Of a DNA stretch of 64,000 nucleotides, positions 1 to 64,000 are shown piece by piece. Position 1 is the first letter of the stretch. Every line of letters begins with the position of its first letter. Below the pieces are notes generated by a model. It saw only the letters and a list, made by a program, of their open reading frames with translations. It ran no database searches and was not told the origin of the DNA. The stretch is from an uncultured Erysipelotrichaceae bacterium (GTDB taxonomy: Bacteria; Bacillota_I; Bacilli_A; Erysipelotrichales; Erysipelotrichaceae), in NCBI GenBank assembly GCA_900314905.1, contig OMXA01000002.1, forward strand, positions 39,988 through 103,987, in the 5' to 3' direction. The position numbers and the translations under genes were made by a program.

Positions 1-1
1 C

Positions 2-3000
2 CTCGTCGAATACCGGTTCTATCAGGAAAGTCAGGTTACCACAATCTTCGAAGGAAAATGGGAACAGAATTCCGGTGCGGGTAACTATGTCAAAGTAACC
101 TACATGGGCAATGATCAGAGAGAACATACTGCATACTTTGACTACATCACGGTGGATAAGAATGGAAATCCGCTTTTCGATACATTGAATCAGGAAGGCT
201 CTAAGGGCTCAAACGATCCGAACGTGATCGGAGGAATTCTGGTTCTTCAGAAAACACTCGGAAAAGGAGGACAGTTCATTCCTTCTTCCCGCAGCGACGT
301 AGCGAATTTCGGACAAAAAGGATATGCCTATTTCTCGGAACAGGACTTTGACAAGGGAGTAGATGAATATCACAGCAATCGCAGTACGGTCACCTCAGCC
401 TCCCAGAGCCTGAGCCAGCTGGTTTCTGAATCCGTGAAGAATTCCGGATCCGTTTCCTCCAGCCTCAGCAGCAGTCAGTCTCTCAGCAATCATCTTTCCT
501 CATCCAGCGAATCTGAATCGAAGAAACAGTCTGAATCTGCTTCCTCTCGTTCCCTGTCTGAACAGGAATCAGGAAGCAACAGCAGATCAGCCTCTGAATC
601 TGCCTCTGTTTCCTTTAAGGAATCCCAGTCAGCAAGTGCTTCGATCAGCGAGAGCAGGTCTGAGGAAGCGTCGGTTTCTGTATCGGAAAGCACGATGGAG
701 TCTCAGAAGTCTGCATCAGCGTATGATTCAGAATCAGCTTCTGCATCAGCGTCTTCCAGCCAGAGCGCCTCCGCAAGCCAGTCTTCCGCTTCCGTCTCTG
801 GTTCTGTCTCCGCCTCAGCTAGTGCTTCCGGATCCGTCAGCAAGTCAGCAAGTACCGACTCTGTTCAGAACAGCGAGTTCCTCAGCACCAGTGACAGAGA
901 ATCTGAAAGCAGCAGTGCGTCTGCGAGTACCTCTGCCTCTGAGGCGGCAAGCAGGTCTTCCAGCCAATCCTTCTCTGAAAGCATCCGTGATTCAGAGAGT
1001 GCCAGCAGCAAGCAGAGTGAATCTGTCCTTCATAGTGAAAGCACATCGGCATCTGTTTCTGAAGTGCAGAGTGTGTCTTTCTCTGAAGAGGGAATCAGCA
1101 GTCAGAGCCAGTCAGAGGCAGATCGCAAATCCGCCAGCACAAGCACGTCAGGAAGCATTTCTGAATCGGAAAGCCTGAATGCGTCTGAATCCGGTTCTGC
1201 TTCTGAAAGCAAGCATGCCTCTGAAAGTGAATTCACTTCTCAGAAGGAATCAGAATCCTCCAGCATTGCAGCATCAGAGTCAGAAAACATCTCAGAGGCA
1301 AATATCAGTTCTGAAAGCAGGTCACTTTCCGAATCAAAGAGCATCTCAGACGAGAAATCTGCTTCTGCAAGCAATGCGTCTGAAGCAAGCCGTTCAGAGA
1401 GCCTTTCGCTTTCTGAATTGGAAAGTGCTTCGCTGGAAATCAGCGCTTCGGATAGTACTGAGAAATCTGCATCCATCAGCGATTCCGGAAGCACCAGTAT
1501 TTCCGCAAGCGAAAGTGATTCTCTTTCGAAAAGCATTTCTGTCAGCAGATCCGCTTCACAAAGCGCTGACACCTCTACCTCAAAGAGTGAATCCCTGAGC
1601 ATCAGTGCCAGCACTTCCGCAAGTGCTTCCGCTTCCATCAGCACCAGCACTTCACTCAGTGCAGACCAATCCGAGAGCCTCAGCACTTCTGCCAGCAATA
1701 GCAATTCTGTCAGCAGAAAAGAATCCGAGAGTACAAGCCGGCAGGCAAGTGAATCGGAATCAGATTCCAGAAGAGAATCTGCAAGCATATCTGCATCTTT
1801 CAGTGATAGCATCAGCAGCAGTTTAAGCTCTGAAATTGAACATTCCGCTTCTATCAGTACTTCTGAAAGCATCAGTGCTTCCCTCAGCAAGAGTGCTTCT
1901 CTTAGCCTGAGTACTTCTGAGAGTGTGAGCAGATCGCTCAGTATCAGCGGAAGTATTTCCTCAAGCACATCAGCAAGCCAGAGCACCAGTGATTCTAAGA
2001 GTACCAGCACCTCTGATAGTCTCAGTGTTTCTTCAAGCACAAGCACATCTGCCTTGAAGAGCGTCAGTGCGTCAGAATCCGAGAGTGCCAGCACTTCTGA
2101 TTCCACGAGCGAGTCTGTAAGCACATCAGAATCTGAAAGCGAAAGTGAGTCTGAAAGCGAAAGCACCTCCGAATCAGAGAGTGAGTCTGAAAGCACATCA
2201 GAATCTGAAAGCGAAAGTGAGTCTGAGAGCGAAAGCACCTCCGAATCAGAGAGCGAGTCTGAAAGCACATCAGAATCTGAAAGCGAAAGTGAGTCTGAGA
2301 GCGTGAGCACCTCCGAATCAGAGAGTGAGTCTGTAAGCACATCAGAATCTGAAAGCGAAAGTACGTCAGAATTTGAAAGTGAAAGTGAGTCTGAGAGCGA
2401 AAGCACCTCCGAATCAGTAAGTGAGTCTGCAAGCACATCAGGATCTGAGAGTGTGAGCAGATCGCTCAGTATCAGCGGAAGTATTTCCTCAAGCACATCA
2501 GCAAGTCAGAGCACCAGTGATTCTAAGAGTGCCAGCACCTCTGATAGTCTCAGTGTTTCTTCAAGCAGCAGCACATCAGAATTCGAAAGCGAAAGTAGTT
2601 CGGAATCAGAAAGTGAAAGTGAATCTGAGAGTGTTATTGAATCTGAAAGCGTAAGCACTTCGGAATCCGAGAGTATCAGCGAATTTGTTAGCACCTCAGA
2701 GAGTGAGTCTGATAGCGAAAGTAGTTCGGAATCAGAAAGTGAGAGTGAGTCTGAGAGCGTTATTGAATCTGAAAGCGTAAGCAGTTCGGAATCCGAGAGC
2801 ATCAGCGAATCTGTTAGCACCTCAGAGAGTGAGGCTGATAGCGAAAGCACATCAGAATTCGAAAGCGAAAGTGAGTCTGAAAGCACTTCAGAATCAGAGA
2901 GTGAGTCTTCAAGCACGTCAGGATCTGAGAGCGTGAGTAGTTCGGAATCAGAAAGTGAAAGTGAATCAGAGAGTGTCATTGAATCTGAGAGCGTGTCGGG

Positions 3001-3835
3001 ATCTGAAAGCGTAAGCAGTTCGGAATCTCGTAGTGCATCCTCAAGGTCTGAGAGCAATAGTGTTTCTGCTTCGGAATCTATGAAGTCTGCAAGTGAGAGT
3101 ACTTCCTCCTCTATGGCGGAGAGCGTTAGCACATCAGAGTCTGAAAGGGAGCTCGAGAGCACTTCGAAATCAGCAAGCGAAATTGAATCTGCAAGTATTT
3201 CAGAAAGTGATAGTGTTAGTACTTCTGAATCTGATCGGACATCAGCAGGTTCAGCGAGTGATAGTGTCTCTGCATCTGAATCTGCAAGCATCAGCAATTC
3301 AGCTTCAGAGTCTGCTGCAAATGAGAACTTCATTGGTTCTGAAGTCAGCCAGACTGGTTCAGCAGGAAGCGAAATTGCTGGTTCTATGACCGCTGAGGTT
3401 CAGCCGGTGTCATTGAGTCTGACTGCTCCGGATGCTGGCGGTTCAGAGGTGAACACGGTATCTGCGCATCCGGCGGAAGTTCGTGCGTCAGAGACAGGCA
3501 GGATTGAGAGGGAAGGATCTGTCTCGACTTCAGAAAGCAGAAGTCAGAGAGGAAGCTCGAGTGACAGTGCAAGTGCAGCAGCAAGCGAAAGCAAGTCTGC
3601 TTCTGCTTCGACGGCTGCTTCAGAGTCGGAATCCGAGAACAGCAACAGTATTTCGAACAGTATCCGGATGTCCGCGGAAGATTCGTTCAGCGAGATGTCG
3701 AGCAATCATATGACGGAGCGCAGTTTCAGCGGTAATGAACTCAGCGCTTCGCGGACGGCTTCTGCCGCTGGAACGGTGTCATCGGAACTGGAAGAGCTGA
3801 ATGGCGAAGTTCTGCTTCAGGTGAGAAAGCATTAA
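2..3835 (+). CDS. Serine-rich repeat glycoprotein adhesin, C-terminal part (partial)
   Basis: The reading frame is open to the left edge, so the N-terminus, signal peptide and start codon lie outside; about 1277 residues are visible. The first ~128 residues are an ordinary mixed sequence, probably the end of a ligand-binding region. The rest is a very long serine-rich tract with Ser at nearly every second residue, alternating with Glu, Ala, Thr and Val. Such proteins are exported by the accessory Sec system and O-glycosylated on Ser/Thr, and the export genes follow immediately. The tract is rich in Ser-Glu dipeptides, so the unmodified polymer would be strongly acidic. The C-terminus ends in ...LLQVRKH with no LPXTG motif and no hydrophobic membrane-spanning segment, so the usual sortase anchor is missing. 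Family assignment is firm; the ligand cannot be read from this sequence. Confidence 0.9.
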   Translation, partial: LVEYRFYQESQVTTIFEGKWEQNSGAGNYVKVTYMGNDQREHTAYFDYITVDKNGNPLFDTLNQEGSKGSNDPNVIGGILVLQKTLGKGGQFIPSSRSDVANFGQKGYAYFSEQDFDKGVDEYHSNRSTVTSASQSLSQLVSESVKNSGSVSSSLSSSQSLSNHLSSSSESESKKQSESASSRSLSEQESGSNSRSASESASVSFKESQSASASISESRSEEASVSVSESTMESQKSASAYDSESASASASSSQSASASQSSASVSGSVSASASASGSVSKSASTDSVQNSEFLSTSDRESESSSASASTSASEAASRSSSQSFSESIRDSESASSKQSESVLHSESTSASVSEVQSVSFSEEGISSQSQSEADRKSASTSTSGSISESESLNASESGSASESKHASESEFTSQKESESSSIAASESENISEANISSESRSLSESKSISDEKSASASNASEASRSESLSLSELESASLEISASDSTEKSASISDSGSTSISASESDSLSKSISVSRSASQSADTSTSKSESLSISASTSASASASISTSTSLSADQSESLSTSASNSNSVSRKESESTSRQASESESDSRRESASISASFSDSISSSLSSEIEHSASISTSESISASLSKSASLSLSTSESVSRSLSISGSISSSTSASQSTSDSKSTSTSDSLSVSSSTSTSALKSVSASESESASTSDSTSESVSTSESESESESESESTSESESESESTSESESESESESESTSESESESESTSESESESESESVSTSESESESVSTSESESESTSEFESESESESESTSESVSESASTSGSESVSRSLSISGSISSSTSASQSTSDSKSASTSDSLSVSSSSSTSEFESESSSESESESESESVIESESVSTSESESISEFVSTSESESDSESSSESESESESESVIESESVSSSESESISESVSTSESEADSESTSEFESESESESTSESESESSSTSGSESVSSSESESESESESVIESESVSGSESVSSSESRSASSRSESNSVSASESMKSASESTSSSMAESVSTSESERELESTSKSASEIESASISESDSVSTSESDRTSAGSASDSVSASESASISNSASESAANENFIGSEVSQTGSAGSEIAGSMTAEVQPVSLSLTAPDAGGSEVNTVSAHPAEVRASETGRIEREGSVSTSESRSQRGSSSDSASAAASESKSASASTAASESESENSNSISNSIRMSAEDSFSEMSSNHMTERSFSGNELSASRTASAAGTVSSELEELNGEVLLQVRKH
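1921..2576 (+). repeat. Direct repeat pair of ~128 bp inside the serine-rich tract
   Basis: A ~128-base segment beginning at 1921 recurs almost unchanged beginning at 2449, an offset of 528 bases (176 codons), preserving frame. Both encode SRSLSISGSISSSTSASQS and following residues. The near identity at the DNA level points to recent duplication rather than convergent codon use. Confidence 0.85.
2120..2440 (+). repeat. 72-bp in-frame tandem repeat (Ser-Glu blocks)
   Basis: The unit beginning AGCACATCAGAATCTGAAAG starts at 2120, 2192, 2264 and 2336, a period of 72 bases or 24 codons. Each unit encodes alternating Ser-Glu runs broken by Thr-Ser. Length change by recombination or slippage would keep the frame and alter stalk length. 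Confidence 0.85.
2626..2850 (+). repeat. 126-bp in-frame duplicated block
   Basis: The block containing GTTATTGAATCTGAAAGCGT occurs at 2633 and again at 2759, 126 bases (42 codons) apart, with a few substitutions between copies. It is coding sequence inside the adhesin stalk. Confidence 0.75.
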
Positions 3836-3854
3836 GAAGTCAGAAACACATAAC

Positions 3855-3882
3855 TGGTCATTCGTCAGCTGGCGGATGACCA
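3855..3882 (+). terminator. Strong hairpin after the adhesin gene (terminator or processing stem)
   Basis: A 12-bp stem (TGGTCATTCGTC with GGCGGATGACCA, including three G-U pairs) closes on a 4-base loop, 20 bases after the adhesin stop. No T-run follows, so it may be a stabilising or partial-termination element separating the adhesin mRNA from the secretion genes. Confidence 0.5.
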
Positions 3883-3890
3883 TTATGCGT

Positions 3891-3907
3891 ATCTGAAGTT
3901 TTCAGAT
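3891..3907 (+). promoter_or_regulatory. Small hairpin just upstream of secY2
   Basis: A perfect 7-bp inverted repeat ATCTGAA/TTCAGAT with a 3-base loop ends 4 bases before the first possible secY2 start. It could mask initiation at 3911 or act with the hairpin at 3855; its role is unknown. Confidence 0.35.
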
Positions 3908-3910
3908 TGA

Positions 3911-5131
3911 ATGGAAGGGTTATTATTCTGGATGAAGATACAGAAAACACATGAGCTGCCTAGCCGGATCCTGTTTACGATTCTGGTGGCTGCGGTCTAT
4001 CTGTTCTGCCGAAGTATTGTTCTGTATGGCATCGATGCGGAATCAGTCAATGGCGGTGCAGCGGATGTGCAGGCGTTGCTTTCGATGATGGTGAGCGGGG
4101 ATCGCTATCGGGTGACGGTGATGGCGCTTGGCATCATGCCTTATATCAATGCGTCGCTTCTGGTGCAGATTCTCTTTGCGTTCCGCAGTGCTGCTTCAAG
4201 AGCAAAGATCTCGAAGATGGAGAGCGATCGCTGGATGCGGACGGCAGCGATCCTGTTCAGCATCGTGATGGCCATCATGAGGTCTTATGAACTGACTTAT
4301 CGGAGTGATATCGGACCGTTATGGTCTCTCAGACTGATCGTGATTCTGGAGATGATTGCCGGCGCGGTAGGAATCAGCTTTCTCTGCTTTGAGAATGAGA
4401 AACATGGAGTCGGTGCTTCCATGCCGATCATCCTGATCAATATTCTGACGTCGCTTGCGCAGAATATGAATGCAAATCATTTCTTTGCGTTTCGGCCGAT
4501 GGTCTGGCTCTGCGTCATCGTGATTGCCGGGACCATTCTGATGGAGAACTCCATCATCCGGATTCCGCTGCAGCGGGTGTCGATTCACAATGTGCACGCG
4601 GATCAGAACTATCTTGCGTACAAGCGGGCCCCGATGGGAATCATGCCGGTGATGTTTGCGGCTTCTGCGTTTTTCGTTCCGTATTATCTCGTGAAAATGC
4701 TTGCGTATTTCTTCCCGGACAATGCATCGCTGAGTGTGGCAAGTGAGAATCTGGTGCTGACAAAGCCTCTTGGTGTGATTGTCTATCTGATTCTGATTGT
4801 GGTTCTTTCCGTGGTTTTCTCGATGCTGATGCTGAATCCGAAGGAAACAGCACGTCAGCTGCAGCGCAATGGCGACAGTATCATCGGAATGGCAGCAGGA
4901 AAGAAGACGAAGAATTATCTGACTGGCCTTGTGCTGAGGTGGAGCCTGATCAGCGGGCTTCTGCAGGCGTTATGCATGGCAGTTTCGATGGTGCTTTCGT
5001 TGAGAGGACAGATTCCTGCTGCATTGGCGATGGTTCCGTCTTCCGTGATGATTCTTGTCAGCATCGTGTGCAGCCTTGTTCATGAAATCGGGACGTATTA
5101 CCGGTATGACGCATATCGGTTCTTCCTGTAA
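3911..5131 (+). CDS. secY2: Accessory Sec translocase channel SecY2
   Basis: A polytopic membrane protein of 406 residues with about ten hydrophobic segments, shorter than housekeeping SecY. It forms the dedicated plasma-membrane channel for the serine-rich adhesin, working with SecA2 and Asp1-3. The call rests on SecY-like segments around MPYINASLLVQILFAF and on position: directly after the adhesin and directly before asp1, as in streptococcal and staphylococcal loci. The start is uncertain. ATG 3911 lacks a good ribosome site, whereas an in-frame ATG at 3932 follows GGAAGGG at 3913-3919 and gives MKIQKTHELPSR. The stop is followed by a 15-base gap with GGAAAGGAGAG for asp1, so the two are co-transcribed. 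The gene appears intact. Confidence 0.88.
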   Translation: MEGLLFWMKIQKTHELPSRILFTILVAAVYLFCRSIVLYGIDAESVNGGAADVQALLSMMVSGDRYRVTVMALGIMPYINASLLVQILFAFRSAASRAKISKMESDRWMRTAAILFSIVMAIMRSYELTYRSDIGPLWSLRLIVILEMIAGAVGISFLCFENEKHGVGASMPIILINILTSLAQNMNANHFFAFRPMVWLCVIVIAGTILMENSIIRIPLQRVSIHNVHADQNYLAYKRAPMGIMPVMFAASAFFVPYYLVKMLAYFFPDNASLSVASENLVLTKPLGVIVYLILIVVLSVVFSMLMLNPKETARQLQRNGDSIIGMAAGKKTKNYLTGLVLRWSLISGLLQALCMAVSMVLSLRGQIPAALAMVPSSVMILVSIVCSLVHEIGTYYRYDAYRFFL

Positions 5132-5149
5132 GCAGGAAAGGAGAGAATC

Positions 5150-6754
5150 ATGCAGTATTTCATTCCGGCGTGGTATCAGGAAAATGACTGGAGAGAAAAC
5201 GAGCAGGTCTGGTACCGGGCAAGGACGGTGACGGAGTTTGATGATACCGTCAAGCAGGTTCAGCTGTTTTTCCGCCGCAAGGTTGCTCCGCTTAAGATCC
5301 TGCTTCTGAGCTTTTCTCCGAATTTCCGTCATTTCCTGCATCGGCAGGGTGTCTATCATGTGCCGTACTGGTCATGCTTTGATGCGATGCAGGCGATTTC
5401 AGGAAGAGCCATGCATACGTTTTCGTTCCATGATCTTTCGTGGCCGGAAGATGTGGAGTTTGTCTATTCTCCCTTTGCGGTGCTGGTCATGCGGAATCAT
5501 CAGAAATATGCCGAGATCAGCTTTGCGGAAGATGGCAACATGTTCCGGGTGGATCTGTTTCAGAATGGACTTCTGACCGCCAGCAATCATTATGATGACC
5601 GCGGTTTTGTCTCGCTGCAGACTGCTTATGAAAACGGGGCTCCTGTCTTTGAACGCTATTTTGATGAGCAGGGGGTATGGAAGTTTGCAAGATATCTGAA
5701 GGATGGCCATGTCGTCATCAATCCGGAGAGGGCGTTCTTCCTGAATGGAGCAGAAAGAGTCCCTTATGCAAAAGGACGGTATCAGAATCTTGGTGAAGTC
5801 ATCGCAGAAGTGCTGAGCTGCTTTCTGAAGGACACCGATCCTTCCGATGTGTTTGCCATTGCGATGCATCCGCTGCACTCACAGGTGCTGAATGCGGTTC
5901 TGAAGGATCGGCATAAGATTCTTTCGTTTTTCGAGCGGCGGATGGAGGAACACGCACTCACAGAAGCAGAACAGGAACTTCTGGATTCGGCTGGCTGCAT
6001 TGTGGCCGATAAGGAAAGCACTGCTGAAGCGGTGAAGAAGCATCTGCATGCAAGTACGCCGATCCGGGTCATCACGCCATATGAAGCCAGAGTGGAGTTC
6101 GGCATCAGCCAGCATCTGCATGTGCAGAATATTCTCGCGGCCTGCGATCATCTGTCAGAAGAGCAGTTCAATCAGATGATCGTGCTGCTTGCTGGATATA
6201 TCCTGAACCGGAATCATCGGGCAAGAGTCTGCCTGTTTACGAGATCTTCGAAATATGAGGAAAAGATCAGCTTGCTGAAACGGGCTCAGAATGCACTTAG
6301 CCTAGCGGGCCTGGATCCGGAAATGGCAGGCAGCGAAGAAGGGGTTTCGGAGAATTCCGTATCTGATGATCCATTTGCCAGAGTCTTCTCGGTTGCTCAG
6401 TGCGTGGATGAGATGCATGTGAGCAGAACGCTCAGGGAACAGCGGGCAGTATGCGATCTTTCGCCGCTGCCGGATCAGTTCCTGGAGATTTCTGCCATGA
6501 GCATGGGCATTCCGCAGATCACGAGGCAGAAGACGGAATACATCGAGGATGGAAAGAACGGAAAGATCCTGAAGGATGTCTTGGAACTGCCAGAGGCAGC
6601 GGATTATTATCTTGGCAGTGTGGAACATTTCAATGAAGCTCAGATTGCGTCTTATGAGCTTGGCAGCAGGTTCACGGCACCGGAGCTTGAGAAGGCATGG
6701 AAGGAGGTGATCGAGATTGATCAGCATTCAGGCACTGCAGCTGGGCGGAAATGA
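5150..6754 (+). CDS. asp1: Accessory Sec system protein Asp1
   Basis: A 534-residue protein opening MQYFIPAWYQENDW, the typical Asp1 N-terminus. Asp1 has a glycosyltransferase-like (GT-B) fold but is not known as an enzyme. With Asp2 and Asp3 it forms a complex that takes the glycosylated adhesin to SecA2/SecY2. The start has a strong ribosome site (AGGAAAGGAGAG, 5134-5145). There are no breaks, and the length matches the family. The 3' end overlaps asp2 by 38 bases, so translation is probably coupled. The whole operon depends on transcription from upstream of secY2 or from the adhesin, since no internal promoter is evident. Confidence 0.88.
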   Translation: MQYFIPAWYQENDWRENEQVWYRARTVTEFDDTVKQVQLFFRRKVAPLKILLLSFSPNFRHFLHRQGVYHVPYWSCFDAMQAISGRAMHTFSFHDLSWPEDVEFVYSPFAVLVMRNHQKYAEISFAEDGNMFRVDLFQNGLLTASNHYDDRGFVSLQTAYENGAPVFERYFDEQGVWKFARYLKDGHVVINPERAFFLNGAERVPYAKGRYQNLGEVIAEVLSCFLKDTDPSDVFAIAMHPLHSQVLNAVLKDRHKILSFFERRMEEHALTEAEQELLDSAGCIVADKESTAEAVKKHLHASTPIRVITPYEARVEFGISQHLHVQNILAACDHLSEEQFNQMIVLLAGYILNRNHRARVCLFTRSSKYEEKISLLKRAQNALSLAGLDPEMAGSEEGVSENSVSDDPFARVFSVAQCVDEMHVSRTLREQRAVCDLSPLPDQFLEISAMSMGIPQITRQKTEYIEDGKNGKILKDVLELPEAADYYLGSVEHFNEAQIASYELGSRFTAPELEKAWKEVIEIDQHSGTAAGRK

Positions 6755-8225
6755 TCTTTCCGAAGAGATGGTGCTCAGCGAGGATGTGAAATGGAATTAT
6801 GAGCCCGGACTGAACGCTTCTGATCCGGAGTATGAGATCGCCTTCATTCTGAGAGAACTCAGCGAAGAGGAAGCGGAGTATCTGAACCGGCATGTGCGGG
6901 CCAATTGTCTGTTTTTCCTGGAGGGACTGAGCTTGAATGCCGCAATGGAGCGGCTGAAGCAGTCCAGGATCGCAAGGACCATCAGCCAGGCAGAACTGCG
7001 GCCGTTTCTTTCCGATCAGCTGAAGAACTATGAGTCCAGGTCTTATGGCGAGAAGTTTGATCCGCACATGATGTCGGTTTCTCCGTATTTCCATGGCTTC
7101 GTTTCCTGGAACGGATATTCGGAAGCGGTCCTTGAGGGGACGTTCGGAGATACGATGCACCAGGCGGTATTCTGGCGAGGTAATATTCCAGTGGAACATG
7201 GCCAGGCGATTGATTTCTGGCTGGAGTATGAAAAGGATGACAGTGTCTCGATCGAACTGCAGATCACCCAGTTCCCCAGCGGCAGCGTCTCAGCAATTCA
7301 GAATACCTGGACGTTTTCTGAACAGGAACTCAGACAGCCTGTGACCATTGATAATGAGAAGCGATCCGGTCCGGTCTTTGTTTCTCTGAATGCATGCGGG
7401 CATGGCAAGCTGAAGATCAGAGCGCTTCATGACCGCTATTCCAGAAGAGGAAATGGTGCCTTTCTTCCAGGAGGAAAGCGCCTGGTCACTTCTGCTGGAG
7501 AAGAAGTATTCACGTACTTTGATCCGGGGGATCTGAAACCGCCGCTTTGTGTGTATTTCTCCGGATACAAGACCATGGAAGGCTTTGAGGGATACCGGAT
7601 GATGAGAAGGATGGGATGCCCGTTTCTGTTGGTCAGCGAATCGCGGCTGGAAGGCGGAGCGTTTTATCTTGGGGATGAAGAATATGAATCGCTGATTCTC
7701 GAAGCGATCCGCAAGGCCTGCAGCACCCTTGGATTCCAGGAGAATCAGGTCGTGCTTTCCGGTCTTTCGATGGGCACGTTCGGTGCTCTGTATTATGCCA
7801 CCCGCATTGCGGCTGGCAATGTGATTGTCGGCAAGCCGCTCGTAAGTCTTGGCAATGTGGCTGAAAATGAGCGCCTGCTCAGGCCGGGATTGTTTGCGAC
7901 TTCTCTCGATGTGCTCTGGAAGTCAGAGGGAAGTCTCAGCCATGATGCAGCAGAAGCGCTCAATGCGCGTTTCTGGGATCGGTTTGACCATACTGACTGG
8001 TCGGGCCGGACGATCTATGCGGCTTACATGATTGAGGATGACTATGATCAGGATGCGTATCAGAAGCTGCTGGCTCATGTGAAGGGCGCTTCGGCAAGGA
8101 TGATCTGCAAAGGCCTGCATGGCCGTCATAACGATGATACGCATGGCATTGTCAGCTGGTTTGTCTGGCAGTATCAGCGCGTGCTGCGGAAAGAATTCGG
8201 AAGAGAGCAGAAACAGGATGAATGA
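6717..8225 (+). CDS. asp2: Accessory Sec system protein Asp2 (carbohydrate O-acetyltransferase)
   Basis: A 502-residue protein. In the family Asp2 acetylates GlcNAc on the adhesin and is also needed for its export. The alpha/beta-hydrolase nucleophile elbow GLSMG places the catalytic serine at residue 351. Candidate histidines lie in HGRHNDDTHG near residues 468-476, and an acidic YMIEDDYDQD stretch could supply the aspartate. The start is TTG 6717, chosen because a near-perfect Shine-Dalgarno AAGGAGGTGA (6701-6710) sits 6 bases upstream and the peptide starts ISIQALQLGGNDLSE, the typical Asp2 opening. It overlaps the end of asp1 by 38 bases and asp3 by 8, consistent with assembly of the Asp1-2-3 complex from coupled translation. 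Confidence 0.88.
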   Translation: MISIQALQLGGNDLSEEMVLSEDVKWNYEPGLNASDPEYEIAFILRELSEEEAEYLNRHVRANCLFFLEGLSLNAAMERLKQSRIARTISQAELRPFLSDQLKNYESRSYGEKFDPHMMSVSPYFHGFVSWNGYSEAVLEGTFGDTMHQAVFWRGNIPVEHGQAIDFWLEYEKDDSVSIELQITQFPSGSVSAIQNTWTFSEQELRQPVTIDNEKRSGPVFVSLNACGHGKLKIRALHDRYSRRGNGAFLPGGKRLVTSAGEEVFTYFDPGDLKPPLCVYFSGYKTMEGFEGYRMMRRMGCPFLLVSESRLEGGAFYLGDEEYESLILEAIRKACSTLGFQENQVVLSGLSMGTFGALYYATRIAAGNVIVGKPLVSLGNVAENERLLRPGLFATSLDVLWKSEGSLSHDAAEALNARFWDRFDHTDWSGRTIYAAYMIEDDYDQDAYQKLLAHVKGASARMICKGLHGRHNDDTHGIVSWFVWQYQRVLRKEFGREQKQDE

Positions 8226-8664
8226 ACTTGGAAACAGCTGGAAAGTAACCTGGAATGAATATGCGGGGGATACGTACCTGTATGGATCAGAAATCAGATT
8301 TCATGCTCCGGAGGATGTGGAATTCCGCAATGCGCTGATGCCGGCCGGGACGGTGATCAAAGTCTGGTATTCGATGGTCAATTATCAGGCGGGAAGAATC
8401 GAGCCTTCGCTGCCGATCATCGATGGAGAAGGAAGCTATCATGTTTCCCTGAAGATTGACACGGATGTGCCGCAGGGAATCTTTCTGCGCTTTGTATTTC
8501 ATGGCAAAAATGGGGAGGAAGCAGGGAGTATGGTCATGGACCAGCCGGAAATGGATCTGAAGTGTCCGCTGAAGGCATACAGCTATGAGGCTCAGCTGAT
8601 CTGTGCCGGGGCGCATGCCTTTCACTTCCATTCCTTCACGATTACGGAGATCTCTAGACCATGA
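8218..8664 (+). CDS. asp3: Accessory Sec system protein Asp3
   Basis: A 148-residue protein with a beta-rich, carbohydrate-binding-like character, the smallest member of the Asp complex. The frame is open further upstream, but ATG 8218 (MNELGNSWKVTW) is preferred: it gives the family length and overlaps the asp2 stop by 8 bases, as is usual for this operon. The start of secA2 overlaps its stop as ATGA at 8661-8664. Recognition is based on size, sequence character and strict gene order between asp2 and secA2. It appears intact. Confidence 0.82.
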   Translation: MNELGNSWKVTWNEYAGDTYLYGSEIRFHAPEDVEFRNALMPAGTVIKVWYSMVNYQAGRIEPSLPIIDGEGSYHVSLKIDTDVPQGIFLRFVFHGKNGEEAGSMVMDQPEMDLKCPLKAYSYEAQLICAGAHAFHFHSFTITEISRP

Positions 8665-10988
8665 GCGATCGAAAGCTGAAACAGATCACTGAAGCGGTCA
8701 GAGCGAAGGCAGAGATGATTTCTCGTCTTAGCGACCAGGAGCTTCGGATGGAGACGAAGAAACTGAAGCAGGAGCTTGCGGAAGGAAAGAGCCTGGATGA
8801 GATTCTTCCGGAGGCCTATGCGGCAATTGCGGAAGCAGATCGCAGAATCCTTGGAATCTAACCGTTTGAGGAGCAGATCTATGGAGCGGCCGCATTGCAT
8901 CTGGGATGCCTGGCCGAGATGAATACCGGCGAGGGGAAGACGCTGACGGCGACGATGCCGTTATATCTTCATGCCCTGACGGGAAAAAGCACGATTCTGG
9001 TCACGGCGAATGAATACCTGGCTTATCGGGATGCCTAGCAGCTGAGAGGAGTATTCTCATTTATGGGACTGACTGAACGGGCAGGGGTCACCAGGACTCC
9101 GGATCGTTCTTTCACCAATGCTGAGAAACGGGTGAACTATGCGGCAGATATTCTGTATACGACGCACTGCGTGCTGGCGTTTGATTATCTGCTGAACAAT
9201 CTCGTGATGCGCTCGGAAGACCGGTTTCTGCGTCCGTTTGAATTCATCCTGATTGATGAAGCGGATTCCGTTCTGCTGGATGGAGCGCAGATGCCGCTGG
9301 TAATCTCCGGCTCGCCGCGGGTGCAGTCAGATCTTTATGAAAGTGCGGATTTCTTTGTCTCGACGCTGAAAGAAGGAAGAGACTATGAGACCGAAGAGAA
9401 GTCGGTCTGGCTCACAGAGGCAGGCACTGCATATGCAGAACGGTTCTTCGGGATCTCCGATCTCTTTGCGCATGAAAATTTCGAGCTGAACCGGCATATT
9501 CAGCTGGCATTGAGGGCAAGAGTGCTGTTCCAGATTCAGAAGGACTACATGATTTCGGATTCCGGAGAGATTGTCCTGCTCGATAACAGCACCGGCAGAA
9601 GCCTGCCGGGAATGAAGCTGAGAGGGGGTGTTCATCAGGCCATTGAGCAGAAAGAACATCTTCGTCTGTCAAAGGAGCAGCGTTCTATCGCTTCAATCAC
9701 CTATCAGAATCTGTTCCTGATGTTTCCGCAGATGTGCGGCATGAGCGGCACGTTCCGGGATGCGAGAAAAGAGCTGCGGGAAGTGTATCACAAGCGGGTG
9801 GTCATCGTTCCGCCTCATAAGAAACTGCAGCGCATCGACTATGCGGACAGGTATTATGCGACTGCCGAAGAACAATATGAAGCAGCGCTGAAGGAAACGC
9901 TGCATCATCATGCCACAGGTCAGCCGGTGCTGATTGTCACGGCAACGATCCAGGATACGCAGATCTTCTCGCGGATGCTGGTAGACAAGCATGTGGCGCA
10001 CAGCGTTCTGAATGCGAGCAATGCGTACTGGGAAGCCGAGATCATCGCTGCGGCCGGCAGAAAGAATGCAGTGACGGTATCGACCGGCATGGCTGGAAGA
10101 GGAACCGATATCAAGCTTGAAGATGGCGTGCAGGAGCTTGGCGGTCTGGCGGTGATCGGCATCGGCCGCATGGAGAATACCCGTCTGGAACGGCAGGCCA
10201 GAGGAAGAGCAGGCCGTCAGGGCGATCCTGGCAGCAGCCAGTTCTTCGTATCGCTGGAAGATGAGATTGTGACCGAGATGTTTCCGGATCAGACCGAGGC
10301 AGTCCTCTCCGGAAAGAAATCCATTTCTCATGCCCGATTGAAGCGATTGATTCAGAAGGCACAGCGGACCATGGAAGAACAGAGTGTCGCGACTCGTGAG
10401 CAGGCAGTCCGGTATGATCGGGTTCTGAGAAGACAGCGGGAAATCCTGTATGATGCCAGAAACCGGCTGCTGGATGGCGAAGCGGTGCCCGAAGATCTTC
10501 TGAAGAACCTCGTGCATGAGAATCTGAAGCGGTTTGCAAGCAGCCATCGCTCCATCAGTGAGAGCGAGCTAAGCCGCTATGTGCTGGATCATCTTTCGTA
10601 TGAAGTGGATCCGGACGTTCTTTCATTCTCGGAAAAAGGGAATTCTGCTGCGCTTCTGAACCGGCTGGAAATCTATGCAGAGGAGCTTCTGAAGCAGAAA
10701 GAGGCATCATTTGCGCATGCTGAGGAGCTGCAGGAGTTCGTGCGGGAATGCATGCTGAAGGCACTGGACGAAGGATGGGTCGAGGAAGTTGACTATCTGC
10801 AGCAGCTGCAGTATGCGATCGCTTCGCGCGGGACTGCTCAGAGAAATCCGATCTTCGAGTACAGCCGGGAAGCGTATCGTTCCTTTGCAGACATGGAACA
10901 GACGATGATGGAGAATATTATCCGGAATTTCTTCCTGGCAGAGCTCTTTCAGGGAGCGGATGGGAAGCAGAGAATTCTGTTTCCGTAA
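8661..10988 (+). pseudogene. secA2: secA2, accessory Sec ATPase, broken by two nonsense codons
   Basis: SecA2 is the motor ATPase that drives adhesin export through SecY2. Read through, the frame would give about 775 residues with a full SecA architecture. Two in-frame stops interrupt it: TAA at 8859-8861 (codon 67, in [12 protein letters not shown]) and TAG at 9036-9038 (codon 126, in YRDA*QLRG, where SecA proteins normally carry Glu, so GAG to TAG). Between the stops lies the intact Walker A segment [10 protein letters not shown]. After the second stop an open frame from ATG 9063 continues to 10988 with the DEAD-type motif LIDEADS and the helicase motif MAGRGTDIK, but it lacks Walker A. The start ATG 8661 overlaps the asp3 stop. 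Flanking frames are clean, so these are point nonsense changes rather than indels. A functional motor seems unlikely without read-through. Confidence 0.9.
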
Positions 10989-10999
10989 GGAGAAGCGGC

Positions 11000-12497
11000 A
11001 TGATCTACAATTTCAATCTCGGCATCGGCTGGGCTTCCAGCGGCGTCGAATATGCGCAGCTCTATAGGGCAAGGATGTTCCGGGTGCTGAAAGAACCGGC
11101 AAAGTTCGTCTTCACCGATATGTTTCCGCAGGAGAACCTGGAGCATTTCACGAAGCATATCGGCTTTGCGGATGAGGAAGTGATCTGGCTTTATACGTAT
11201 TTCACCGATTTCAGAATTTCCCCGGTGACGTATACGCTGTCACAGTTTGAAGCTTCCCTTGCGGATCAGAAGTACTCTTTCCAGAGAACCGGAAAGACCG
11301 GGAGGCTGAAGTTTCAGGATCCCGGTCACTGGTGCACGGTTTATTTCACTGATGAGAAACAGGATCTCGTTCATCGGGCGGAGTATGTTTCCCGCGGGGC
11401 TCTGATCCGCAAGGACTACTTCACGTATGGAAGAATCTATTCGGAATATTATGCGCCGCTGAATGGAAGTGCCCATCTGTATCTGAGAAGATTTTTCAAT
11501 GAAGATGGGTCCATTGCCTATGAGGAACTGATCGGCGGGAAGAATTCCATGTATCGCTTTGCAGATCATATCTTCGATTCGAAAGAAGACTTTGTCGGCT
11601 ATTTCGTGAAATGCCTCCATCTTTCCAGGCACGATCTCGTGATCGTGGACCGCACGACCGGCATCGGCCAGGCAATCTTCGAGAATGCCGGCGATGCAAG
11701 AGTCTGCGTCGTCGTGCATGCGGACCATTACAGCCTGTCCGGCACGGATCAGGAGCATATTCTCTGGAACAACTATTATGAGTATCCGTTTGATCTGTGG
11801 CGGCATATCAGTTTCTTCATCGCCTCCACACAAGCCCAGAAGCAGAAGATGGCAGAGCAGTTTGAACACTATATCGGAACGATACCGGAGATTGAGGTGA
11901 TCCCGGTCGGTTCCCTCGACCGGCTGAGAGGTGCCGGAAAAGCCGAGAAAGCCGTATTCGATCGTGACTGCTTCGCGGCTTGCCAGCGAGAAACATCTGG
12001 ACTGGGTCATTGAAGCATGCATTCTTGCCAGAGCAGAGGTTCCGGAACTGACGCTGGATATCTGCGGGGAAGGCGGAGAGCATCAGCGCCTGGCGGAACT
12101 GATCGAGACCAGGAATGCGTCCGGATATATTCATCTGCTCGGACAGCAGGAGATGAACGATCTTTATCAGAACTATGAGCTGTATCTGTCCGGCTCCACA
12201 AGCGAAGGATTCGGACTCAGTCTTATGGAAGCGGTCGGGAGCGGTCTCGCGATGATTGGGTTTGAGGTTCCTTATGGAAATCCGTCCTTCATCCGCAATG
12301 GGAAGAACGGAACGCTGATTCCGGTTTCGGAATCGATGAGTGAGAAAGAGCGGGTAAATGCCCTGGCAAAGGTGGTCGTGCAGTATTTCAGGACGGCAGA
12401 TCGCAAGGCGTACTCAGAGTGCTCTTATGAGATTGCTTCGGCGTATCTGACAGAAAACGTGGTGCAGAAATGGAAAAACGTGATACAGGCAGAATAG
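11000..12497 (+). pseudogene. gtfA: gtfA, adhesin O-GlcNAc transferase catalytic subunit, frameshifted
   Basis: GtfA with GtfB forms the cytosolic complex that first adds GlcNAc to Ser/Thr of the adhesin. The protein begins MIYNFNLGIGWASSGVEYAQ, a hallmark of GtfA, after the ribosome site AAGGAG. Frame one runs to a stop at 12011-12013, but the GtfA sequence continues in a second frame from about 11928 (EVPEKPRKPYSIVTASRLAS, then the nucleotide-sugar region GSTSEGFGLSLMEAVGSG) to 12497. The switch falls in CTGAGAGGTG at 11924-11933. One extra AG there, restoring CTGAGAGAGGTG, would give a continuous RLREVPEKPRKPYS. The simplest reading is therefore loss of one dinucleotide from a short GA run. 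The truncated product would lack the C-terminal donor-binding half. Confidence 0.88.
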
Positions 12498-13909
12498 GTC
12501 AGGAAGGAATTCTGCTTCTTGATCATTATGATGAAGCCGCAAAGATGCTGAAGGAATCGTTCAGGATGGCAGGCTTTTCCGGGCCGGTGCTTGTGCTTTC
12601 TGAAGAAGCGTACTTGCCGGATGATGTCGGTTCGCTGTATGGCATGTATTGCCAGGAGGAGGAACCATGTGCATTTCCTGGAGCGGTTCATTCGCCCAGA
12701 GAGAAGAGCGAGGCAGAGATCCGGGAATACCAGCTGCGTCATGCTGGCTGGCGGCCTGGCATGAGCCGGTATTTCAATCAGATCGAGCTTCCGGATTACT
12801 GGGAGATCAGTGCGGATGGCATGTCGGCAAGGGTCTATGACCGCAATCACCTGCGGGCAAGGATCTTCTATGCAAAGAACGGAAAAAGCCGGATTGTCAG
12901 CGATGCTGACTGGCTGGATGAGAATGGAACCGTGCGGTTCACGGATCACTATGATCTCCACGGGCTGCTCTATGCAAGAACTTCCTTCAATGAGAAAGGC
13001 GAACGTTTCTGCTGCTCCTGGATGGATCAGGAGGGAAGAGAACGGGTTGTCGAGAACTACGTGACTGGCGATATTCTGGTCACCAGGAATGGCACTGTCA
13101 GCCTGTTTCATAACCGGACTGAACTTGCCGTGCAGCTGATCAGGGAACTTGGCTATGAAGGACAGCGGATCTTCTACAATTCGCTGTCGACGCCGCTGTT
13201 TGTCAGCGAGCGCCTGTCTTCTTCAGACGCGGACAACGTCCTCTTCTGGCAAGAAGGCAAGCGGCCTGATATTCCCGGAAACATGCAGATGATCTTAGCA
13301 GGGGCTTCCCATACGAACCGCATCCTCGTGCAGAATCAGGAGAGCTTCAGAAAGCTCTGCTCGCTCGGGGCTTCTCTTGACTATGTGCGTCCATTCGGCT
13401 TCGTTTATCCCTTTGATCACGCTCACAGGAACCGGTCTGAGGTGCTGATCTGCACGAACTCGGATCAGATTGCTGAGCTGGAGGCGCTGGTGAAGGGATT
13501 GCCCCAGATGAACTTCATGATTGCGGCAGTTACGGAGATGTCTTCGAAGCTGCTTTCCTTCGGTTCCTGTCCGAATGTGCGTCTGTATCCGGCTGCTTCC
13601 AGCCAGATTCTGAGTCAGCTCTTTGCAGAGTGCGGCTGGTACTTCGATATCAATTATGGCAATGAGATCGTTTCGGCTGTGAAGCATGCGTTTCTCAATG
13701 AGATGCTGATCACGGGATTCCGATCCACGCTCCATCGGCCGCAATACGTTGCCGAGAACCTGGTGGCAGAGGATGCAGAGGAGTTGATCAGGACTGTAAA
13801 GAAGCTGATGCAGTCAGAAGCCTTGCAGGAAGAATCCCTGCAGCTGCAGAAACAATCGGCGATGTCAGAACCGATCTCTGCTTATCAGCAATTATTCCGG
13901 AATGAATGA
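12470..13909 (+). CDS. gtfB: GtfB, glycosyltransferase-stabilising and acceptor-recognition subunit
   Basis: A 479-residue protein that in this family binds GtfA, recognises the adhesin acceptor and stabilises the complex; alone it has no transferase activity. The N-terminal pattern of a short aromatic/acidic strand (LLLDHYDEAAKMLKESFRMAGFSGP) followed by LPDDVGSLYG matches GtfB proteins. ATG 12470 lies inside the end of gtfA (28-base overlap), so its expression may be coupled to translation of the second half of gtfA. That half is out of frame with the gtfA start, so the frameshift may also reduce gtfB output. No break is visible. It is the last gene of the accessory Sec operon and is followed by a terminator. 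Confidence 0.85.
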   Translation: MEKRDTGRIGQEGILLLDHYDEAAKMLKESFRMAGFSGPVLVLSEEAYLPDDVGSLYGMYCQEEEPCAFPGAVHSPREKSEAEIREYQLRHAGWRPGMSRYFNQIELPDYWEISADGMSARVYDRNHLRARIFYAKNGKSRIVSDADWLDENGTVRFTDHYDLHGLLYARTSFNEKGERFCCSWMDQEGRERVVENYVTGDILVTRNGTVSLFHNRTELAVQLIRELGYEGQRIFYNSLSTPLFVSERLSSSDADNVLFWQEGKRPDIPGNMQMILAGASHTNRILVQNQESFRKLCSLGASLDYVRPFGFVYPFDHAHRNRSEVLICTNSDQIAELEALVKGLPQMNFMIAAVTEMSSKLLSFGSCPNVRLYPAASSQILSQLFAECGWYFDINYGNEIVSAVKHAFLNEMLITGFRSTLHRPQYVAENLVAEDAEELIRTVKKLMQSEALQEESLQLQKQSAMSEPISAYQQLFRNE

Positions 13910-13933
13910 TCTGCCTGCAGAGGCAGATTTTTT
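13910..13933 (+). terminator. Rho-independent terminator of the accessory Sec operon
   Basis: A 6-bp stem TCTGCC/GGCAGA with a 6-base loop is followed by a run of six T, directly after the gtfB stop. Confidence 0.8.
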
Positions 13934-13979
13934 CTTCTGCAGCATCCCACGAGAATCAGCAGATGGCGTGCAGATCGTT

Positions 13980-13985
13980 TATAAT
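13980..13985 (+). promoter_or_regulatory. -10 box very close to a start codon
   Basis: A consensus TATAAT lies only 7 bases before ATG 13993. Transcription would begin at about the start codon, implying a leaderless or near-leaderless mRNA. No clear -35 box is seen. Confidence 0.45.
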
Positions 13986-13992
13986 AAGGAAC

Positions 13993-15003
13993 ATGACAGG
14001 AAAAGATGAACTGAAAACTTCCCGGATTCTGATTGCAGCAGTACTCATTCTGACAGCAGTGATTGCGGTATTTCTGTTTCTGCTGCAGAATGGCGATCAC
14101 AGGCCTGCTGCTTCTTCGGATCCGGATACGATCGGACAGAAGGCAGCCCTGGCTTCCCAGGGGGCGATGAGTGTTCCTTCTGAGACTTCAGAGATGGCTT
14201 CTCTTGGGGTTTCAGTCAATGATTACAGGGTGTTTGCATTAGATGGTCTGGGGTTCCGGTTCGTGATTGCCAATGTGCATGTCAGCGGAACGAGCCCTCT
14301 CAATGTGCCGCTTTCTCATTTCACGACCAGCGAAGGAATCCGGCTGGATCAGGTTCAGGACTATGTGAATGCCCTGGAAGAGAAGAACCTGTTTCTCGGC
14401 AGGCAGAATGTGATGTTCTCATTGATTTCTGAAACTTCTCCGCTTGATGCCAATCTCTTCATCCCGGTGAAGGATGCTTCGCTTGATTCCGTCACGGTCT
14501 CCGCAGACTTCCAGAAACAGGTTCTTTCCTTTTCTTTAAAGGAACCCAAGGGAACAGAGGGGATGCTGACGTATACCGACGGAGATGTGATCACGGATGG
14601 CCGGACGTATCAGATGACGGTATCGAAGGCAAGAGAAATCACCGGCGAGCCGCTGTATCAGACCGTGAATGGCGAAGACCAGGAATACCTGCTTCCGTCG
14701 ACCACCAAGGTCTATGCCTTCCAGGTCGATGCGGTTTCGCTGTATGGCGATACGATCTCCCTGGACAGTGCGCAGTATGTGCCGGAGAATTCTTCGGAAG
14801 TATTCGAAGCACTGCCAGCAGAGATTCATACCCTGAAGTTCAGGAATATGCTCGGACAGACCATTTCAGATACGTCTTCCGGCTATCTGTTCTTCTATGC
14901 CTATGATCCGGAGGATCATCCGATCACGTATACCGGCGTTCTCAAGCTGAAAGTCAGCGGCCAGAATACCTGGATCACGGTCAATGTGGACCTGAACGAA
15001 TAA
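13993..15003 (+). CDS. Membrane-anchored extracellular protein of unknown function
   Basis: I do not recognise a specific family. The 336-residue protein has a short positive N-terminus (MTGKDELKTSR), one hydrophobic helix at about residues 11-28, then an entirely soluble, serine/threonine-rich extracellular part. The body alternates beta-strand-like segments (FRFVIANVHVSGTS, MTVSKAREITGEPLY), which suggests an Ig-like fold such as the DUF4352 type; this is only an impression. ATG 13993 was chosen over the longer upstream frame because the hydrophobic helix then sits at the N-terminus. It is followed after 13 bases by the secreted glucosaminidase gene with its own AAGGAG site, so the two are probably one transcript and the product likely acts at the cell surface. 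Confidence 0.7.
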   Translation: MTGKDELKTSRILIAAVLILTAVIAVFLFLLQNGDHRPAASSDPDTIGQKAALASQGAMSVPSETSEMASLGVSVNDYRVFALDGLGFRFVIANVHVSGTSPLNVPLSHFTTSEGIRLDQVQDYVNALEEKNLFLGRQNVMFSLISETSPLDANLFIPVKDASLDSVTVSADFQKQVLSFSLKEPKGTEGMLTYTDGDVITDGRTYQMTVSKAREITGEPLYQTVNGEDQEYLLPSTTKVYAFQVDAVSLYGDTISLDSAQYVPENSSEVFEALPAEIHTLKFRNMLGQTISDTSSGYLFFYAYDPEDHPITYTGVLKLKVSGQNTWITVNVDLNE

Positions 15004-15016
15004 AAGGAGCGGCAGA

Positions 15017-18000
15017 ATGAGAAAGATTCCGATTCTGACAGCAGCGATCAGTCTTGCGGCTTCTCTGGTCACTGCTTTGCCAGCGATGACCATCGAAGTC
15101 TCAGCCAGAGAAGAATATGACTACTACCCGATGGCCTGCAGTCTCTATGAAGTGGATCAGGTGGTTTCCTCGGGCAGCGGCGTGAGGTTTCAGATGACTG
15201 CCTGCACAGGCAATTATTCTGAGGCAAAGCGGCAGATGTATGCGCTCGGCAATGCCGGGGTCATCCGCAGCAGTGTGTCGTATTCGCCAAGCCGGATCAT
15301 CGATATGAGTGCCGGCGTCGTCTATACGTATCCGCAGCGCTCCGGATCCAATATCGTCACGATCAGCCAGTACTATGACCTTTCCAGCGGAATGCCTGCC
15401 TATAACAAGAGCACTGCCGTCACGTGGCACCGGGAGCTTCAGTATCTCGGTCTTTATTCCGCTGCGGACAGTGATGGCAATGCGCAGGTACTTGTCAATG
15501 CGTCCGGCTTCGAAGGATATGTGAACCTGAAGAATGTCGATCTGATTCCGATGGCAGTCATTGAGAATGGCTGGGGCATGTACCTCGGCGGCAATTCGAC
15601 TTATGATGGCGAACAGCCGTTTCTGACTTATGCCCATCAGCAGTATTACAAAGCTGAGACCAACGGGAATTATGTCGATCTGGTTCTGCACTATTACAGC
15701 GGCTGGGGAAATCCTGACAAAGGCGGCCAGGTGCAGGAATGGACGAGTGCCGTCGGTCCTGCGGCAGACTGGATGAAAGCCGGAGACGTCTATTACAGCT
15801 ATGACAATACGACGTTCTATACCGATCGCACGTGCCGGAATCAGGCCGGGGTCTATTATCCGTATTATGAATTCGTTTTTCTGCGCTCGAAGACCGGAAT
15901 TTCCGAGGCCACGTTCAATCAGTTCCTGAGCAGCGTCGGAAAGGACTCTTCCAGCAAGCTCTGGGATACCGGTTCCATCTGGCTGTCTGCTCAGCAGAAG
16001 TACGGAGTGAATGCCCTGGAGATCTTTGCGATGGCATGTCTGGAATCGGGGTATGGGATGAGCGAATTTGCCCAGAAGCGAAATAACCTGTTCGGCTGGA
16101 ATGCGGTGGATTCCGATCCGGGTCAGGCTTCGTATTTCACCAGTGTCGCCCAGGCGATCAACGAGCAGATGAGCATCAACCTCAGAGGGTTTCTGGATAT
16201 CAATGACGGCAGGTATTTCGGGTCGCATCTTGGCAATAAGGGATCCGGCTTCAATGTGAAGTATGCAACGGATAATTACTGGGGCGTCAAGATCGCTTCG
16301 ATTGCCTATGCAATGGACAAGTGCGATAACGGCTGGAACGGGAAGCTGACGGATTATAATACCGTGAGCCTTGGCATCGTGAAGGATGATGCGCATGTCG
16401 ATATCCTGAAATCGGTCAATGGTCCCGTGCTCTACAATACCGAATATGGCTCGCGCTATCAGAAGAATCATACGCTGTCCATCCTGGCCGAACGGGATGG
16501 CTGGTATGAAGTGCAGTCCACGAATGTGCTTGATACTTCGGGCAACGTTGTCACCAATCTCAGGAACATGGGGGCACTGGATTATAACTTTGATACGATG
16601 GTCGGCTGGATCCGGAAGGATCAGGTGACTCTGATCAATACGGCGCCGATCCAGATTACCGGAAGGACGGCTTCCGGCGATCCGGTAGAGACCGTGGATG
16701 CCATCCGCTGGAATGAGGACGGCACGCTGCATCTGGAGGGCAGAAGCTATGTGCCAGGCATTCTGACCGACAGCGGGAATACGGTTTCGGAAACGCTGAG
16801 CATTCTGAGTGATTCGTTTGCGTCTGCCTCTGAGATCGCGCTTTCGCCTGCAAGTGAAGGCGATGTCGTGAAGTGGAGCACGGATGCGGATGTCTCATCG
16901 CTTGCGGAAGGAACGTATTTCTTCCGTTTCACCAGGTCTTATTCCGCTGTTTCACAATACAGCAGCACGTACTGGCTGTCAGCGGTGCAGAGTCTTCCGG
17001 AGATGCATTCTGCTGGCGGCAGAACGTATACGTTCTCTGCCACCACACTGTCTGGCTCAGAAGGGCTTGCGCTCAGGGTTCAGAACATCAGCTGCGGGGT
17101 CAATGCGGCTTATGATGAGGCATCCGGAAGCTGTATCTGCAATGAAGGGTATGAGAATTACGCGGAGGGCACAGGCTGCTCGCTGAAGCCGATCGAAGAG
17201 AATTCGCTGAGTGTGATGAGAGGCGTGGAGAGTGCTTCTCTGAAAGATCAGGTGCTGACGATCAGCGGCATGGCCTTCTTCCGTGGCATGGATGCCGGTG
17301 ATGAAAATCAGGTTTCTCTGGTATTGAAGAATATGGAAACGGAAGAAGAGACTGCCTATGAGGCTAAGATGAGCGATCTTCCCTCGCCTGTGAGCCTTGG
17401 CGATTCGTACACGTATACGCATGTGCTTTATGAAGGCGCTCTGGATCTTTCCGCAGCAGCGGATGGTACGTATGAGATTCAGGTGAAGGTCACTAACGGC
17501 AGTCAGACCGATACGGTGCCGCTGTACTGCACGAAGGATGGCATCGATCAGAGCGAGGAAAGAACCGATGGCTCTGCAGTGAGCCTGCATGCAGAACCGA
17601 TGTACAACTATCGTCTGGAGGTATCGATCGGAACCTCGGGCATTGACCGCAGCGTCATCCGCAAGCCGATCCGCAGCGCTTCCATCTTCGGAACGAATGC
17701 GCTCACGCTGAAAGACGGGAAACTCAGCCTGGATGCGTATGGTCTTCTGCGAGGAACCTCAATCACGGCAGAAGATCATCCGTCGTATACGATTCTGCTG
17801 GAAGATCCCAGCGGGACCGTCACCTCTTATTCGATGAATACGAAGGCATGCCCGGTGGATCTCGGCAAGATGCTGCAGTCGGGTTACACGGCAGATGAAG
17901 CATGCTTTGATGGCGTGATTGATCTTTCTGCGCTTCCGGAAGGAACCTATACGCTGTATCTTGATCTGAAGACGGATTCTGCAAGAGATATCTATGAGCT

Positions 18001-18130
18001 GTACAGCCTCCGGGATCTGGATCCTCTTTCAGAAAGCTATGAGGGCAGGACGTATACCCTTTCCAAGGGAAAGATCCATGATCGCTTTGAACTGACGATT
18101 GCGGCAGATGAGGAAAATGCAAATGGTTAG
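15017..18130 (+). CDS. Secreted beta-N-acetylglucosaminidase with C-terminal repeat domains
   Basis: A 1037-residue exported cell-wall hydrolase. It has an N-terminal signal peptide (residues 1 to about 30, ending near EVSA), a ~300-residue unassigned region, and a glucosaminidase domain of the LytG/Auto type at about residues 320-440. The motif ACLESGYGMSEFAQKRNNLFGWNA places the catalytic acid at Glu343. An SH3-like region follows (about 450-540), then two or three related beta-rich modules (the phrase TYEIQVKVTNG and similar repeats). Between modules, residues 693-721 form a six-cysteine-type stretch, CGVNAAYDEASGSC through CNEGYENYAEGTGC, resembling an EGF-like fold. The enzyme should cut the glycan strands of peptidoglycan. 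It overlaps the PASTA-repeat gene by 8 bases, suggesting joint expression and a shared role in wall remodelling. Confidence 0.85.
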   Translation: MRKIPILTAAISLAASLVTALPAMTIEVSAREEYDYYPMACSLYEVDQVVSSGSGVRFQMTACTGNYSEAKRQMYALGNAGVIRSSVSYSPSRIIDMSAGVVYTYPQRSGSNIVTISQYYDLSSGMPAYNKSTAVTWHRELQYLGLYSAADSDGNAQVLVNASGFEGYVNLKNVDLIPMAVIENGWGMYLGGNSTYDGEQPFLTYAHQQYYKAETNGNYVDLVLHYYSGWGNPDKGGQVQEWTSAVGPAADWMKAGDVYYSYDNTTFYTDRTCRNQAGVYYPYYEFVFLRSKTGISEATFNQFLSSVGKDSSSKLWDTGSIWLSAQQKYGVNALEIFAMACLESGYGMSEFAQKRNNLFGWNAVDSDPGQASYFTSVAQAINEQMSINLRGFLDINDGRYFGSHLGNKGSGFNVKYATDNYWGVKIASIAYAMDKCDNGWNGKLTDYNTVSLGIVKDDAHVDILKSVNGPVLYNTEYGSRYQKNHTLSILAERDGWYEVQSTNVLDTSGNVVTNLRNMGALDYNFDTMVGWIRKDQVTLINTAPIQITGRTASGDPVETVDAIRWNEDGTLHLEGRSYVPGILTDSGNTVSETLSILSDSFASASEIALSPASEGDVVKWSTDADVSSLAEGTYFFRFTRSYSAVSQYSSTYWLSAVQSLPEMHSAGGRTYTFSATTLSGSEGLALRVQNISCGVNAAYDEASGSCICNEGYENYAEGTGCSLKPIEENSLSVMRGVESASLKDQVLTISGMAFFRGMDAGDENQVSLVLKNMETEEETAYEAKMSDLPSPVSLGDSYTYTHVLYEGALDLSAAADGTYEIQVKVTNGSQTDTVPLYCTKDGIDQSEERTDGSAVSLHAEPMYNYRLEVSIGTSGIDRSVIRKPIRSASIFGTNALTLKDGKLSLDAYGLLRGTSITAEDHPSYTILLEDPSGTVTSYSMNTKACPVDLGKMLQSGYTADEACFDGVIDLSALPEGTYTLYLDLKTDSARDIYELYSLRDLDPLSESYEGRTYTLSKGKIHDRFELTIAADEENANG

Positions 18131-20102
18131 ACTTGCAAAGACAACAAAGATCCTGCTCGGTGTGGCAGTTGGCCTCGGAACGGTGACGGTCGGCACGGCA
18201 GCGTACTATTTCTCATCTGTTCCGGAATCCCAGAAGGTCACGGTTCCTTCGTTTCCCGGAAAGACGAAGAGCGATGTCGAAAGCTGGATGTCACAGAATT
18301 CTCTGAGCAGCGACCGGTGCTTGTTTGACTATGCTTATGACGAAGAAAAAGATCGTGATGTCGTCCTTTCCCAGAGCATCGAGGCGGATTCGGTATTAGG
18401 GCCCCAGGAGGTTCTTACGATCACGCTTTCCGACGGGCCGGATCCGGACAAGGAATTTCAGATGCCTGATTTCAGCGGGAAAAAGCAGGAAGAAGTTGAA
18501 CAGTGGTTTGAAGACCATCGGTTTTCTTCGGTGAGCTACGCGTTTGAGAGCGATGAGAAGATTGAGAAGGGATTGTTTCTGAAGGCTTCCGCAGAGGCGG
18601 GAAAGAAGGTAAAGCGCTCGCAGGAACTGAAGATCACGTTCTCAAGCGGATCCAAAGAAGACCAGCAGGCAGAGGTGACGGTTCCGGACTTCTCTTCGTA
18701 TTCCAGAAAGAATATGCAGGCATGGGCTTCTGAGAATGGCATCACGCTGACGTTTGCTTCAAAGGCCTCCGATACGGTGGCCAGCGGAGGCTTCCTGTCG
18801 CAGAGCGTGAAGGCAGGCACGAAGGTGAAATCGGGAACTGCGATCACGGTGACCTTGTCTTCCGGCAAGGCGATTGCGATTGTGAGCTACGTCGGAAAGA
18901 CGAGAAAAGAAGCAGAAGCCTGGGCTGGTTCGAAAGGACTGAAGAGCAGCGTCACGATTCTCTACAGCACCAGCGATGCCGGCATCGTTCTTTCGCAGTC
19001 TCCGGATTCCGGTACCGTCGCAGAAGGAACGGCGGTGAAATTCACGGTTTCTGCGGGAAGAGTGAACCTGGCGGATTATACCGGAAAGACGAAATCTCAG
19101 TTTGATTCCTATCTTTCCTCGCTGAATGCAGAAAACAGCGGCAGTGCGAAGATCACGGTATCCTATCAGGATACAGAAAGCACGTCAGCGTCGGGAACGA
19201 TTCTTGCTCAGAGCGTGAGCGGTCTTCTGGATCCTGGTACGAGTGTCACGGTCAAAGTCGCAGTCGGAAAGAAATACAGCGTAGCCAGCCAGGCCGGCAA
19301 GTCGCTGGACAGCTTCCGCAGCTACCTCAGCTCGATGGGGCTGAATCTCGGCAATGTGTCTTATGTCTTCAGCGACAGCTACGGGTCAGGGGTCCTGGTA
19401 TCCAATGATACGGGCAGCTTTGAATCCGGAGCTTCGATCAACTGTGTCGTCTCAAAGGGTTCCTATTCCTGGGATCCGGGTGATCTCACTGCAGCCGGTG
19501 CGAGCTGGAGCGCGCTGTACAGCGCTTCTGCAGATGCGAGAAAGAATGGCTACAGCGTGAGCAAGACGGATGAGGAAAGCCAGTATCCGGAAGGGCAGAT
19601 CATTGCCTGCTCGATCAGCGGGAAGTCGATTTCCTGCCGGGTATCGATCGGCTCGTATGTGACCGTTGCGGATGTGACGGGAAAGGATCATTCCGAAGCA
19701 TCTTCGATCCTGAGCGGATCCGGACTTTCGGTAACGGAAGTGGAACAGAGCAATTACAGCGATGTTCCATCTGGTCAGGTCATCGGTCAGTCGCTTTCTG
19801 CCGGAACGAAAGTGAAAGCAGGAACAGCGATCACGATTACCTATTCCAGGGGACCGGAGCCGGTGGTGACGGCGGCGATTCCGACGATCTATTCCGCGCT
19901 TTATGATGGCATGAAAGGATCAGAGATTGTCTCGAGTCTGACGGCTACGCTGAATGCGGCAGGCTTCTACAACCTGAACTTCGTGAAGATCCCCACGGGC
20001 AATACGACGAGTAAAAATGCCCTGAAGTCGGTATCGCCTGCCCCTGGTTCCCTCATCAATGTGAAAGATCAGATCACGATCGAGTATTATTCGGCAGACT
20101 GA
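18123..20102 (+). CDS. Membrane-anchored multi-PASTA-repeat protein without kinase domain
   Basis: A 659-residue protein with a cytoplasmic tail of a few residues, one transmembrane helix (about residues 9-30, ILLGVAVGLGTVTVGTAAYYF), and then a long extracellular chain of about nine PASTA-like units. These open with VTVPSFPGKTKSDVESWM, MPDFSGKKQEEVEQWF, VTVPDFSSYSRKNMQAWA, VSYVGKTRKEAEAWA and similar; later copies are more diverged. PASTA units bind peptidoglycan fragments and usually sit on Ser/Thr kinases or penicillin-binding proteins; here no catalytic domain is present. ATG 18123 overlaps the end of the glucosaminidase gene and has GAGGA upstream; ATG 18117 is an alternative. A wall-binding adaptor or a regulator of the co-expressed hydrolase is a reasonable inference. 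Confidence 0.85.
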   Translation: MVRLAKTTKILLGVAVGLGTVTVGTAAYYFSSVPESQKVTVPSFPGKTKSDVESWMSQNSLSSDRCLFDYAYDEEKDRDVVLSQSIEADSVLGPQEVLTITLSDGPDPDKEFQMPDFSGKKQEEVEQWFEDHRFSSVSYAFESDEKIEKGLFLKASAEAGKKVKRSQELKITFSSGSKEDQQAEVTVPDFSSYSRKNMQAWASENGITLTFASKASDTVASGGFLSQSVKAGTKVKSGTAITVTLSSGKAIAIVSYVGKTRKEAEAWAGSKGLKSSVTILYSTSDAGIVLSQSPDSGTVAEGTAVKFTVSAGRVNLADYTGKTKSQFDSYLSSLNAENSGSAKITVSYQDTESTSASGTILAQSVSGLLDPGTSVTVKVAVGKKYSVASQAGKSLDSFRSYLSSMGLNLGNVSYVFSDSYGSGVLVSNDTGSFESGASINCVVSKGSYSWDPGDLTAAGASWSALYSASADARKNGYSVSKTDEESQYPEGQIIACSISGKSISCRVSIGSYVTVADVTGKDHSEASSILSGSGLSVTEVEQSNYSDVPSGQVIGQSLSAGTKVKAGTAITITYSRGPEPVVTAAIPTIYSALYDGMKGSEIVSSLTATLNAAGFYNLNFVKIPTGNTTSKNALKSVSPAPGSLINVKDQITIEYYSAD

Positions 20103-20105
20103 AAG

Positions 20106-20156
20106 AATCACCAGGTTTCCGCTGAATCCATGGAATCAGCGGAGGACCTGGTGATT
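20106..20156 (+). terminator. Long nested inverted repeat between the PASTA gene and uppS
   Basis: The outer stem AATCACCAGGT pairs perfectly with ACCTGGTGATT (11 bp); the inner stem CCGCTGA pairs with TCAGCGG (7 bp). It starts 3 bases after the PASTA stop and ends 4 bases before the uppS -10 box. The T-run is weak (CCTTTT at 20167-20172). It probably terminates or insulates. Confidence 0.65.
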
Positions 20157-20160
20157 ATGC

Positions 20161-20166
20161 TATAAT
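20161..20166 (+). promoter_or_regulatory. Extended -10 promoter for uppS operon
   Basis: TGCTATAAT (extended -10) lies 27 bases before the uppS ATG; no good -35 is present because that position falls in the preceding hairpin. Confidence 0.6.
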
Positions 20167-20193
20167 CCTTTTGGCGAAAAAGAGAGCAGACCT

Positions 20194-20895
20194 ATGAAAG
20201 AATGCAGACACGTTGCGATTATCATGGACGGAAACGGGAGATGGGCGAAGGCACAGGGAAAACCGCGGACCTATGGTCATCTGGTCGGCTCCGATAATGT
20301 CCGCACCATTGCGATTGCGGCGGATGAGCTGGGCGTGAAATATCTGACGCTTTATGCGTTTTCCACAGAGAACTGGAAGCGGTCGCAGGAAGAGGTAGGC
20401 TATATCATGAAGCTGCCTGCGTATTTCTTCCGGAAGTATATGCAGGAGTTTCTGGACCGGGGATATCAGATGCATATGATCGGCGAGCTGGATGCCTTGC
20501 CCAGCAGCACAAGAAAAGTGCTTCTTGATGCCGTGGAAGAATCCAGGAACAATACCGGTCTGAATCTGAATATCGCCATCAATTACGGCTCTCACCGCGA
20601 GATCGTGCTGGCTGCCAATGCATATGCGAAAGATGTAAAAGAAGGAAAAGCAGAGCTTGGCATTGATGAAAAGGGCTTTGAGAAGTATCTGATGACGAAG
20701 GATTTCCCGCCCGTGGATCTTCTGATCCGCACCAGCGGAGAAGAGCGGATCTCGAATTACCTGCTCTGGCAGATTGCCTATGCGGAACTGGAATTCGTTC
20801 CGGAGAGCTGGCCGGAGTTCACACCGGAGGTTTTCAGACGCTGCCTGCAGGAATACCAGGAGCGGGATCGCAGATTCGGAGGCGTGAAAGCATGA
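20194..20895 (+). CDS. uppS: Undecaprenyl diphosphate synthase
   Basis: A cytosolic cis-prenyltransferase of 233 residues that extends farnesyl diphosphate with isopentenyl diphosphate to C55 undecaprenyl diphosphate, the lipid carrier for wall polymers. The signature IIMDGNGRWAKAQGKPR near the N-terminus carries the catalytic Asp, and the C-terminal RTSGEERISNYLLWQIAYAELEF is the second conserved block. It is the first gene of the uppS-cdsA-dxr-rseP cluster, a common Firmicute arrangement. Its stop overlaps the cdsA start (ATGA, 20892-20895). It is transcribed from the extended -10 promoter just upstream. Confidence 0.96.
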   Translation: MKECRHVAIIMDGNGRWAKAQGKPRTYGHLVGSDNVRTIAIAADELGVKYLTLYAFSTENWKRSQEEVGYIMKLPAYFFRKYMQEFLDRGYQMHMIGELDALPSSTRKVLLDAVEESRNNTGLNLNIAINYGSHREIVLAANAYAKDVKEGKAELGIDEKGFEKYLMTKDFPPVDLLIRTSGEERISNYLLWQIAYAELEFVPESWPEFTPEVFRRCLQEYQERDRRFGGVKA

Positions 20896-21674
20896 GTGAC
20901 ACGAAGAAGCGGATTCTCACCGCCGCAGTGCTGGTTGCGATCATCATTCCGCCGTTTCTTGCCGGCGGAATCTGGATTGATCTGCTCATGGCGGTCATCT
21001 CGTTTTTCGGGGCATATGAGCTTGCCAGCATGAGCGATCAGAAGCCGCACTGGGGCATGACGATCCTGACGGCTGCTGCAATCATTCTTCTGTATCATCT
21101 GAAGGGCGAGCGGATCCTGGCGGGATTTGCGTTATGGATCATCGTCCTGTTTGCGATCCATATCATCTATGAACCATTCTCGACCGATCAGGTCGTTTAT
21201 ATCTATGCGATTTCCGGCATTGTGGCGATGGCCTGGAATTGCGTGGAACGAATCTATGACACTGCCCTTGGCCCGAATGCGATGATCTATGTTGCGCTGG
21301 CTTGCTTTCTATGTGATACCGGAGCCTGGTTCTTCGGCAGGAAATTCGGCAGGCATAAGATGATTCCGCGCATTTCTCCGAAGAAGACCTGGGAGGGGAG
21401 CATCGGCGGCTATCTGACCGGCTTTCTGATTTCTCTGATCTATGGCCTGCTCTTTATCCCGGCAATGCCGAAAGGACTTCTGGTGTGCGGGTCTCTGGTG
21501 CTTCCTGCTGCTGCAGAGATCGGCGATCTTTCGTTTTCGAGCACGAAGCGGCATTTCGGCATCAAGGATTTCGGCAAGCTGCTGCCTGGTCATGGCGGCA
21601 TTCTGGACCGGATTGACAGCCTGGTATTCTGCTTCATGGCTTTCAATGCGCTGATGCTGGCATGGGGGATCTGA
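20892..21674 (+). CDS. cdsA: Phosphatidate cytidylyltransferase (CDP-diacylglycerol synthase)
   Basis: A 260-residue integral membrane enzyme making CDP-diacylglycerol from phosphatidic acid and CTP, the branch point for phospholipids. It has about seven hydrophobic segments and the C-terminal signature EIGDLSFSSTKRHFGIKDFG followed by LLPGHGGILDRIDS, which is diagnostic. Its start is fused to the uppS stop as ATGA. The frame ends within 3 bases of the chosen dxr start, so translation is coupled. Confidence 0.95.
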   Translation: MSDTKKRILTAAVLVAIIIPPFLAGGIWIDLLMAVISFFGAYELASMSDQKPHWGMTILTAAAIILLYHLKGERILAGFALWIIVLFAIHIIYEPFSTDQVVYIYAISGIVAMAWNCVERIYDTALGPNAMIYVALACFLCDTGAWFFGRKFGRHKMIPRISPKKTWEGSIGGYLTGFLISLIYGLLFIPAMPKGLLVCGSLVLPAAAEIGDLSFSSTKRHFGIKDFGKLLPGHGGILDRIDSLVFCFMAFNALMLAWGI

Positions 21675-21676
21675 AT

Positions 21677-22843
21677 ATGACGAAGAGATTTGTTCTGCTC
21701 GGAGCGAGCGGTTCGATCGGCACGCAGACGATCGATGTGATTCTTCAGCATCCGGATCGTTTTTCTTTAACTGCATTCGGGGTCGGCCGCCGGATTGAAG
21801 CGGCAAGGAAGCTCCTTGGTCTGTTTCCGGTAAGCAAGGTTTCCGTAATGCGGAAAGAAGATGCAGAAAGCCTGGCGGCAGAATTTCCGCATACGAAGTT
21901 CGTATGGGGAGAAGAAGGCATGGAAGAGCTGGCCTCTGGAGCGGATTATGATGTGCTGATCAATGCCCTGGTCGGGTTTGCCGGGTTTGCGCCGACCATG
22001 GCTGCGATGAAGGCGCACCATGATGTGGCGCTGGCCAATAAGGAGACCCTTGTCTGCGGGGGATCGCTGATCCGAAAAGCCATGCAGGAATACGGCGTGC
22101 GGCTGTATCCGATTGACAGCGAGCATTCTGCGATCTGGCAATGCCTGCAGGGAAATCAGATGAAACAGGTGAAGCGGCTGATCATCACCTGCAGCGGCGG
22201 CGCCTTCCGGGATAAGAACCGGGAAGAGCTTGCCCATGTGACGCTATCCGATGCACTGGCGCATCCCAACTGGTCCATGGGGCCGAAGATCACGGTAGAC
22301 TGTGCCAATCTCATGAATAAGGGATTTGAAGTCACAGAGGCGCACTGGCTGTTTGATCTGCCGTATGAAGAAATCGACGTGCTGATGCATCGGGAGTCCG
22401 TGATTCATTCGATGGTCGAGTATTGCGATCATAGCGTGATTGCCCAGCTCGGGGCGCCGGACATGAGACTGCCGATTCAGTATGCGATGAGCTGGCCGGA
22501 TCGGCTGCCATTGCATCAGGAGCACCCGCTGGATCTTTCAGAGATCGGAACGCTTCATTTTGAGAAACCGGATCCTGAGCGCTATCCGCTGCTTGGGCTG
22601 GCCTATGAAGCGGGAAAGAAGGGCGGCAATCTCGGAGCGATCATGAATGCGGCAAATGAAGCTGCCAATGCGGCGTTTCGAAGAGATGAGATTCCGTTTC
22701 TTTCGATCGAGCAGATTGTGATTGACACGGTGCATCATGCGCCGTTTGCAGAGCTTTCCAGCGTACAGGATCTGATTCAGGCAGATGCCTGGGGCAGAGC
22801 CTATGCGGAAGAACAGATCAGAGGAGCAAAGATCAGTAAATGA
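21677..22843 (+). CDS. dxr: 1-deoxy-D-xylulose 5-phosphate reductoisomerase
   Basis: The 388-residue NADPH-dependent enzyme of the MEP pathway that converts DXP to 2-C-methyl-D-erythritol 4-phosphate, feeding isopentenyl diphosphate to UppS. The N-terminal GASGSIGTQTIDVI is the nucleotide-binding loop; SEHSAIWQCLQG is a conserved substrate/metal region. ATG 21677 (MTKRFVLLGASG) is preferred over ATG 21662, which lies inside cdsA and adds five atypical residues; GGGGGA sits 7 bases upstream of 21677. Its stop overlaps the rseP start (ATGA). Confidence 0.95.
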   Translation: MTKRFVLLGASGSIGTQTIDVILQHPDRFSLTAFGVGRRIEAARKLLGLFPVSKVSVMRKEDAESLAAEFPHTKFVWGEEGMEELASGADYDVLINALVGFAGFAPTMAAMKAHHDVALANKETLVCGGSLIRKAMQEYGVRLYPIDSEHSAIWQCLQGNQMKQVKRLIITCSGGAFRDKNREELAHVTLSDALAHPNWSMGPKITVDCANLMNKGFEVTEAHWLFDLPYEEIDVLMHRESVIHSMVEYCDHSVIAQLGAPDMRLPIQYAMSWPDRLPLHQEHPLDLSEIGTLHFEKPDPERYPLLGLAYEAGKKGGNLGAIMNAANEAANAAFRRDEIPFLSIEQIVIDTVHHAPFAELSSVQDLIQADAWGRAYAEEQIRGAKISK

Positions 22844-23901
22844 CGATTATCTACTTTATCCTTCTATTGACGGTGATCATCTGCATCCATGAGGCGGGTC
22901 ACCTCTTTGCGGCAAAGAAATTCGGTGTCTACTGCTATGAGTATTCGTTCGGCATGGGATCGGTTATCTGGAAGCATAAGAAGGGCGAAACCCAGTACAG
23001 CATCCGGGCAATTCCGATCGGCGGGTTTGTTGCGATGGCGGGAGAGCAGGATGGCGATGCGGCTTATCCGGATGTCGAGGTTCCATCAGGAAGACGTCTG
23101 ACTGAGAAGCCATGGTGGCAGAAAGTCATCATCATGCTGGCAGGTGTCTTCATGAACTTCCTGCTCTGCTGGGCGATCTTCTCGCTGATCATCCTGCATG
23201 CAGGTTCGTTTGCGGTTTCCCCGAAAGCGGTGATCGAAGAAGTCATTGCCGGCAGTCCTGCGGAAGCAGCGGGACTTGAGGCAGGGGATGAGGTCACTAG
23301 AATCGTGCTTTCCGATGGAACTGTCTATCATCCTTCGACGTATGAAGATCTGCAGCTGGAGCTGTCGTCTCTGACGGATCAGGAAATCCAGGTGACCGTA
23401 TTGCGGGATGGCAGTGAGCTTTCCGTATCATTGACTCCGGAATATAACGAAGAATACCAGTATTACATGATCGGCATCCGCGGACCTGCTCCGGAAGTGA
23501 AAGAAGTGAATCTATGGAACTGCTGGGCATATGGCGCCAAGGAGATGCATACGGTGACGAAGCTCATGATCAGCGCGATCCGCAATCTCTTTGCGGGCCG
23601 GAATCTGGATCAGCTCAGCGGGCCGGTCGGGATCTATCAGGCGACGGAACAGACGGTTTCCTATGGCTTCTCGAGCTTCCTGTTCCTGATGGCGGAGCTT
23701 TCGCTGAATGTCGGCATCTTCAACCTGATTCCGCTGCCGGTCCTGGATGGCGGTCAGGTCGTGATCACGATTGCGGAAGCAATTGCCCATCGCCGCCTGA
23801 ATGAGAAGGTCAGACTCGGACTCATGGGAGCCTGCTGGGTTCTGCTGATCGCACTGATGCTGTTTGTGACCTGGAATGATGTATCCAGAATCATCAGATA
23901 G
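22840..23901 (+). CDS. rseP: RIP zinc metalloprotease RseP (site-2 protease family)
   Basis: A 353-residue intramembrane protease of the M50B family that cleaves membrane-spanning anti-sigma factors or remnant signal peptides. The zinc motif HEAGH is at residues 17-21 in the first helix, a PDZ domain lies near residues 125-200 (VIEEVIAGSPAEAAGLEAGDEV), and the second catalytic motif NLIPLPVLDGGQ lies in a C-terminal helix. It is coupled to dxr by an ATGA overlap and forms the last gene of the uppS cluster. galE follows after 17 bases, and no terminator is visible between them. Confidence 0.95.
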   Translation: MTIIYFILLLTVIICIHEAGHLFAAKKFGVYCYEYSFGMGSVIWKHKKGETQYSIRAIPIGGFVAMAGEQDGDAAYPDVEVPSGRRLTEKPWWQKVIIMLAGVFMNFLLCWAIFSLIILHAGSFAVSPKAVIEEVIAGSPAEAAGLEAGDEVTRIVLSDGTVYHPSTYEDLQLELSSLTDQEIQVTVLRDGSELSVSLTPEYNEEYQYYMIGIRGPAPEVKEVNLWNCWAYGAKEMHTVTKLMISAIRNLFAGRNLDQLSGPVGIYQATEQTVSYGFSSFLFLMAELSLNVGIFNLIPLPVLDGGQVVITIAEAIAHRRLNEKVRLGLMGACWVLLIALMLFVTWNDVSRIIR

Positions 23902-23918
23902 AAAGAAGGTATACACAC

Positions 23919-24935
23919 ATGACAACTATTCTTGTAACCGGCGGAACCGGATATATCGGTTCCCACACATGCGTTTCTCTGATCCAGGCAGGATATGAGG
24001 TCATCGCGCTCGATAATCTCTACAATTCCAATGAAGCAGTTCTGGATCGCATTCAGACCATCACCGGCGTGAAGCCGAAGTTCTACCGGACGGACGTGCT
24101 TGACAAGGAAGGCCTGAAGAAGGTATTCGATGAGAACAAGATTGATGCCGTCATCCATTTTGCCGGATACAAGGCAGTCGGAGAGTCCGTGCAGAAGCCG
24201 CTGACCTATTATGAAAACAACATCTCCGGTGCGATCAACCTGTACTGGGCAATGCGCAATGCCGGCTGCAAGACGATTGTCTTCAGCTCCAGCGCGACCG
24301 TCTACGGAGCTCCGGAGAAATGCCCGATCACGGAGGATTCCAAGGTCGGCGGAACCACGAATCCGTACGGCACCAGCAAGCTCATGAATGAGCGCATCCT
24401 CGAGGATGTCTCGAAGTCTGATCCGGAATGGTCCGTGATGCTGTTAAGATATTTCAACCCGATCGGAGCTCATCCGTCCGGACTGCTCGGAGAAGTTCCG
24501 AACGGAATCCCGAACAACCTCGTTCCCTATATCGCAAGAGTTGCCAATGGCCAGCTGGAATATCTGAGAGTCTGGGGGGATGATTATCCGACTCCGGATG
24601 GAACCGGGGTCCGTGACTATATCCATGTCGTCGACCTGGCAGATGGGCATATCGGAGCCGTGAAGTATGCCCTGGAACATAAGGGAGTCGAGCATGTCAA
24701 TCTCGGTACGGGCAGGGGATATTCCGTTCTCGATGTTCTGCATGCATATGAGAAGGCATGCGGGAAGAAGCTCCCGTACAGGATCATGCCGAGAAGAGCC
24801 GGGGATATTGCTGAGTGCTATGCCGATCCGTCCAAGGCAAAGCGGCTGTTCGGCTGGGAAGCAAAGTATGATATCGATGACATGTGCCGCGATTCCTGGA
24901 ACTTCACGCTGAAGAATCCGGACGGCATTCATTGA
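23919..24935 (+). CDS. galE: UDP-glucose 4-epimerase
   Basis: A 338-residue SDR-family enzyme interconverting UDP-glucose and UDP-galactose (some members also act on UDP-GlcNAc). It shows the Rossmann motif GGTGYIGSHT, the serine strand SSSATVYG and the catalytic pair YGTSK. The ribosome site GAAGG lies 8 bases before ATG. It provides sugar nucleotides for surface polysaccharides and glycoproteins and stands apart from any galactose operon. A clear terminator follows. Confidence 0.95.
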   Translation: MTTILVTGGTGYIGSHTCVSLIQAGYEVIALDNLYNSNEAVLDRIQTITGVKPKFYRTDVLDKEGLKKVFDENKIDAVIHFAGYKAVGESVQKPLTYYENNISGAINLYWAMRNAGCKTIVFSSSATVYGAPEKCPITEDSKVGGTTNPYGTSKLMNERILEDVSKSDPEWSVMLLRYFNPIGAHPSGLLGEVPNGIPNNLVPYIARVANGQLEYLRVWGDDYPTPDGTGVRDYIHVVDLADGHIGAVKYALEHKGVEHVNLGTGRGYSVLDVLHAYEKACGKKLPYRIMPRRAGDIAECYADPSKAKRLFGWEAKYDIDDMCRDSWNFTLKNPDGIH

Positions 24936-24943
24936 TTCGCAAG

Positions 24944-24969
24944 AAGCTCATCCATCCGGATGGGCTTTT
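24944..24969 (+). terminator. Rho-independent terminator after galE
   Basis: A 10-bp stem AAGCTCATCC/GGATGGGCTT (one G-U) with loop ATCC is followed by TTTTC. Confidence 0.88.
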
Positions 24970-24993
24970 CTGACGCAGAAGGGAGAAACAGAC

Positions 24994-25722
24994 ATGACTC
25001 TGAAAAGCCGCAGAAAAAAGAAAACATGGGGAATCCTTGCGCTGATCCTTGCGCTGATTCTTGCGGGAGGTTTCTATTTCGGCACTTATTATCATGCCGA
25101 TGAAACTGCCATCGCTGCCATGCAGAGCGATGAAGAAGTGAAGATCACGGGAATTCCGGAAGGAGGCTATCTGTTTGACGGGCCGGGGGAAGGAACTGCA
25201 GTGATCTTCTATCCCGGGGCGAAGGTAGAGACGATTGCCTATGCACCTCTGATGCATGAGATTGCCGAAGGAGGAAGTGATGTGTTCCTGCTGGATATGC
25301 CGCTGCATATGGCTTTTCTCGGCATAGAGAAGGCAGAGAAGATCCGGCAGAACTATGAAGAGACAAGCTGGTATATGGCCGGACATTCCCTTGGCGCTGC
25401 GATGGCAGCCCGGTATTGTGCCTCGCATCTTTCGGAGTATGATGGGCTGATTCTTCTGGCGGGCTACCCGACGAAGGACCTGCACGCTGACCATTTCCGG
25501 CTGCTCAGCATCTATGGATCCGAAGACGGCCATCGGGAAATGCTGCAGAAGAATCCGCAGTATGATCCGGAGGATACGACGATCGTGGTCATCGAAGGCG
25601 GCAATCATGCCCAGTTCGGAAACTACGGAATCCAGAGCGGGGACGGCATCGCCTCGATCTCCTCAGAAGAGCAGCAGAAGCAGACCTCTGAAGCCATTCT
25701 GGCTTTCTGCAGGAATGATTAA
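24994..25722 (+). CDS. Membrane-anchored alpha/beta hydrolase
   Basis: A 242-residue protein with a basic N-terminus, one membrane helix (about residues 11-30, ILALILALILAGGFYFG) and an extracellular alpha/beta-hydrolase domain. The nucleophile elbow GHSLG gives Ser132; Asp in YGSEDGH and His in GGNHAQFG complete a probable triad. The substrate is unknown; the compact form resembles the dienelactone-hydrolase-like Abhydrolase_5 group. It starts after GGGAG (spacing about 8). Its last codons overlap the start of the EIIC-like gene by 8 bases, so the two are co-translated. Confidence 0.85.
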   Translation: MTLKSRRKKKTWGILALILALILAGGFYFGTYYHADETAIAAMQSDEEVKITGIPEGGYLFDGPGEGTAVIFYPGAKVETIAYAPLMHEIAEGGSDVFLLDMPLHMAFLGIEKAEKIRQNYEETSWYMAGHSLGAAMAARYCASHLSEYDGLILLAGYPTKDLHADHFRLLSIYGSEDGHREMLQKNPQYDPEDTTIVVIEGGNHAQFGNYGIQSGDGIASISSEEQQKQTSEAILAFCRND

Positions 25723-26803
25723 GAGAAAGAAGATTGCAGACGCGTTTTCCATTGCCGCAGGCGGGATGCTGTTCTTTGCGGTTTTCCTGTCACTGGGATA
25801 TGCGCTCTGCCCTGAGACCCTTTTAGGCGGGGCTTCCCATTCCCCGGCTGCTTTCCTCGGCCGCGGATTCGTCTGGGTCGGAAGCCTCGGGTGGGATCAT
25901 CCCGGCATCGTGCTTTCGATCTGCCTCGGGCTTGGCCTGAGCGAGGAGTTCCATGTCAGCCAGGCCCTGCTTTCGTTTCTGTCCTATGAAGTTCTGGCAC
26001 ATGGAATGTCGCAGTTTCTGCCTTACAGCCTTGCCAGAGCGGATGTCCCGTATGCATTCCTCGGCATGCTGGGGGCGTTTTCTTCCAGTCTGATTTTCAG
26101 GCACGTTCTGAAAGAACCTTGTGATTACTGGAAGCGGCTTGGGAAAGCAGCACTTTTCAGCATTGCTGTCTCATGGGTCTCTGCAGGTCTGTTCTCGATT
26201 GTCTGGCCGTTTCTGTATGACAGAATCAGTACTCTTGGAAGCTTCTGCGCGGATGGCAGTGTGAGCGGTGCCTTCTGGTTCCATGTGTCTGAGCAGCTGC
26301 TTGCCCCATTCGGGATGGAGCGCGGACTGAACCGGATGGTCTGGAATTCGGAAAGCGGACTCGGGGATCTTTCGTACTTCTGGGCAAGGAAGACTTCTGA
26401 GGAAGTGTCCTGGCCCCTGGGTCTTTATATGTCGGGATTCTTTCCGATCATGATGGGCGGGATTCCATCTGCCTGTGCCGTGCATCAGAAACACGACGGA
26501 AACCGAAGATGGGGCCTGATCGGGCTGGTGTCGTTTCTTGGCGGAATGGTGCTTCCGTATGAATACCTGCTGCTGGTGCATCCGCTTCTGTATGCTGGCT
26601 TCTGCTTTTCGTATGGGATTTCGGCAGTGCTTGCAGACCTCTGTTCCTTCCGGGCGGGGTTTGCTTCAGGCGGAGGGTTTGCGGATTTCTTCTTCAGCGG
26701 GGTGATGCCTGCCTCGAAGAACCCGCAGATGCTGGTGGTGCTCGGGACTCTCGCTGCTGCGTGCTATGGGCTGATCGCATCGTTCAGGACCAGGAAGAAG
26801 TGA
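25715..26803 (+). CDS. Degenerate PTS EIIC-like membrane protein (glucose/GlcNAc family)
   Basis: A 362-residue protein with about ten hydrophobic segments. The region from FFPIMMGGIPSACAVHQKH onward aligns by eye with glucose-family EIIC permeases: the MFGLPAAALAMY equivalent, then a GITEPIEF equivalent, then PLLYA, then RAGFASGGGFADFFF. The key substrate glutamate of GITE is Leu280 here (GGMVLPYEY, only Glu283 kept), and the usual GLHH motif is replaced by GMERG. No EIIB or EIIA domain is present in the protein or nearby. ATG 25715 overlaps the hydrolase stop; the open frame extends upstream but only as a shadow of that gene. It is either a repurposed membrane protein or a dead permease. 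Confidence 0.68.
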   Translation: MIKRKKIADAFSIAAGGMLFFAVFLSLGYALCPETLLGGASHSPAAFLGRGFVWVGSLGWDHPGIVLSICLGLGLSEEFHVSQALLSFLSYEVLAHGMSQFLPYSLARADVPYAFLGMLGAFSSSLIFRHVLKEPCDYWKRLGKAALFSIAVSWVSAGLFSIVWPFLYDRISTLGSFCADGSVSGAFWFHVSEQLLAPFGMERGLNRMVWNSESGLGDLSYFWARKTSEEVSWPLGLYMSGFFPIMMGGIPSACAVHQKHDGNRRWGLIGLVSFLGGMVLPYEYLLLVHPLLYAGFCFSYGISAVLADLCSFRAGFASGGGFADFFFSGVMPASKNPQMLVVLGTLAAACYGLIASFRTRKK

Positions 26804-26821
26804 TCGGGGATCCTTCTTTTT
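26796..26821 (+). terminator. Terminator overlapping the EIIC-like stop codon
   Basis: AGAAG-(T)-GATC pairs with GATC-CTTCT (9 bp with one bulge, GGG loop), followed by a T-run; the stop codon lies in the stem. Confidence 0.6.
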
Positions 26822-26859
26822 CTTCTGCTAAGGATAGAGCAGAAGGAAGGTATTCTGAA

Positions 26860-27342
26860 ATGAGCAGACTGAATTGCATCACTGAACTGATTCCGGGCAT
26901 CCTGTTTTCCGGGATCGGCATTGCCGGCCTGATTCTGCTTCATGCGGATGGACCGGGGATCCTCCTGTTCGGGATCCTGTTCACGGCCGCCGGCAGTCTG
27001 ATTCTCCTGCGGGCGATCGCAGGAATCCGCCGGATTTCAACGGCTGAGAAACATGGAACGAAGGTCATGGCCGAAGTCGTTTCCTGCAGGATTGACTTCT
27101 CGATCTCCCTGAATGGAATCTCTCCTTATGTGCTGGAATGCTCCTGGCAGAATCCGGCAACCGGAGAAGTGTGTCATTTCTGTTCTGACCCGATCTTCAG
27201 GAATCTCTCATCAGTACTGCCAGGAACAGAGGTAGAAGTCATGGTGGATCCGGAAAACCCGGAAATCTATGCGGTGCACTGGCAGACGGTGCTGGAAAGA
27301 AGAAGGGGAACAGGTCAGGCAGAGACATGGCAGAACGGCTGA
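26860..27342 (+). CDS. Small membrane protein, DUF3592-like
   Basis: A 160-residue protein with two adjacent transmembrane helices (about residues 9-28 and 31-50) followed by a soluble beta-rich domain. The pattern KVMAEVVSC, YVLECSWQNPATGEV, LPGTEVEVMVDPENPEIYAVHW matches the general shape of DUF3592 proteins, whose function is not established. ATG 26860 was chosen because AGAAGGAAGG lies just upstream and the hydrophobic segments then start near the N-terminus. The 3' end overlaps radC by 16 bases. Confidence 0.65.
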   Translation: MSRLNCITELIPGILFSGIGIAGLILLHADGPGILLFGILFTAAGSLILLRAIAGIRRISTAEKHGTKVMAEVVSCRIDFSISLNGISPYVLECSWQNPATGEVCHFCSDPIFRNLSSVLPGTEVEVMVDPENPEIYAVHWQTVLERRRGTGQAETWQNG

Positions 27343-28013
27343 AGAATCTGCCGGAGTCCGAGCGGCCGAGGGAAAAGGCGATGGTCCATGGGATCCGCAG
27401 TCTTTCCAGCCGTGAGCTTCTGGCGATTCTGATCCGCAGCGGCATCCGGGGTACCTCCGCTCTGGATGCGGCAGATCAGCTGCTGCAGAAAAGCGGCGGC
27501 ATGAACGGACTGCTGAAGCTGAGCCGGTATGACATGAAGCAGATTCCGGGAATCTCCGAAGTCAAAGCGCTGGAACTGGAAGCCTGCCTGGAACTCTCGA
27601 GAAGAATCTCCTATGAGCAGGCGGCGGAAGCAGATGTCGTGAGAAGCCCGGAAGGACTCTATGACTGGCTGAAGAAAGAAATCGGCGGCGGGGATCAGGA
27701 GAAATTCATGGCAATCTTCCTGGATCAGGCAAACCATATTCTCTCTGCCCGGACGCTTTTCATCGGCACCGTGAATTCGAGCATGGTCAGCCCGAGAGAG
27801 GTGTTCCGGGAAGCTCTCTTGCAGGGGGCGGTGAATGTGATGGTCGTGCATAATCATCCTGGCGGAACGCTTGCCCCGAGCAAAGCTGACCTGGATGCGA
27901 CCGCAAGGATCATCGAAGCAGGCAGAATGATGGGCATCCCGGTTCTGGATCATCTCATCGTCACAAACCAGGGCGTCTACAGTTTCCGCAGGGAAGGACT
28001 TCTGCCGGATTAA
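27327..28013 (+). CDS. radC: RadC family JAMM/MPN protein
   Basis: A 228-residue protein with an N-terminal helix-hairpin-helix region (LSRYDMKQIPGISEVKALELEACLELSRR) and a C-terminal JAB/MPN metalloprotease-like domain. The metal motif VHNHPGG, with a downstream Ser and Asp in APSKADLDAT, is complete. The family is named for DNA repair, but its biochemical role is unsettled. It lies in an overlapping pair with the DUF3592-like gene. Confidence 0.93.
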   Translation: MAERLKNLPESERPREKAMVHGIRSLSSRELLAILIRSGIRGTSALDAADQLLQKSGGMNGLLKLSRYDMKQIPGISEVKALELEACLELSRRISYEQAAEADVVRSPEGLYDWLKKEIGGGDQEKFMAIFLDQANHILSARTLFIGTVNSSMVSPREVFREALLQGAVNVMVVHNHPGGTLAPSKADLDATARIIEAGRMMGIPVLDHLIVTNQGVYSFRREGLLPD

Positions 28014-28081
28014 GGTTCTGCGCTTCTTCAGCAGGCCGGGTTCGTTTCCTGGTTTCAGTGGAAGAAAGCAGCTTCGGATGA

Positions 28082-28087
28082 TAGAAT
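28082..28087 (+). promoter_or_regulatory. Extended -10 promoter upstream of AI-2E transporter
   Basis: TGATAGAAT forms an extended -10 ending 20 bases before ATG 28108; no strong -35. Confidence 0.4.
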
Positions 28088-28107
28088 AACAGTCTGAAAG
28101 AACCCTT

Positions 28108-29199
28108 ATGAACTTCTGGAACCGGATCGCTGAAAAACTGGATAAGGACGTCTCGTTCCGCACTCTGATCAAGATCATCATGATCCTGCTGGTGATTCTT
28201 CTGATCCGTTCGACGGATGTCGTCTGGAAAGGAATCTGGGCAAAATCCCGGGTGATCCTCAGACCGTTCTTTCTCGGCTTTGCCGGTGCCTATGTGATTC
28301 ATCCGCTGATCCTGTGGCTGGAAAAGAAGAAGATCTCCCGCCGCATCAGCATTCCTGTGGTCTATATTCTGCTCCTTGTGCTGCTGCTATGGCTGACGTT
28401 CACGATCATTCCGATGGTGGTTTCGCGGCTGAGCTCGTTCATCACTTCCATGATCACCGGGGTCAATTCCATCTATGATGCGTATGCCGGGATTTCCGAG
28501 GATGTGCCGAACTGGCTGCAGGAAGCAGTGCGGCAGCTCATCGCTTCCCTGAACAGCTTCCAGAGCCTGATTCCGAATCTTACCAGCCAGCTGCCGGATC
28601 TGTTGAACAGTGCCTTCACGGAAGTCACGAACTTCATTCTGACGTTCATCATCTCGATCTATATGTGCTTCGGCTATGATCAGACGAAGACTTCGATCCG
28701 GCAGCTGATGACCCGGTTTGGCGATCCTGCGATCCGGACCTGTCATGCCATCGATCTTGAACTGGGTTCGTATATCCGCTCTCTGATCGTGCTGATGTTC
28801 GTCCGGTTTGCGGAATACTGTCTGGTCTATTCCATTGCCGGCCATCCGGACTGGCTGCTCATGGGATTGCTGACGGCAATCAGCCTGGTCATTCCGTATA
28901 TCGGTCCTACGATCGTGAATGTGATCGGGATTGTGACGGCACTGGAACTGTCTTCGCGCCAGGTAATTCTGCTGGTGGCGCTGATCATGATTCTGTCGCA
29001 GGTGGATGCGTATCTGATCGAACCGATGGTGCATTCGCACAATGTGCGGATTTCTCCGCTCTGGGCATTGTTCAGTATTTTTGCCGGGGGCGTTCTGCTC
29101 GGGCCGGAAGGCGTTATCTTCGGGATTCCGATCTATCTGGCAATCCGGGCTGCCCTGGAAACCAATCTGTCTGCAAAACGGAAGGAGGAAGCTGAATGA
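28108..29199 (+). CDS. AI-2E family transporter
   Basis: A 363-residue polytopic membrane protein with about eight helices and the long extramembrane loop typical of the AI-2E/PerM family. The C-terminal region SLVIPYIGPTIVNVIGIV and LIEPMVHSHNVRISPLWALFS is conserved in it. Members have been linked to autoinducer-2 export, Na+/H+ antiport and small-molecule export, so the substrate cannot be fixed. Its stop overlaps the start of the TroA-like lipoprotein gene (ATGA), an unusual pairing suggesting a common role at the membrane. Confidence 0.88.
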   Translation: MNFWNRIAEKLDKDVSFRTLIKIIMILLVILLIRSTDVVWKGIWAKSRVILRPFFLGFAGAYVIHPLILWLEKKKISRRISIPVVYILLLVLLLWLTFTIIPMVVSRLSSFITSMITGVNSIYDAYAGISEDVPNWLQEAVRQLIASLNSFQSLIPNLTSQLPDLLNSAFTEVTNFILTFIISIYMCFGYDQTKTSIRQLMTRFGDPAIRTCHAIDLELGSYIRSLIVLMFVRFAEYCLVYSIAGHPDWLLMGLLTAISLVIPYIGPTIVNVIGIVTALELSSRQVILLVALIMILSQVDAYLIEPMVHSHNVRISPLWALFSIFAGGVLLGPEGVIFGIPIYLAIRAALETNLSAKRKEEAE

Positions 29200-30389
29200 A
29201 GAAAATTCTGACCATGATGATTGCCTCCTTTCTGCTTCTCACAGAGGCCGCAGGCTGTGCGGTGCAGAAGACCGTCATCGCATATACTGTCTATCCGATC
29301 GGGTATCTCGTCAGCCGGCTGATCAGCGATGTCAGCGGGATTTCCTCAGAGAGCGTACAGGAAGATACGATTGTTCAGAGGTCTGTTCTGAAGGAGGACT
29401 ATCAGTCCATTCTGGAAGACAGTTCGGTATTCCTGCATATCGGGAGACTGGAACCTTACTTATCTCTGTACAGCAAGGAGATCTCTGCTTCCCAGCCGAA
29501 CCAGATCGATCTTTCGGCGATGAATGCGGTGTATGATTTCAGCCGCTATACTCCTGTCGTCACGGAGGAAGGGATGACCTTCGTGGAAGGGCCGTATTAC
29601 AAGAGCACTGCATTTGATCTCGTGGATACGGACACGAAGGACCTTTATCTCTGGACCGATCCCATCGCGATGCTGTCGATGGCAAAAGATATCCGGGATT
29701 TTCTCAAAGAGACGTATCCCGATGATGCTTCGCTGTTTGAATCGAATTACGAAAGCCTCGAGAATGATCTGATCAATCTGGATGCGCAGTATCAGGCTCT
29801 TTCCACCAGCAACGCCCAGAATCAGAAGGTCATCCGCTTCGTGTCGATGACCGCAAGCTTCGGCAACTGGCAGAAGACGTATGGCTTTGAAGTTTATCCG
29901 GTCATTTTATCCAAATACGGCGTGCTTCCCAATGAGGAACAGCTGGCTGTGATTGAGCAGCGGATCAGGGATGACGGCGTGCACTACATCGTCTATGAAC
30001 CGAATATGACGGAAGACATGATCGAGCTGTTCAACCGGATAGAAGAGGATCTCGGTCTCACCAGAGTCGAGCTCAGCAACCTGTCGAGTCTGACCGCCGA
30101 CGATGAGGGGGCAGGCAAAGACTACCTGTCGATCATGTATGAAAATCTGAGCACGCTGCAGACCATGGTGGAAGACATGCCGGCTGCGGAACCGTTATCC
30201 GGCGGGGAAGAAACCAGCACGGATCCTGCCATGGAGAGCGATCCGGCCTCGGCTGAGATGACGGATCCGCTGGATTCTCCATCCCCGACCTTTACGCCTG
30301 ATGCCAATGCGGTTACTTCTTCGAGCAGCACGGACTGGATCACAAGGGTAGAGAATGAAGGAACGGCAACGGCCGATCCAGCAAACTGA
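29196..30389 (+). CDS. TroA/ZnuA-like substrate-binding lipoprotein lacking metal ligands
   Basis: A 397-residue lipoprotein with a lipobox at TEAAGC (Cys at about residue 21). The order of segments matches metal-binding cluster A-I proteins: YPIGYLVSRLISDVSG, VFLHIGRLEPYL, YLWTDPIAML, FVSMTASFGNWQKTYGF, VHYIVYEPNMTEDMI. The His positions expected in PHDYEP, HIWLDP and the SHDAFGY-type motif are absent or replaced by other residues (Tyr in YLWTDP, Thr in MTASFG); only the late Glu/Asp region remains. The C-terminal ~60 residues are a Ser/Thr/Pro-rich tail. No ABC permease or ATPase is adjacent. It may bind something other than zinc or manganese, or be a decoy or partner protein. Confidence 0.72.
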   Translation: MKKILTMMIASFLLLTEAAGCAVQKTVIAYTVYPIGYLVSRLISDVSGISSESVQEDTIVQRSVLKEDYQSILEDSSVFLHIGRLEPYLSLYSKEISASQPNQIDLSAMNAVYDFSRYTPVVTEEGMTFVEGPYYKSTAFDLVDTDTKDLYLWTDPIAMLSMAKDIRDFLKETYPDDASLFESNYESLENDLINLDAQYQALSTSNAQNQKVIRFVSMTASFGNWQKTYGFEVYPVILSKYGVLPNEEQLAVIEQRIRDDGVHYIVYEPNMTEDMIELFNRIEEDLGLTRVELSNLSSLTADDEGAGKDYLSIMYENLSTLQTMVEDMPAAEPLSGGEETSTDPAMESDPASAEMTDPLDSPSPTFTPDANAVTSSSSTDWITRVENEGTATADPAN

Positions 30390-30401
30390 AGAATCATCAG
30401 G

Positions 30402-30428
30402 ACAGCTGCCTGCGGGCGGCTGTTCTTT
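30402..30428 (+). terminator. Terminator after the TroA-like gene
   Basis: A 9-bp stem ACAGCTGCC/GGCGGCTGT with loop TGCG is followed by TTCTTT. Confidence 0.8.
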
Positions 30429-30436
30429 AGCTATGG

Positions 30437-30442
30437 TAGAAT
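30437..30442 (+). promoter_or_regulatory. Extended -10 promoter for the polA operon
   Basis: TGGTAGAAT lies 18 bases before ATG 30461, with the ribosome site GGACGGAGG in between; the -35 position falls in the terminator stem. Confidence 0.55.
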
Positions 30443-30460
30443 GAAGGACGGAGGCATTAT

Positions 30461-33073
30461 ATGAAGAAATTACTGCTTGCGGATGGAAACTCCATGCTGT
30501 TCCGGGCATATTATGCGACTGCTTACGGGCAGAGGATGACAAGTGCCAAAGGAATCCCGACCAATGCGGTCTTCGGGTTTGCCAGCATGATTCAGAAAGC
30601 GATTGATCTCGTTCAGCCGGATTCCATGCTGGTCGCATTTGATGCGGGCAAGCATACGTTCCGGCATGATCTGTACCCGGACTACAAAGGGGGCAGAAAG
30701 CCTGCTCCGGATGATCTCGTGCCGCAGTTCCAGATGACCAGAGACTACCTGGATGGCTTTCATATCCGCTGGGTGGAGATGCCGGATATCGAGGCGGATG
30801 ATCTGATCGGCACGATGAGCAGGCTCTCGCCGGACTATGAGACGGTGATCCTGACCTCCGATCATGATCTGCTGCAGCTGGTCGATGATACGACCACGGT
30901 CATGCTGATGAAGAAGGGACTGACCGACATGGCTATGATGACGCCTGCCGCCATGAAGGAAGAAATGGGCATCACGCCTGCGCAGATCATTGATCTCAAA
31001 GGTCTGATGGGCGATCATTCCGACAATATTCCTGGGATTCCTGGCATCGGCGAGAAGACAGCGGTCAAGCTGCTGCAGCAGTATGGAACCGTAGAAGAAG
31101 TCCTTGCCCATGATCATGAGATCAAGGGCAAGCTCGGGGAGAAGGTGCAGAACAATCATGCTTCTGCTGAACTTTCCAAGACGCTTGCGACGATCCGGCG
31201 CGATGTTCCCCTGGATTTTACGGCGGATGACTGCAGGTTCGATCCGGATTATGCCTCGCTGATCCGGTTTCTCGAAAGCGTCGATATGCATAGTCTCGTG
31301 AAGAAGTATCAGACCATGCTGGAGGAACAGAAGTCTTCCGGGATCCCATCTGAGCCGAAGAAGACTTTCGACGCGGTGAAAGAGATTCCGGAATCATTCC
31401 TGGAACATCCGCTTGCGATCTATCTGGATGCCGACCAGGAGCCATTCTATGCCTCCATGGTCAGCGGCCTGGCGCTCTCGGATGGAAAGAAGTCGTATTA
31501 TATTCTGCTTGAAGATGCAGAGCGGGATCAGAAGCTTCTGGCGGATCTTTCTGAAGGAAAGCCAGGCAGGATCGGCTTTGATATCAAGCGTGCCATGCAT
31601 CAGCTGAAGCGCACGAAGCTGAAGATTTCCTTCTCTGATGATGCGATGATTGCTGCTTCGCTTGCCGACAGCTCTCTGACTTCTGCTGAGAAGATCTATG
31701 ATGCCTGCTCAATTGCGACGACGAAGAAGCGGGAAGAGATCTTCGGAACCAAGGCCAGACCGAAGCTTGCTGATTTTTCTGATCGGGTGCAGTTTGCCTG
31801 CGAGAATGCGGCAGGCATCTATTCCATCTTTGAACAGATGATGCCGAAGATCCATGAGGCATCGATGGATTCCCTGTATCGGGATATGGAGATGCCGCTG
31901 AGTGAAGTTCTGTTTGAGATGGAAGAGACTGGCATCACGTGTTCCGGGGAAACGCTTGGCAGGCTTTCTCAGGAGATGAAGGGAAAGATGGACCGCCTGC
32001 AGGATTCGATCTATGCAGAAGCGGGCGGACCATTCAATATCAACAGTCCGAAGCAGCTTGCGGAAGTGCTGTTTGACCGGCTCAGTCTTCCCTCCGGAAA
32101 GAAGCGCAGCACGAGTGCGGATGTTCTCGAAAAGCTCAACGGCTTTCATCCGATCATCGGCGAACTTCTGGAATACCGCAAGCTTTCCAAGATCTACGGA
32201 ACCTATGCCGAAGGCCTGCAGCGCTTCATCTGCAGCGATGGAAAGATCCATACGCTGTACAACCAGTGCGCAACCCAGACCGGCAGACTCAGCAGCAGCG
32301 ATCCGAATCTGCAGAATATCAGCGTCCGCGATGAGCAGGGCAAAGTGATCCGCAAGGCATTCCTGCCTTCAGAAGGCTGTGTTCTCCTTTCTTCTGACTA
32401 TCATCAGATCGAGCTGCGCATGCTGGCAAGCATGGCTGGGGAGACGTCGATGATCGAAGCTTTCCGCAGCGGGGTTGATATTCATACCAAGACTGCCATG
32501 GATGTGTTCGGCATCGACCGCCCGGAAGATGTGACGCCTGAGCAGCGCCGGCGCGCCAAGACCGTCAATTTCGGAATTGTCTACGGCATCAGCGACTTCG
32601 GGCTGGCAGAGCAGCTCGGCATTTCCCGCCGGGAAGCAGCGGAGTTCATTGATACGTATTATCAGAAGTTTCCGAAGATCCGCACGTATATGAATTCCAT
32701 TGTGGAATTCTGCGAGGAACATGGCTATGTGACGACGCTCTGCGGAAGGCGCCGCGAGATTCCTGAGATTCATGACAAGAACCGGATGGTGCGGGAATTC
32801 GGCAAGCGGGCAGCGATGAATGCGCCGATCCAGGGCAGTGCGGCCGATCTGATCAAGATTGCGATGCTGAAGATCGATGCTGAGATGAAGAAGCAGAACG
32901 TGAAATCCAGGATGATTCTTCAGGTTCATGACGAACTGATTTTCGATGTCCCGAAGGAAGAGCTGGAACTGATGACGAAGCTTGTGACGGATGGCATGTG
33001 CAATGCGATGAAGCTGGATGTCCCGCTGACGGTGGAATGTGCGTCCGGTACGGACTGGTATGAGGCGAAGTGA
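30461..33073 (+). CDS. polA: DNA polymerase I
   Basis: An 870-residue protein with the three-part PolA layout. The N-terminal 5'-nuclease domain (residues 1 to ~290, with acidic motifs such as DIEADDLIG, LTSDHDLLQLVDD and the HhH motif IPGIPGIGEKTA) is followed by a middle exonuclease-like domain (about 310-480) and a C-terminal polymerase domain: motif A SSDYHQIELRMLA, motif B RRAKTVNFGIVYG, motif C QVHDELIF. The middle domain shows no clear DxE proofreading motif, as is common in Firmicute PolA, so it is probably proofreading-deficient. It heads the operon polA-mutM-coaE-dnaB-dnaI, and its stop overlaps the mutM start by 1 base (TGATG). Confidence 0.97.
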   Translation: MKKLLLADGNSMLFRAYYATAYGQRMTSAKGIPTNAVFGFASMIQKAIDLVQPDSMLVAFDAGKHTFRHDLYPDYKGGRKPAPDDLVPQFQMTRDYLDGFHIRWVEMPDIEADDLIGTMSRLSPDYETVILTSDHDLLQLVDDTTTVMLMKKGLTDMAMMTPAAMKEEMGITPAQIIDLKGLMGDHSDNIPGIPGIGEKTAVKLLQQYGTVEEVLAHDHEIKGKLGEKVQNNHASAELSKTLATIRRDVPLDFTADDCRFDPDYASLIRFLESVDMHSLVKKYQTMLEEQKSSGIPSEPKKTFDAVKEIPESFLEHPLAIYLDADQEPFYASMVSGLALSDGKKSYYILLEDAERDQKLLADLSEGKPGRIGFDIKRAMHQLKRTKLKISFSDDAMIAASLADSSLTSAEKIYDACSIATTKKREEIFGTKARPKLADFSDRVQFACENAAGIYSIFEQMMPKIHEASMDSLYRDMEMPLSEVLFEMEETGITCSGETLGRLSQEMKGKMDRLQDSIYAEAGGPFNINSPKQLAEVLFDRLSLPSGKKRSTSADVLEKLNGFHPIIGELLEYRKLSKIYGTYAEGLQRFICSDGKIHTLYNQCATQTGRLSSSDPNLQNISVRDEQGKVIRKAFLPSEGCVLLSSDYHQIELRMLASMAGETSMIEAFRSGVDIHTKTAMDVFGIDRPEDVTPEQRRRAKTVNFGIVYGISDFGLAEQLGISRREAAEFIDTYYQKFPKIRTYMNSIVEFCEEHGYVTTLCGRRREIPEIHDKNRMVREFGKRAAMNAPIQGSAADLIKIAMLKIDAEMKKQNVKSRMILQVHDELIFDVPKEELELMTKLVTDGMCNAMKLDVPLTVECASGTDWYEAK

Positions 33074-33879
33074 TGCCGGAGCTGCCTGAAGTGGAAACGG
33101 TGCTTCGCACCCTGGAACATCAGATTCAAGGGCGTGAAATCCAGAGGGTTTCAATCCGGACGCCGATGATCCTGGAATGCGATCCGCAGCAGTTCATGCG
33201 GACTATGACCGGACAGCATTTCCGCTTCTTTGCAAGACGCGGAAAGTATCTGCTGTTCTATATGGATTCCGTGCTTTTCGTGTCGCATCTGCGCATGGAA
33301 GGAAAGTACTATCTGCAAGCGCCCGAAGAGCCGCTGGATCGGCATATGCATGTGATCTTCCAGCTGGATGACGGCAGACAGCTGCGCTATCGGGATACGA
33401 GAAAATTCGGGAGAATGAATCTATTGCCGATGGACACGGATCTGCTGACGTTTCATGGACTTGGTCCGGAACCATTCTGGGATTCGTTCAATGCAGACTA
33501 TATCCGGCAATACTGCAAGGGCAGAACGGAGCCCATCAAGTCCTTATTGCTGGATCAGCGCTTCGTAGCCGGAATCGGGAATGTCTATGCCGATGAGATC
33601 TGCTTCGCCTGCGGGCTCCGCCCTGGCCGCAGCTGTGCAAGACTGACCGCGAGAGATCGTCAGAACCTTGTCGAAGAAACCCGCAGGATTCTTTCGAGGG
33701 CGATTGCGGCGGGCGGAACCACGATCCGCTCCTATACGTCCAGCCTTGGCGTGACGGGCAGGTTTCAGCTGGAATGCATGGTTCATGAGCAGAAGGTGTG
33801 CAAGGTGTGCGGAAGTGAGATCCATATGAAATGGATCGGCGGCAGAAGCAGCTACTACTGTCCGCATTGTCAGCACTAG
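33073..33879 (+). CDS. mutM: Formamidopyrimidine-DNA glycosylase (Fpg/MutM)
   Basis: A 268-residue base-excision repair glycosylase/AP lyase that removes 8-oxoguanine and ring-opened purines. The mature protein must begin with catalytic Pro, so the start is ATG 33073 (MPELPEVETV) and not the GTG at 33070, which would give MMPELP. The N-terminal PELPEVET, the helix-two-turn-helix region and a C-terminal zinc finger (CKVCGSEI then CPHCQ) are all present. It is translationally coupled to polA. Confidence 0.97.
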   Translation: MPELPEVETVLRTLEHQIQGREIQRVSIRTPMILECDPQQFMRTMTGQHFRFFARRGKYLLFYMDSVLFVSHLRMEGKYYLQAPEEPLDRHMHVIFQLDDGRQLRYRDTRKFGRMNLLPMDTDLLTFHGLGPEPFWDSFNADYIRQYCKGRTEPIKSLLLDQRFVAGIGNVYADEICFACGLRPGRSCARLTARDRQNLVEETRRILSRAIAAGGTTIRSYTSSLGVTGRFQLECMVHEQKVCKVCGSEIHMKWIGGRSSYYCPHCQH

Positions 33880-33887
33880 GAGGAGTC

Positions 33888-34493
33888 ATGAAGAAAATTG
33901 CAGTGACCGGAACCATCGGCTCCGGCAAATCCACAGTATCCATTCTGCTGCGCAGAAGGCATCTGCCGGTGTTTGATGCGGATCATTACAGCCGCATCTG
34001 CCTGCACCGGGATCATCCGGTCTATGCAGAGATCGTGAAGACGTTCGGAACAGATATCCTGGATGAAGAGGAAGAGATCGACCGGAAGAAGCTTGCTTCG
34101 ATCGTGTTTTCTTCCGAAGAGAAGCGGTTTCTGCTCAATGGTCTCGTGCATCCGTATGTGCTGGCCGGGCTTGAGAAATTCTTTGAGAGTCATGCGGATG
34201 ATCCGCTGGTCTTTGCGGAAATCCCGCTGCTTTATGAGGCGGGATGGCAGAAGTATTTCGATGAGGTTCTGGTTGTGACCTGCGAAGATGATACGGCGGT
34301 GAAAAGACTCATGGAATACCGGAATTTCACAGAGGAAGACGCTGAGGCAAGGCTGCGGATTCAGATCTCGAAACAGCAGCAGCTTCAAAAAGCGGATCTC
34401 ATCATTCACAATGATGGCAGTCTGAAAGAACTGGATCAGGCAGTAGGAGCAATTCTGAAAGAACTTCGCGGGGGAAAACGGCATGGAGCTTGA
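33888..34493 (+). CDS. coaE: Dephospho-CoA kinase
   Basis: A 201-residue P-loop kinase catalysing the final step of coenzyme A synthesis. Its Walker A is GTIGSGKST, followed by FDADHYSR and the conserved LVHPYV region. ATG 33888 is supported by AGGAGGAG 6-8 bases upstream; the frame upstream is a shadow of mutM. It overlaps dnaB by 11 bases. coaD, the preceding step of the pathway, lies about 21 kb away in this window. Confidence 0.96.
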   Translation: MKKIAVTGTIGSGKSTVSILLRRRHLPVFDADHYSRICLHRDHPVYAEIVKTFGTDILDEEEEIDRKKLASIVFSSEEKRFLLNGLVHPYVLAGLEKFFESHADDPLVFAEIPLLYEAGWQKYFDEVLVVTCEDDTAVKRLMEYRNFTEEDAEARLRIQISKQQQLQKADLIIHNDGSLKELDQAVGAILKELRGGKRHGA

Positions 34494-35664
34494 TCCGAAA
34501 GATACGTATCGGACAGAAGGAACGGAATGTCTGAGTGAAGACGGGATATCTTCGCTTGTTTCGCTGTATCAGCCGATCGTAGGCATGGATGCGGTGATGC
34601 TGTATCTGACGATGCATAGCGAAGGCAGAAGACAGAAGACGCTGGAGCCGCACAGCCGGCTTGCGGCGATTCTGAATCGTTCCATCGATGAGATTGAACG
34701 GGCCAGGATTCATCTGGAAGAGATGATGCTGGTGAGGACTTATGTATTGAAGGGCGATTCGAAGAACAGCTATGTGTATCATCTGAATACGCCGCTTTCT
34801 CCGTCTCTGTTTCTGGAGAACCGGGAGTTCTATGCCAGGCTCTCCAAGGCTCTTGGAAGGAAGAATGCCGAGCTGACCGCAGGAAAGTTCATGACCGGAA
34901 TGAATCTGAACGGATATGAAGACATCACCAGAAAGATCTCTCATTCCGTGCTGAGGGATTACGACAATGAAATTGAGTTCCAGCAGGTGAAGCCGCGCTA
35001 CCGCTTCAGCGGGGAAGATGTTTCAATCTCCTTTGACTATCAGTCGTTCCTCGAAAAGGCGACGAACCTGATCTTTCCGGTGGAACTCAGGACGCAGGAG
35101 ACGATGAAGCTGATCGGACAGCTGGCCAGCATCTATGGGATTTCTCCGGATCAGATGCTGATCTGCGTGAGCAGAGCGTGCAATCTTGGCACGATGTCGT
35201 TTGATGAAGAGAAGCTCAAGCTGTATTGTGCAAGGGCAAAGACGGAAGTGAAGAAAGTCAGGGATCCGTATGAGCTGCCACCGGTCTCATTTCTGCAGTC
35301 GAAGCAGAATGGTGCTCAGGTTACGCTCGGCGATAAGAAGATTCTTGAGCATCTGTCGCTTGATATGCATTTTCCCCCGGAGGTCATCAACGTCCTTGTG
35401 GAATATGTGCTGAATACGAGCGGAAATCGCCTGGTTCCTTCGTTTGTCGACAGCGTGGCCTCGCAATGGGCAAGAGATGGCGTGAATGACCTTAAGAGCG
35501 CATTGCTGCAGACGAAGAAGGCATCTGGCTATCGAAGCACGAGAGGACCGCGCCGCAATGTGCTGCCAGCGTATTATCAGAAAAAGGATACGGCTTCAGA
35601 AGAAACGATCAGTGAAGAAGAAGCGCGGTCGGTGGAAGCGCAGCTGAAGAGAATGGGGAAGTGA
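34483..35664 (+). CDS. dnaB: Replication initiation and membrane attachment protein DnaB (Firmicute type)
   Basis: A 393-residue primosome protein, unrelated to the E. coli DnaB helicase. In Firmicutes it works with DnaD and DnaI to load the replicative helicase. The N-terminal winged-helix-like region (GISSLVSLYQPIVGMDAVMLYLTMHSEG) and the DnaB/DnaD C-terminal helical domain (FPPEVINVLVEYVLNTSGN) are recognisable. It lies directly before dnaI with a 3-base gap, the conserved pairing. The gene nrdR, often found between coaE and dnaB, is absent here. Confidence 0.92.
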   Translation: MELDPKDTYRTEGTECLSEDGISSLVSLYQPIVGMDAVMLYLTMHSEGRRQKTLEPHSRLAAILNRSIDEIERARIHLEEMMLVRTYVLKGDSKNSYVYHLNTPLSPSLFLENREFYARLSKALGRKNAELTAGKFMTGMNLNGYEDITRKISHSVLRDYDNEIEFQQVKPRYRFSGEDVSISFDYQSFLEKATNLIFPVELRTQETMKLIGQLASIYGISPDQMLICVSRACNLGTMSFDEEKLKLYCARAKTEVKKVRDPYELPPVSFLQSKQNGAQVTLGDKKILEHLSLDMHFPPEVINVLVEYVLNTSGNRLVPSFVDSVASQWARDGVNDLKSALLQTKKASGYRSTRGPRRNVLPAYYQKKDTASEETISEEEARSVEAQLKRMGK

Positions 35665-35667
35665 GTT

Positions 35668-36588
35668 ATGCAGAAAGCAGAGTTCCGGATGCCGGAAAAG
35701 ACCGAAGAAGAACTTCAGGAAAATCAGCAGCTGATTGAATTGCTGAAGAAAGACCCGGCAGTGCAGAAGCTGCTGGCAAAGGAAGAGATCCCGGAAAGCG
35801 TTCTGGAAGAGCGCGCGTATACGTTCAAGCGGTGGCGGAAAGAAGTGACGCCGTGTCTTGGCTGCAAGGCTCTTTCCGAGTGCCGCCAGAAGCAGAAGGG
35901 ATACCGGATGGGGCTGTTCTATGATGGGCTGCTGCAGGAGACGATGCAGGCATGTCCCTATGAGCGGGAAGCAGAAGCGAAGAGGGCCCATCTTTCCAAT
36001 TACCTGATTTCTGATCTGGGAGAAGAGCTTGCGTGTGTGCGGTTCCGGGAAATCCGGATGTCCGGGGAATCGAAGGAGTACACGGATGCGGTCCTGAGGG
36101 TCAGCAATGCCTGTGAGAACCATCAGGGAATCTATCTCTATGGACCGATGGGAACAGGCAAGACGTATCTGGCTGCGTGCGCAGCAAATTACATTGCCAG
36201 TTCGGATGAACGTCCGGCATTCGTGCATGTGCCTTCCTGGGCGGATCGTCTCAATGCGACGTACTATACCGGAGAGTTCCGGACGGAAGTGTCCAGAATG
36301 AAGTTTGCAGATCTATTGGTTCTGGATGATATCGGATCAGAGGAAGTGACGGATCGGCTGCGTTCCGTACTCTTGTCAGTGCTGGATGTGCGCATGCAGA
36401 ATCATCGCATGACGTGGTTTACGTCCAATGAGGACTTCGAGTCTCTGAAGGATCATTTCACCATCAGCTCAAAGGGAAATGAGAATGTGCTGGAATCAGA
36501 ACGGATCATGGAACGGATCCGGGTACTTGCGGAACCTGTGCTGCTTTCGGGCAGCGATCGGCGTCATCTTCACCAAACTGACGAATGA
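35668..36588 (+). CDS. dnaI: Primosomal protein DnaI (helicase loader)
   Basis: A 306-residue AAA+ ATPase that loads the hexameric replicative helicase. The N-terminal helicase-binding part carries a cysteine cluster (CLGCKALSEC, later ACPYE) that probably binds zinc. The C-terminal AAA+ domain has Walker A GPMGTGKTYLA and Walker B LLVLDDIGSE, and it ends with the arginine-finger region. It is the last gene of the polA operon; the pfkA promoter overlaps its 3' end. Confidence 0.95.
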   Translation: MQKAEFRMPEKTEEELQENQQLIELLKKDPAVQKLLAKEEIPESVLEERAYTFKRWRKEVTPCLGCKALSECRQKQKGYRMGLFYDGLLQETMQACPYEREAEAKRAHLSNYLISDLGEELACVRFREIRMSGESKEYTDAVLRVSNACENHQGIYLYGPMGTGKTYLAACAANYIASSDERPAFVHVPSWADRLNATYYTGEFRTEVSRMKFADLLVLDDIGSEEVTDRLRSVLLSVLDVRMQNHRMTWFTSNEDFESLKDHFTISSKGNENVLESERIMERIRVLAEPVLLSGSDRRHLHQTDE

Positions 36589-36597
36589 TGGTAAAAT
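36569..36597 (+). promoter_or_regulatory. Promoter for pfkA-pyk
   Basis: -35 TTCACC at 36569-36574 and extended -10 TGGTAAAAT at 36589-36597 (hexamer 36592-36597), spacer 17, straddling the dnaI stop. Confidence 0.55.
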
Positions 36598-36621
36598 AAG
36601 GAAGATTTGGAGGATAGCGGA

Positions 36622-37584
36622 ATGGTCCGTAAGATTGGAATTCTGACATCCGGCGGCGATGCCCCTGGAATGAATGCGGCAATCCGGGCGGTCACCCGCG
36701 TTGCACTCAGCAATGGCATTGAGGTGGTCGGCGTACGGGATGGATACCGGGGACTTCTGGATGAGAATTTTGAGATGATGACTCGTTCCTCGGTTTCTGA
36801 TATTCTGGACCGCGGCGGAACGAAGCTTGGCTCCGCAAGGCTTCCGGAGTTCAAGGAGGATGCCGTTCAGGAAAAGTGTGTCGCATCGATGAAGAAGAGC
36901 GGAATTGATGCGCTGGTCGTGATCGGCGGCGATGGTTCCTATCGCGGTGCGCTTGCGCTCACGCAGAGGGGAATCAACTGCATCGGGCTGCCGGGAACGA
37001 TTGATAATGATATTCCGGGAACGGATTTCACGATCGGGTTTGATACTGCCTTGCATACCTGTGTGGAGTGTGTCGATAAGCTCAGAGATACGAGCAGCTC
37101 GCATCATCGGGCAAGCGTGGTTGAGGTCATGGGCAACCACTGCGGCGATCTTGCGTTATATACCGCAATCAGCTGCGGCGCGGAGATGGTCATCACGCCG
37201 GAGACCGGCTATGATGAGCTCGAAGTGCTGGAGAAATTAAGATATCTTGGCGAAGCAGTGCATAAGAATCATGCGATCATCATCATCTCCGAGAAGATCA
37301 CGGATGTGGATGCGCTGGCCAAGAAGATTTCGCAGAATACGGGGTTCAGCGGCAGAGCAACCGTGCTTGGTCATATTCAGCGCGGCGGCAGCCCGACTCC
37401 GAAGGATCGTATGCTTGCCAGCATGATGGGAGAGAAGGCGGTTGATCTTCTGATGGAAGGGATCGGCGGCCAGTGTGTCGGCATCATCGATAACTGCATT
37501 ACCTCCATGCCGATCAATGAAGCGCTGGAGCGCCCGCGGCAGAGCCGCAAGCGTCTCTACAGGCTGTTTGATCGTCTGGTATAG
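36622..37584 (+). CDS. pfkA: ATP-dependent 6-phosphofructokinase
   Basis: A 320-residue glycolytic enzyme phosphorylating fructose 6-phosphate. The ATP loop ILTSGGDAPGMNAAIR, GGDGSYRGA (a Gly in the position typical of ATP rather than PPi users) and the catalytic PGTIDNDIPGTD are present. ATG 36622 is chosen because GGAGG at 36609-36613 lies 8 bases upstream and the length is then typical; the TTG at 36607 is rejected. It is followed after 24 bases by pyk, a common Firmicute glycolysis pair. Confidence 0.96.
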   Translation: MVRKIGILTSGGDAPGMNAAIRAVTRVALSNGIEVVGVRDGYRGLLDENFEMMTRSSVSDILDRGGTKLGSARLPEFKEDAVQEKCVASMKKSGIDALVVIGGDGSYRGALALTQRGINCIGLPGTIDNDIPGTDFTIGFDTALHTCVECVDKLRDTSSSHHRASVVEVMGNHCGDLALYTAISCGAEMVITPETGYDELEVLEKLRYLGEAVHKNHAIIIISEKITDVDALAKKISQNTGFSGRATVLGHIQRGGSPTPKDRMLASMMGEKAVDLLMEGIGGQCVGIIDNCITSMPINEALERPRQSRKRLYRLFDRLV

Positions 37585-37608
37585 AATCAGCTGAAAGGGG
37601 ATCTCAAA

Positions 37609-39048
37609 ATGGAAGATCAGAAGAATCACTTATTCAAGAAGACGAAAGTTATCTGCACCATCGGTCCGGCAAGCGAAGACAAGGACACGCTGCTCAAGCT
37701 CGCCAATGCCGGCATGAATATTGCCCGCATGAATTTCTCCCATGGAACTCATGAGGAGCACCTTGAGAGAATCCGCAGAGTCCGCGAAGTCAGCGATACC
37801 AGCGGAATCAATCTGGCAATTGCACTGGACACCAAGGGACCTGAGATCCGCTGCGGGGTCTTCAAGAATGATGTCGAGGAATACCATAAGGGCGAGATTG
37901 TCTATGTGGAGAAGGCAGAGATCGAAGGAACGCATGAGCGTTTCCATATTGACTGCCCGGAGCTTTTTGATGATCTGAAGCCGAACAACTATATTCTGAT
38001 CAACGATGGCAAGATGAAGCTTACCGTTCTGGAAAATGACGGCAACGAGCTCAAGTGCAGAGTTGAGGTCAACGGGCCGATCAGCTCCCGCAAGGGCTGC
38101 AACGTTCCGGGCGTCAAGCTGTCGATGCCGTTCCTTTCTGCAAAGGATGAAGCAGATCTCCGCTTCGGCTGCGAGAATGATGTCGATTTCATCTTTGCTT
38201 CATTCACCCGCCGGGCGAGCGATGTCAACCAGATCCGCAAGATTCTGATTGAAGAAGGAAAGCCGAAGATCCAGATCATCGCGAAGATTGAGAACCAGGA
38301 AGGCTATGACAACATCGATTCCATTCTGGAAGCGGCAGATGGCGTCATGGTTGCCCGCGGCGATCTCGGGGTTGAGATTCCGACCCAGATGGTTCCGGTA
38401 TATCAGAAGAACATCATCAAGAAGGCAAATATCATCGGCAAGCCGGCAATCACGGCAACGCATATGCTGGATTCCATGACGCATAATCCGCGCTGCACCC
38501 GTGCCGAAGCTTCGGATGTCTGCAATGCCGTTCTGGATGGTTCTGACGGTGTCATGCTGAGTGCAGAATCTGCAGCCGGAGAATACCCGGTTGAATCCTG
38601 CGAAATGATGTCTGAGATCTGCGAAGAAGCAGAGCGCATCATCCCTTACCGCGATCGTCTGGAAATCTCCAAGCGTTCCAGCAACCGCACGATTCAGGAT
38701 GCCATCGGAATTTCTGTTTCCGATGCAACCCTGACGCTTGAGAATGTCGGCGCTGTCGTTGCGTTTACCCAGGGCGGTACGACTGCCCGCAGAATTTCCA
38801 AATTCCGTCCATGTGTTCCGATTCTTGCAATTACATTTACCAAGAGCACCCAGAGAAAGCTGGAAAGCTACTGGGGTGTGACTCCGATCTTCTCGGATGT
38901 GCAGAATAATATGACCAATGATGATGATCTGGCCTGCCTGTTTGCAAAGGATTACGGCATCAAGCCTGGTCAGCTGATCATCCTCACGGCCGGGTACCCG
39001 ACTGGTGAGGGTTCTGCCAATATGATGAAGATCATCCAGGTCAAGTAA
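37609..39048 (+). CDS. pyk: Pyruvate kinase
   Basis: A 479-residue enzyme making pyruvate and ATP from phosphoenolpyruvate and ADP. N-terminal TKVICTIGPAS, the active-site strand FIFASFTRRASDV, the IIAKIENQEGYDNID region with the catalytic Lys, and ARGDLGVEI are all clear. The protein ends after the allosteric C domain; the extra PEP-utiliser-like domain of some Bacillus enzymes is absent. AAAGGGGA precedes the ATG. A terminator follows at 39058. Confidence 0.97.
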   Translation: MEDQKNHLFKKTKVICTIGPASEDKDTLLKLANAGMNIARMNFSHGTHEEHLERIRRVREVSDTSGINLAIALDTKGPEIRCGVFKNDVEEYHKGEIVYVEKAEIEGTHERFHIDCPELFDDLKPNNYILINDGKMKLTVLENDGNELKCRVEVNGPISSRKGCNVPGVKLSMPFLSAKDEADLRFGCENDVDFIFASFTRRASDVNQIRKILIEEGKPKIQIIAKIENQEGYDNIDSILEAADGVMVARGDLGVEIPTQMVPVYQKNIIKKANIIGKPAITATHMLDSMTHNPRCTRAEASDVCNAVLDGSDGVMLSAESAAGEYPVESCEMMSEICEEAERIIPYRDRLEISKRSSNRTIQDAIGISVSDATLTLENVGAVVAFTQGGTTARRISKFRPCVPILAITFTKSTQRKLESYWGVTPIFSDVQNNMTNDDDLACLFAKDYGIKPGQLIILTAGYPTGEGSANMMKIIQVK

Positions 39049-39057
39049 ATCATGCAG

Positions 39058-39078
39058 GGAAGGGGAAACCCTTCCTTT
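39058..39078 (+). terminator. Terminator after pyk
   Basis: A perfect 7-bp stem GGAAGGG/CCCTTCC with GAAA loop then TTT; it is short enough to permit some read-through into the next gene. Confidence 0.7.
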
Positions 39079-39098
39079 GCTGTTTCAGGAGGTTTTAT

Positions 39099-39722
39099 AT
39101 GACAGCAATTACTTATTACGGACATTCCTGCTTCCGCCTGGAAGCAGATAACGGCTGGAGTGCCGTATTCGATCCCTATGAAGACTACAGCGTGCCGGGA
39201 CTGAAGCTTCCCCGCACGATCTGTGCGGATGAAGTATTCGTCAGCCATCCGCATGAAGATCATAATGCCGAGCATCTCATCCAGCGTAACAAGCGGAAGC
39301 TGCACAGCCCCTATGAGGAAAGCATCCTGACGGTTCCGCACGATGAGGAAGGCGGAGCGAAACGGGGCATGAACCAGATCAGGATTCTGGAAAACAGCAG
39401 GGAAAAGATCGTCCATTTCGGGGATCTCGGGAGGATGCTGAACAGCGAGGAAATCAGCCGGCTTCATCATGCCGATGTGATCATGATTCCTTGCGGCGGC
39501 TACTATACGATTGACTCCAGGACTGCAAGGGCAATCATCCAGCGCATCGAACCGAGGCTTGCGATTCTGATGCATTATCGCACGGATTCTTCCGGATACT
39601 CGATGCTCGAGAATATCGCCCAGCTCAGAGAAACCATGCCGGACCTGAAAGAAGTTGATCAGGATGAGATCACGCTGGGAACCTGCAGCGGAATCATTCT
39701 GATGCAGGCAAGGCAGAAGTAA
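39099..39722 (+). CDS. UlaG-like metallo-beta-lactamase-fold hydrolase
   Basis: A 207-residue cytosolic protein beginning MTAITYYGHSCFRLE, typical of UlaG/UPF0173 metal-dependent hydrolases. The metal motif HPHEDHNAEH gives the HxHxDH pattern; a further His is in GDLGRML/RLHHADV and a late one in LMHYRTD. The substrate is unknown. The ribosome site AGGAGG lies 8 bases upstream. It sits alone between two terminators, with possible read-through from pyk. Confidence 0.85.
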   Translation: MTAITYYGHSCFRLEADNGWSAVFDPYEDYSVPGLKLPRTICADEVFVSHPHEDHNAEHLIQRNKRKLHSPYEESILTVPHDEEGGAKRGMNQIRILENSREKIVHFGDLGRMLNSEEISRLHHADVIMIPCGGYYTIDSRTARAIIQRIEPRLAILMHYRTDSSGYSMLENIAQLRETMPDLKEVDQDEITLGTCSGIILMQARQK

Positions 39723-39732
39723 GGAATCAGCA

Positions 39733-39791
39733 GGGGATGCTGAAAAATCTATGATGTGACACATCAAGGTTTTGACAGCATCTCCTTTTTT
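39733..39791 (+). terminator. Long terminator with internal hairpin
   Basis: The outer 10-bp stem GGGGATGCTG/CAGCATCTCC is followed by six T. Its loop contains a second perfect stem TGATGT/ACATCA at about 39752-39766. Confidence 0.85.
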
Positions 39792-39919
39792 GGCTACTGC
39801 TATTACGATTGAACTGCTTCCTGGAAGTCTTCAGAGACCTCGGATGAATCATTTATGAAAAAAGTTACATACAAGATGAAAGAAAAATGCTATAGATGAA
39901 AATAATATGAAATATATGC

Positions 39920-39947
39920 TTGCATTTTCATTTCCGGGTAGTAAGAT
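39920..39947 (+). promoter_or_regulatory. Promoter of the T-box/opp transcript
   Basis: -35 TTGCAT at 39920-39925 and -10 TAAGAT at 39942-39947, spacer 16, preceded by an AT-rich stretch. Start of transcription at about 39954 would place the T-box at the 5' end. Between the previous terminator and here (39792-39919) I see no gene. Confidence 0.55.
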
Positions 39948-39959
39948 TCTAGTATCTTC

Positions 39960-40192
39960 AAAGAACAGAAGAGTACCTGAGACAGGAACGAGAGCGAGCC
40001 GGTGCAGAGTGGAAGTCCGGCGGTCATCCATCTTATGGGAAGCGCGTCTGGGAGAAGCTGCCCTGAACTACCAGTAGGGACAGAGTAAGCCGGCTATAAC
40101 GGCAAAGAGCGGCCGGCGTGACCGGCAAGCAGAGTGGTACCGCGGCAGAAGCCGTCTCTGAAGAATCTGATCTTCATGGGATGGCTTTTTAC
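39960..40192 (+). ncRNA. T-box riboswitch leader, probably tyrosine-specific
   Basis: A cis-acting leader that senses uncharged tRNA. The T-box core AGAGTGGTACCGCG is at 40131-40144, with UGGU able to pair with a tRNA acceptor ending ACCA. Stem I landmarks are present: GAGTACC near 39971, the AGCCGG...CCGG apical arm (about 39997-40022) and the AGTAGGGAC block at 40073. The specifier is read as UAC (Tyr, 40069-40071) by its position after CUGAAC; a shift of reading would give CUA (Leu). AGAG (40131) can pair with CTCT (40156) as the antiterminator, which excludes the terminator stem beginning AGCCGTCTC (40150) that ends in TTTTT at 40186-40190. Starvation for the cognate amino acid would turn on the downstream opp genes. 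Confidence 0.92.
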
Positions 40193-40220
40193 GTTGATAC
40201 CACAGCAAGGGAGAAAGAAT

Positions 40221-41921
40221 ATGAAGGGAAATTGGCTTAAGTCATTACTCGCGGCAGGCCTTGCTGCATCACTGGCTGCCTGCGGAAGCAGCGGGGGCAC
40301 AGCTTCCTCTGGCAGCTCAGCAGCTGCAGCAGGAGGAACCGAAACGGCAGCAGCTTCCAAAGACTCGGCAATTGTTGTTGCGACCAGCTCGCAGTTCACG
40401 ACCCTGGACCCGGCCCTGAATACCGAGACGGTCAACCAGCATGTGATCACGCATATCTATTCCAGCATGTTCCGTTCGGATACGTCCGGGGTGGCTCAGC
40501 CGGAATTAGCTGACAGCTATGAAGTCAGCGAGGATGGACTGACGTATACCTTCCATCTGAAGGATGGAATCACCTGGTCTGATGGCACGCCGATCACTTC
40601 CGCGGACTTTGTCTACTCGTATCTCCGGGCATTGTCCTATGGCGCAGACAATGTATGGGCAATCTATGATATGACGAGCTTCATCGAGGGGGCAAAGGAA
40701 TACAATGAGGCAGCTCTGGAAGCAGGAACGGATTTCGACTGCACCACAGCTGATCACAGCTATGTCGGAATCGAAGCCCCGGATGATCAGACTCTGGTTC
40801 TGAAACTCAAGGTTCCGTGCACGTATCTGCCTGGCCTTATGACAGGCAATTCCTGGACGCCGGTTCCGCAGAGCACACCTCAGCATGACTCGCTCTGGTC
40901 CATGACTGCCGGATATGCGACTTCCGGACCTTATACGCTGACCGATTTCAATGAGAATGACAAAGCGGTGCTGGTCAAGAATGATGCGTACTTCAATGCG
41001 GATTCGATCACGATGAATCAGATCACCTTCCAGGTCATGACCGACCAGGATGCGCAGTCGGTTGCCTTCAAGTCGGGTGAAATCGATATCGCAGATTCCG
41101 TCTCCATCGATACTGCGCAGAGCTATAAGGACACCGACAGCCTCTGGCTGATCAATACTCCGGTCAACTACTTCCTGGCAATTAATTCCGGCGAAACCGG
41201 TCCTGAATGGGCGAAGGATGTGAATGTCCGCAAGGCACTGGCGGAGGCAATTGACAAAGACGCGCTCACCGATGTGCTTGGCGGAACCGATTTCTATCCG
41301 GTTCTAAATGGCTATATTCCATACGGCTTAGCTGGAAATGACGGCGACTTCCGCGAAGAAGGCGACAAGATGGCAGAAGAAAAGGGGATCACGATCTCCT
41401 ATGATCCGGACGATGCCAAGGCACTGCTTGCGGCAGCCGGATATGATGACAGCAATCCGCTCCATATCACGTACAAGTATTCGAATTCCGGCATCCATGG
41501 CGATGTCGCAACGATCCTGCAGCAGATGTGGGAAGCAGTAGGAGTCCAGGTGGACTTTGAAGCAGTTGAATCCGGCGTGTTCTATGATCAGCTGGATCAG
41601 GGTGACTTCGAAATTTCCCGCTACGGCTATTCTGCCGGTGACTCTCCGATTCAGTTCCTCGATCTCTGGACAACTGGCATCCAGGTCACGGCAGCAGTCG
41701 ATGATCCGGCTTATGATCAGATGGTATCTGATATCAAGCAGATTGCGGATCCGAAGGAATTCATCAGTGCCTGCCATGATGCAGAAGAGTATCTCTATTA
41801 CCAGAATGTCTATGTGATCCCGCTGTTCCAGTACACTTCACAGTATCTGGTGAATGAGAACCTGGCAGGATACGAACTCGATGGAACGAACACGTTCTAC
41901 GGCCACACTTATTTCGAATGA
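40221..41921 (+). CDS. oppA: Oligopeptide ABC transporter substrate-binding lipoprotein (OppA-like)
   Basis: A 566-residue lipoprotein of the SBP_bac_5 family that captures peptides outside the cell. The signal peptide MKGNWLKSLLAAGLAASLAAC ends in a lipobox with Cys21, followed by a flexible Gly/Ser linker. The conserved YTFHLKDGITWSDGTPITSADFVYSYLR block is clear. The true start is ATG 40221, after AGGGAGAAAG; the longer open frame runs into the T-box. It is the first gene behind the leader. A strong hairpin follows, which may set a higher level of this receptor than of the permease genes. Confidence 0.93.
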   Translation: MKGNWLKSLLAAGLAASLAACGSSGGTASSGSSAAAAGGTETAAASKDSAIVVATSSQFTTLDPALNTETVNQHVITHIYSSMFRSDTSGVAQPELADSYEVSEDGLTYTFHLKDGITWSDGTPITSADFVYSYLRALSYGADNVWAIYDMTSFIEGAKEYNEAALEAGTDFDCTTADHSYVGIEAPDDQTLVLKLKVPCTYLPGLMTGNSWTPVPQSTPQHDSLWSMTAGYATSGPYTLTDFNENDKAVLVKNDAYFNADSITMNQITFQVMTDQDAQSVAFKSGEIDIADSVSIDTAQSYKDTDSLWLINTPVNYFLAINSGETGPEWAKDVNVRKALAEAIDKDALTDVLGGTDFYPVLNGYIPYGLAGNDGDFREEGDKMAEEKGITISYDPDDAKALLAAAGYDDSNPLHITYKYSNSGIHGDVATILQQMWEAVGVQVDFEAVESGVFYDQLDQGDFEISRYGYSAGDSPIQFLDLWTTGIQVTAAVDDPAYDQMVSDIKQIADPKEFISACHDAEEYLYYQNVYVIPLFQYTSQYLVNENLAGYELDGTNTFYGHTYFE

Positions 41922-41927
41922 TTCCCT

Positions 41928-41952
41928 GGCAGAGGAGTCTGACTCCTCTGCC
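41928..41952 (+). terminator. Perfect hairpin between oppA and the S9 peptidase gene
   Basis: The self-complementary sequence GGCAGAGGAGTC-T-GACTCCTCTGCC (up to 12 bp) starts 6 bases after the oppA stop and is followed by TCATTTTC. It is likely a partial terminator or an mRNA-stabilising end for oppA. Confidence 0.7.
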
Positions 41953-41973
41953 TCATTTTCAGAAAGGATTGAG

Positions 41974-43917
41974 ATGGAACTTGTCAGAAAAGAAGACATC
42001 GCTGCAATCAGCTGCCTGAACCATCTGGTTCTCAGCCCGGATCAGAAGACAGCAATTTTTACGAAGATCACCCCGGACCTCAAGGAGAACAAGGAACACC
42101 GGAATCTCTTTGTCCTGGTTCCGGAAACCGGAAAGGTATTCCAGCTGACCGCCGGAAACAGCGATGATGGAGCAGTATTCGAAGACGATCATACGATCCT
42201 CTTTCAAAGCGGACGGAAAGAATCCGAACAGCAGCCGCACACCAGCTTCTATCGCATCGATGTGAAGGGCGGTGAAGCAGAACCGGCTTTTGAACTGGAG
42301 GAGGAGGTAGAGCAGGTCTGGAAGCTTCCGGAAGGAAAGTATCTTCTGAAGATCTGCAGAGACCGCTATCGTACGGAACCAGAAGCAGGCGATGTTCATG
42401 TTGCTGAAGAGATCCCGGTATGGGCAAATGGCAGAGGCTTTGTGGCAGGCAAGCGTTCCGGTCTGTTTGTCTTTGATTCGAAGACAAAAGAACTGAAGGC
42501 AGTCACGGATGAGAACGAAGATACTGAACATGCCTGCGTGCGCGGGTCTGAAGTGCTCTGGATCAGCCGGACCTTTGATGAGATTCTCCCGGATACGAGC
42601 ACGCTGAAGCTGCTTGATACCGCGACTGGAGAAAAAAAGATCCTCGTTCCGGAAGGAGTCATGAAGGTCAGCTTCTGCACCTTTACGGACCATCAGATTG
42701 TGTTTGCGGGAACCGACATGAAGCCATGGGGACTCGGACAGCTCTCCGACTTCTATGTCGCTGACCCGAAGACCGGAACTTATTCTCTGCTGCATCAGAA
42801 TGCTGAGGAGCTTGCGATCGGAGATACGCCTCTGACGGATACGCTTCGTCCCTCCCAAACGACGTTTCAAGGAGCCGGATCAGAGGTCTATTTCACCGCC
42901 ATGTGCCATACGCATACGGATCTCTACAAGCTCTCGGAAGAAGGAAAAGTCTCTGAAGCAGCAGATGCAGAGGGAGGGGTGATTCTGGCAGCTGCTCTCT
43001 TTGGAAAGGATCTGATCACGATCCAGGCTCCGGTCAATGGCCTGAGCCAGGTATGCGTGAATGGAACGTGTGTCTATGATCCGAATGCGTCTTATCTGAA
43101 AGAACATGTCATCTCTCCGGTGAAGAAGCTCTCCTTCACGAATCGCAAGGGCGATGCGGTTGAAGGGTTCTATCTGGAGCCGTCGGGAAGATCGAACGGG
43201 AAGGCACCTGGCGTGCTCGAGATCCATGGCGGGCCGAGATGTGCATATGGCCTGACATTCTATCATGAGATGCAGACGCTGGCGGCAGAAGGATATTATG
43301 TCTTCTTCTGCAACCCGCATGGCAGCGAAGGCTATGGCGAAGCATTTGCGGATCTGCGCGGGAAGTACGGAACGATCGATTATGAAGATCTGATGGACTT
43401 CACCGATGAAGTGCTGAAGAAGCTTCCGATTGAGGAAACCAGAATCGGAGCAGGGGGCGGCAGCTACGGCGGCTTCATGAGCAACTGGATCGAAGGTCAT
43501 ACGAACCGCTTTGCGGCAATTGTGTCGCAGCGTTCTGTCTCGAACTGGGTTTCGGATTTCGGGGCAAGCGAAATCGGGGTTTCGTTTGATTCCAACGAGA
43601 TGGCAGCAGATCCCTGGAGCAATATGGAGGCGATGTGGAAGCAGTCGCCGCTTGCCTATGCCGATCATGCCAGAACCCCGATTCTGTTTCTGCACAGCCT
43701 ATGCGATTACAACTGCACGATCGATCAGGGAATGCAGATGTATACGGCCATGAAGTATTTCCATGTTCCTTCGAAGATGGTCCTGTTCGAAGGGGAGAAC
43801 CATGGGCTGAGCCGTTCTGGAAAGCCAGCGCACAGAATCCGCAGACTGGCGGAGATGATCGATTGGTTTGCCAGGTATCTGAAGAAAGGAGAAGGGAATG
43901 GGAAAGTATCTTGTTAA
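41974..43917 (+). CDS. S9 family serine peptidase (prolyl oligopeptidase/acylaminoacyl peptidase type)
   Basis: A 647-residue cytosolic peptidase: an N-terminal seven-bladed beta-propeller-like part (residues ~1-380) and a C-terminal alpha/beta-hydrolase domain. The nucleophile is Ser497 in GGGSYGGF; Asp578 (HSLCDYN) and His610 (GENHGLS) complete the triad. Such enzymes cut short peptides, so placement between oppA and oppB suggests hydrolysis of imported peptides. No signal peptide is present. ATG 41974 follows AGAAAGGA; the longer open frame is rejected because it overlaps the oppA 3' end and hairpin. The 3' end overlaps oppB by 20 bases. Confidence 0.9.
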   Translation: MELVRKEDIAAISCLNHLVLSPDQKTAIFTKITPDLKENKEHRNLFVLVPETGKVFQLTAGNSDDGAVFEDDHTILFQSGRKESEQQPHTSFYRIDVKGGEAEPAFELEEEVEQVWKLPEGKYLLKICRDRYRTEPEAGDVHVAEEIPVWANGRGFVAGKRSGLFVFDSKTKELKAVTDENEDTEHACVRGSEVLWISRTFDEILPDTSTLKLLDTATGEKKILVPEGVMKVSFCTFTDHQIVFAGTDMKPWGLGQLSDFYVADPKTGTYSLLHQNAEELAIGDTPLTDTLRPSQTTFQGAGSEVYFTAMCHTHTDLYKLSEEGKVSEAADAEGGVILAAALFGKDLITIQAPVNGLSQVCVNGTCVYDPNASYLKEHVISPVKKLSFTNRKGDAVEGFYLEPSGRSNGKAPGVLEIHGGPRCAYGLTFYHEMQTLAAEGYYVFFCNPHGSEGYGEAFADLRGKYGTIDYEDLMDFTDEVLKKLPIEETRIGAGGGSYGGFMSNWIEGHTNRFAAIVSQRSVSNWVSDFGASEIGVSFDSNEMAADPWSNMEAMWKQSPLAYADHARTPILFLHSLCDYNCTIDQGMQMYTAMKYFHVPSKMVLFEGENHGLSRSGKPAHRIRRLAEMIDWFARYLKKGEGNGKVSC

Positions 43918-44818
43918 GAGAATCCTGCTTGGAGTCGTGACACTGTTTGCATTGATGGCGATCACGTTTTTCCTGATGCATTCCATCCCGGGTTCTCCGT
44001 TTGCCGGAGAGACTTCGCGTCTGCCTGCTTCTGTCAGAGAAGTGCTGATTCAGAAATATCAGCTGGACCAGCCGATCAGCGTGCAGTTCATGACCTATCT
44101 CAGAAATGTGCTGCATGGCGATTTCGGGACTTCCCTGAACCGCAAGGGAACTACCGTCATGTCGATCATCCAGAAAGGTCTGCCGACGACCGCAAAGCTC
44201 GGTGCGGCAGCGTTTGTGGTGGCGATGGTCGCGGGAATTGCCCTCGGCATCGCCTCTGCGCTTTCTGATCGGGCATGGGTCCAGGGCATTGCCGCATTCT
44301 TCGGAACGATCGGAGTCTCGGTGCCTAGTTTCCTGCTGGCTCTCCTATTGATGTTCGTGTTCGGTGTCTGGCTCCATTGCCTGCCTGTCATCGGCCTGAA
44401 TACTCCGCAGAGCTACATCATGCCAAGCGTTGCCCTGGCAATCGGGCCGATTGCGATGATCTCGCGTCTGACCAGGTCTTCCCTGACGGAAGAGATGAAG
44501 CAGGATTATATGATCCTGGCGCGTTCCAAGGGGACCAGCAAGCAGAAAGCGATCCTTCATCATGCAATGAAGAATGCCAGCATCCCGGTGATCACTTATG
44601 CCGGACCGCTGCTTGCTACGCTGCTCACCGGTTCCTTTGTCGTAGAGACCATGTTCTCCATTCCGGGCATCGGTGCCGAGTTTGTCAATAGCGTCTCGAA
44701 CCGCGACTATACGATGATCATGGCACTGACCATTATCTACGGTGCATCCATCATTGTTGCCAACATCATCACGGATCTGATCACTGCGATGATTGATCCG
44801 CGCATCCGTCTGAAGTAG
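43898..44818 (+). CDS. oppB: Oligopeptide ABC transporter permease OppB
   Basis: A 306-residue membrane permease with six helices and the BPD_transp_1 domain. The coupling loop DYMILARSKGTSKQKAILHHAMKN carries the EAA-like motif that contacts the ATPase. It begins MGKYLVKRILLG, a typical OppB/DppB N-terminus, with AAGGAGAAGGG upstream. It overlaps the S9 peptidase gene and is 12 bases from oppC. Confidence 0.94.
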   Translation: MGKYLVKRILLGVVTLFALMAITFFLMHSIPGSPFAGETSRLPASVREVLIQKYQLDQPISVQFMTYLRNVLHGDFGTSLNRKGTTVMSIIQKGLPTTAKLGAAAFVVAMVAGIALGIASALSDRAWVQGIAAFFGTIGVSVPSFLLALLLMFVFGVWLHCLPVIGLNTPQSYIMPSVALAIGPIAMISRLTRSSLTEEMKQDYMILARSKGTSKQKAILHHAMKNASIPVITYAGPLLATLLTGSFVVETMFSIPGIGAEFVNSVSNRDYTMIMALTIIYGASIIVANIITDLITAMIDPRIRLK

Positions 44819-44830
44819 AGGAGGGAAAAC

Positions 44831-45787
44831 ATGTCTGAACTGGAAATGAAACAGCCCTATCCCGATGCGGAGAGTGTTCCGGAAAGCGAATTCGAGCCGC
44901 TTCCGGATTCGGAAAAGGATTCCGAATTCGTCGCCATGGAATCGAGGACCTACTGGTCGGATGTCTGGCGGAATTTCAGAAAGAACAAGCTCGCAGTGGT
45001 CAGCCTGGTTTTCCTGATCATCATGATTCTGCTTGCCATCTTCGTGCCGATGCTTTCTCCCTATACGTATGATGGCCAGGACCTTACGATGCGCAATGCG
45101 ATGCCGTCGCTTGCACATCTGTTCGGAACGGATAAGTTCGGAAGAGATATCTTCGTGCGGGTCATGTACGGGGCGAGGATCTCGCTGTCCGTCGGCTTTG
45201 CGGCTGCTGGAATCAATCTGGTGATCGGCACGATCTACGGAGGGATTGCCGGATACTGCGGCGGCAGGACTGATCTGATCATGATGCGGATCGTCGATAT
45301 CATCTACGCGGTGCCGACGCTCCTGTATGTCATTCTGATCATGCTGGTGTTCGGATCCAATGTCTGGTCCGTGCTGCTGGCGATCTGCGTGAGTTCCTGG
45401 GTCGGCCTTGCCCGTCAGGTCAGAGCTCAGGTCATGTCGCTGAAAGAACAGGAATATGCCCAGTGTGCCAAGGTCATGGGTGCCTCGGATGCCCGGATTC
45501 TGTTCAGGCACCTGGTCACCAACAGCATCGGTCCGATCATCGTCAATACGACCCTGATGGTTCCGAGCGCAATCTTCACCGAAGCATTCCTTTCATTTGT
45601 CGGCATCGGCATTTCGATTCCTCAGGCTTCCTGGGGAACGATGGCAAACGATGCCCGTTCTCTGATCAGCTCCTATCCGCTGCAGATGGTATGGCCGGTG
45701 GCGGCAATCTGCCTGACGATGCTGGCACTTAACTTTATCGGTGATGCGCTGAATGATGCGCTGGATCCGAAGAAACGGGGGCAGTGA
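44831..45787 (+). CDS. oppC: Oligopeptide ABC transporter permease OppC
   Basis: A 318-residue permease. An acidic cytosolic N-terminal extension of about 40 residues (ESVPESEFEPLPDSEKDSEF) precedes the usual WRNFRKNKLAVVSLVFL first helix; the EAA-like loop is EYAQCAKVMGASDARILFRHLV. It ends DALNDALDPKKRG, typical of OppC. AGGAGGG precedes the ATG. It pairs with OppB to form the channel. Confidence 0.94.
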   Translation: MSELEMKQPYPDAESVPESEFEPLPDSEKDSEFVAMESRTYWSDVWRNFRKNKLAVVSLVFLIIMILLAIFVPMLSPYTYDGQDLTMRNAMPSLAHLFGTDKFGRDIFVRVMYGARISLSVGFAAAGINLVIGTIYGGIAGYCGGRTDLIMMRIVDIIYAVPTLLYVILIMLVFGSNVWSVLLAICVSSWVGLARQVRAQVMSLKEQEYAQCAKVMGASDARILFRHLVTNSIGPIIVNTTLMVPSAIFTEAFLSFVGIGISIPQASWGTMANDARSLISSYPLQMVWPVAAICLTMLALNFIGDALNDALDPKKRGQ

Positions 45788-45789
45788 AC

Positions 45790-46809
45790 ATGACCCGTCA
45801 TATTCTTGAAGTCAATGATCTGGTCGTGAATTTCAGCACCGACCAGGGCACCGTCTATGCCGAACGAGGCATCACCTATGAGGTCAATGAAGGCGAGATT
45901 GTCGGCATCGTCGGCGAGTCCGGATCCGGCAAGTCGGTCTCGATGTATTCCGTCATGGGTCTTCTGGCAGGCAATGGCAGAATCGAATCGGGTGAGATCC
46001 TTCTGAATGGCGAAGATATCACTGCTTCTCATTTCAAGGATGAGAAAGCCTATGAGAAACGCATGGATGAGATCCGCGGCAAAGAGATGTCGATGATCTT
46101 CCAGGATCCGATGACCTTTCTGAACCCGACCCTGACCATCGGAAAGCAGATCAGGGAAATCATCCTGAATCATAACCATATCAGCGATGCGGAAGCCAAT
46201 GACAGAGCGATTGAGCTGCTTAAGGAAGTCGGCATCAATGAACCGGAAAAGCGGATGACGCAGTATCCCCATGAATTCTCCGGCGGCATGCGCCAGAGAA
46301 TCATCATTGCAATTGCGCTGGCCAACAAGCCATCGCTGATGATCGCGGATGAGCCGACCACGGCCCTTGATGTGACCATCCAGGCCCAGGTGCTTGATCT
46401 GATCAAGAACCTGTCCAAGAAAGAAGGTTCTTCCGTCATCCTGATCACGCATGATCTCGGCGTCGTTGCTTCGATGTGCGATTACATCTACATCATGTAC
46501 GGCGGCAAGATCGTCGAGTCCGGAACTGATCTGGATATCTTCTATCACCCGACGCATCCGTATACGATCGGACTTCTGAACTGCATCACGAACCCGGAAG
46601 ATGATACTTACAAGGAACTGCAGCCGATTCCCGGTTCTCCGCCGGATCTGCTCAAGCCTCCTGTCGGCTGTCCGTTTGCGGATCGCTGCAGCAAGGCGAT
46701 GAAGATCTGCCGGAAACAGATGCCAGCCTTCACCCAGTTCACAGAAGACCACAAGAGTGCCTGCTGGCTGAATGAAGTGAAGCGCAGAAAGGGGGAGAGT
46801 CCGGTATGA
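45790..46809 (+). CDS. oppD: Oligopeptide ABC transporter ATP-binding protein OppD
   Basis: A 339-residue ABC ATPase with Walker A GESGSGKS, signature EFSGGMRQR, Walker B LMIADEPTTALD, and the C-terminal oligopeptide-type extension with a cysteine cluster (CPFADRCSKAMKIC) like those holding an iron-sulfur or metal site in Opp/Dpp ATPases. ATG 45790 is preferred to GTG 45784, which overlaps the oppC stop. The stop overlaps the oppF start (ATGA). Confidence 0.94.
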   Translation: MTRHILEVNDLVVNFSTDQGTVYAERGITYEVNEGEIVGIVGESGSGKSVSMYSVMGLLAGNGRIESGEILLNGEDITASHFKDEKAYEKRMDEIRGKEMSMIFQDPMTFLNPTLTIGKQIREIILNHNHISDAEANDRAIELLKEVGINEPEKRMTQYPHEFSGGMRQRIIIAIALANKPSLMIADEPTTALDVTIQAQVLDLIKNLSKKEGSSVILITHDLGVVASMCDYIYIMYGGKIVESGTDLDIFYHPTHPYTIGLLNCITNPEDDTYKELQPIPGSPPDLLKPPVGCPFADRCSKAMKICRKQMPAFTQFTEDHKSACWLNEVKRRKGESPV

Positions 46810-47792
46810 GTGAACAGCCTATTGTATCGATCCAGCATCTGAAGACCTACTTTGATGTGACCAGAGGCATGTTTGCAAAGAAACAGGTTGTCAAAGCAGT
46901 CGATGATGTGTCGTTTGAAGTGTATCCCGGCGAGACGTTCGGACTTGTCGGAGAGTCCGGCTGCGGCAAATCGACGCTCGGTCGCACGATCGTCAAGATC
47001 TATGAACCGACAGGCGGAAAGATCTTCGTGAAAGGAAAAGACATCACCGGACTCAGGGGCAGTGAGCTGCATGACTTCCGCAGAACCTGCCAGCTGATTT
47101 TCCAGGATCCTTATGCTTCGCTGGATCCGCGCATGACCGTCGGCGAGATCATCAAGGAACCGATGGAAATCAACCATCTTTACGGTTCCTCAGAAGAACG
47201 GGAAGAAAAGGCAGAAGAGCTCTTGAAGCTCGTCGGTCTCAAGCCGGATCATATCCGCCGCTACCCGCATGAATTCTCCGGCGGCCAGCGGCAGCGCATC
47301 TCCATTGCGAGAACCCTTGCCCTGAACCCGGAATTCATCGTCTGCGATGAGCCGATCTCCGCCTTGGATGTTTCAATCCAGGCCCAGATCATCAATCTTC
47401 TCAAGCAGATTCAGAATGAACTCCATATTGCCTATCTGTTCATTGCGCACGATCTTGCGATGGTCGAGCATATCTCCGACCGAATCGGTGTCATGTACCT
47501 CGGCCACCTCGTCGAGATCGGAAGTGCCCGTGAAGTCTACCATCATCCGCTTCACCCGTACTCTCAGGCATTGCTGTCAGCGGTGCCGATTCCTGATCCG
47601 ATCAAGGGCAAGAACAGCCATCGTCAGATTCTGCAGGGAGAGATTCCCTCGCCGATCAATCCGCCGGTATGCTGTCCATTCTGCACCAGATGTCCCTTTG
47701 CTGAGGAACGCTGTCATCATGAGATGCCGGCGATGAAAGACTATGGCGGGCATTTCGCTGCCTGCTTCAGACTGGAGAGTGAACATGAATAA
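46806..47792 (+). CDS. oppF: Oligopeptide ABC transporter ATP-binding protein OppF
   Basis: A 328-residue ABC ATPase with Walker [10 protein letters not shown], signature EFSGGQRQR, Walker [13 protein letters not shown] and a C-terminal Cys cluster ([15 protein letters not shown]). It forms the heterodimer with OppD. It has GGGGGAG upstream and overlaps the M20 gene by 8 bases. Confidence 0.95.
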
Positions 47793-49188
47793 CCCATACG
47801 CAGAAGATCTGAAGAACCTTGCAAGGTTCGTCTATTCGCATCCGGAGCCAGGATTCCAGGAAGAGAAATCCAGCCATGCTCAGACGGAATATCTGAAGTC
47901 ACAGGGCTTTGAAGTAGAAACCGATCTCTGTCACACGCATACCGGATACCGTGCTTCTTACGGAAGCGGTCATCCGGTCATCGCCTTGCTTGGCGAATTC
48001 GATGCATTATACGGACTCGGCCAGAAGGCAGATGAGGCCATGCCGTGCCCGGATGGAAAAGCCATGGGACACGGCTGCGGCCATCACATGCTTGGAACCG
48101 CGGTGATCGGTGCAGGATTGCTGATCCGCGATTACCTGAAAGAAAAAGGAATCCCTGGAACCATTCAGATCTATGGATGCCCTGGGGAAGAAGCAGGGTC
48201 GGGGAAAGCCTACATGGCAAGAGATGGTGCATTTGATGGCGTGGACATTGCCTTCTCGTATCATCCCTCTGTATTCCATCAGGTCTGCACCGGCAGTTCG
48301 CAGAGCTGCATTTCTGCCAACTTCCGGTTCCATGGCATCGCGGCCCATGCGGCAGGAGAACCGCAGAATGGAAGATCTGCCCTGGATGCCGTAGAGCTCA
48401 TGGATGTCGGAACCAACTATCTGCGTGAGCATATGGAAAGCACTGACCGGATTCATTATGCAATCACGAATACCGGCGGCAGATCGCCCAATGTCGTGCA
48501 GGCAGAAGCGGAAGTCAAATATCTGATCCGTTCCACGAACAATCGCAAATGCCTTGCCCTCTATGACCGCGTCAGGAAGATTGCTCAGGGAGCGGCTTTG
48601 ATGACGGGGACTTCCGTTGAGATTCTGTTTGATGAAGGCCTCTCGAATACGATCGTGAATTTCACGCTGGAAGACGTGCTGGCGGAGGCATTCCGGAAAG
48701 CAGGAGCTCCGGTCTATTCAGAGGAAGATCTTGCCTATGCGAAGAAATTCTATGATACCTGGAAGGAACCATATACGCTGGACCAGATTCCGTATCCGGT
48801 AAAAGACAAGAAGAAGCTGCTGGAATCAGAAAAGACCTCAGTGATCAATGACTATTTTGTCGAGACGATTCATTCCGATCGCTGCGAGATGGGATCCACG
48901 GACGTCGGCGATGTGAGCTACGTCGTCCCGACCGCAACCCTCAATACGGCATGCTACAGCTATGGGGCAGGTGCGCATTCCTGGCAATGGGTAGCAGAAG
49001 GGGCAAGCGAGATTGCGATGAAGGGCATGCTGAAGGGATCTGAGGTATTGGCACTTGCCGCAGAATCTCTCTATGAACATCCTGAAACGGTGGAAGCCGC
49101 AAAGCAGGAATTTGCGGAACGGACGAAAGACGATCCTTATCAGTGTCTGATTCCGAAGGATGTGATGCCGCATCCGATTCTGATGTGA
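47785..49188 (+). CDS. M20 family amidohydrolase/dipeptidase (AbgB-like)
   Basis: A 467-residue cytosolic zinc hydrolase of the M20D group. Metal-site segments are GHGCGHHMLGT, GCPGEEAGSGKAYM and FSYHPSVFHQ; the dimerisation domain (about 185-300) and a late HSW motif (GAGAHSWQW) are present. The closest style is AbgB of p-aminobenzoyl-glutamate hydrolase, but in an opp operon it more likely hydrolyses N-acyl amino acids or dipeptides. ATG 47785 is chosen because it overlaps the oppF stop region and gives the family N-terminus. It is the last gene of the T-box-controlled module; no clear terminator was found directly after it. Confidence 0.88.
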   Translation: MNNPYAEDLKNLARFVYSHPEPGFQEEKSSHAQTEYLKSQGFEVETDLCHTHTGYRASYGSGHPVIALLGEFDALYGLGQKADEAMPCPDGKAMGHGCGHHMLGTAVIGAGLLIRDYLKEKGIPGTIQIYGCPGEEAGSGKAYMARDGAFDGVDIAFSYHPSVFHQVCTGSSQSCISANFRFHGIAAHAAGEPQNGRSALDAVELMDVGTNYLREHMESTDRIHYAITNTGGRSPNVVQAEAEVKYLIRSTNNRKCLALYDRVRKIAQGAALMTGTSVEILFDEGLSNTIVNFTLEDVLAEAFRKAGAPVYSEEDLAYAKKFYDTWKEPYTLDQIPYPVKDKKKLLESEKTSVINDYFVETIHSDRCEMGSTDVGDVSYVVPTATLNTACYSYGAGAHSWQWVAEGASEIAMKGMLKGSEVLALAAESLYEHPETVEAAKQEFAERTKDDPYQCLIPKDVMPHPILM

Positions 49189-49285
49189 AGCGCTTGCAGA
49201 AATATCTTTTCTAGAGAAAGCAGATTTCATGAAAACTCTTCATGGAACTGAAGCGATCCGCCATAGAAATCAGAATAGATTCCGC

Positions 49286-49291
49286 TATAAT
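49286..49291 (+). promoter_or_regulatory. -10 box for small RHH gene
   Basis: TATAAT lies 26 bases before ATG 49317, with AAGGAGG between; the -35 region (ATAGAA) is poor. Confidence 0.5.
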
Positions 49292-49316
49292 ACGAGCAAG
49301 CAAGGAGGAACAGGAC

Positions 49317-49490
49317 ATGGCTTACAACATGCAGATGATCAGCGTGGCAGCAGATGATGACCTGAATTCTGAAGTAGAAAGCTTCCGGATCCAGCACCAT
49401 ATCTGCACAAAGTCTGAGGCCGGCGCCGAGCTCATGCGGCTTGGTCTTGAAGCTGCAAAAGCACATGCCGGTGCAGCAGAGAGACGCTGA
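49317..49490 (+). CDS. Small ribbon-helix-helix-like protein
   Basis: A 57-residue protein (MAYNMQMISVAADDDLNSEV...). One short strand (MQMISVAADD) is followed by two helices (DLNSEVESFRIQHH and TKSEAGAELMRLGLEAAKAH), the layout of ribbon-helix-helix DNA-binding proteins of the MetJ/Arc class. ATG 49317 has a strong AAGGAGG 8 bases upstream; the longer frame starting at 49242 runs across the promoter and is rejected. It is a solitary gene between the opp module and a terminator. It may be an antitoxin-like or other small regulator, but no toxin gene is adjacent. Confidence 0.7.
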   Translation: MAYNMQMISVAADDDLNSEVESFRIQHHICTKSEAGAELMRLGLEAAKAHAGAAERR

Positions 49491-49515
49491 AGCGTTTCCT
49501 GTTGACATATCTGGC

Positions 49516-49558
49516 ATAAGAAAGGACAGAACCCAGAAAGCTCTGTCCTTTTTCTTAT
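49516..49558 (+). terminator. Bidirectional terminator
   Basis: ATAAGAAAGGACAGA pairs with TCTGTCCTTTTTCTTAT (15 bp with two extra T). The T-rich side serves the small RHH gene. From 49559 to 49764 I see no gene. Confidence 0.82.
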
Positions 49559-49764
49559 CTGATATGACTTTTCCGGCAGAGGAATCCTCCGGAGTGAATG
49601 CTATGCCTGCTTTCTCTGTTCAGCAGGGCATCACAATCCGTCCTTCACATCGATCCGGCATCTTTCTGTCAGCCAGATCTTTATAAATGCTGTTTTCTCA
49701 GAGAAAGTCAGAAAACTTTTCTCCCTTCTGCAGCTATGCTGAGTTCTGAGGGATGAAAGAGATA

Positions 49765-50592
49765 TCAGGAATGAATGTCCTGCTGCTTCGCGGAAGGTTC
49801 TTCTTCAGTTTTCTTCTTCTGAAGTCTCCGGTAGCGGGCAGGAGTCATCTGATACTGCTCATGGAATTTCTTCATGAAGTAGCTCTTGTCATGAAAGCCG
49901 ATCCTGCTTGAAATCTCATCGATCTTCAGATCGGTAGTCGTCAGCAGATGTTCTGCTTCTTCCAGACGCATTGACAGCAGTTTCTGCTTGAAGGTTCTCC
50001 CGGTGATCGTGCGGAAGCGGGTGGAGAGATAGTTCGGATTGTAACCGAAGCGGGCAGCAGTATCTTCTAGGTTTGCGGTTGCATAGTTCTCCTTCATGAA
50101 ATCCAGGATTTCGGCAAAGCGGGTATTGGATTCCAGAAATACGCTTGATGGTTCGATCTCTGCCGGTACGCAGCTGTCAATCGTCATGAAGAAGCCAAGC
50201 ATCAGAACTTTCATGATCCGGTCATGGTGGGCCTGGTTCCGTACTGCTTCATTCCTCAGAAGACCAGTCCAGCCGGCGAGAACCTGGTTATCTTCAGCCC
50301 GGAAGAACATGGGCTGCCAGATCTCTCCGGAAAGAAAGCGGGACAGAACCTTGCAGTCCGCTAGCTCTTTCCTCAGATCCTCCGTGAAAAAAGATTCCCG
50401 GAAGGTCAGGGAGACAAGGCTGGTGCGGCTTGAAGACTTGTAGATAAAAGCTTCCGGTGCCAGGATCAGGTCACCCTGATACATGGCAAGACGGCTGCCT
50501 GGAAAACATAAGCTGCAGCTGCGCAGGCAGTACAGGATCGAGAAGTAGCCGGTCATTCCGGCATCTGAATCAGAAAACACCACAGACTTCAT
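49765..50592 (-). CDS. AraC family transcriptional regulator
   Basis: A 275-residue protein. The C-terminal ~100 residues hold the double helix-turn-helix of AraC/XylS proteins (FAEILDFMKENYATANLEDTAARFGYNPNYLSTRF, then KIDEISSRIGFHDKSYFMKKFHEQYQMTPARYRR). The N-terminal part is a cupin-like sensor region of about 140 residues (YQGDLILAPEAFIYKSSS). The tail is charged. The effector and targets are unknown. A TATACT -10-like box lies at 50604-50609 on this strand, only about 12 bases from ATG, so the leader is very short. It stands alone, downstream of the RNase J terminator. Confidence 0.88.
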   Translation of the reverse strand: MKSVVFSDSDAGMTGYFSILYCLRSCSLCFPGSRLAMYQGDLILAPEAFIYKSSSRTSLVSLTFRESFFTEDLRKELADCKVLSRFLSGEIWQPMFFRAEDNQVLAGWTGLLRNEAVRNQAHHDRIMKVLMLGFFMTIDSCVPAEIEPSSVFLESNTRFAEILDFMKENYATANLEDTAARFGYNPNYLSTRFRTITGRTFKQKLLSMRLEEAEHLLTTTDLKIDEISSRIGFHDKSYFMKKFHEQYQMTPARYRRLQKKKTEEEPSAKQQDIHS

Positions 50593-50628
50593 ATCGGAAA
50601 AATAGTATAAATTGTCCTAAAAAGCAAT

Positions 50629-50662
50629 AAGAAAACGCAGGCGGAACTTCTTCTGCCTGCGT
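50629..50662 (-). terminator. Terminator of the RNase J gene (minus strand)
   Basis: On the minus strand an 8-bp stem ACGCAGGC/GCCTGCGT is followed by TTTTC. Confidence 0.75.
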
Positions 50663-50667
50663 ATAGC

Positions 50668-52494
50668 TTATTCAGCTTTTGCTTTTGTGCTGCGAGAAGC
50701 AGTGCGGGTCCTCGGCTTTGCTGCTTTTGCCTGGATTTCAGCAATTGCAGCCTTCTGATTCAGGATGACCGGGATCACGATCGGATTCCGATTCGTGCGC
50801 TGGAACAGCCATGGTTCAAGGGAAGACCGGATGCAGTTCTTCAGTTCTCCGAAGGTCGTGCGCTGCTGCATCTTCTGCTTCAGTGCATCATAGACGACCA
50901 GTTCCGCTTCCTTGAGCAGGGTCTGGTTGTCCTTGATATAGACGAATCCGCGCGAGACGATGCTAGGACGGCAGAGAATCTTGTTATAGCGGCTGTCAAT
51001 GGTCACGATGACCGCAACCAGTCCGCTGCTTGCCAGGATCTGGCGATCCTTGATGACGCTGGTGGATAAGCCGCTGGCGTCATTGCCGTCGACATAGATC
51101 GCATCTGTCTGGATGCGCTCATTGGCGATGAAGGCTTCTTCATTGCGCAATACGACGATATCTCCATTGGAGCAGATGAAGCAGTGATCTTCCGGAACAC
51201 CGGTTTCCTGGGCGGTTGCACTATGCTGCACGAGCATCTTGTATTCGCCATGAACCGGCATGAAGTATTTCGGCTTGATCAGGTTCAGCATCAGCTTCTG
51301 TTCTTCCTGCGGCGCATGTCCGGTCGTATGGAAGGAGGTGAGAGGGGAGTTCACGACGACGTTCGCGCCGACCCTCGTCAGCTGATCGATGACGCCGCTG
51401 ACGCTGACGCCATTGCCTGGAATCGGGTTGGAGCTGAACAGCACCGTATCACCCGGGATGATGTGAATGTATTTATGCGTGCCATTGGCAATTCTCGATA
51501 GAGCAGCCATCGGTTCACCCTGCGAACCGGTGCAGACGATGCAGATGCGGTTGGCAGGGAGGGTATTGAGATCATTGCCGGTGATGAAGTTCTCATCACT
51601 GATCTTGATGACCCCGATCTTTCTTCCGATTTCAAGCACGTTCTCCATGGAACGGCCGAACACTGCTACCTTCCGGTTGCAAGCAACGGCTGCCTGCAGG
51701 ATCTGATTCAGACGATTGACGTTTGATGCAAAGGTCGAGACCAGGAGTCTGCCAGGGGTCTTGCGGATCTGCTCCATGATTGCCATCGCAACTTTCTTCT
51801 CGGAAATCGAGAAGCCCGGGACGCCGGAGTTCGTGCTGTCGCTCATGAGCAGAGTCACGCCGACCTGACCGATATATGCCATCTTCTGATAATCCGACTG
51901 CACGCCGATCGGGGTGAGATCGAATTTGAAGTCTCCGGTTTCAACAATGCGGCCGTTCGGCGTATTGATGAGAACCCCGAGAGAATCCGGGATCGAGTGA
52001 ACGGTATTGAAGAATCCGACATTGAAATACTTTGTGCGAACACGGCTGTCACCGTTGATTTCCACGACCTTGCAGGCTCTGGTCAGATGATGTTCCTCGA
52101 GCTTCTTCTCGATCAGTGCCTTTGCAAAGCGCGGTGCGTAGATCTGCTTCAGATGGACTGAGCGCAGAAAGAACGGGATGCCGCCGATATGGTCTTCATG
52201 ACCATGGGTGATGATGAGCGCCTTGATCTTGGACGCATTCTTCTGCAGGTAGGAGAAGTCCGGAATGACATAGTCAATTCCGAGCAGTTCATCCTCCGGG
52301 AACAGCACACCGCAGTCAACGATGATGATCTCATCATCATGTTCAAAGCAGTACATATTCTTGCCGACTTCACCGAGTCCGCCCACGGCATAGACAAGGG
52401 TATCCGTCTTGTGATTGATCGCATTCCTGCTGTAATCCGGTTCCGGGACCTGTGTATAATGAGCCGGCCGAACAGCTTTAGCTTTTTCTTCCAT
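50668..52494 (-). CDS. rnj: Ribonuclease J
   Basis: A 608-residue metallo-beta-lactamase/beta-CASP ribonuclease with 5'-exo- and endonuclease activity, central to mRNA decay and rRNA maturation in Firmicutes. The metal motif is THGHEDHIGGIPF, followed by DSTNSGVPGFSISEKK and the beta-CASP motifs, with the C-terminal HGEYKMLVQH. A short basic tail (TRTASRSTKAKAE) ends it. The start is ATG at 52494 with GAGG about 10 bases upstream. It has its own promoter (TTGTGC, 16 bases, TATAAT). Confidence 0.96.
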   Translation of the reverse strand: MEEKAKAVRPAHYTQVPEPDYSRNAINHKTDTLVYAVGGLGEVGKNMYCFEHDDEIIIVDCGVLFPEDELLGIDYVIPDFSYLQKNASKIKALIITHGHEDHIGGIPFFLRSVHLKQIYAPRFAKALIEKKLEEHHLTRACKVVEINGDSRVRTKYFNVGFFNTVHSIPDSLGVLINTPNGRIVETGDFKFDLTPIGVQSDYQKMAYIGQVGVTLLMSDSTNSGVPGFSISEKKVAMAIMEQIRKTPGRLLVSTFASNVNRLNQILQAAVACNRKVAVFGRSMENVLEIGRKIGVIKISDENFITGNDLNTLPANRICIVCTGSQGEPMAALSRIANGTHKYIHIIPGDTVLFSSNPIPGNGVSVSGVIDQLTRVGANVVVNSPLTSFHTTGHAPQEEQKLMLNLIKPKYFMPVHGEYKMLVQHSATAQETGVPEDHCFICSNGDIVVLRNEEAFIANERIQTDAIYVDGNDASGLSTSVIKDRQILASSGLVAVIVTIDSRYNKILCRPSIVSRGFVYIKDNQTLLKEAELVVYDALKQKMQQRTTFGELKNCIRSSLEPWLFQRTNRNPIVIPVILNQKAAIAEIQAKAAKPRTRTASRSTKAKAE

Positions 52495-52539
52495 TAATTA
52501 TAAACCTCATTTCCAGATGCGATTGAATCTGTCAACCGC

Positions 52540-52567
52540 ATTATATCATTATTCAAGGGCTGCACAA
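52540..52567 (-). promoter_or_regulatory. Promoter of rnj (minus strand)
   Basis: On the minus strand, -35 TTGTGC (52562-52567) and -10 TATAAT (52540-52545), spacer 16. Confidence 0.6.
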
Positions 52568-52575
52568 TGCAGAAA

Positions 52576-53142
52576 TCAGATCACCATTGCCCCGGGAACA
52601 CGGTCAAAAGGTTTCTTCTGATCGATGTGATCATAGAACAGAACTCCCTTGAAGTGCTCCAGTTCATGCTGAAGGACGATGGCAAGATATCCTCTTGCCC
52701 GGATCGTGATATTCTGATCTGTCAGCAGGTCATAGCCCTTTACCGTAACCCGGGCATGGCGGACGACATAGCCCTGATGCTCTTCCGGGACGGAAAGGCA
52801 GCCTTCGCCGCTTTCCAGATATGCAGGCTGCACCGAAGCAGAAACGATCTTCGGGTTGGCAAGCATATACTGATAGACGATTTCGTTTCCGTCAGAATCT
52901 GCTTCCCTGACGATGATCGCGGTCAGCTGTTTTTTCACGCCGAGCTGAATCGCACTGATGCCGACTGCAGGGCGGAGGTTTCTTGCCTCAGCCAGTTCCG
53001 GCACGGTGCTGTCCTTGACATACTGGAACATGTCTCTTAACAGCTGCTTGTCTTCTTCTGAAAGAGGAAGGGGAACTTCCTCGGACTTCTCACGGATAAC
53101 AGGATTATCGTCTTTGATAATCGTATCATTATTAATAATCAT
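52576..53142 (-). CDS. def: Peptide deformylase
   Basis: A 188-residue metalloenzyme removing the formyl group from nascent proteins. All three motifs are present: G(V)GISAIQLG, EGCLSVPE and QHELEHFKG with the HExxH metal site. The start is set at the ATG at 53142 (MIINNDTIIKDDN); a longer frame from 53190 would begin inside the -35 box and is rejected. The size and insertion pattern fit the type 2 enzymes of Gram-positives. Confidence 0.95.
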   Translation of the reverse strand: MIINNDTIIKDDNPVIREKSEEVPLPLSEEDKQLLRDMFQYVKDSTVPELAEARNLRPAVGISAIQLGVKKQLTAIIVREADSDGNEIVYQYMLANPKIVSASVQPAYLESGEGCLSVPEEHQGYVVRHARVTVKGYDLLTDQNITIRARGYLAIVLQHELEHFKGVLFYDHIDQKKPFDRVPGAMVI

Positions 53143-53167
53143 AGTCTTTTTCCGATCTCCATACGGT

Positions 53168-53195
53168 ATTCTAGCAGAAAGTGCATCCATGTCAA
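53168..53195 (-). promoter_or_regulatory. Promoter of def (minus strand)
   Basis: -35 TTGACA (53190-53195) and extended -10 TGCTAGAAT (hexamer 53168-53173), spacer 16, on the minus strand. Confidence 0.7.
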
Positions 53196-53312
53196 AAACA
53201 AATGCATCGAAACTGGCTCTGTAAGCGCTTCATTCATGCTTTTTCAGTCTGATCTGCAGGGTACAGAATTGGCCCTGAACCATTTGGAGCCAAAGCGGCT
53301 CTCCCTTTGTGC

Positions 53313-53318
53313 TACAAT
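53313..53318 (+). promoter_or_regulatory. -10 box immediately upstream of ftsW
   Basis: Extended -10 TGCTACAAT ends 12 bases before ATG 53331, so the leader would be only a few bases and no Shine-Dalgarno is visible. Confidence 0.5.
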
Positions 53319-53330
53319 CTTACTGAAATT

Positions 53331-54563
53331 ATGACTGTCCTGGAACAGAACCGGCCGGCAGCAGCGCCGAGGAAAAAACAGAAACTGCTGTCTCTTCGCA
53401 TGCCAGCAAAAAGCGACCGCGCCATTCAGGCAGCGATGATTGTGCTTTCTGTCTACGGACTGCTGATGATCGCCAGTGCCTCGATGGGACTTGCGGTCAA
53501 TAATCAGAAATATCTTCTGCTTGTGGTTCTGAAGCAGGTGGTTTTTCTCACCGCGGGCTATTATGCCATGTGCTTCTTTGCTCGCCGGTTCTCGCTGAAG
53601 TTCCTGCAGAGCTCAGGGTTTCCTCCGATTGCGATCGGCATGGGCCTTGCTCTGATGGCGTGTCTGGTCTTCCCGGAAGTCAATGGCGCAAGGGCATGGA
53701 TCCGGGTGCCGGTCAGCAGCGTGGATATTTCGATTCAGCCTTCTGAATTTGCCAAGATCATGACATATCTCATCATCGCAGCGTATTGCGGCGATGTGCG
53801 CACCCGCTATCCCAGGGGCAGAGACATCTGGAAACGGCCGATGATCTTTGTGTTCAGCTATCTGATCATCATCGCAGCGTTTCAGTCTGATGCGGGTTCG
53901 GCAGCCGTGATCGTGCTCATCGCTGCCTTCTGCATGCTCATTCCTGCAAATAAGCAGCTGAAGCCGATTCAGACTGCAATTGCTCTGCTTCTGATCGGCA
54001 GCCTTCTGTTCCTGCTGTTTCTGATGACGGATCAGGGCGTTTCCCTCATTGAGCATCTGCCGCTGAAGGAATACCAGAAGAATCGCTTCCTTTCTTCCAT
54101 CAACCCGTTCATCGACCGCTACAATACAGGGTATCAGCTCGTCAACGGCCTGATCAGCTTTGCTTCGGGCGGCTGGACCGGACTCGGGTTCGGCAATTCC
54201 GTTCGCAAATATACGAATTTTCCGGCCGCAAATACCGATTTCATTCTGGCAATTGTCGTGGAGGAGATGGGCTTGGTCGGCTTCCTTTTGATCTTCATCC
54301 CGTATCTTGTCATCGTGGTTCAGCTGTTCCGCTATGCAATGAAGATGAGAAGCGAGAAGGGCAGAATCATCCTTGCCGGAACTGCATTGTACTTAGTCAT
54401 TCACTGCCTGTTCAATATCGGCGGTGTCACCGGACTGATTCCGCTGACCGGCGTCCCGCTGCTGATGATTTCCTCAGGGGGTTCCTCGACGCTGTCCTTC
54501 ATGTCGGCGATCGGCATTGCCCAGGCGGTGATCTCCGCGTATCGCAGAAAGGAAATCCAATGA
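53331..54563 (+). CDS. ftsW: FtsW/RodA/SpoVE family peptidoglycan polymerase, probable FtsW
   Basis: A 410-residue SEDS glycosyltransferase with about ten transmembrane helices that polymerises lipid II into glycan strands. Conserved blocks are NGARAWIRVPVSSVDISIQPSEFAKI, NTDFILAIVVEEMG and the late PLLMISSGGSSTLSFM. FtsW and RodA are hard to separate from sequence alone. ATG 53331 is chosen over GTG 53307, which lies in the promoter. It overlaps rsmD by an ATGA. Confidence 0.9.
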   Translation: MTVLEQNRPAAAPRKKQKLLSLRMPAKSDRAIQAAMIVLSVYGLLMIASASMGLAVNNQKYLLLVVLKQVVFLTAGYYAMCFFARRFSLKFLQSSGFPPIAIGMGLALMACLVFPEVNGARAWIRVPVSSVDISIQPSEFAKIMTYLIIAAYCGDVRTRYPRGRDIWKRPMIFVFSYLIIIAAFQSDAGSAAVIVLIAAFCMLIPANKQLKPIQTAIALLLIGSLLFLLFLMTDQGVSLIEHLPLKEYQKNRFLSSINPFIDRYNTGYQLVNGLISFASGGWTGLGFGNSVRKYTNFPAANTDFILAIVVEEMGLVGFLLIFIPYLVIVVQLFRYAMKMRSEKGRIILAGTALYLVIHCLFNIGGVTGLIPLTGVPLLMISSGGSSTLSFMSAIGIAQAVISAYRRKEIQ

Positions 54564-55126
54564 GAATCGTTGCCGGGAAGTGGGGATCAAGGAAAATCGA
54601 GACCCTGAGCGGATCGCTGACAAGACCGACGCTCGACAAAGTGCGTGAAGCAGTCTTCTCGACACTTGGCGGGTTCTTTTCCGGCGGGGTCATGCTTGAC
54701 CTCTATGCCGGTTCCGGCGCGGTCGGCTTAGAGGCATTGAGCAGGGGAATGGAACATGCATATTTTGCGGACCGCAATCCGGCTGCCTGCCGCATCATCC
54801 GGAACAATATCGCTTCCCTTGAAGCCGAAGAATCTGCTTCGGTATGGAATGTCTCGGCAAGAAAAGCGATTGAGCTGCTGGCTGAGAAGGAAATCAAGGC
54901 AGATGTGGTCTACCTCGATCCTCCCTATGCAGAACAGGAGAATGAAGCGATTCTTTCATTGCTTTCGGAAAAGCACCTGCTGAACCCCGGAGCAGTCATT
55001 GCCGTGGAATCCCTGAAAGAAGAATCCTTTCCTGCTTCGATCGGCTCGCTTCAGCAGGTTCTGGAAAGAATCTACGGCATCTCGAAGATCACATATTATA
55101 AGGAAACATCAGGAGAACTGAAATGA
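54560..55126 (+). CDS. rsmD: 16S rRNA (guanine966-N2)-methyltransferase RsmD
   Basis: A 188-residue SAM-dependent methyltransferase with the N-terminal block MRIVAGKWGSRKIETL, the SAM loop LDLYAGSGAVGLEALSRG and the catalytic DPPY motif (VVYLDPPYAEQ). It is coupled by ATGA overlaps to ftsW upstream and coaD downstream. The rsmD-coaD pair is widely conserved. Confidence 0.96.
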   Translation: MRIVAGKWGSRKIETLSGSLTRPTLDKVREAVFSTLGGFFSGGVMLDLYAGSGAVGLEALSRGMEHAYFADRNPAACRIIRNNIASLEAEESASVWNVSARKAIELLAEKEIKADVVYLDPPYAEQENEAILSLLSEKHLLNPGAVIAVESLKEESFPASIGSLQQVLERIYGISKITYYKETSGELK

Positions 55127-55611
55127 AAGCAATCTATCCCGGAACCTTCGATCCGATCACCAATGGCCATCTTGATATCATCGAACGCGCGTCTCATGCC
55201 TTTGATGAAGTGACGGTAGTCATCATGAGAAATCCGAACAAGCATGTTCTGTTCACGGAAGAGGAGCGTGCAGAGATGATCGAGCAGAGCATCCGAGCAC
55301 TGACGAATGTCCATAATGTCCATGTTGCGATCGGCAGCGGCCTGACCGTCAAGTTTGCAAGAGATCATCATGCCGGAGTCATCATCCGCGGCATCCGCGC
55401 AGTTTCCGATTATGAATATGAGCTGCAGCAGGCTACGGCCAACCTGATGCTCGACGATACCGTTGAAACGCTGTTCTTCATTGCCCGGCCGGAGTATTCC
55501 TTCCTGTCTTCTTCGGCGGTGAAGGAGATCGGTTCCAACGGCGGCAGCCTGGATGGCTTCGTGCCTCGGCCGATTATTGGCAGAGTGACAGAAAAACTCA
55601 AGCAGATCTGA
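55123..55611 (+). CDS. coaD: Phosphopantetheine adenylyltransferase
   Basis: A 162-residue nucleotidyltransferase that makes dephospho-CoA, the substrate of CoaE elsewhere in this window. N-terminal YPGTFDPITNGHLDI carries the HxGH-like motif (NGH), and the C-terminal YSFLSSSAVKEIGSNGG is the second conserved block. A terminator begins at the stop codon. Confidence 0.97.
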   Translation: MKAIYPGTFDPITNGHLDIIERASHAFDEVTVVIMRNPNKHVLFTEEERAEMIEQSIRALTNVHNVHVAIGSGLTVKFARDHHAGVIIRGIRAVSDYEYELQQATANLMLDDTVETLFFIARPEYSFLSSSAVKEIGSNGGSLDGFVPRPIIGRVTEKLKQI

Positions 55612-55630
55612 CCATCTACGGATGGTTTTT
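55611..55630 (+). terminator. Terminator after coaD
   Basis: ACCATC/GATGGT stem with TACG loop, followed by TTTTT and CTTT. Confidence 0.82.
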
Positions 55631-55678
55631 CTTTATGGAAATGGCTTGATTATCGGCAGTTTCTGAATCCGAAAAGTT

Positions 55679-55705
55679 TTAGCACACTTATATTGACAGT
55701 GCTAA
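55679..55705 (+). promoter_or_regulatory. CIRCE operator (HrcA binding site)
   Basis: The inverted repeat TTAGCACAC-N9-CAGTGCTAA differs from the consensus TTAGCACTC-N9-GAGTGCTAA at one inner position in each half. It overlaps the -35 box of the hrcA promoter, so bound HrcA would block RNA polymerase. Confidence 0.93.
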
Positions 55706-55721
55706 TGCCCCGAGCTATACT
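55693..55721 (+). promoter_or_regulatory. Sigma-A promoter of the hrcA operon
   Basis: -35 TTGACA (55693-55698), 17-base spacer, -10 TATACT (55716-55721): nearly consensus and overlapped by the CIRCE. Confidence 0.9.
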
Positions 55722-55765
55722 GTTAGCAGTCAAACGGAATGAATGCTAAAAGGAGGCGATTCGGG

Positions 55766-56793
55766 ATGCTGACACCAAGAAGAATAGAAATATTCAAAGC
55801 GATCGTGGATGAATATATCCGAACCGCTGAACCGGTTGGCTCAAAGACGCTGCAGCAGAAGTACAAGCTTCCGTATTCCAGTGCGACGATCCGCAATGAC
55901 ATGCAGGTTCTGGAAGAGATGGGGTATCTCGAAAAGACTCATACTTCCAGCGGCCGGATTCCGAGCACTGCCGGATATAAGTTCTACTGCGAGAATCTGC
56001 TGAAGGATTCCAGCATCGACAAGAAGATGGAAGTGGCAATCCGTTCTGCCTTCGATGCCTCGAATCTTAACGTGCAGGAAGCAGTGGAGCAGAGCTGCCA
56101 GATTCTCAGCGAGATGACCAACATGACGACTGGTGCGGTGGGACCGGATTCCAGTTCCCAGCGCCTGGAGCATATCAAGCTGTTTCCGATTGATGACCAG
56201 AATGCCGTTGCCGTATTCATCACGAATACCGGTCATACGGAAACCAAGAATTTTCATTTCGAACGAGCTGTATCGATCCGGGATATCGAGGCGTGCACCG
56301 ATGTGCTGAACCAGCGGCTCAAGGATGTGCCGGTCAGCGAGCTGGTGGACCGGATGATAGAACTGAAACCGGATCTTGGCAGAGTCGTGGAGCAGCATGA
56401 TGTGCTGTTTACCGCATTCGTGCAGGCATTCGTGAAATTTGCCAGCGAGAACGTCTACTTCTCGGGCAAGGACAGGATGCTGTATCAGCCGGAATTTGAG
56501 GATATCAGCAAGCTGAAGAAGCTGATGTCGGTGCTGGATGACAGTTCCAAGTGGAAGGAGCTGAACAATTCCGAGCATGCGGTGAGTGTTACTACCAGCA
56601 AGGGAGCAGAGCTCACCTGGGTCAACGATGTTGCAATCGTGCGAAGCACATTCCATGTGAATAAAGATGAGAAAGGGCAGCTGGTGGTCGTCGGGCCATC
56701 CCGGATGAATTATGAACGGGTTGTCTCGATGCTGGACTATGTTGCTCAGATGATAGAAGACATGTATCGATCCGGAGGCGATGGAAAGAAAAA

Positions 56794-56797
<4 letters not shown>
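55766..56797 (+). CDS. hrcA: Heat-inducible transcription repressor HrcA
   Basis: A 343-residue repressor of class I heat-shock genes that binds CIRCE and needs GroE for activity in Bacillus. An N-terminal winged helix (EPVGSKTLQQKYKLPYSSATIRNDMQVLEEMGYL) and a GAF-like inserted domain are recognisable. ATG 55766 (MLTPRRIEIF) is preferred, because AAAGGAGG at 55748-55755 precedes it; ATG 55739 adds nine residues without a ribosome site. It regulates its own operon, and its stop overlaps the grpE start. Confidence 0.95.
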
Positions 56798-59278
<2,481 letters not shown>

Positions 59279-59299
59279 TCACTGTGAATGCGGCAGATT

Positions 59300-59344
59300 C
59301 CTGGAAGAAACTCCGGGAATTTGTCTTCTACGGGGGTTTCCCCG
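59300..59344 (+). promoter_or_regulatory. Paired hairpins in the dnaK-dnaJ gap
   Basis: CCTGGA/TCCGGG (59300-59317) and CGGGG/CCCCG (59331-59344). No T-run follows, so they probably protect or cleave the message to keep DnaK above DnaJ. Confidence 0.45.
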
Positions 59345-59367
59345 CATAAGGAAAGAGGCACGCGGAA

Positions 59368-60522
59368 ATGGCAGAAAAGAGAGATTATTACGAGGTGCTT
59401 GGCGTCTCGAAATCGGCAACGGATGATGAAATCAAGAAAGCATATCGTTCTCTTGCCAAGAAATATCATCCTGATGTGAACAAGGCGCCGGATGCGGAAG
59501 AGAAATTCAAGGAGATCAATGAAGCCTATGAAGTTCTCAGCGATCCTGCTAAGCGCCAGAAGTATGATCAGTTCGGATTTGCCGGGATGGATGGCGGCCA
59601 GGCAGATGGCGGATTCGGCCAGTATGGCGGCTTCACATCCGGAAGCTTCGATGACCTGAACGATATCTTCTCCAGCTTCTTCGGAGGAGATATGGGCGGA
59701 TTCGGCGGCTCCAGACGTTCTTCGTCACGTGCTTCTTCCCAGCCCCGCAAGGGTCAGGACAGGCTCATGCGCCTGGATATCACGTTCATGGAAGCATGTT
59801 TCGGAACCACCAAGACCCTGAACCTGAGTGTGGATGAAGTGTGCAGTGCCTGCGGCGGCAGCGGAGCAGCATCGCCTTCGGATATCGAAGACTGCCCGAC
59901 CTGCCATGGCACCGGCACGGTCATTTCTCAGCAGCGGACTGCATTCGGCGTATTCCAGTCGCAGAATGTCTGTCCGGACTGCCGCGGAACCGGAAAGCGG
60001 ATCCGCCGGGTATGTCCGACCTGCGGCGGCAAGGGCTATGAACGCAAGAAGGTCACCGTGGATGTCAAGATCCCGGCAGGCATTGCGTCCGGTCAGCAGC
60101 TGAGAGTGGCTGGCAAGGGCGAGCGCGGAACGAATGGCGGTCCGAATGGAGATCTCTATCTTGAGATCAATGTTCTGCCGCATGAGCAGTTCGTCCGTGA
60201 CGGCAGGAATATCCTGCTGGAGATTCCGGTCTCTGCAGTAGATGCGACGCTTGGAACGACGGTCGATGTGCCGACGATCCGGGGCGAAGTATCGATGAAG
60301 ATTCCAGCCGGAACGCAGGACGGCACGCAGCTGAGACTCCGTGGAGAAGGTGTTGCGGATCTGCGCAGCGGCAAGCCAGGTGATCAGCTATGCACGGTGC
60401 GGATCAAGATCGACAAGAAACTCAGTGCGAAGGAAAAAGCACTCTATGAACAGCTGAAGGAACTTGAGGACAGCCCGGAGAAGGAATCTGTCTGGGATCG
60501 GTTCCGCCGCTCCTTCAAATAA
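59368..60522 (+). CDS. dnaJ: Chaperone protein DnaJ (Hsp40)
   Basis: A 384-residue co-chaperone. The J domain has HPD (KKYHPDVNK, about residue 33). It is followed by a Gly/Phe-rich linker, the zinc region with four CxxCxGxG repeats ([32 protein letters not shown]) and the C-terminal substrate domains. It stimulates DnaK ATPase and delivers clients. It is part of the hrcA operon. Confidence 0.97.
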
Positions 60523-60564
60523 AGAGAACTACTGAGGGAAACCAGAAACAGGAGGTGATCTCTC

Positions 60565-63123
60565 ATGGATATTGAAAAGATGACAGAACAGCTGCAGCAG
60601 ATTATCATGGCTGCACTGACGAAAGCACAGGAGAATCATAACCCGGAGCTGACCCCGGAACATGTTCTGGCAGCGATGATCGAAGACAATGGTCTCGATG
60701 GCATCTGGGAGAGAGTCAAAGGCGATAAGGCAAAGATGCTGGAATTCGTGAATGGCTATCTCTCAAGACTATCCAGCACGACTGACAGCACTCAGCCGGC
60801 ATTATCCAGATATCTGAGCGAAGGCTATACGCATGCGCTGGATTACATGAAGAAGAAGGGCGATACGTACATGAGTACGGCAGCGCTTCTGATCGGATTG
60901 CTGGAGACGAATGCGGCGGTCTGCAATGACCTGATGAAGCAGTTCCATTTCACGCTCAGAGATGTGATCAAGGCAGAAGAAGAAAGAAGGGCAGGAATGA
61001 AGATGGATGACAAAGGAAATGAAAGCCAGCTTGATGCCCTGAAGAAGTACGGGCATGATCTGGTCCAGGATGTCAAAGACGGAAAGATCGATCCGGTGAT
61101 CGGCAGAGATGAGGAAATCCGCCGGGTCATCGAGATTCTCTCCCGCAAGACAAAGAACAATCCGGTCCTGATCGGAGAACCTGGCGTCGGCAAGACGGCA
61201 ATCGTCGAAGGACTTGCATGGCGGATCTACAATGGCGATGTGCCGCTTGGACTTAAGGACAAGCAGCTCATCGAACTCGATATGGGGGCTCTGATTGCCG
61301 GGGCAAAGTACCGGGGCGAATTTGAGGAGCGTCTCAAGGGCGTGCTCAATTCCGTGAAGAAAGCAGATGGCAATATCATCCTGTTCATCGATGAGATTCA
61401 TAATCTGGTCGGTGCAGGCAAGACCGAAGGGTCCATGGATGCAGCAAATCTGCTGAAACCGATGCTGGCAAGAGGAGAGCTGAAGTGCATTGGTGCTACG
61501 ACCTTCGATGAGTACCGCAAGTACATTGAGAAGGACCGCGCGCTGGAGCGCCGGTTCCAGAAGATCATGGTTTCCGAGCCTACGGTTCAGGATACGATCT
61601 CGATTCTCAGAGGTCTCAAGGAGCGCTTTGAGAGTCATCATGGCGTGCAGATCAAGGATGAAGCAATCGTGGCTGCAGCAACTCTGAGCAACCGCTATAT
61701 CACGGATCGGTATCTGCCGGATAAGGCGATTGACCTGATTGATGAGGCATGTGCATGTCTGCGGGTGGAAATGGATTCCATGCCTGCAGATCTCGATGAG
61801 CTGAACCGCAAGATCATGACCCTTCAGATCGAGGAGACTTCTCTGAAAGATGAGACGGATCCGAAGACGGTGGAACGCAAGAACGAGATCGAAAAGGAAC
61901 TTGCAAACCTCAATGAGGAGAAGGCTCAGAAGTTCTCGAAGTGGCAGTCAGAAAAGAAAGAACTCGATAACGTCAAGACGTACCGCGAGCAGCTCGAACA
62001 GGCAAAGCTGCAGCTGACGCAGGCCCAGAATGACGCGGACTACGAGAAGGCTGCGAAACTGAAGTATGATACGATCCCTGCACTGCAGAAGAAGATCGAT
62101 GATGCTTCGGCAAAGGAAAACAAGGATTTCATGATCCGCCAGGTCGTGGATGAAGAGATAATTGCTCAGATCGTCTCCCGCTGGACGCATATTGAAGTGT
62201 CCCGTCTGATGGCTACCGAACGGCAGAAGATTCTGCACCTGCCGGAAGCCCTTCGCAAGCGGGTCATGGGTCAGGATGAAGCGCTGAAGCTGGTTTCGGA
62301 TGCCATCATGCGTTCGAAGGCAGATATCCAGGATGAGAACCGTCCGATCGGCAGCTTCCTGTTCCTGGGCCCGACTGGCGTCGGCAAGACCGAAGTCGCG
62401 AAAGCTCTGGCAGAACAGCTGTTCGATGATGAGAACAAGATCATCCGGATTGATATGTCGGAGTACATGGAGAAGTTCAGCGTATCCCGTCTGATCGGTG
62501 CGCCTCCTGGATATGTCGGCTATGACGAGGGCGGCCAGCTGACCGAAGCAGTGCGCCGGAATCCTTACAGCATCGTGCTCCTCGATGAAGTCGAGAAAGC
62601 ACATCCGGATGTGTTCAATGTCCTGCTGCAGATTCTCGATGATGGCAGAGTCACTGATTCCAAAGGCGTGACCGTGGACTTCAAGAACACGATCATCATC
62701 ATGACCTCGAACCTCGGTTCACAGTATGCGTTCGATCCGGATCCAAAAGAGCGTCATGAGCACTACATGGAAGAAGTGAAGAAGTTCTTCAAGCCGGAGT
62801 TCGTGAACCGGATTGATGAAATCATCGTCTTCAATGCGCTGACTAAGGATACGATGAAGCAGATTGCTCAGAAGTTCCTGAATCAGCTGAGAGACCGTCT
62901 GGCTGAGAAGGACGTCAAGCTTGAGATTACTGAGGCTGCCGAAGATCGGATCATCTCCTGCGGCACGGATCCTGCATTCGGTGCGCGTCCGATGAAGCGG
63001 CATATCCAGAGAACCATCGAAACCGATGTGGCCAAGGTGATTCTTGAAGACCCGGCAATTGCCGGCAAGACGATTGTCGTCGATGCCGACGAGAACGGAT
63101 ACCGCGTCAGCGAGAAGCAGTAA
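60565..63123 (+). CDS. clpB: ATP-dependent disaggregase ClpB
   Basis: An 852-residue AAA+ chaperone that extracts proteins from aggregates with DnaK. The N domain (residues 1-145) is followed by AAA1 with Walker [10 protein letters not shown], the coiled-coil middle domain (about 400-520), AAA2 with Walker [10 protein letters not shown], and a C-terminal region ending the second ATPase. ACAGGAGGTGA precedes ATG. Co-transcription with hrcA-grpE-dnaK-dnaJ puts the whole disaggregation team under one CIRCE. Confidence 0.96.
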
Positions 63124-63126
63124 CAG

Positions 63127-63164
63127 AAAAAATCAGTTTCCAGAAACCGGAGACTGATTTTTTT
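63127..63164 (+). terminator. Terminator of the heat-shock operon
   Basis: AAAAATCAGT pairs with ACTGATTTTT (extended by TCC/GGA inside) and is followed by T-rich sequence. 63165-63367 holds no gene that I can see. Confidence 0.88.
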
Positions 63165-63279
63165 GTGCCTATCATCTTCGTGTTCAGCGGTCATTCAGAT
63201 TGAGCCATAGTTCTCTCCTGAAACAGGTACAGCTTGCTCGATTGCGTCAGGGTGTATGCTGAAGCTTCATCTGCTGAGG

Positions 63280-63306
63280 TTGGAAAAAAACGGATCATGC
63301 TAAACT
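63280..63306 (+). promoter_or_regulatory. Possible promoter for the terminal lipoprotein gene
   Basis: TTGGAA and TGCTAAACT with a 15-base spacer, weak but followed by no other gene. Confidence 0.3.
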
Positions 63307-63367
63307 GTTACTGCAGAGAACGGAATCAATGCGGATGAACCGCGGAAAGGATTATGGTGAACTCCGG

Positions 63368-63922
63368 ATGGAAAAAATTCTGATCATCATTTTATTGTTT
63401 CTCACTGCCTGCAGTCAGCAATCCTCTGCTCAGCCAAGTACTCCTGCATCTTCCACCCCGGCAATCCAGAGCACGGAGGCTGCAGTTTCTGAATCTGATG
63501 AATTGACAGACGAAATCATTCGGGACCTGCTGATCAGATTCAGAGGGATTCTGCTGTATGACTACAATACGGTCATCGATGATCAGGAGGGCTATTCTGA
63601 CGGAGACCGGGATTATCATCTGGTGGAAGACTATGGAAGCCTGGAACAATTGAAGAATGATGTTCTCTCCTACACCACGGAAGACATTTTCGATGAGTCT
63701 CTGAAACTGGCCTCGTTCGAAGAAAAAGATGGAAAACTGTATCTGAGTCAGCCGGCCATGGGATTGAGCGCATATAGCGACAACCCGTCCTGGGAGACCA
63801 TTGACGAAACTACAGTAGCTGTCCCCGGGCAGACAGGTGATGGGGCAGAGGACGGACGCAAGTATATCATCCACTTCGGCAAAGAAGACGGAGTATGGAA
63901 ACTGACTGCTCCCGACGACTGA
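63368..63922 (+). CDS. Small lipoprotein of unknown function
   Basis: A 184-residue predicted lipoprotein: MEKILIIILLFLTAC gives a very short signal peptide and lipobox with Cys15, then a Ser/Thr/Pro/Gln linker (SAQPSTPASSTPAIQSTE) and a compact acidic domain (ELTDEIIRDLLIRFRGILLYDYNTVI...). It ends DGVWKLTAPDD, reminiscent of NTF2- or DUF4878-like proteins, although I cannot assign a family. ATG 63368 is favoured because the hydrophobic signal then begins at residue 3; an in-frame ATG at 63329 would add 13 charged residues. It is the last gene of the window. Confidence 0.65.
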   Translation: MEKILIIILLFLTACSQQSSAQPSTPASSTPAIQSTEAAVSESDELTDEIIRDLLIRFRGILLYDYNTVIDDQEGYSDGDRDYHLVEDYGSLEQLKNDVLSYTTEDIFDESLKLASFEEKDGKLYLSQPAMGLSAYSDNPSWETIDETTVAVPGQTGDGAEDGRKYIIHFGKEDGVWKLTAPDD

Positions 63923-64000
63923 AGTCGCGGGGTTCTCAGGGCTAATACTGCTTTTCCTAAGTTCATCACAGCCAATAGAATTGACCGCATGTTAGCTCAG

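Follow-up and report, generated by a model that had tools for sequence, protein, structure and literature searches.

A T-box leader with a predicted arginine specifier precedes a peptide import and degradation gene set in an uncultured Erysipelotrichaceae bacterium

In the window, by which we mean the whole 64,000-nucleotide stretch of DNA that was analysed here, the data support a single T-box leader at the head of an operon-like set of opp and peptidase genes. This leader probably reads tRNA-Arg and controls the complete oppA-S9-oppBCDF-M20 module by transcription attenuation. The leader, its specifier, the overlap of terminator and antiterminator, the gene content and the matching tRNA can be taken directly from the sequence. 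The order of the elements, a T-box followed by oppA, an S9 peptidase, oppBCDF and an M20 amidohydrolase, had already been proposed in a sequence-only reading of this DNA, and it was borne out by the match to RF00230 and by the domain matches. The features are compiled in Table 1.

Table 1 Features of the T-box leader and the downstream genes in the window.
Feature	Position	Strand	Evidence
T-box leader (Stem I, Stem II, Stem IIA/B, Stem III, antiterminator)	39952-40162	+	RF00230 full-length match
Predicted specifier codon CGC (Arg)	40043-40045	+	cmscan alignment, frame calibration, genus comparison, argG control
UAC triplet, Stem II hairpin loop, outside the specifier bulge	40069-40071	+	sequence compared with cmscan structure line
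Antiterminator	40130-40160	+	fold -12.4 kcal/mol, z -1.72
UGGU, T-box bulge	40135-40138	+	complementary to the ACCA end of tRNA-Arg(ACG)
Intrinsic terminator with U run	40150-40190	+	fold -20.3 kcal/mol, z -4.37, 0/200 shuffles as good
oppA, peptide-type substrate-binding protein (SBP_bac_5)	40221-41921	+	PF00496, E 1.1e-76
11-bp hairpin, oppA/S9 gap	41928-41952	+	-20.7 kcal/mol, z -3.92
S9 family peptidase	41974-43917	+	PF00326, E 7.1e-48
oppB permease	43898-44818	+	profile matches
oppC permease	44831-45787	+	profile matches
oppD ATPase	45784-46809	+	profile matches
oppF ATPase	46806-47792	+	NF008453, 419.3 bits (cut-off 408)
M20 amidohydrolase	47785-49188	+	TIGR01891, 249.5 bits (cut-off 153.75); PF07687

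The leader is a real T-box of the transcription-attenuating type. This had been suspected before, with a covariance-model search proposed as a check, and indeed such a search (cmscan, E-value mode) aligned the leader with positions 1-219 of RF00230 at 89.8 bits (E 3.5e-20). This score lies 3.2 bits below the Rfam gathering cut-off of 93, which is a curation threshold and not an anatomical feature, and when gathering thresholds were applied to the window, nothing was returned. In the host genome, 9 of the 18 T-box matches pass the cut-off, while the leaders of valS, thrS, trpS, lysS and pheS score 78.3-83.1 bits. The fold of positions 39900-40215 is better than those of 100 out of 100 shuffled sequences (z -3.45), and the joint fold of six related leaders has 45 consensus pairs, of which 15 are changed on both sides. 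Stem I includes the specifier bulge, with an AGUA and a GAA strand and the CGC triplet, and the antiterminator and the terminator overlap, which makes the two folds mutually exclusive. No promoter is listed near the start of the leader.

The specifier of the window leader is an arginine codon according to frame calibration, genus comparison and the controls with putP-like and argG genes, and this assignment fits the tRNA set. The triplet is preceded by GAA-G and followed by G-UCUG. For calibration we used 14 T-boxes from the same genome whose downstream genes imply an amino acid, and 11 of them have the cognate codon where the calibration places it; these include leuS, for which the stem was extended by one pair to obtain the fit. 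The remaining three deviate from the rule: trpS and lysS carry the codon one base upstream, and hisS carries it at none of the offsets tested. The tests envisaged in the sequence-only reading had assumed sensing of tRNA-Tyr, which is contradicted by these results. A UAC triplet is present in the leader and is possibly the source of this idea, but it lies in the next hairpin, none of the offsets tested yields Tyr in the window leader, and the tyrS leader of the host carries UAC at the usual specifier place; we therefore regard a tRNA-Tyr-reading leader as practically negligible.

To place the leader in context, we searched 71 genomes of the same genus with a Stem I model, using stricter filters by which weak matches are lost, and obtained 94 matches in 60 genomes. 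The specifier was read in 86 of these leaders (G086:C48, G094:C104, G014:C25, G015:C589, G016:C133, G034:C7, G017:C1 and G010:C286 were left out) and is CGC in 74, CAC (His) in 4 and CCG (Pro) in 8. All 8 CCG leaders have only PutP-like symporters downstream. The 74 CGC leaders precede amino-acid ABC binding proteins (58), oppA genes (6, namely that of the window and 5 further ones) and M14 carboxypeptidases (7), with no ORF in reach in 3 cases. Since all CGC leaders would read Ala (GCA or GCG) one base downstream, constancy alone is insufficient to fix the frame. While CGC itself is constant in these 74 leaders, the preceding base varies (G 47, C 16, A 11). The base following the specifier is G in the window leader, as in 2 of the 74, and A in the others. 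A leader that recognises tRNA-Ala by a GCG codon, shifted by one base in either direction relative to CGC, would be compatible with the bulge sequence GCGCG, which permits GCG on either side, and with a tRNA-Ala(CGC) gene in the host genome, which has A as discriminator base. Nevertheless, this alternative is very improbable, since an offset of +1 fits none of the 14 calibrators and would give Arg for the 8 PutP-like leaders, and an offset of -1 fits only two and would turn the 86 leaders into Ala (47), Thr (23) and Pro (16). Moreover, six argG T-boxes of relatives, picked among the matches listed where T-box and argG matches adjoin, have CGU (Arg) in the same frame as CGC in the window, and they read Arg at offset 0 only.

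The host is a bacterium related to Solobacterium. Its genome has two tRNA-Arg(ACG) genes, both ending in ACCA, and CGC would be decoded by this tRNA only via wobble inosine; some Arg-type leaders of relatives have UGGC instead of UGGU. A paralogue of the window leader in the same genome precedes an amino-acid ABC set, the substrate-binding protein of which has ArtJ as its second-best solved relative. The genus survey suggests that relatives place the same kind of Arg switch before arginine uptake and peptide-cutting genes. We did not find argG in the host genome (14 of 14 controls were positive; the draft is 94.6% complete). A loss of argG as a genus trait is ruled out by argG matches above 50 bits in 33 of the 71 genomes (34 exceed the cut-off by the program's own tally). 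These include G005 and G078, which have both argG and T-box-oppA genes, so that loss of argG is unnecessary for a T-box-opp arrangement.

The encoded proteins form a complete Opp domain set, comprising a family 5 binding protein (PF00496), two permeases (PF00528 twice) and two ATPases with oligo_HPY ends (PF00005 and PF08352, each twice). The nearest solved structures of OppA are oligopeptide-binding proteins. The best scores of OppA, OppB, OppC and OppD all fall below the NCBIfam Opp equivalog cut-offs, and OppF passes only a dipeptide-ATPase subfamily model. The S9 protein has another S9 family peptidase as its nearest solved structure (7ep9, E 8.8e-129), and a signal peptide, judged by eye, was found neither in this protein nor in the M20 amidohydrolase. 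The genes had been described as tightly spaced throughout. From the S9 gene onward this holds, as neighbours overlap or are 12 nt apart, but oppA and the S9 gene are separated by 52 nt, in which a hairpin is predicted.

This hairpin, which has only a weak T-rich tail, is likely a partial terminator or mRNA stabiliser and suggests unequal expression of oppA and the remaining genes. It could also mean that the T-box reads tRNA-Arg but mainly controls oppA, with most transcripts stopping at the hairpin and S9-oppBCDF-M20 being driven from elsewhere. Such an arrangement, which is compatible with the main reading, would be in line with the situation in G005 and G036, where T-box-oppA genes lie apart from S9-oppB-oppC-oppD-M20 sets. 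However, we consider it unlikely given the weak tail and given that no promoter-like site is listed on the plus strand of the gap. In addition, four relatives have predicted hairpins of differing sequence between the same two genes (the weakest in G031), as would be expected of an element that tunes expression and not of one that separates genes.

The S9-opp-M20 gene order is common to relatives. T-boxes were not found on it in G018, G031 and G090, for which the oppA leaders were scanned, nor on the G005 C65 and G078 C41 sets, both of which have no neighbouring oppA, nor, by motif search, on G036 C258. In G066 the S9 gene starts at base 363 of its contig, so that an upstream oppA leader is out of view. 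The G081 contig with S9-oppBCDF-M20 ends within oppA and has no T-box, and another contig of this genome carries a CGC T-box with an oppA that is 71% identical to that of the window. The two contig ends share 82 of 85 bases, which fits adjacency of T-box-oppA and S9-oppBCDF-M20 but also two copies.

Taking the module as one unit under a tRNA-Arg-reading T-box, we propose the following mechanism. Upon arginine shortage, uncharged tRNA-Arg(ICG) would recognise the CGC specifier by base pairing, and the pairing of its ACCA end with UGGU would stabilise the antiterminator. RNA polymerase would then continue into oppA, S9, oppBCDF and M20, with one transcript presumably spanning the hairpin after oppA. 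OppABCDF would import peptides, which the S9 and M20 enzymes could cleave in the cytoplasm, thereby freeing amino acids that may include arginine. Once tRNA-Arg is charged, the terminator would be allowed to form.

On a wider scale, Arg-codon leaders in the genus precede argG, amino-acid ABC importers, Opp-type peptide importers and M14 carboxypeptidases, which might imply that one uncharged tRNA chooses between making, importing and freeing arginine. We tentatively consider, as a possibility that falls short of an even chance, that these T-boxes form a nutrient-source regulon, in the oppA branch of which Arg (CGC) and His (CAC) copies have separated. As these differ by a single specifier base, the specifier may tell which amino acid the peptides of each OppA supply. 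If true, T-boxes would extend past free amino acids to feeding on peptides, a single tRNA would open both peptide import and intracellular digestion through its charging state, and the specifier would be a testable clue to what is supplied by OppA proteins and peptidases with hard-to-predict specificity. Arg and His OppA leaders paired within the same genomes would then represent a natural experiment in T-box retargeting.

T-boxes had been expected to control mostly other gene classes, in agreement with the split given in Wels 2008 (PMC2494555), i.e. 62% tRNA ligases, 18% biosynthesis and 12% amino-acid transport. Among the literature titles and abstracts searched, we recognised no T-box on an opp operon or a peptidase, although an earlier report is possible. 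The amino-acid ABC transporter T-boxes of Firmicutes in Wels 2008 (PMC2494555) resemble the window leader in that they belong to the same leader family, have a specifier that predicts the amino acid, and occur ahead of single transporters in a small number of species, which looks like acquisition. In contrast, that study gives no Arg row in its transporter table, and neither "opp" nor "peptide" occurs in the main text, whereas the cargo in the window consists of two hydrolases together with a peptide importer. The Met T-box of the high-affinity methionine transporter in auxotrophic Lactococcus lactis (PMC7058034) likewise activates scavenging in a cell unable to make the amino acid itself, but its cargo is a transporter of free methionine and not, as predicted here, peptide import and digestion. 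Finally, the window shares with OppABCDF systems the binding protein, two permeases, two ATPases and the Opp domain set, and adds an S9 peptidase between oppA and oppB, a terminal M20 amidohydrolase and a putative tRNA-sensing leader.

The leader ahead of oppA aligned end to end with the RF00230 model of the T-box family, scoring 89.8 bits (E 3.5e-20), and because this score is 3.2 bits under the Rfam cut-off, a scan of the window at the gathering threshold returned no T-box. The own genome, a 2.14-Mb draft (G000), holds 18 T-box matches including the window leader, of which 9 exceeded the cut-off, and its valS, thrS, trpS, lysS and pheS leaders scored 78.3-83.1 bits with RF00230. The predicted fold of the leader region was better than that of 100 out of 100 shuffles. 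From the S9 peptidase gene to the M20 gene, adjoining genes overlap or lie 12 nt apart, and the gap between oppA and the S9 gene comprises 52 nt with a strong predicted hairpin. Hairpins of differing sequence were also predicted in this gap in the four relatives that were read, the weakest in G031 (z -1.96, single-base shuffles). Inspection by eye showed no signal peptide on the S9 and M20 proteins. A small ORF of 82 aa follows M20, for which searches of Pfam and NCBIfam gave no match; within this ORF as listed, a promoter-like TAGAAA-16-TATAAT is located 5' of an ATG at 49318.

Features of the window and of the own genome (window positions unless a contig, C, is given)
Feature	Position	Strand	Remark
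Folded leader region	39900-40215	+	
RF00230 match	39952-40162	+	
Specifier	40043-40045	+	CGC
Antiterminator (predicted)	40130-40160	+	
Terminator (predicted)	40150-40190	+	with U run
oppA, S9 peptidase, oppB, oppC, oppD, oppF, M20 amidohydrolase		leader's strand	7 genes 3' of leader
Small ORF	49242-49490		3' of M20
Promoter-like motif	49264-49291		
Second own-genome T-box	G000:C18:12469-12714		locus L075 1295-12437
T-box before CstA-like transporter	G000:C73:5719-5960		locus L018

The tests proposed in the sequence-only reading assumed tRNA-Tyr as the sensed tRNA. We calibrated the specifier frame on 14 own-genome T-boxes with a gene-implied amino acid, comparing three offsets: for 11 of them the cognate codon occupied bases 2-4 ahead of the proximal stem, for trpS and lysS it was shifted one base farther upstream, and for hisS no offset gave it. 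Bulge ends were judged by eye, and the leuS stem was lengthened by one G-C pair. Gene names came from NCBIfam models above cut-off for 12 of the 14 calibrators, 9 of which fit the rule; MetN was a best match below its cut-off, and the PF04392 gene is presumably trpX. By this rule the specifier of the window leader reads CGC, which would name arginine, and the tyrosine assignment was not borne out, since UAC sits in the hairpin after the specifier stem, which is perhaps where the tyrosine idea arose. The same specifier position is prioritised by TBDB, according to the part of its description consulted (PMC7778990).

With a Stem I model made from six close T-boxes we obtained 94 matches, distributed over 60 of the 71 same-genus genomes. 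Of these, 86 were read (an alignment of 88 rows, minus two second copies of the same site), with CGC in 74, CCG in 8 and CAC in 4 at the calibrated position. Immediately 5' of CGC the leaders have G (47), C (16) or A (11); on the 3' side 72 have A, and two, the window leader among them, have G. A review (PMC7583486), in the part consulted, describes a conserved purine following the specifier. Read one base downstream, all 74 CGC leaders would specify Ala, so that constancy alone cannot settle the frame, which is instead settled by two controls. First, all eight CCG (proline) leaders adjoin genes for PutP-like sodium/proline symporters, in agreement with the frame. Second, in six T-boxes from six relatives, chosen where T-box and argG matches adjoined, CGU (arginine) stood at the rule's position in 6/6, the two remaining offsets giving Thr or Val; the reading frame behind the leader was viewed in one case, and Pfam positions were used for the other five. 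Among the 86 leaders, those without CCG precede genes for amino-acid substrate-binding proteins (SBPs; 58 leaders), M14 zinc carboxypeptidases (7 leaders) or oppA, or, in three CGC leaders, had no ORF within reach downstream. The SBP and M14 leaders all read CGC, and the oppA leaders divide into six CGC in five genomes and four CAC in four genomes. Each group was named from one representative, those of PutP (332.7 bits, cut-off 515.5) and M14 being fragments. An own-genome paralogue of the window leader (138/208 aligned bases identical) precedes an SBP gene, with a permease and an ATPase assigned by eye; among solved structures this SBP is closest to the reconstructed ancestor AncQR, followed by ArtJ.

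ARAGORN, run on 20 stretches covering the 41 tRNA matches of the own genome, reported 41 tRNA genes, among them two for tRNA-Arg(ACG), both with an ACCA end complementary to the UGGU of the T-box bulge. None of the 41 encodes tRNA-Arg(GCG), and therefore we infer that CGC would be decoded by tRNA-Arg(ACG) via inosine. UGGU was present in all ten oppA leaders, including the four His-type (CAC) ones, and the own-genome tRNA-His gene end differs from that complementary to UGGU; TBDB, in the part consulted, leaves the discriminator base unused for His (PMC7778990). Among the leaders read, UGGC replaces UGGU in 6/58 SBP, 3/7 M14 and 5/6 argG leaders. Arg-type leaders with UGGC occur at loci L155, L168, L173 and L231-L235, although in the own genome the CCA of tRNA-Arg(ACG) follows an A. 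Argininosuccinate synthase (argG) was not found in the own genome, a draft that is 94.6% complete, and the search was positive in 14/14 control genomes; matches above 50 bits occur in 33 of the 71 genus genomes. Judged from this draft, the organism is likely to be an arginine auxotroph.

Relatives of the S9 peptidase (E 1e-150) are present in 20 of the 71 genomes, own genome counted. The order oppA-S9-oppB-oppC recurs in G018, where the contig stops after oppC, in G031 (with an oppD-like gene and M20), in G090 (with M20) and in G081 (with oppD, oppF and M20), where oppA is truncated by the contig end. S9-oppB-oppC-oppD-M20 is present without an adjoining oppA in G005, G036 and G078, and also in G066, where the contig starts just 5' of S9. 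No T-box was found in scans of the module stretches of G090, G031, G018 and G066, of the G005 and G078 sets, or of the G081 module contig, which ends inside oppA. T-box-oppA genes exist in some of these relatives, one Arg-type and one His-type each in G005, G036 and G078 and a His-type in G066. From this we conclude that the T-boxes seem to travel with oppA, and that in the lineage of the window one of them seems to head the whole module. A further contig of G081 bears a CGC T-box together with an oppA that has 71% identity to that of the window, and where this contig ends, 82/85 bases agree with the S9 contig end; perhaps a T-box precedes the whole module in G081 as well. A similar mobility is argued for T-boxes of other transporters in the consulted part of Wels 2008 (PMC2494555).

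Further peptide and amino-acid genes stand behind T-boxes. G008 (L168, G008:C105) and G064 (L155, G064:C12) carry Arg-type T-boxes before an M14 carboxypeptidase gene and separate Arg-type T-boxes before an SBP-permease-ATPase set (permease and ATPase by eye); in G008 one more Arg-type leader stands ahead of an SBP gene paired with a second M14-like gene. The solved relatives of the M14 protein are carboxypeptidases, A4, B, B2 and T among them. The T-box on own-genome contig C18 is followed by oppA, a dipeptidase of the beta-Ala-His/PepD type (TIGR01893, 391.7 bits, cut-off 343.75), two more oppA, oppB, oppC, oppD and oppF; its specifier by the rule would be CUG (Leu), an assignment that is less certain. 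In relatives, cmscan placed a T-box in front of the corresponding gene at 1/13 loci, that of G093, the closest (57% identical), and a motif search of 30 loci including the own genome found one at the C18 and G093 loci only. For the T-box before the CstA-like transporter gene, the rule gives AUC (Ile), which is uncertain.

The predicted antiterminator and terminator of the window leader overlap, as in transcription-attenuating T-boxes. T-box targets in Wels 2008, as far as consulted, are tRNA ligases (62%), biosynthesis (18%) and amino-acid transport (12%), Arg is missing from the rows of the transporter table, and 'opp' and 'peptide' are absent from the main text (PMC2494555). In the consulted part of a C. 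difficile review, 25 T-box units comprise 11 ligase, 9 metabolism, 4 transporter and one ACT-domain unit. We recognised no report of a T-box on opp or peptidase genes in the literature searched, two large T-box surveys lying outside this search. All functional statements on leader and module derive from sequence, and on this basis the predicted system is an ordinary T-box mechanism with an unusual cargo, opp and peptidases.
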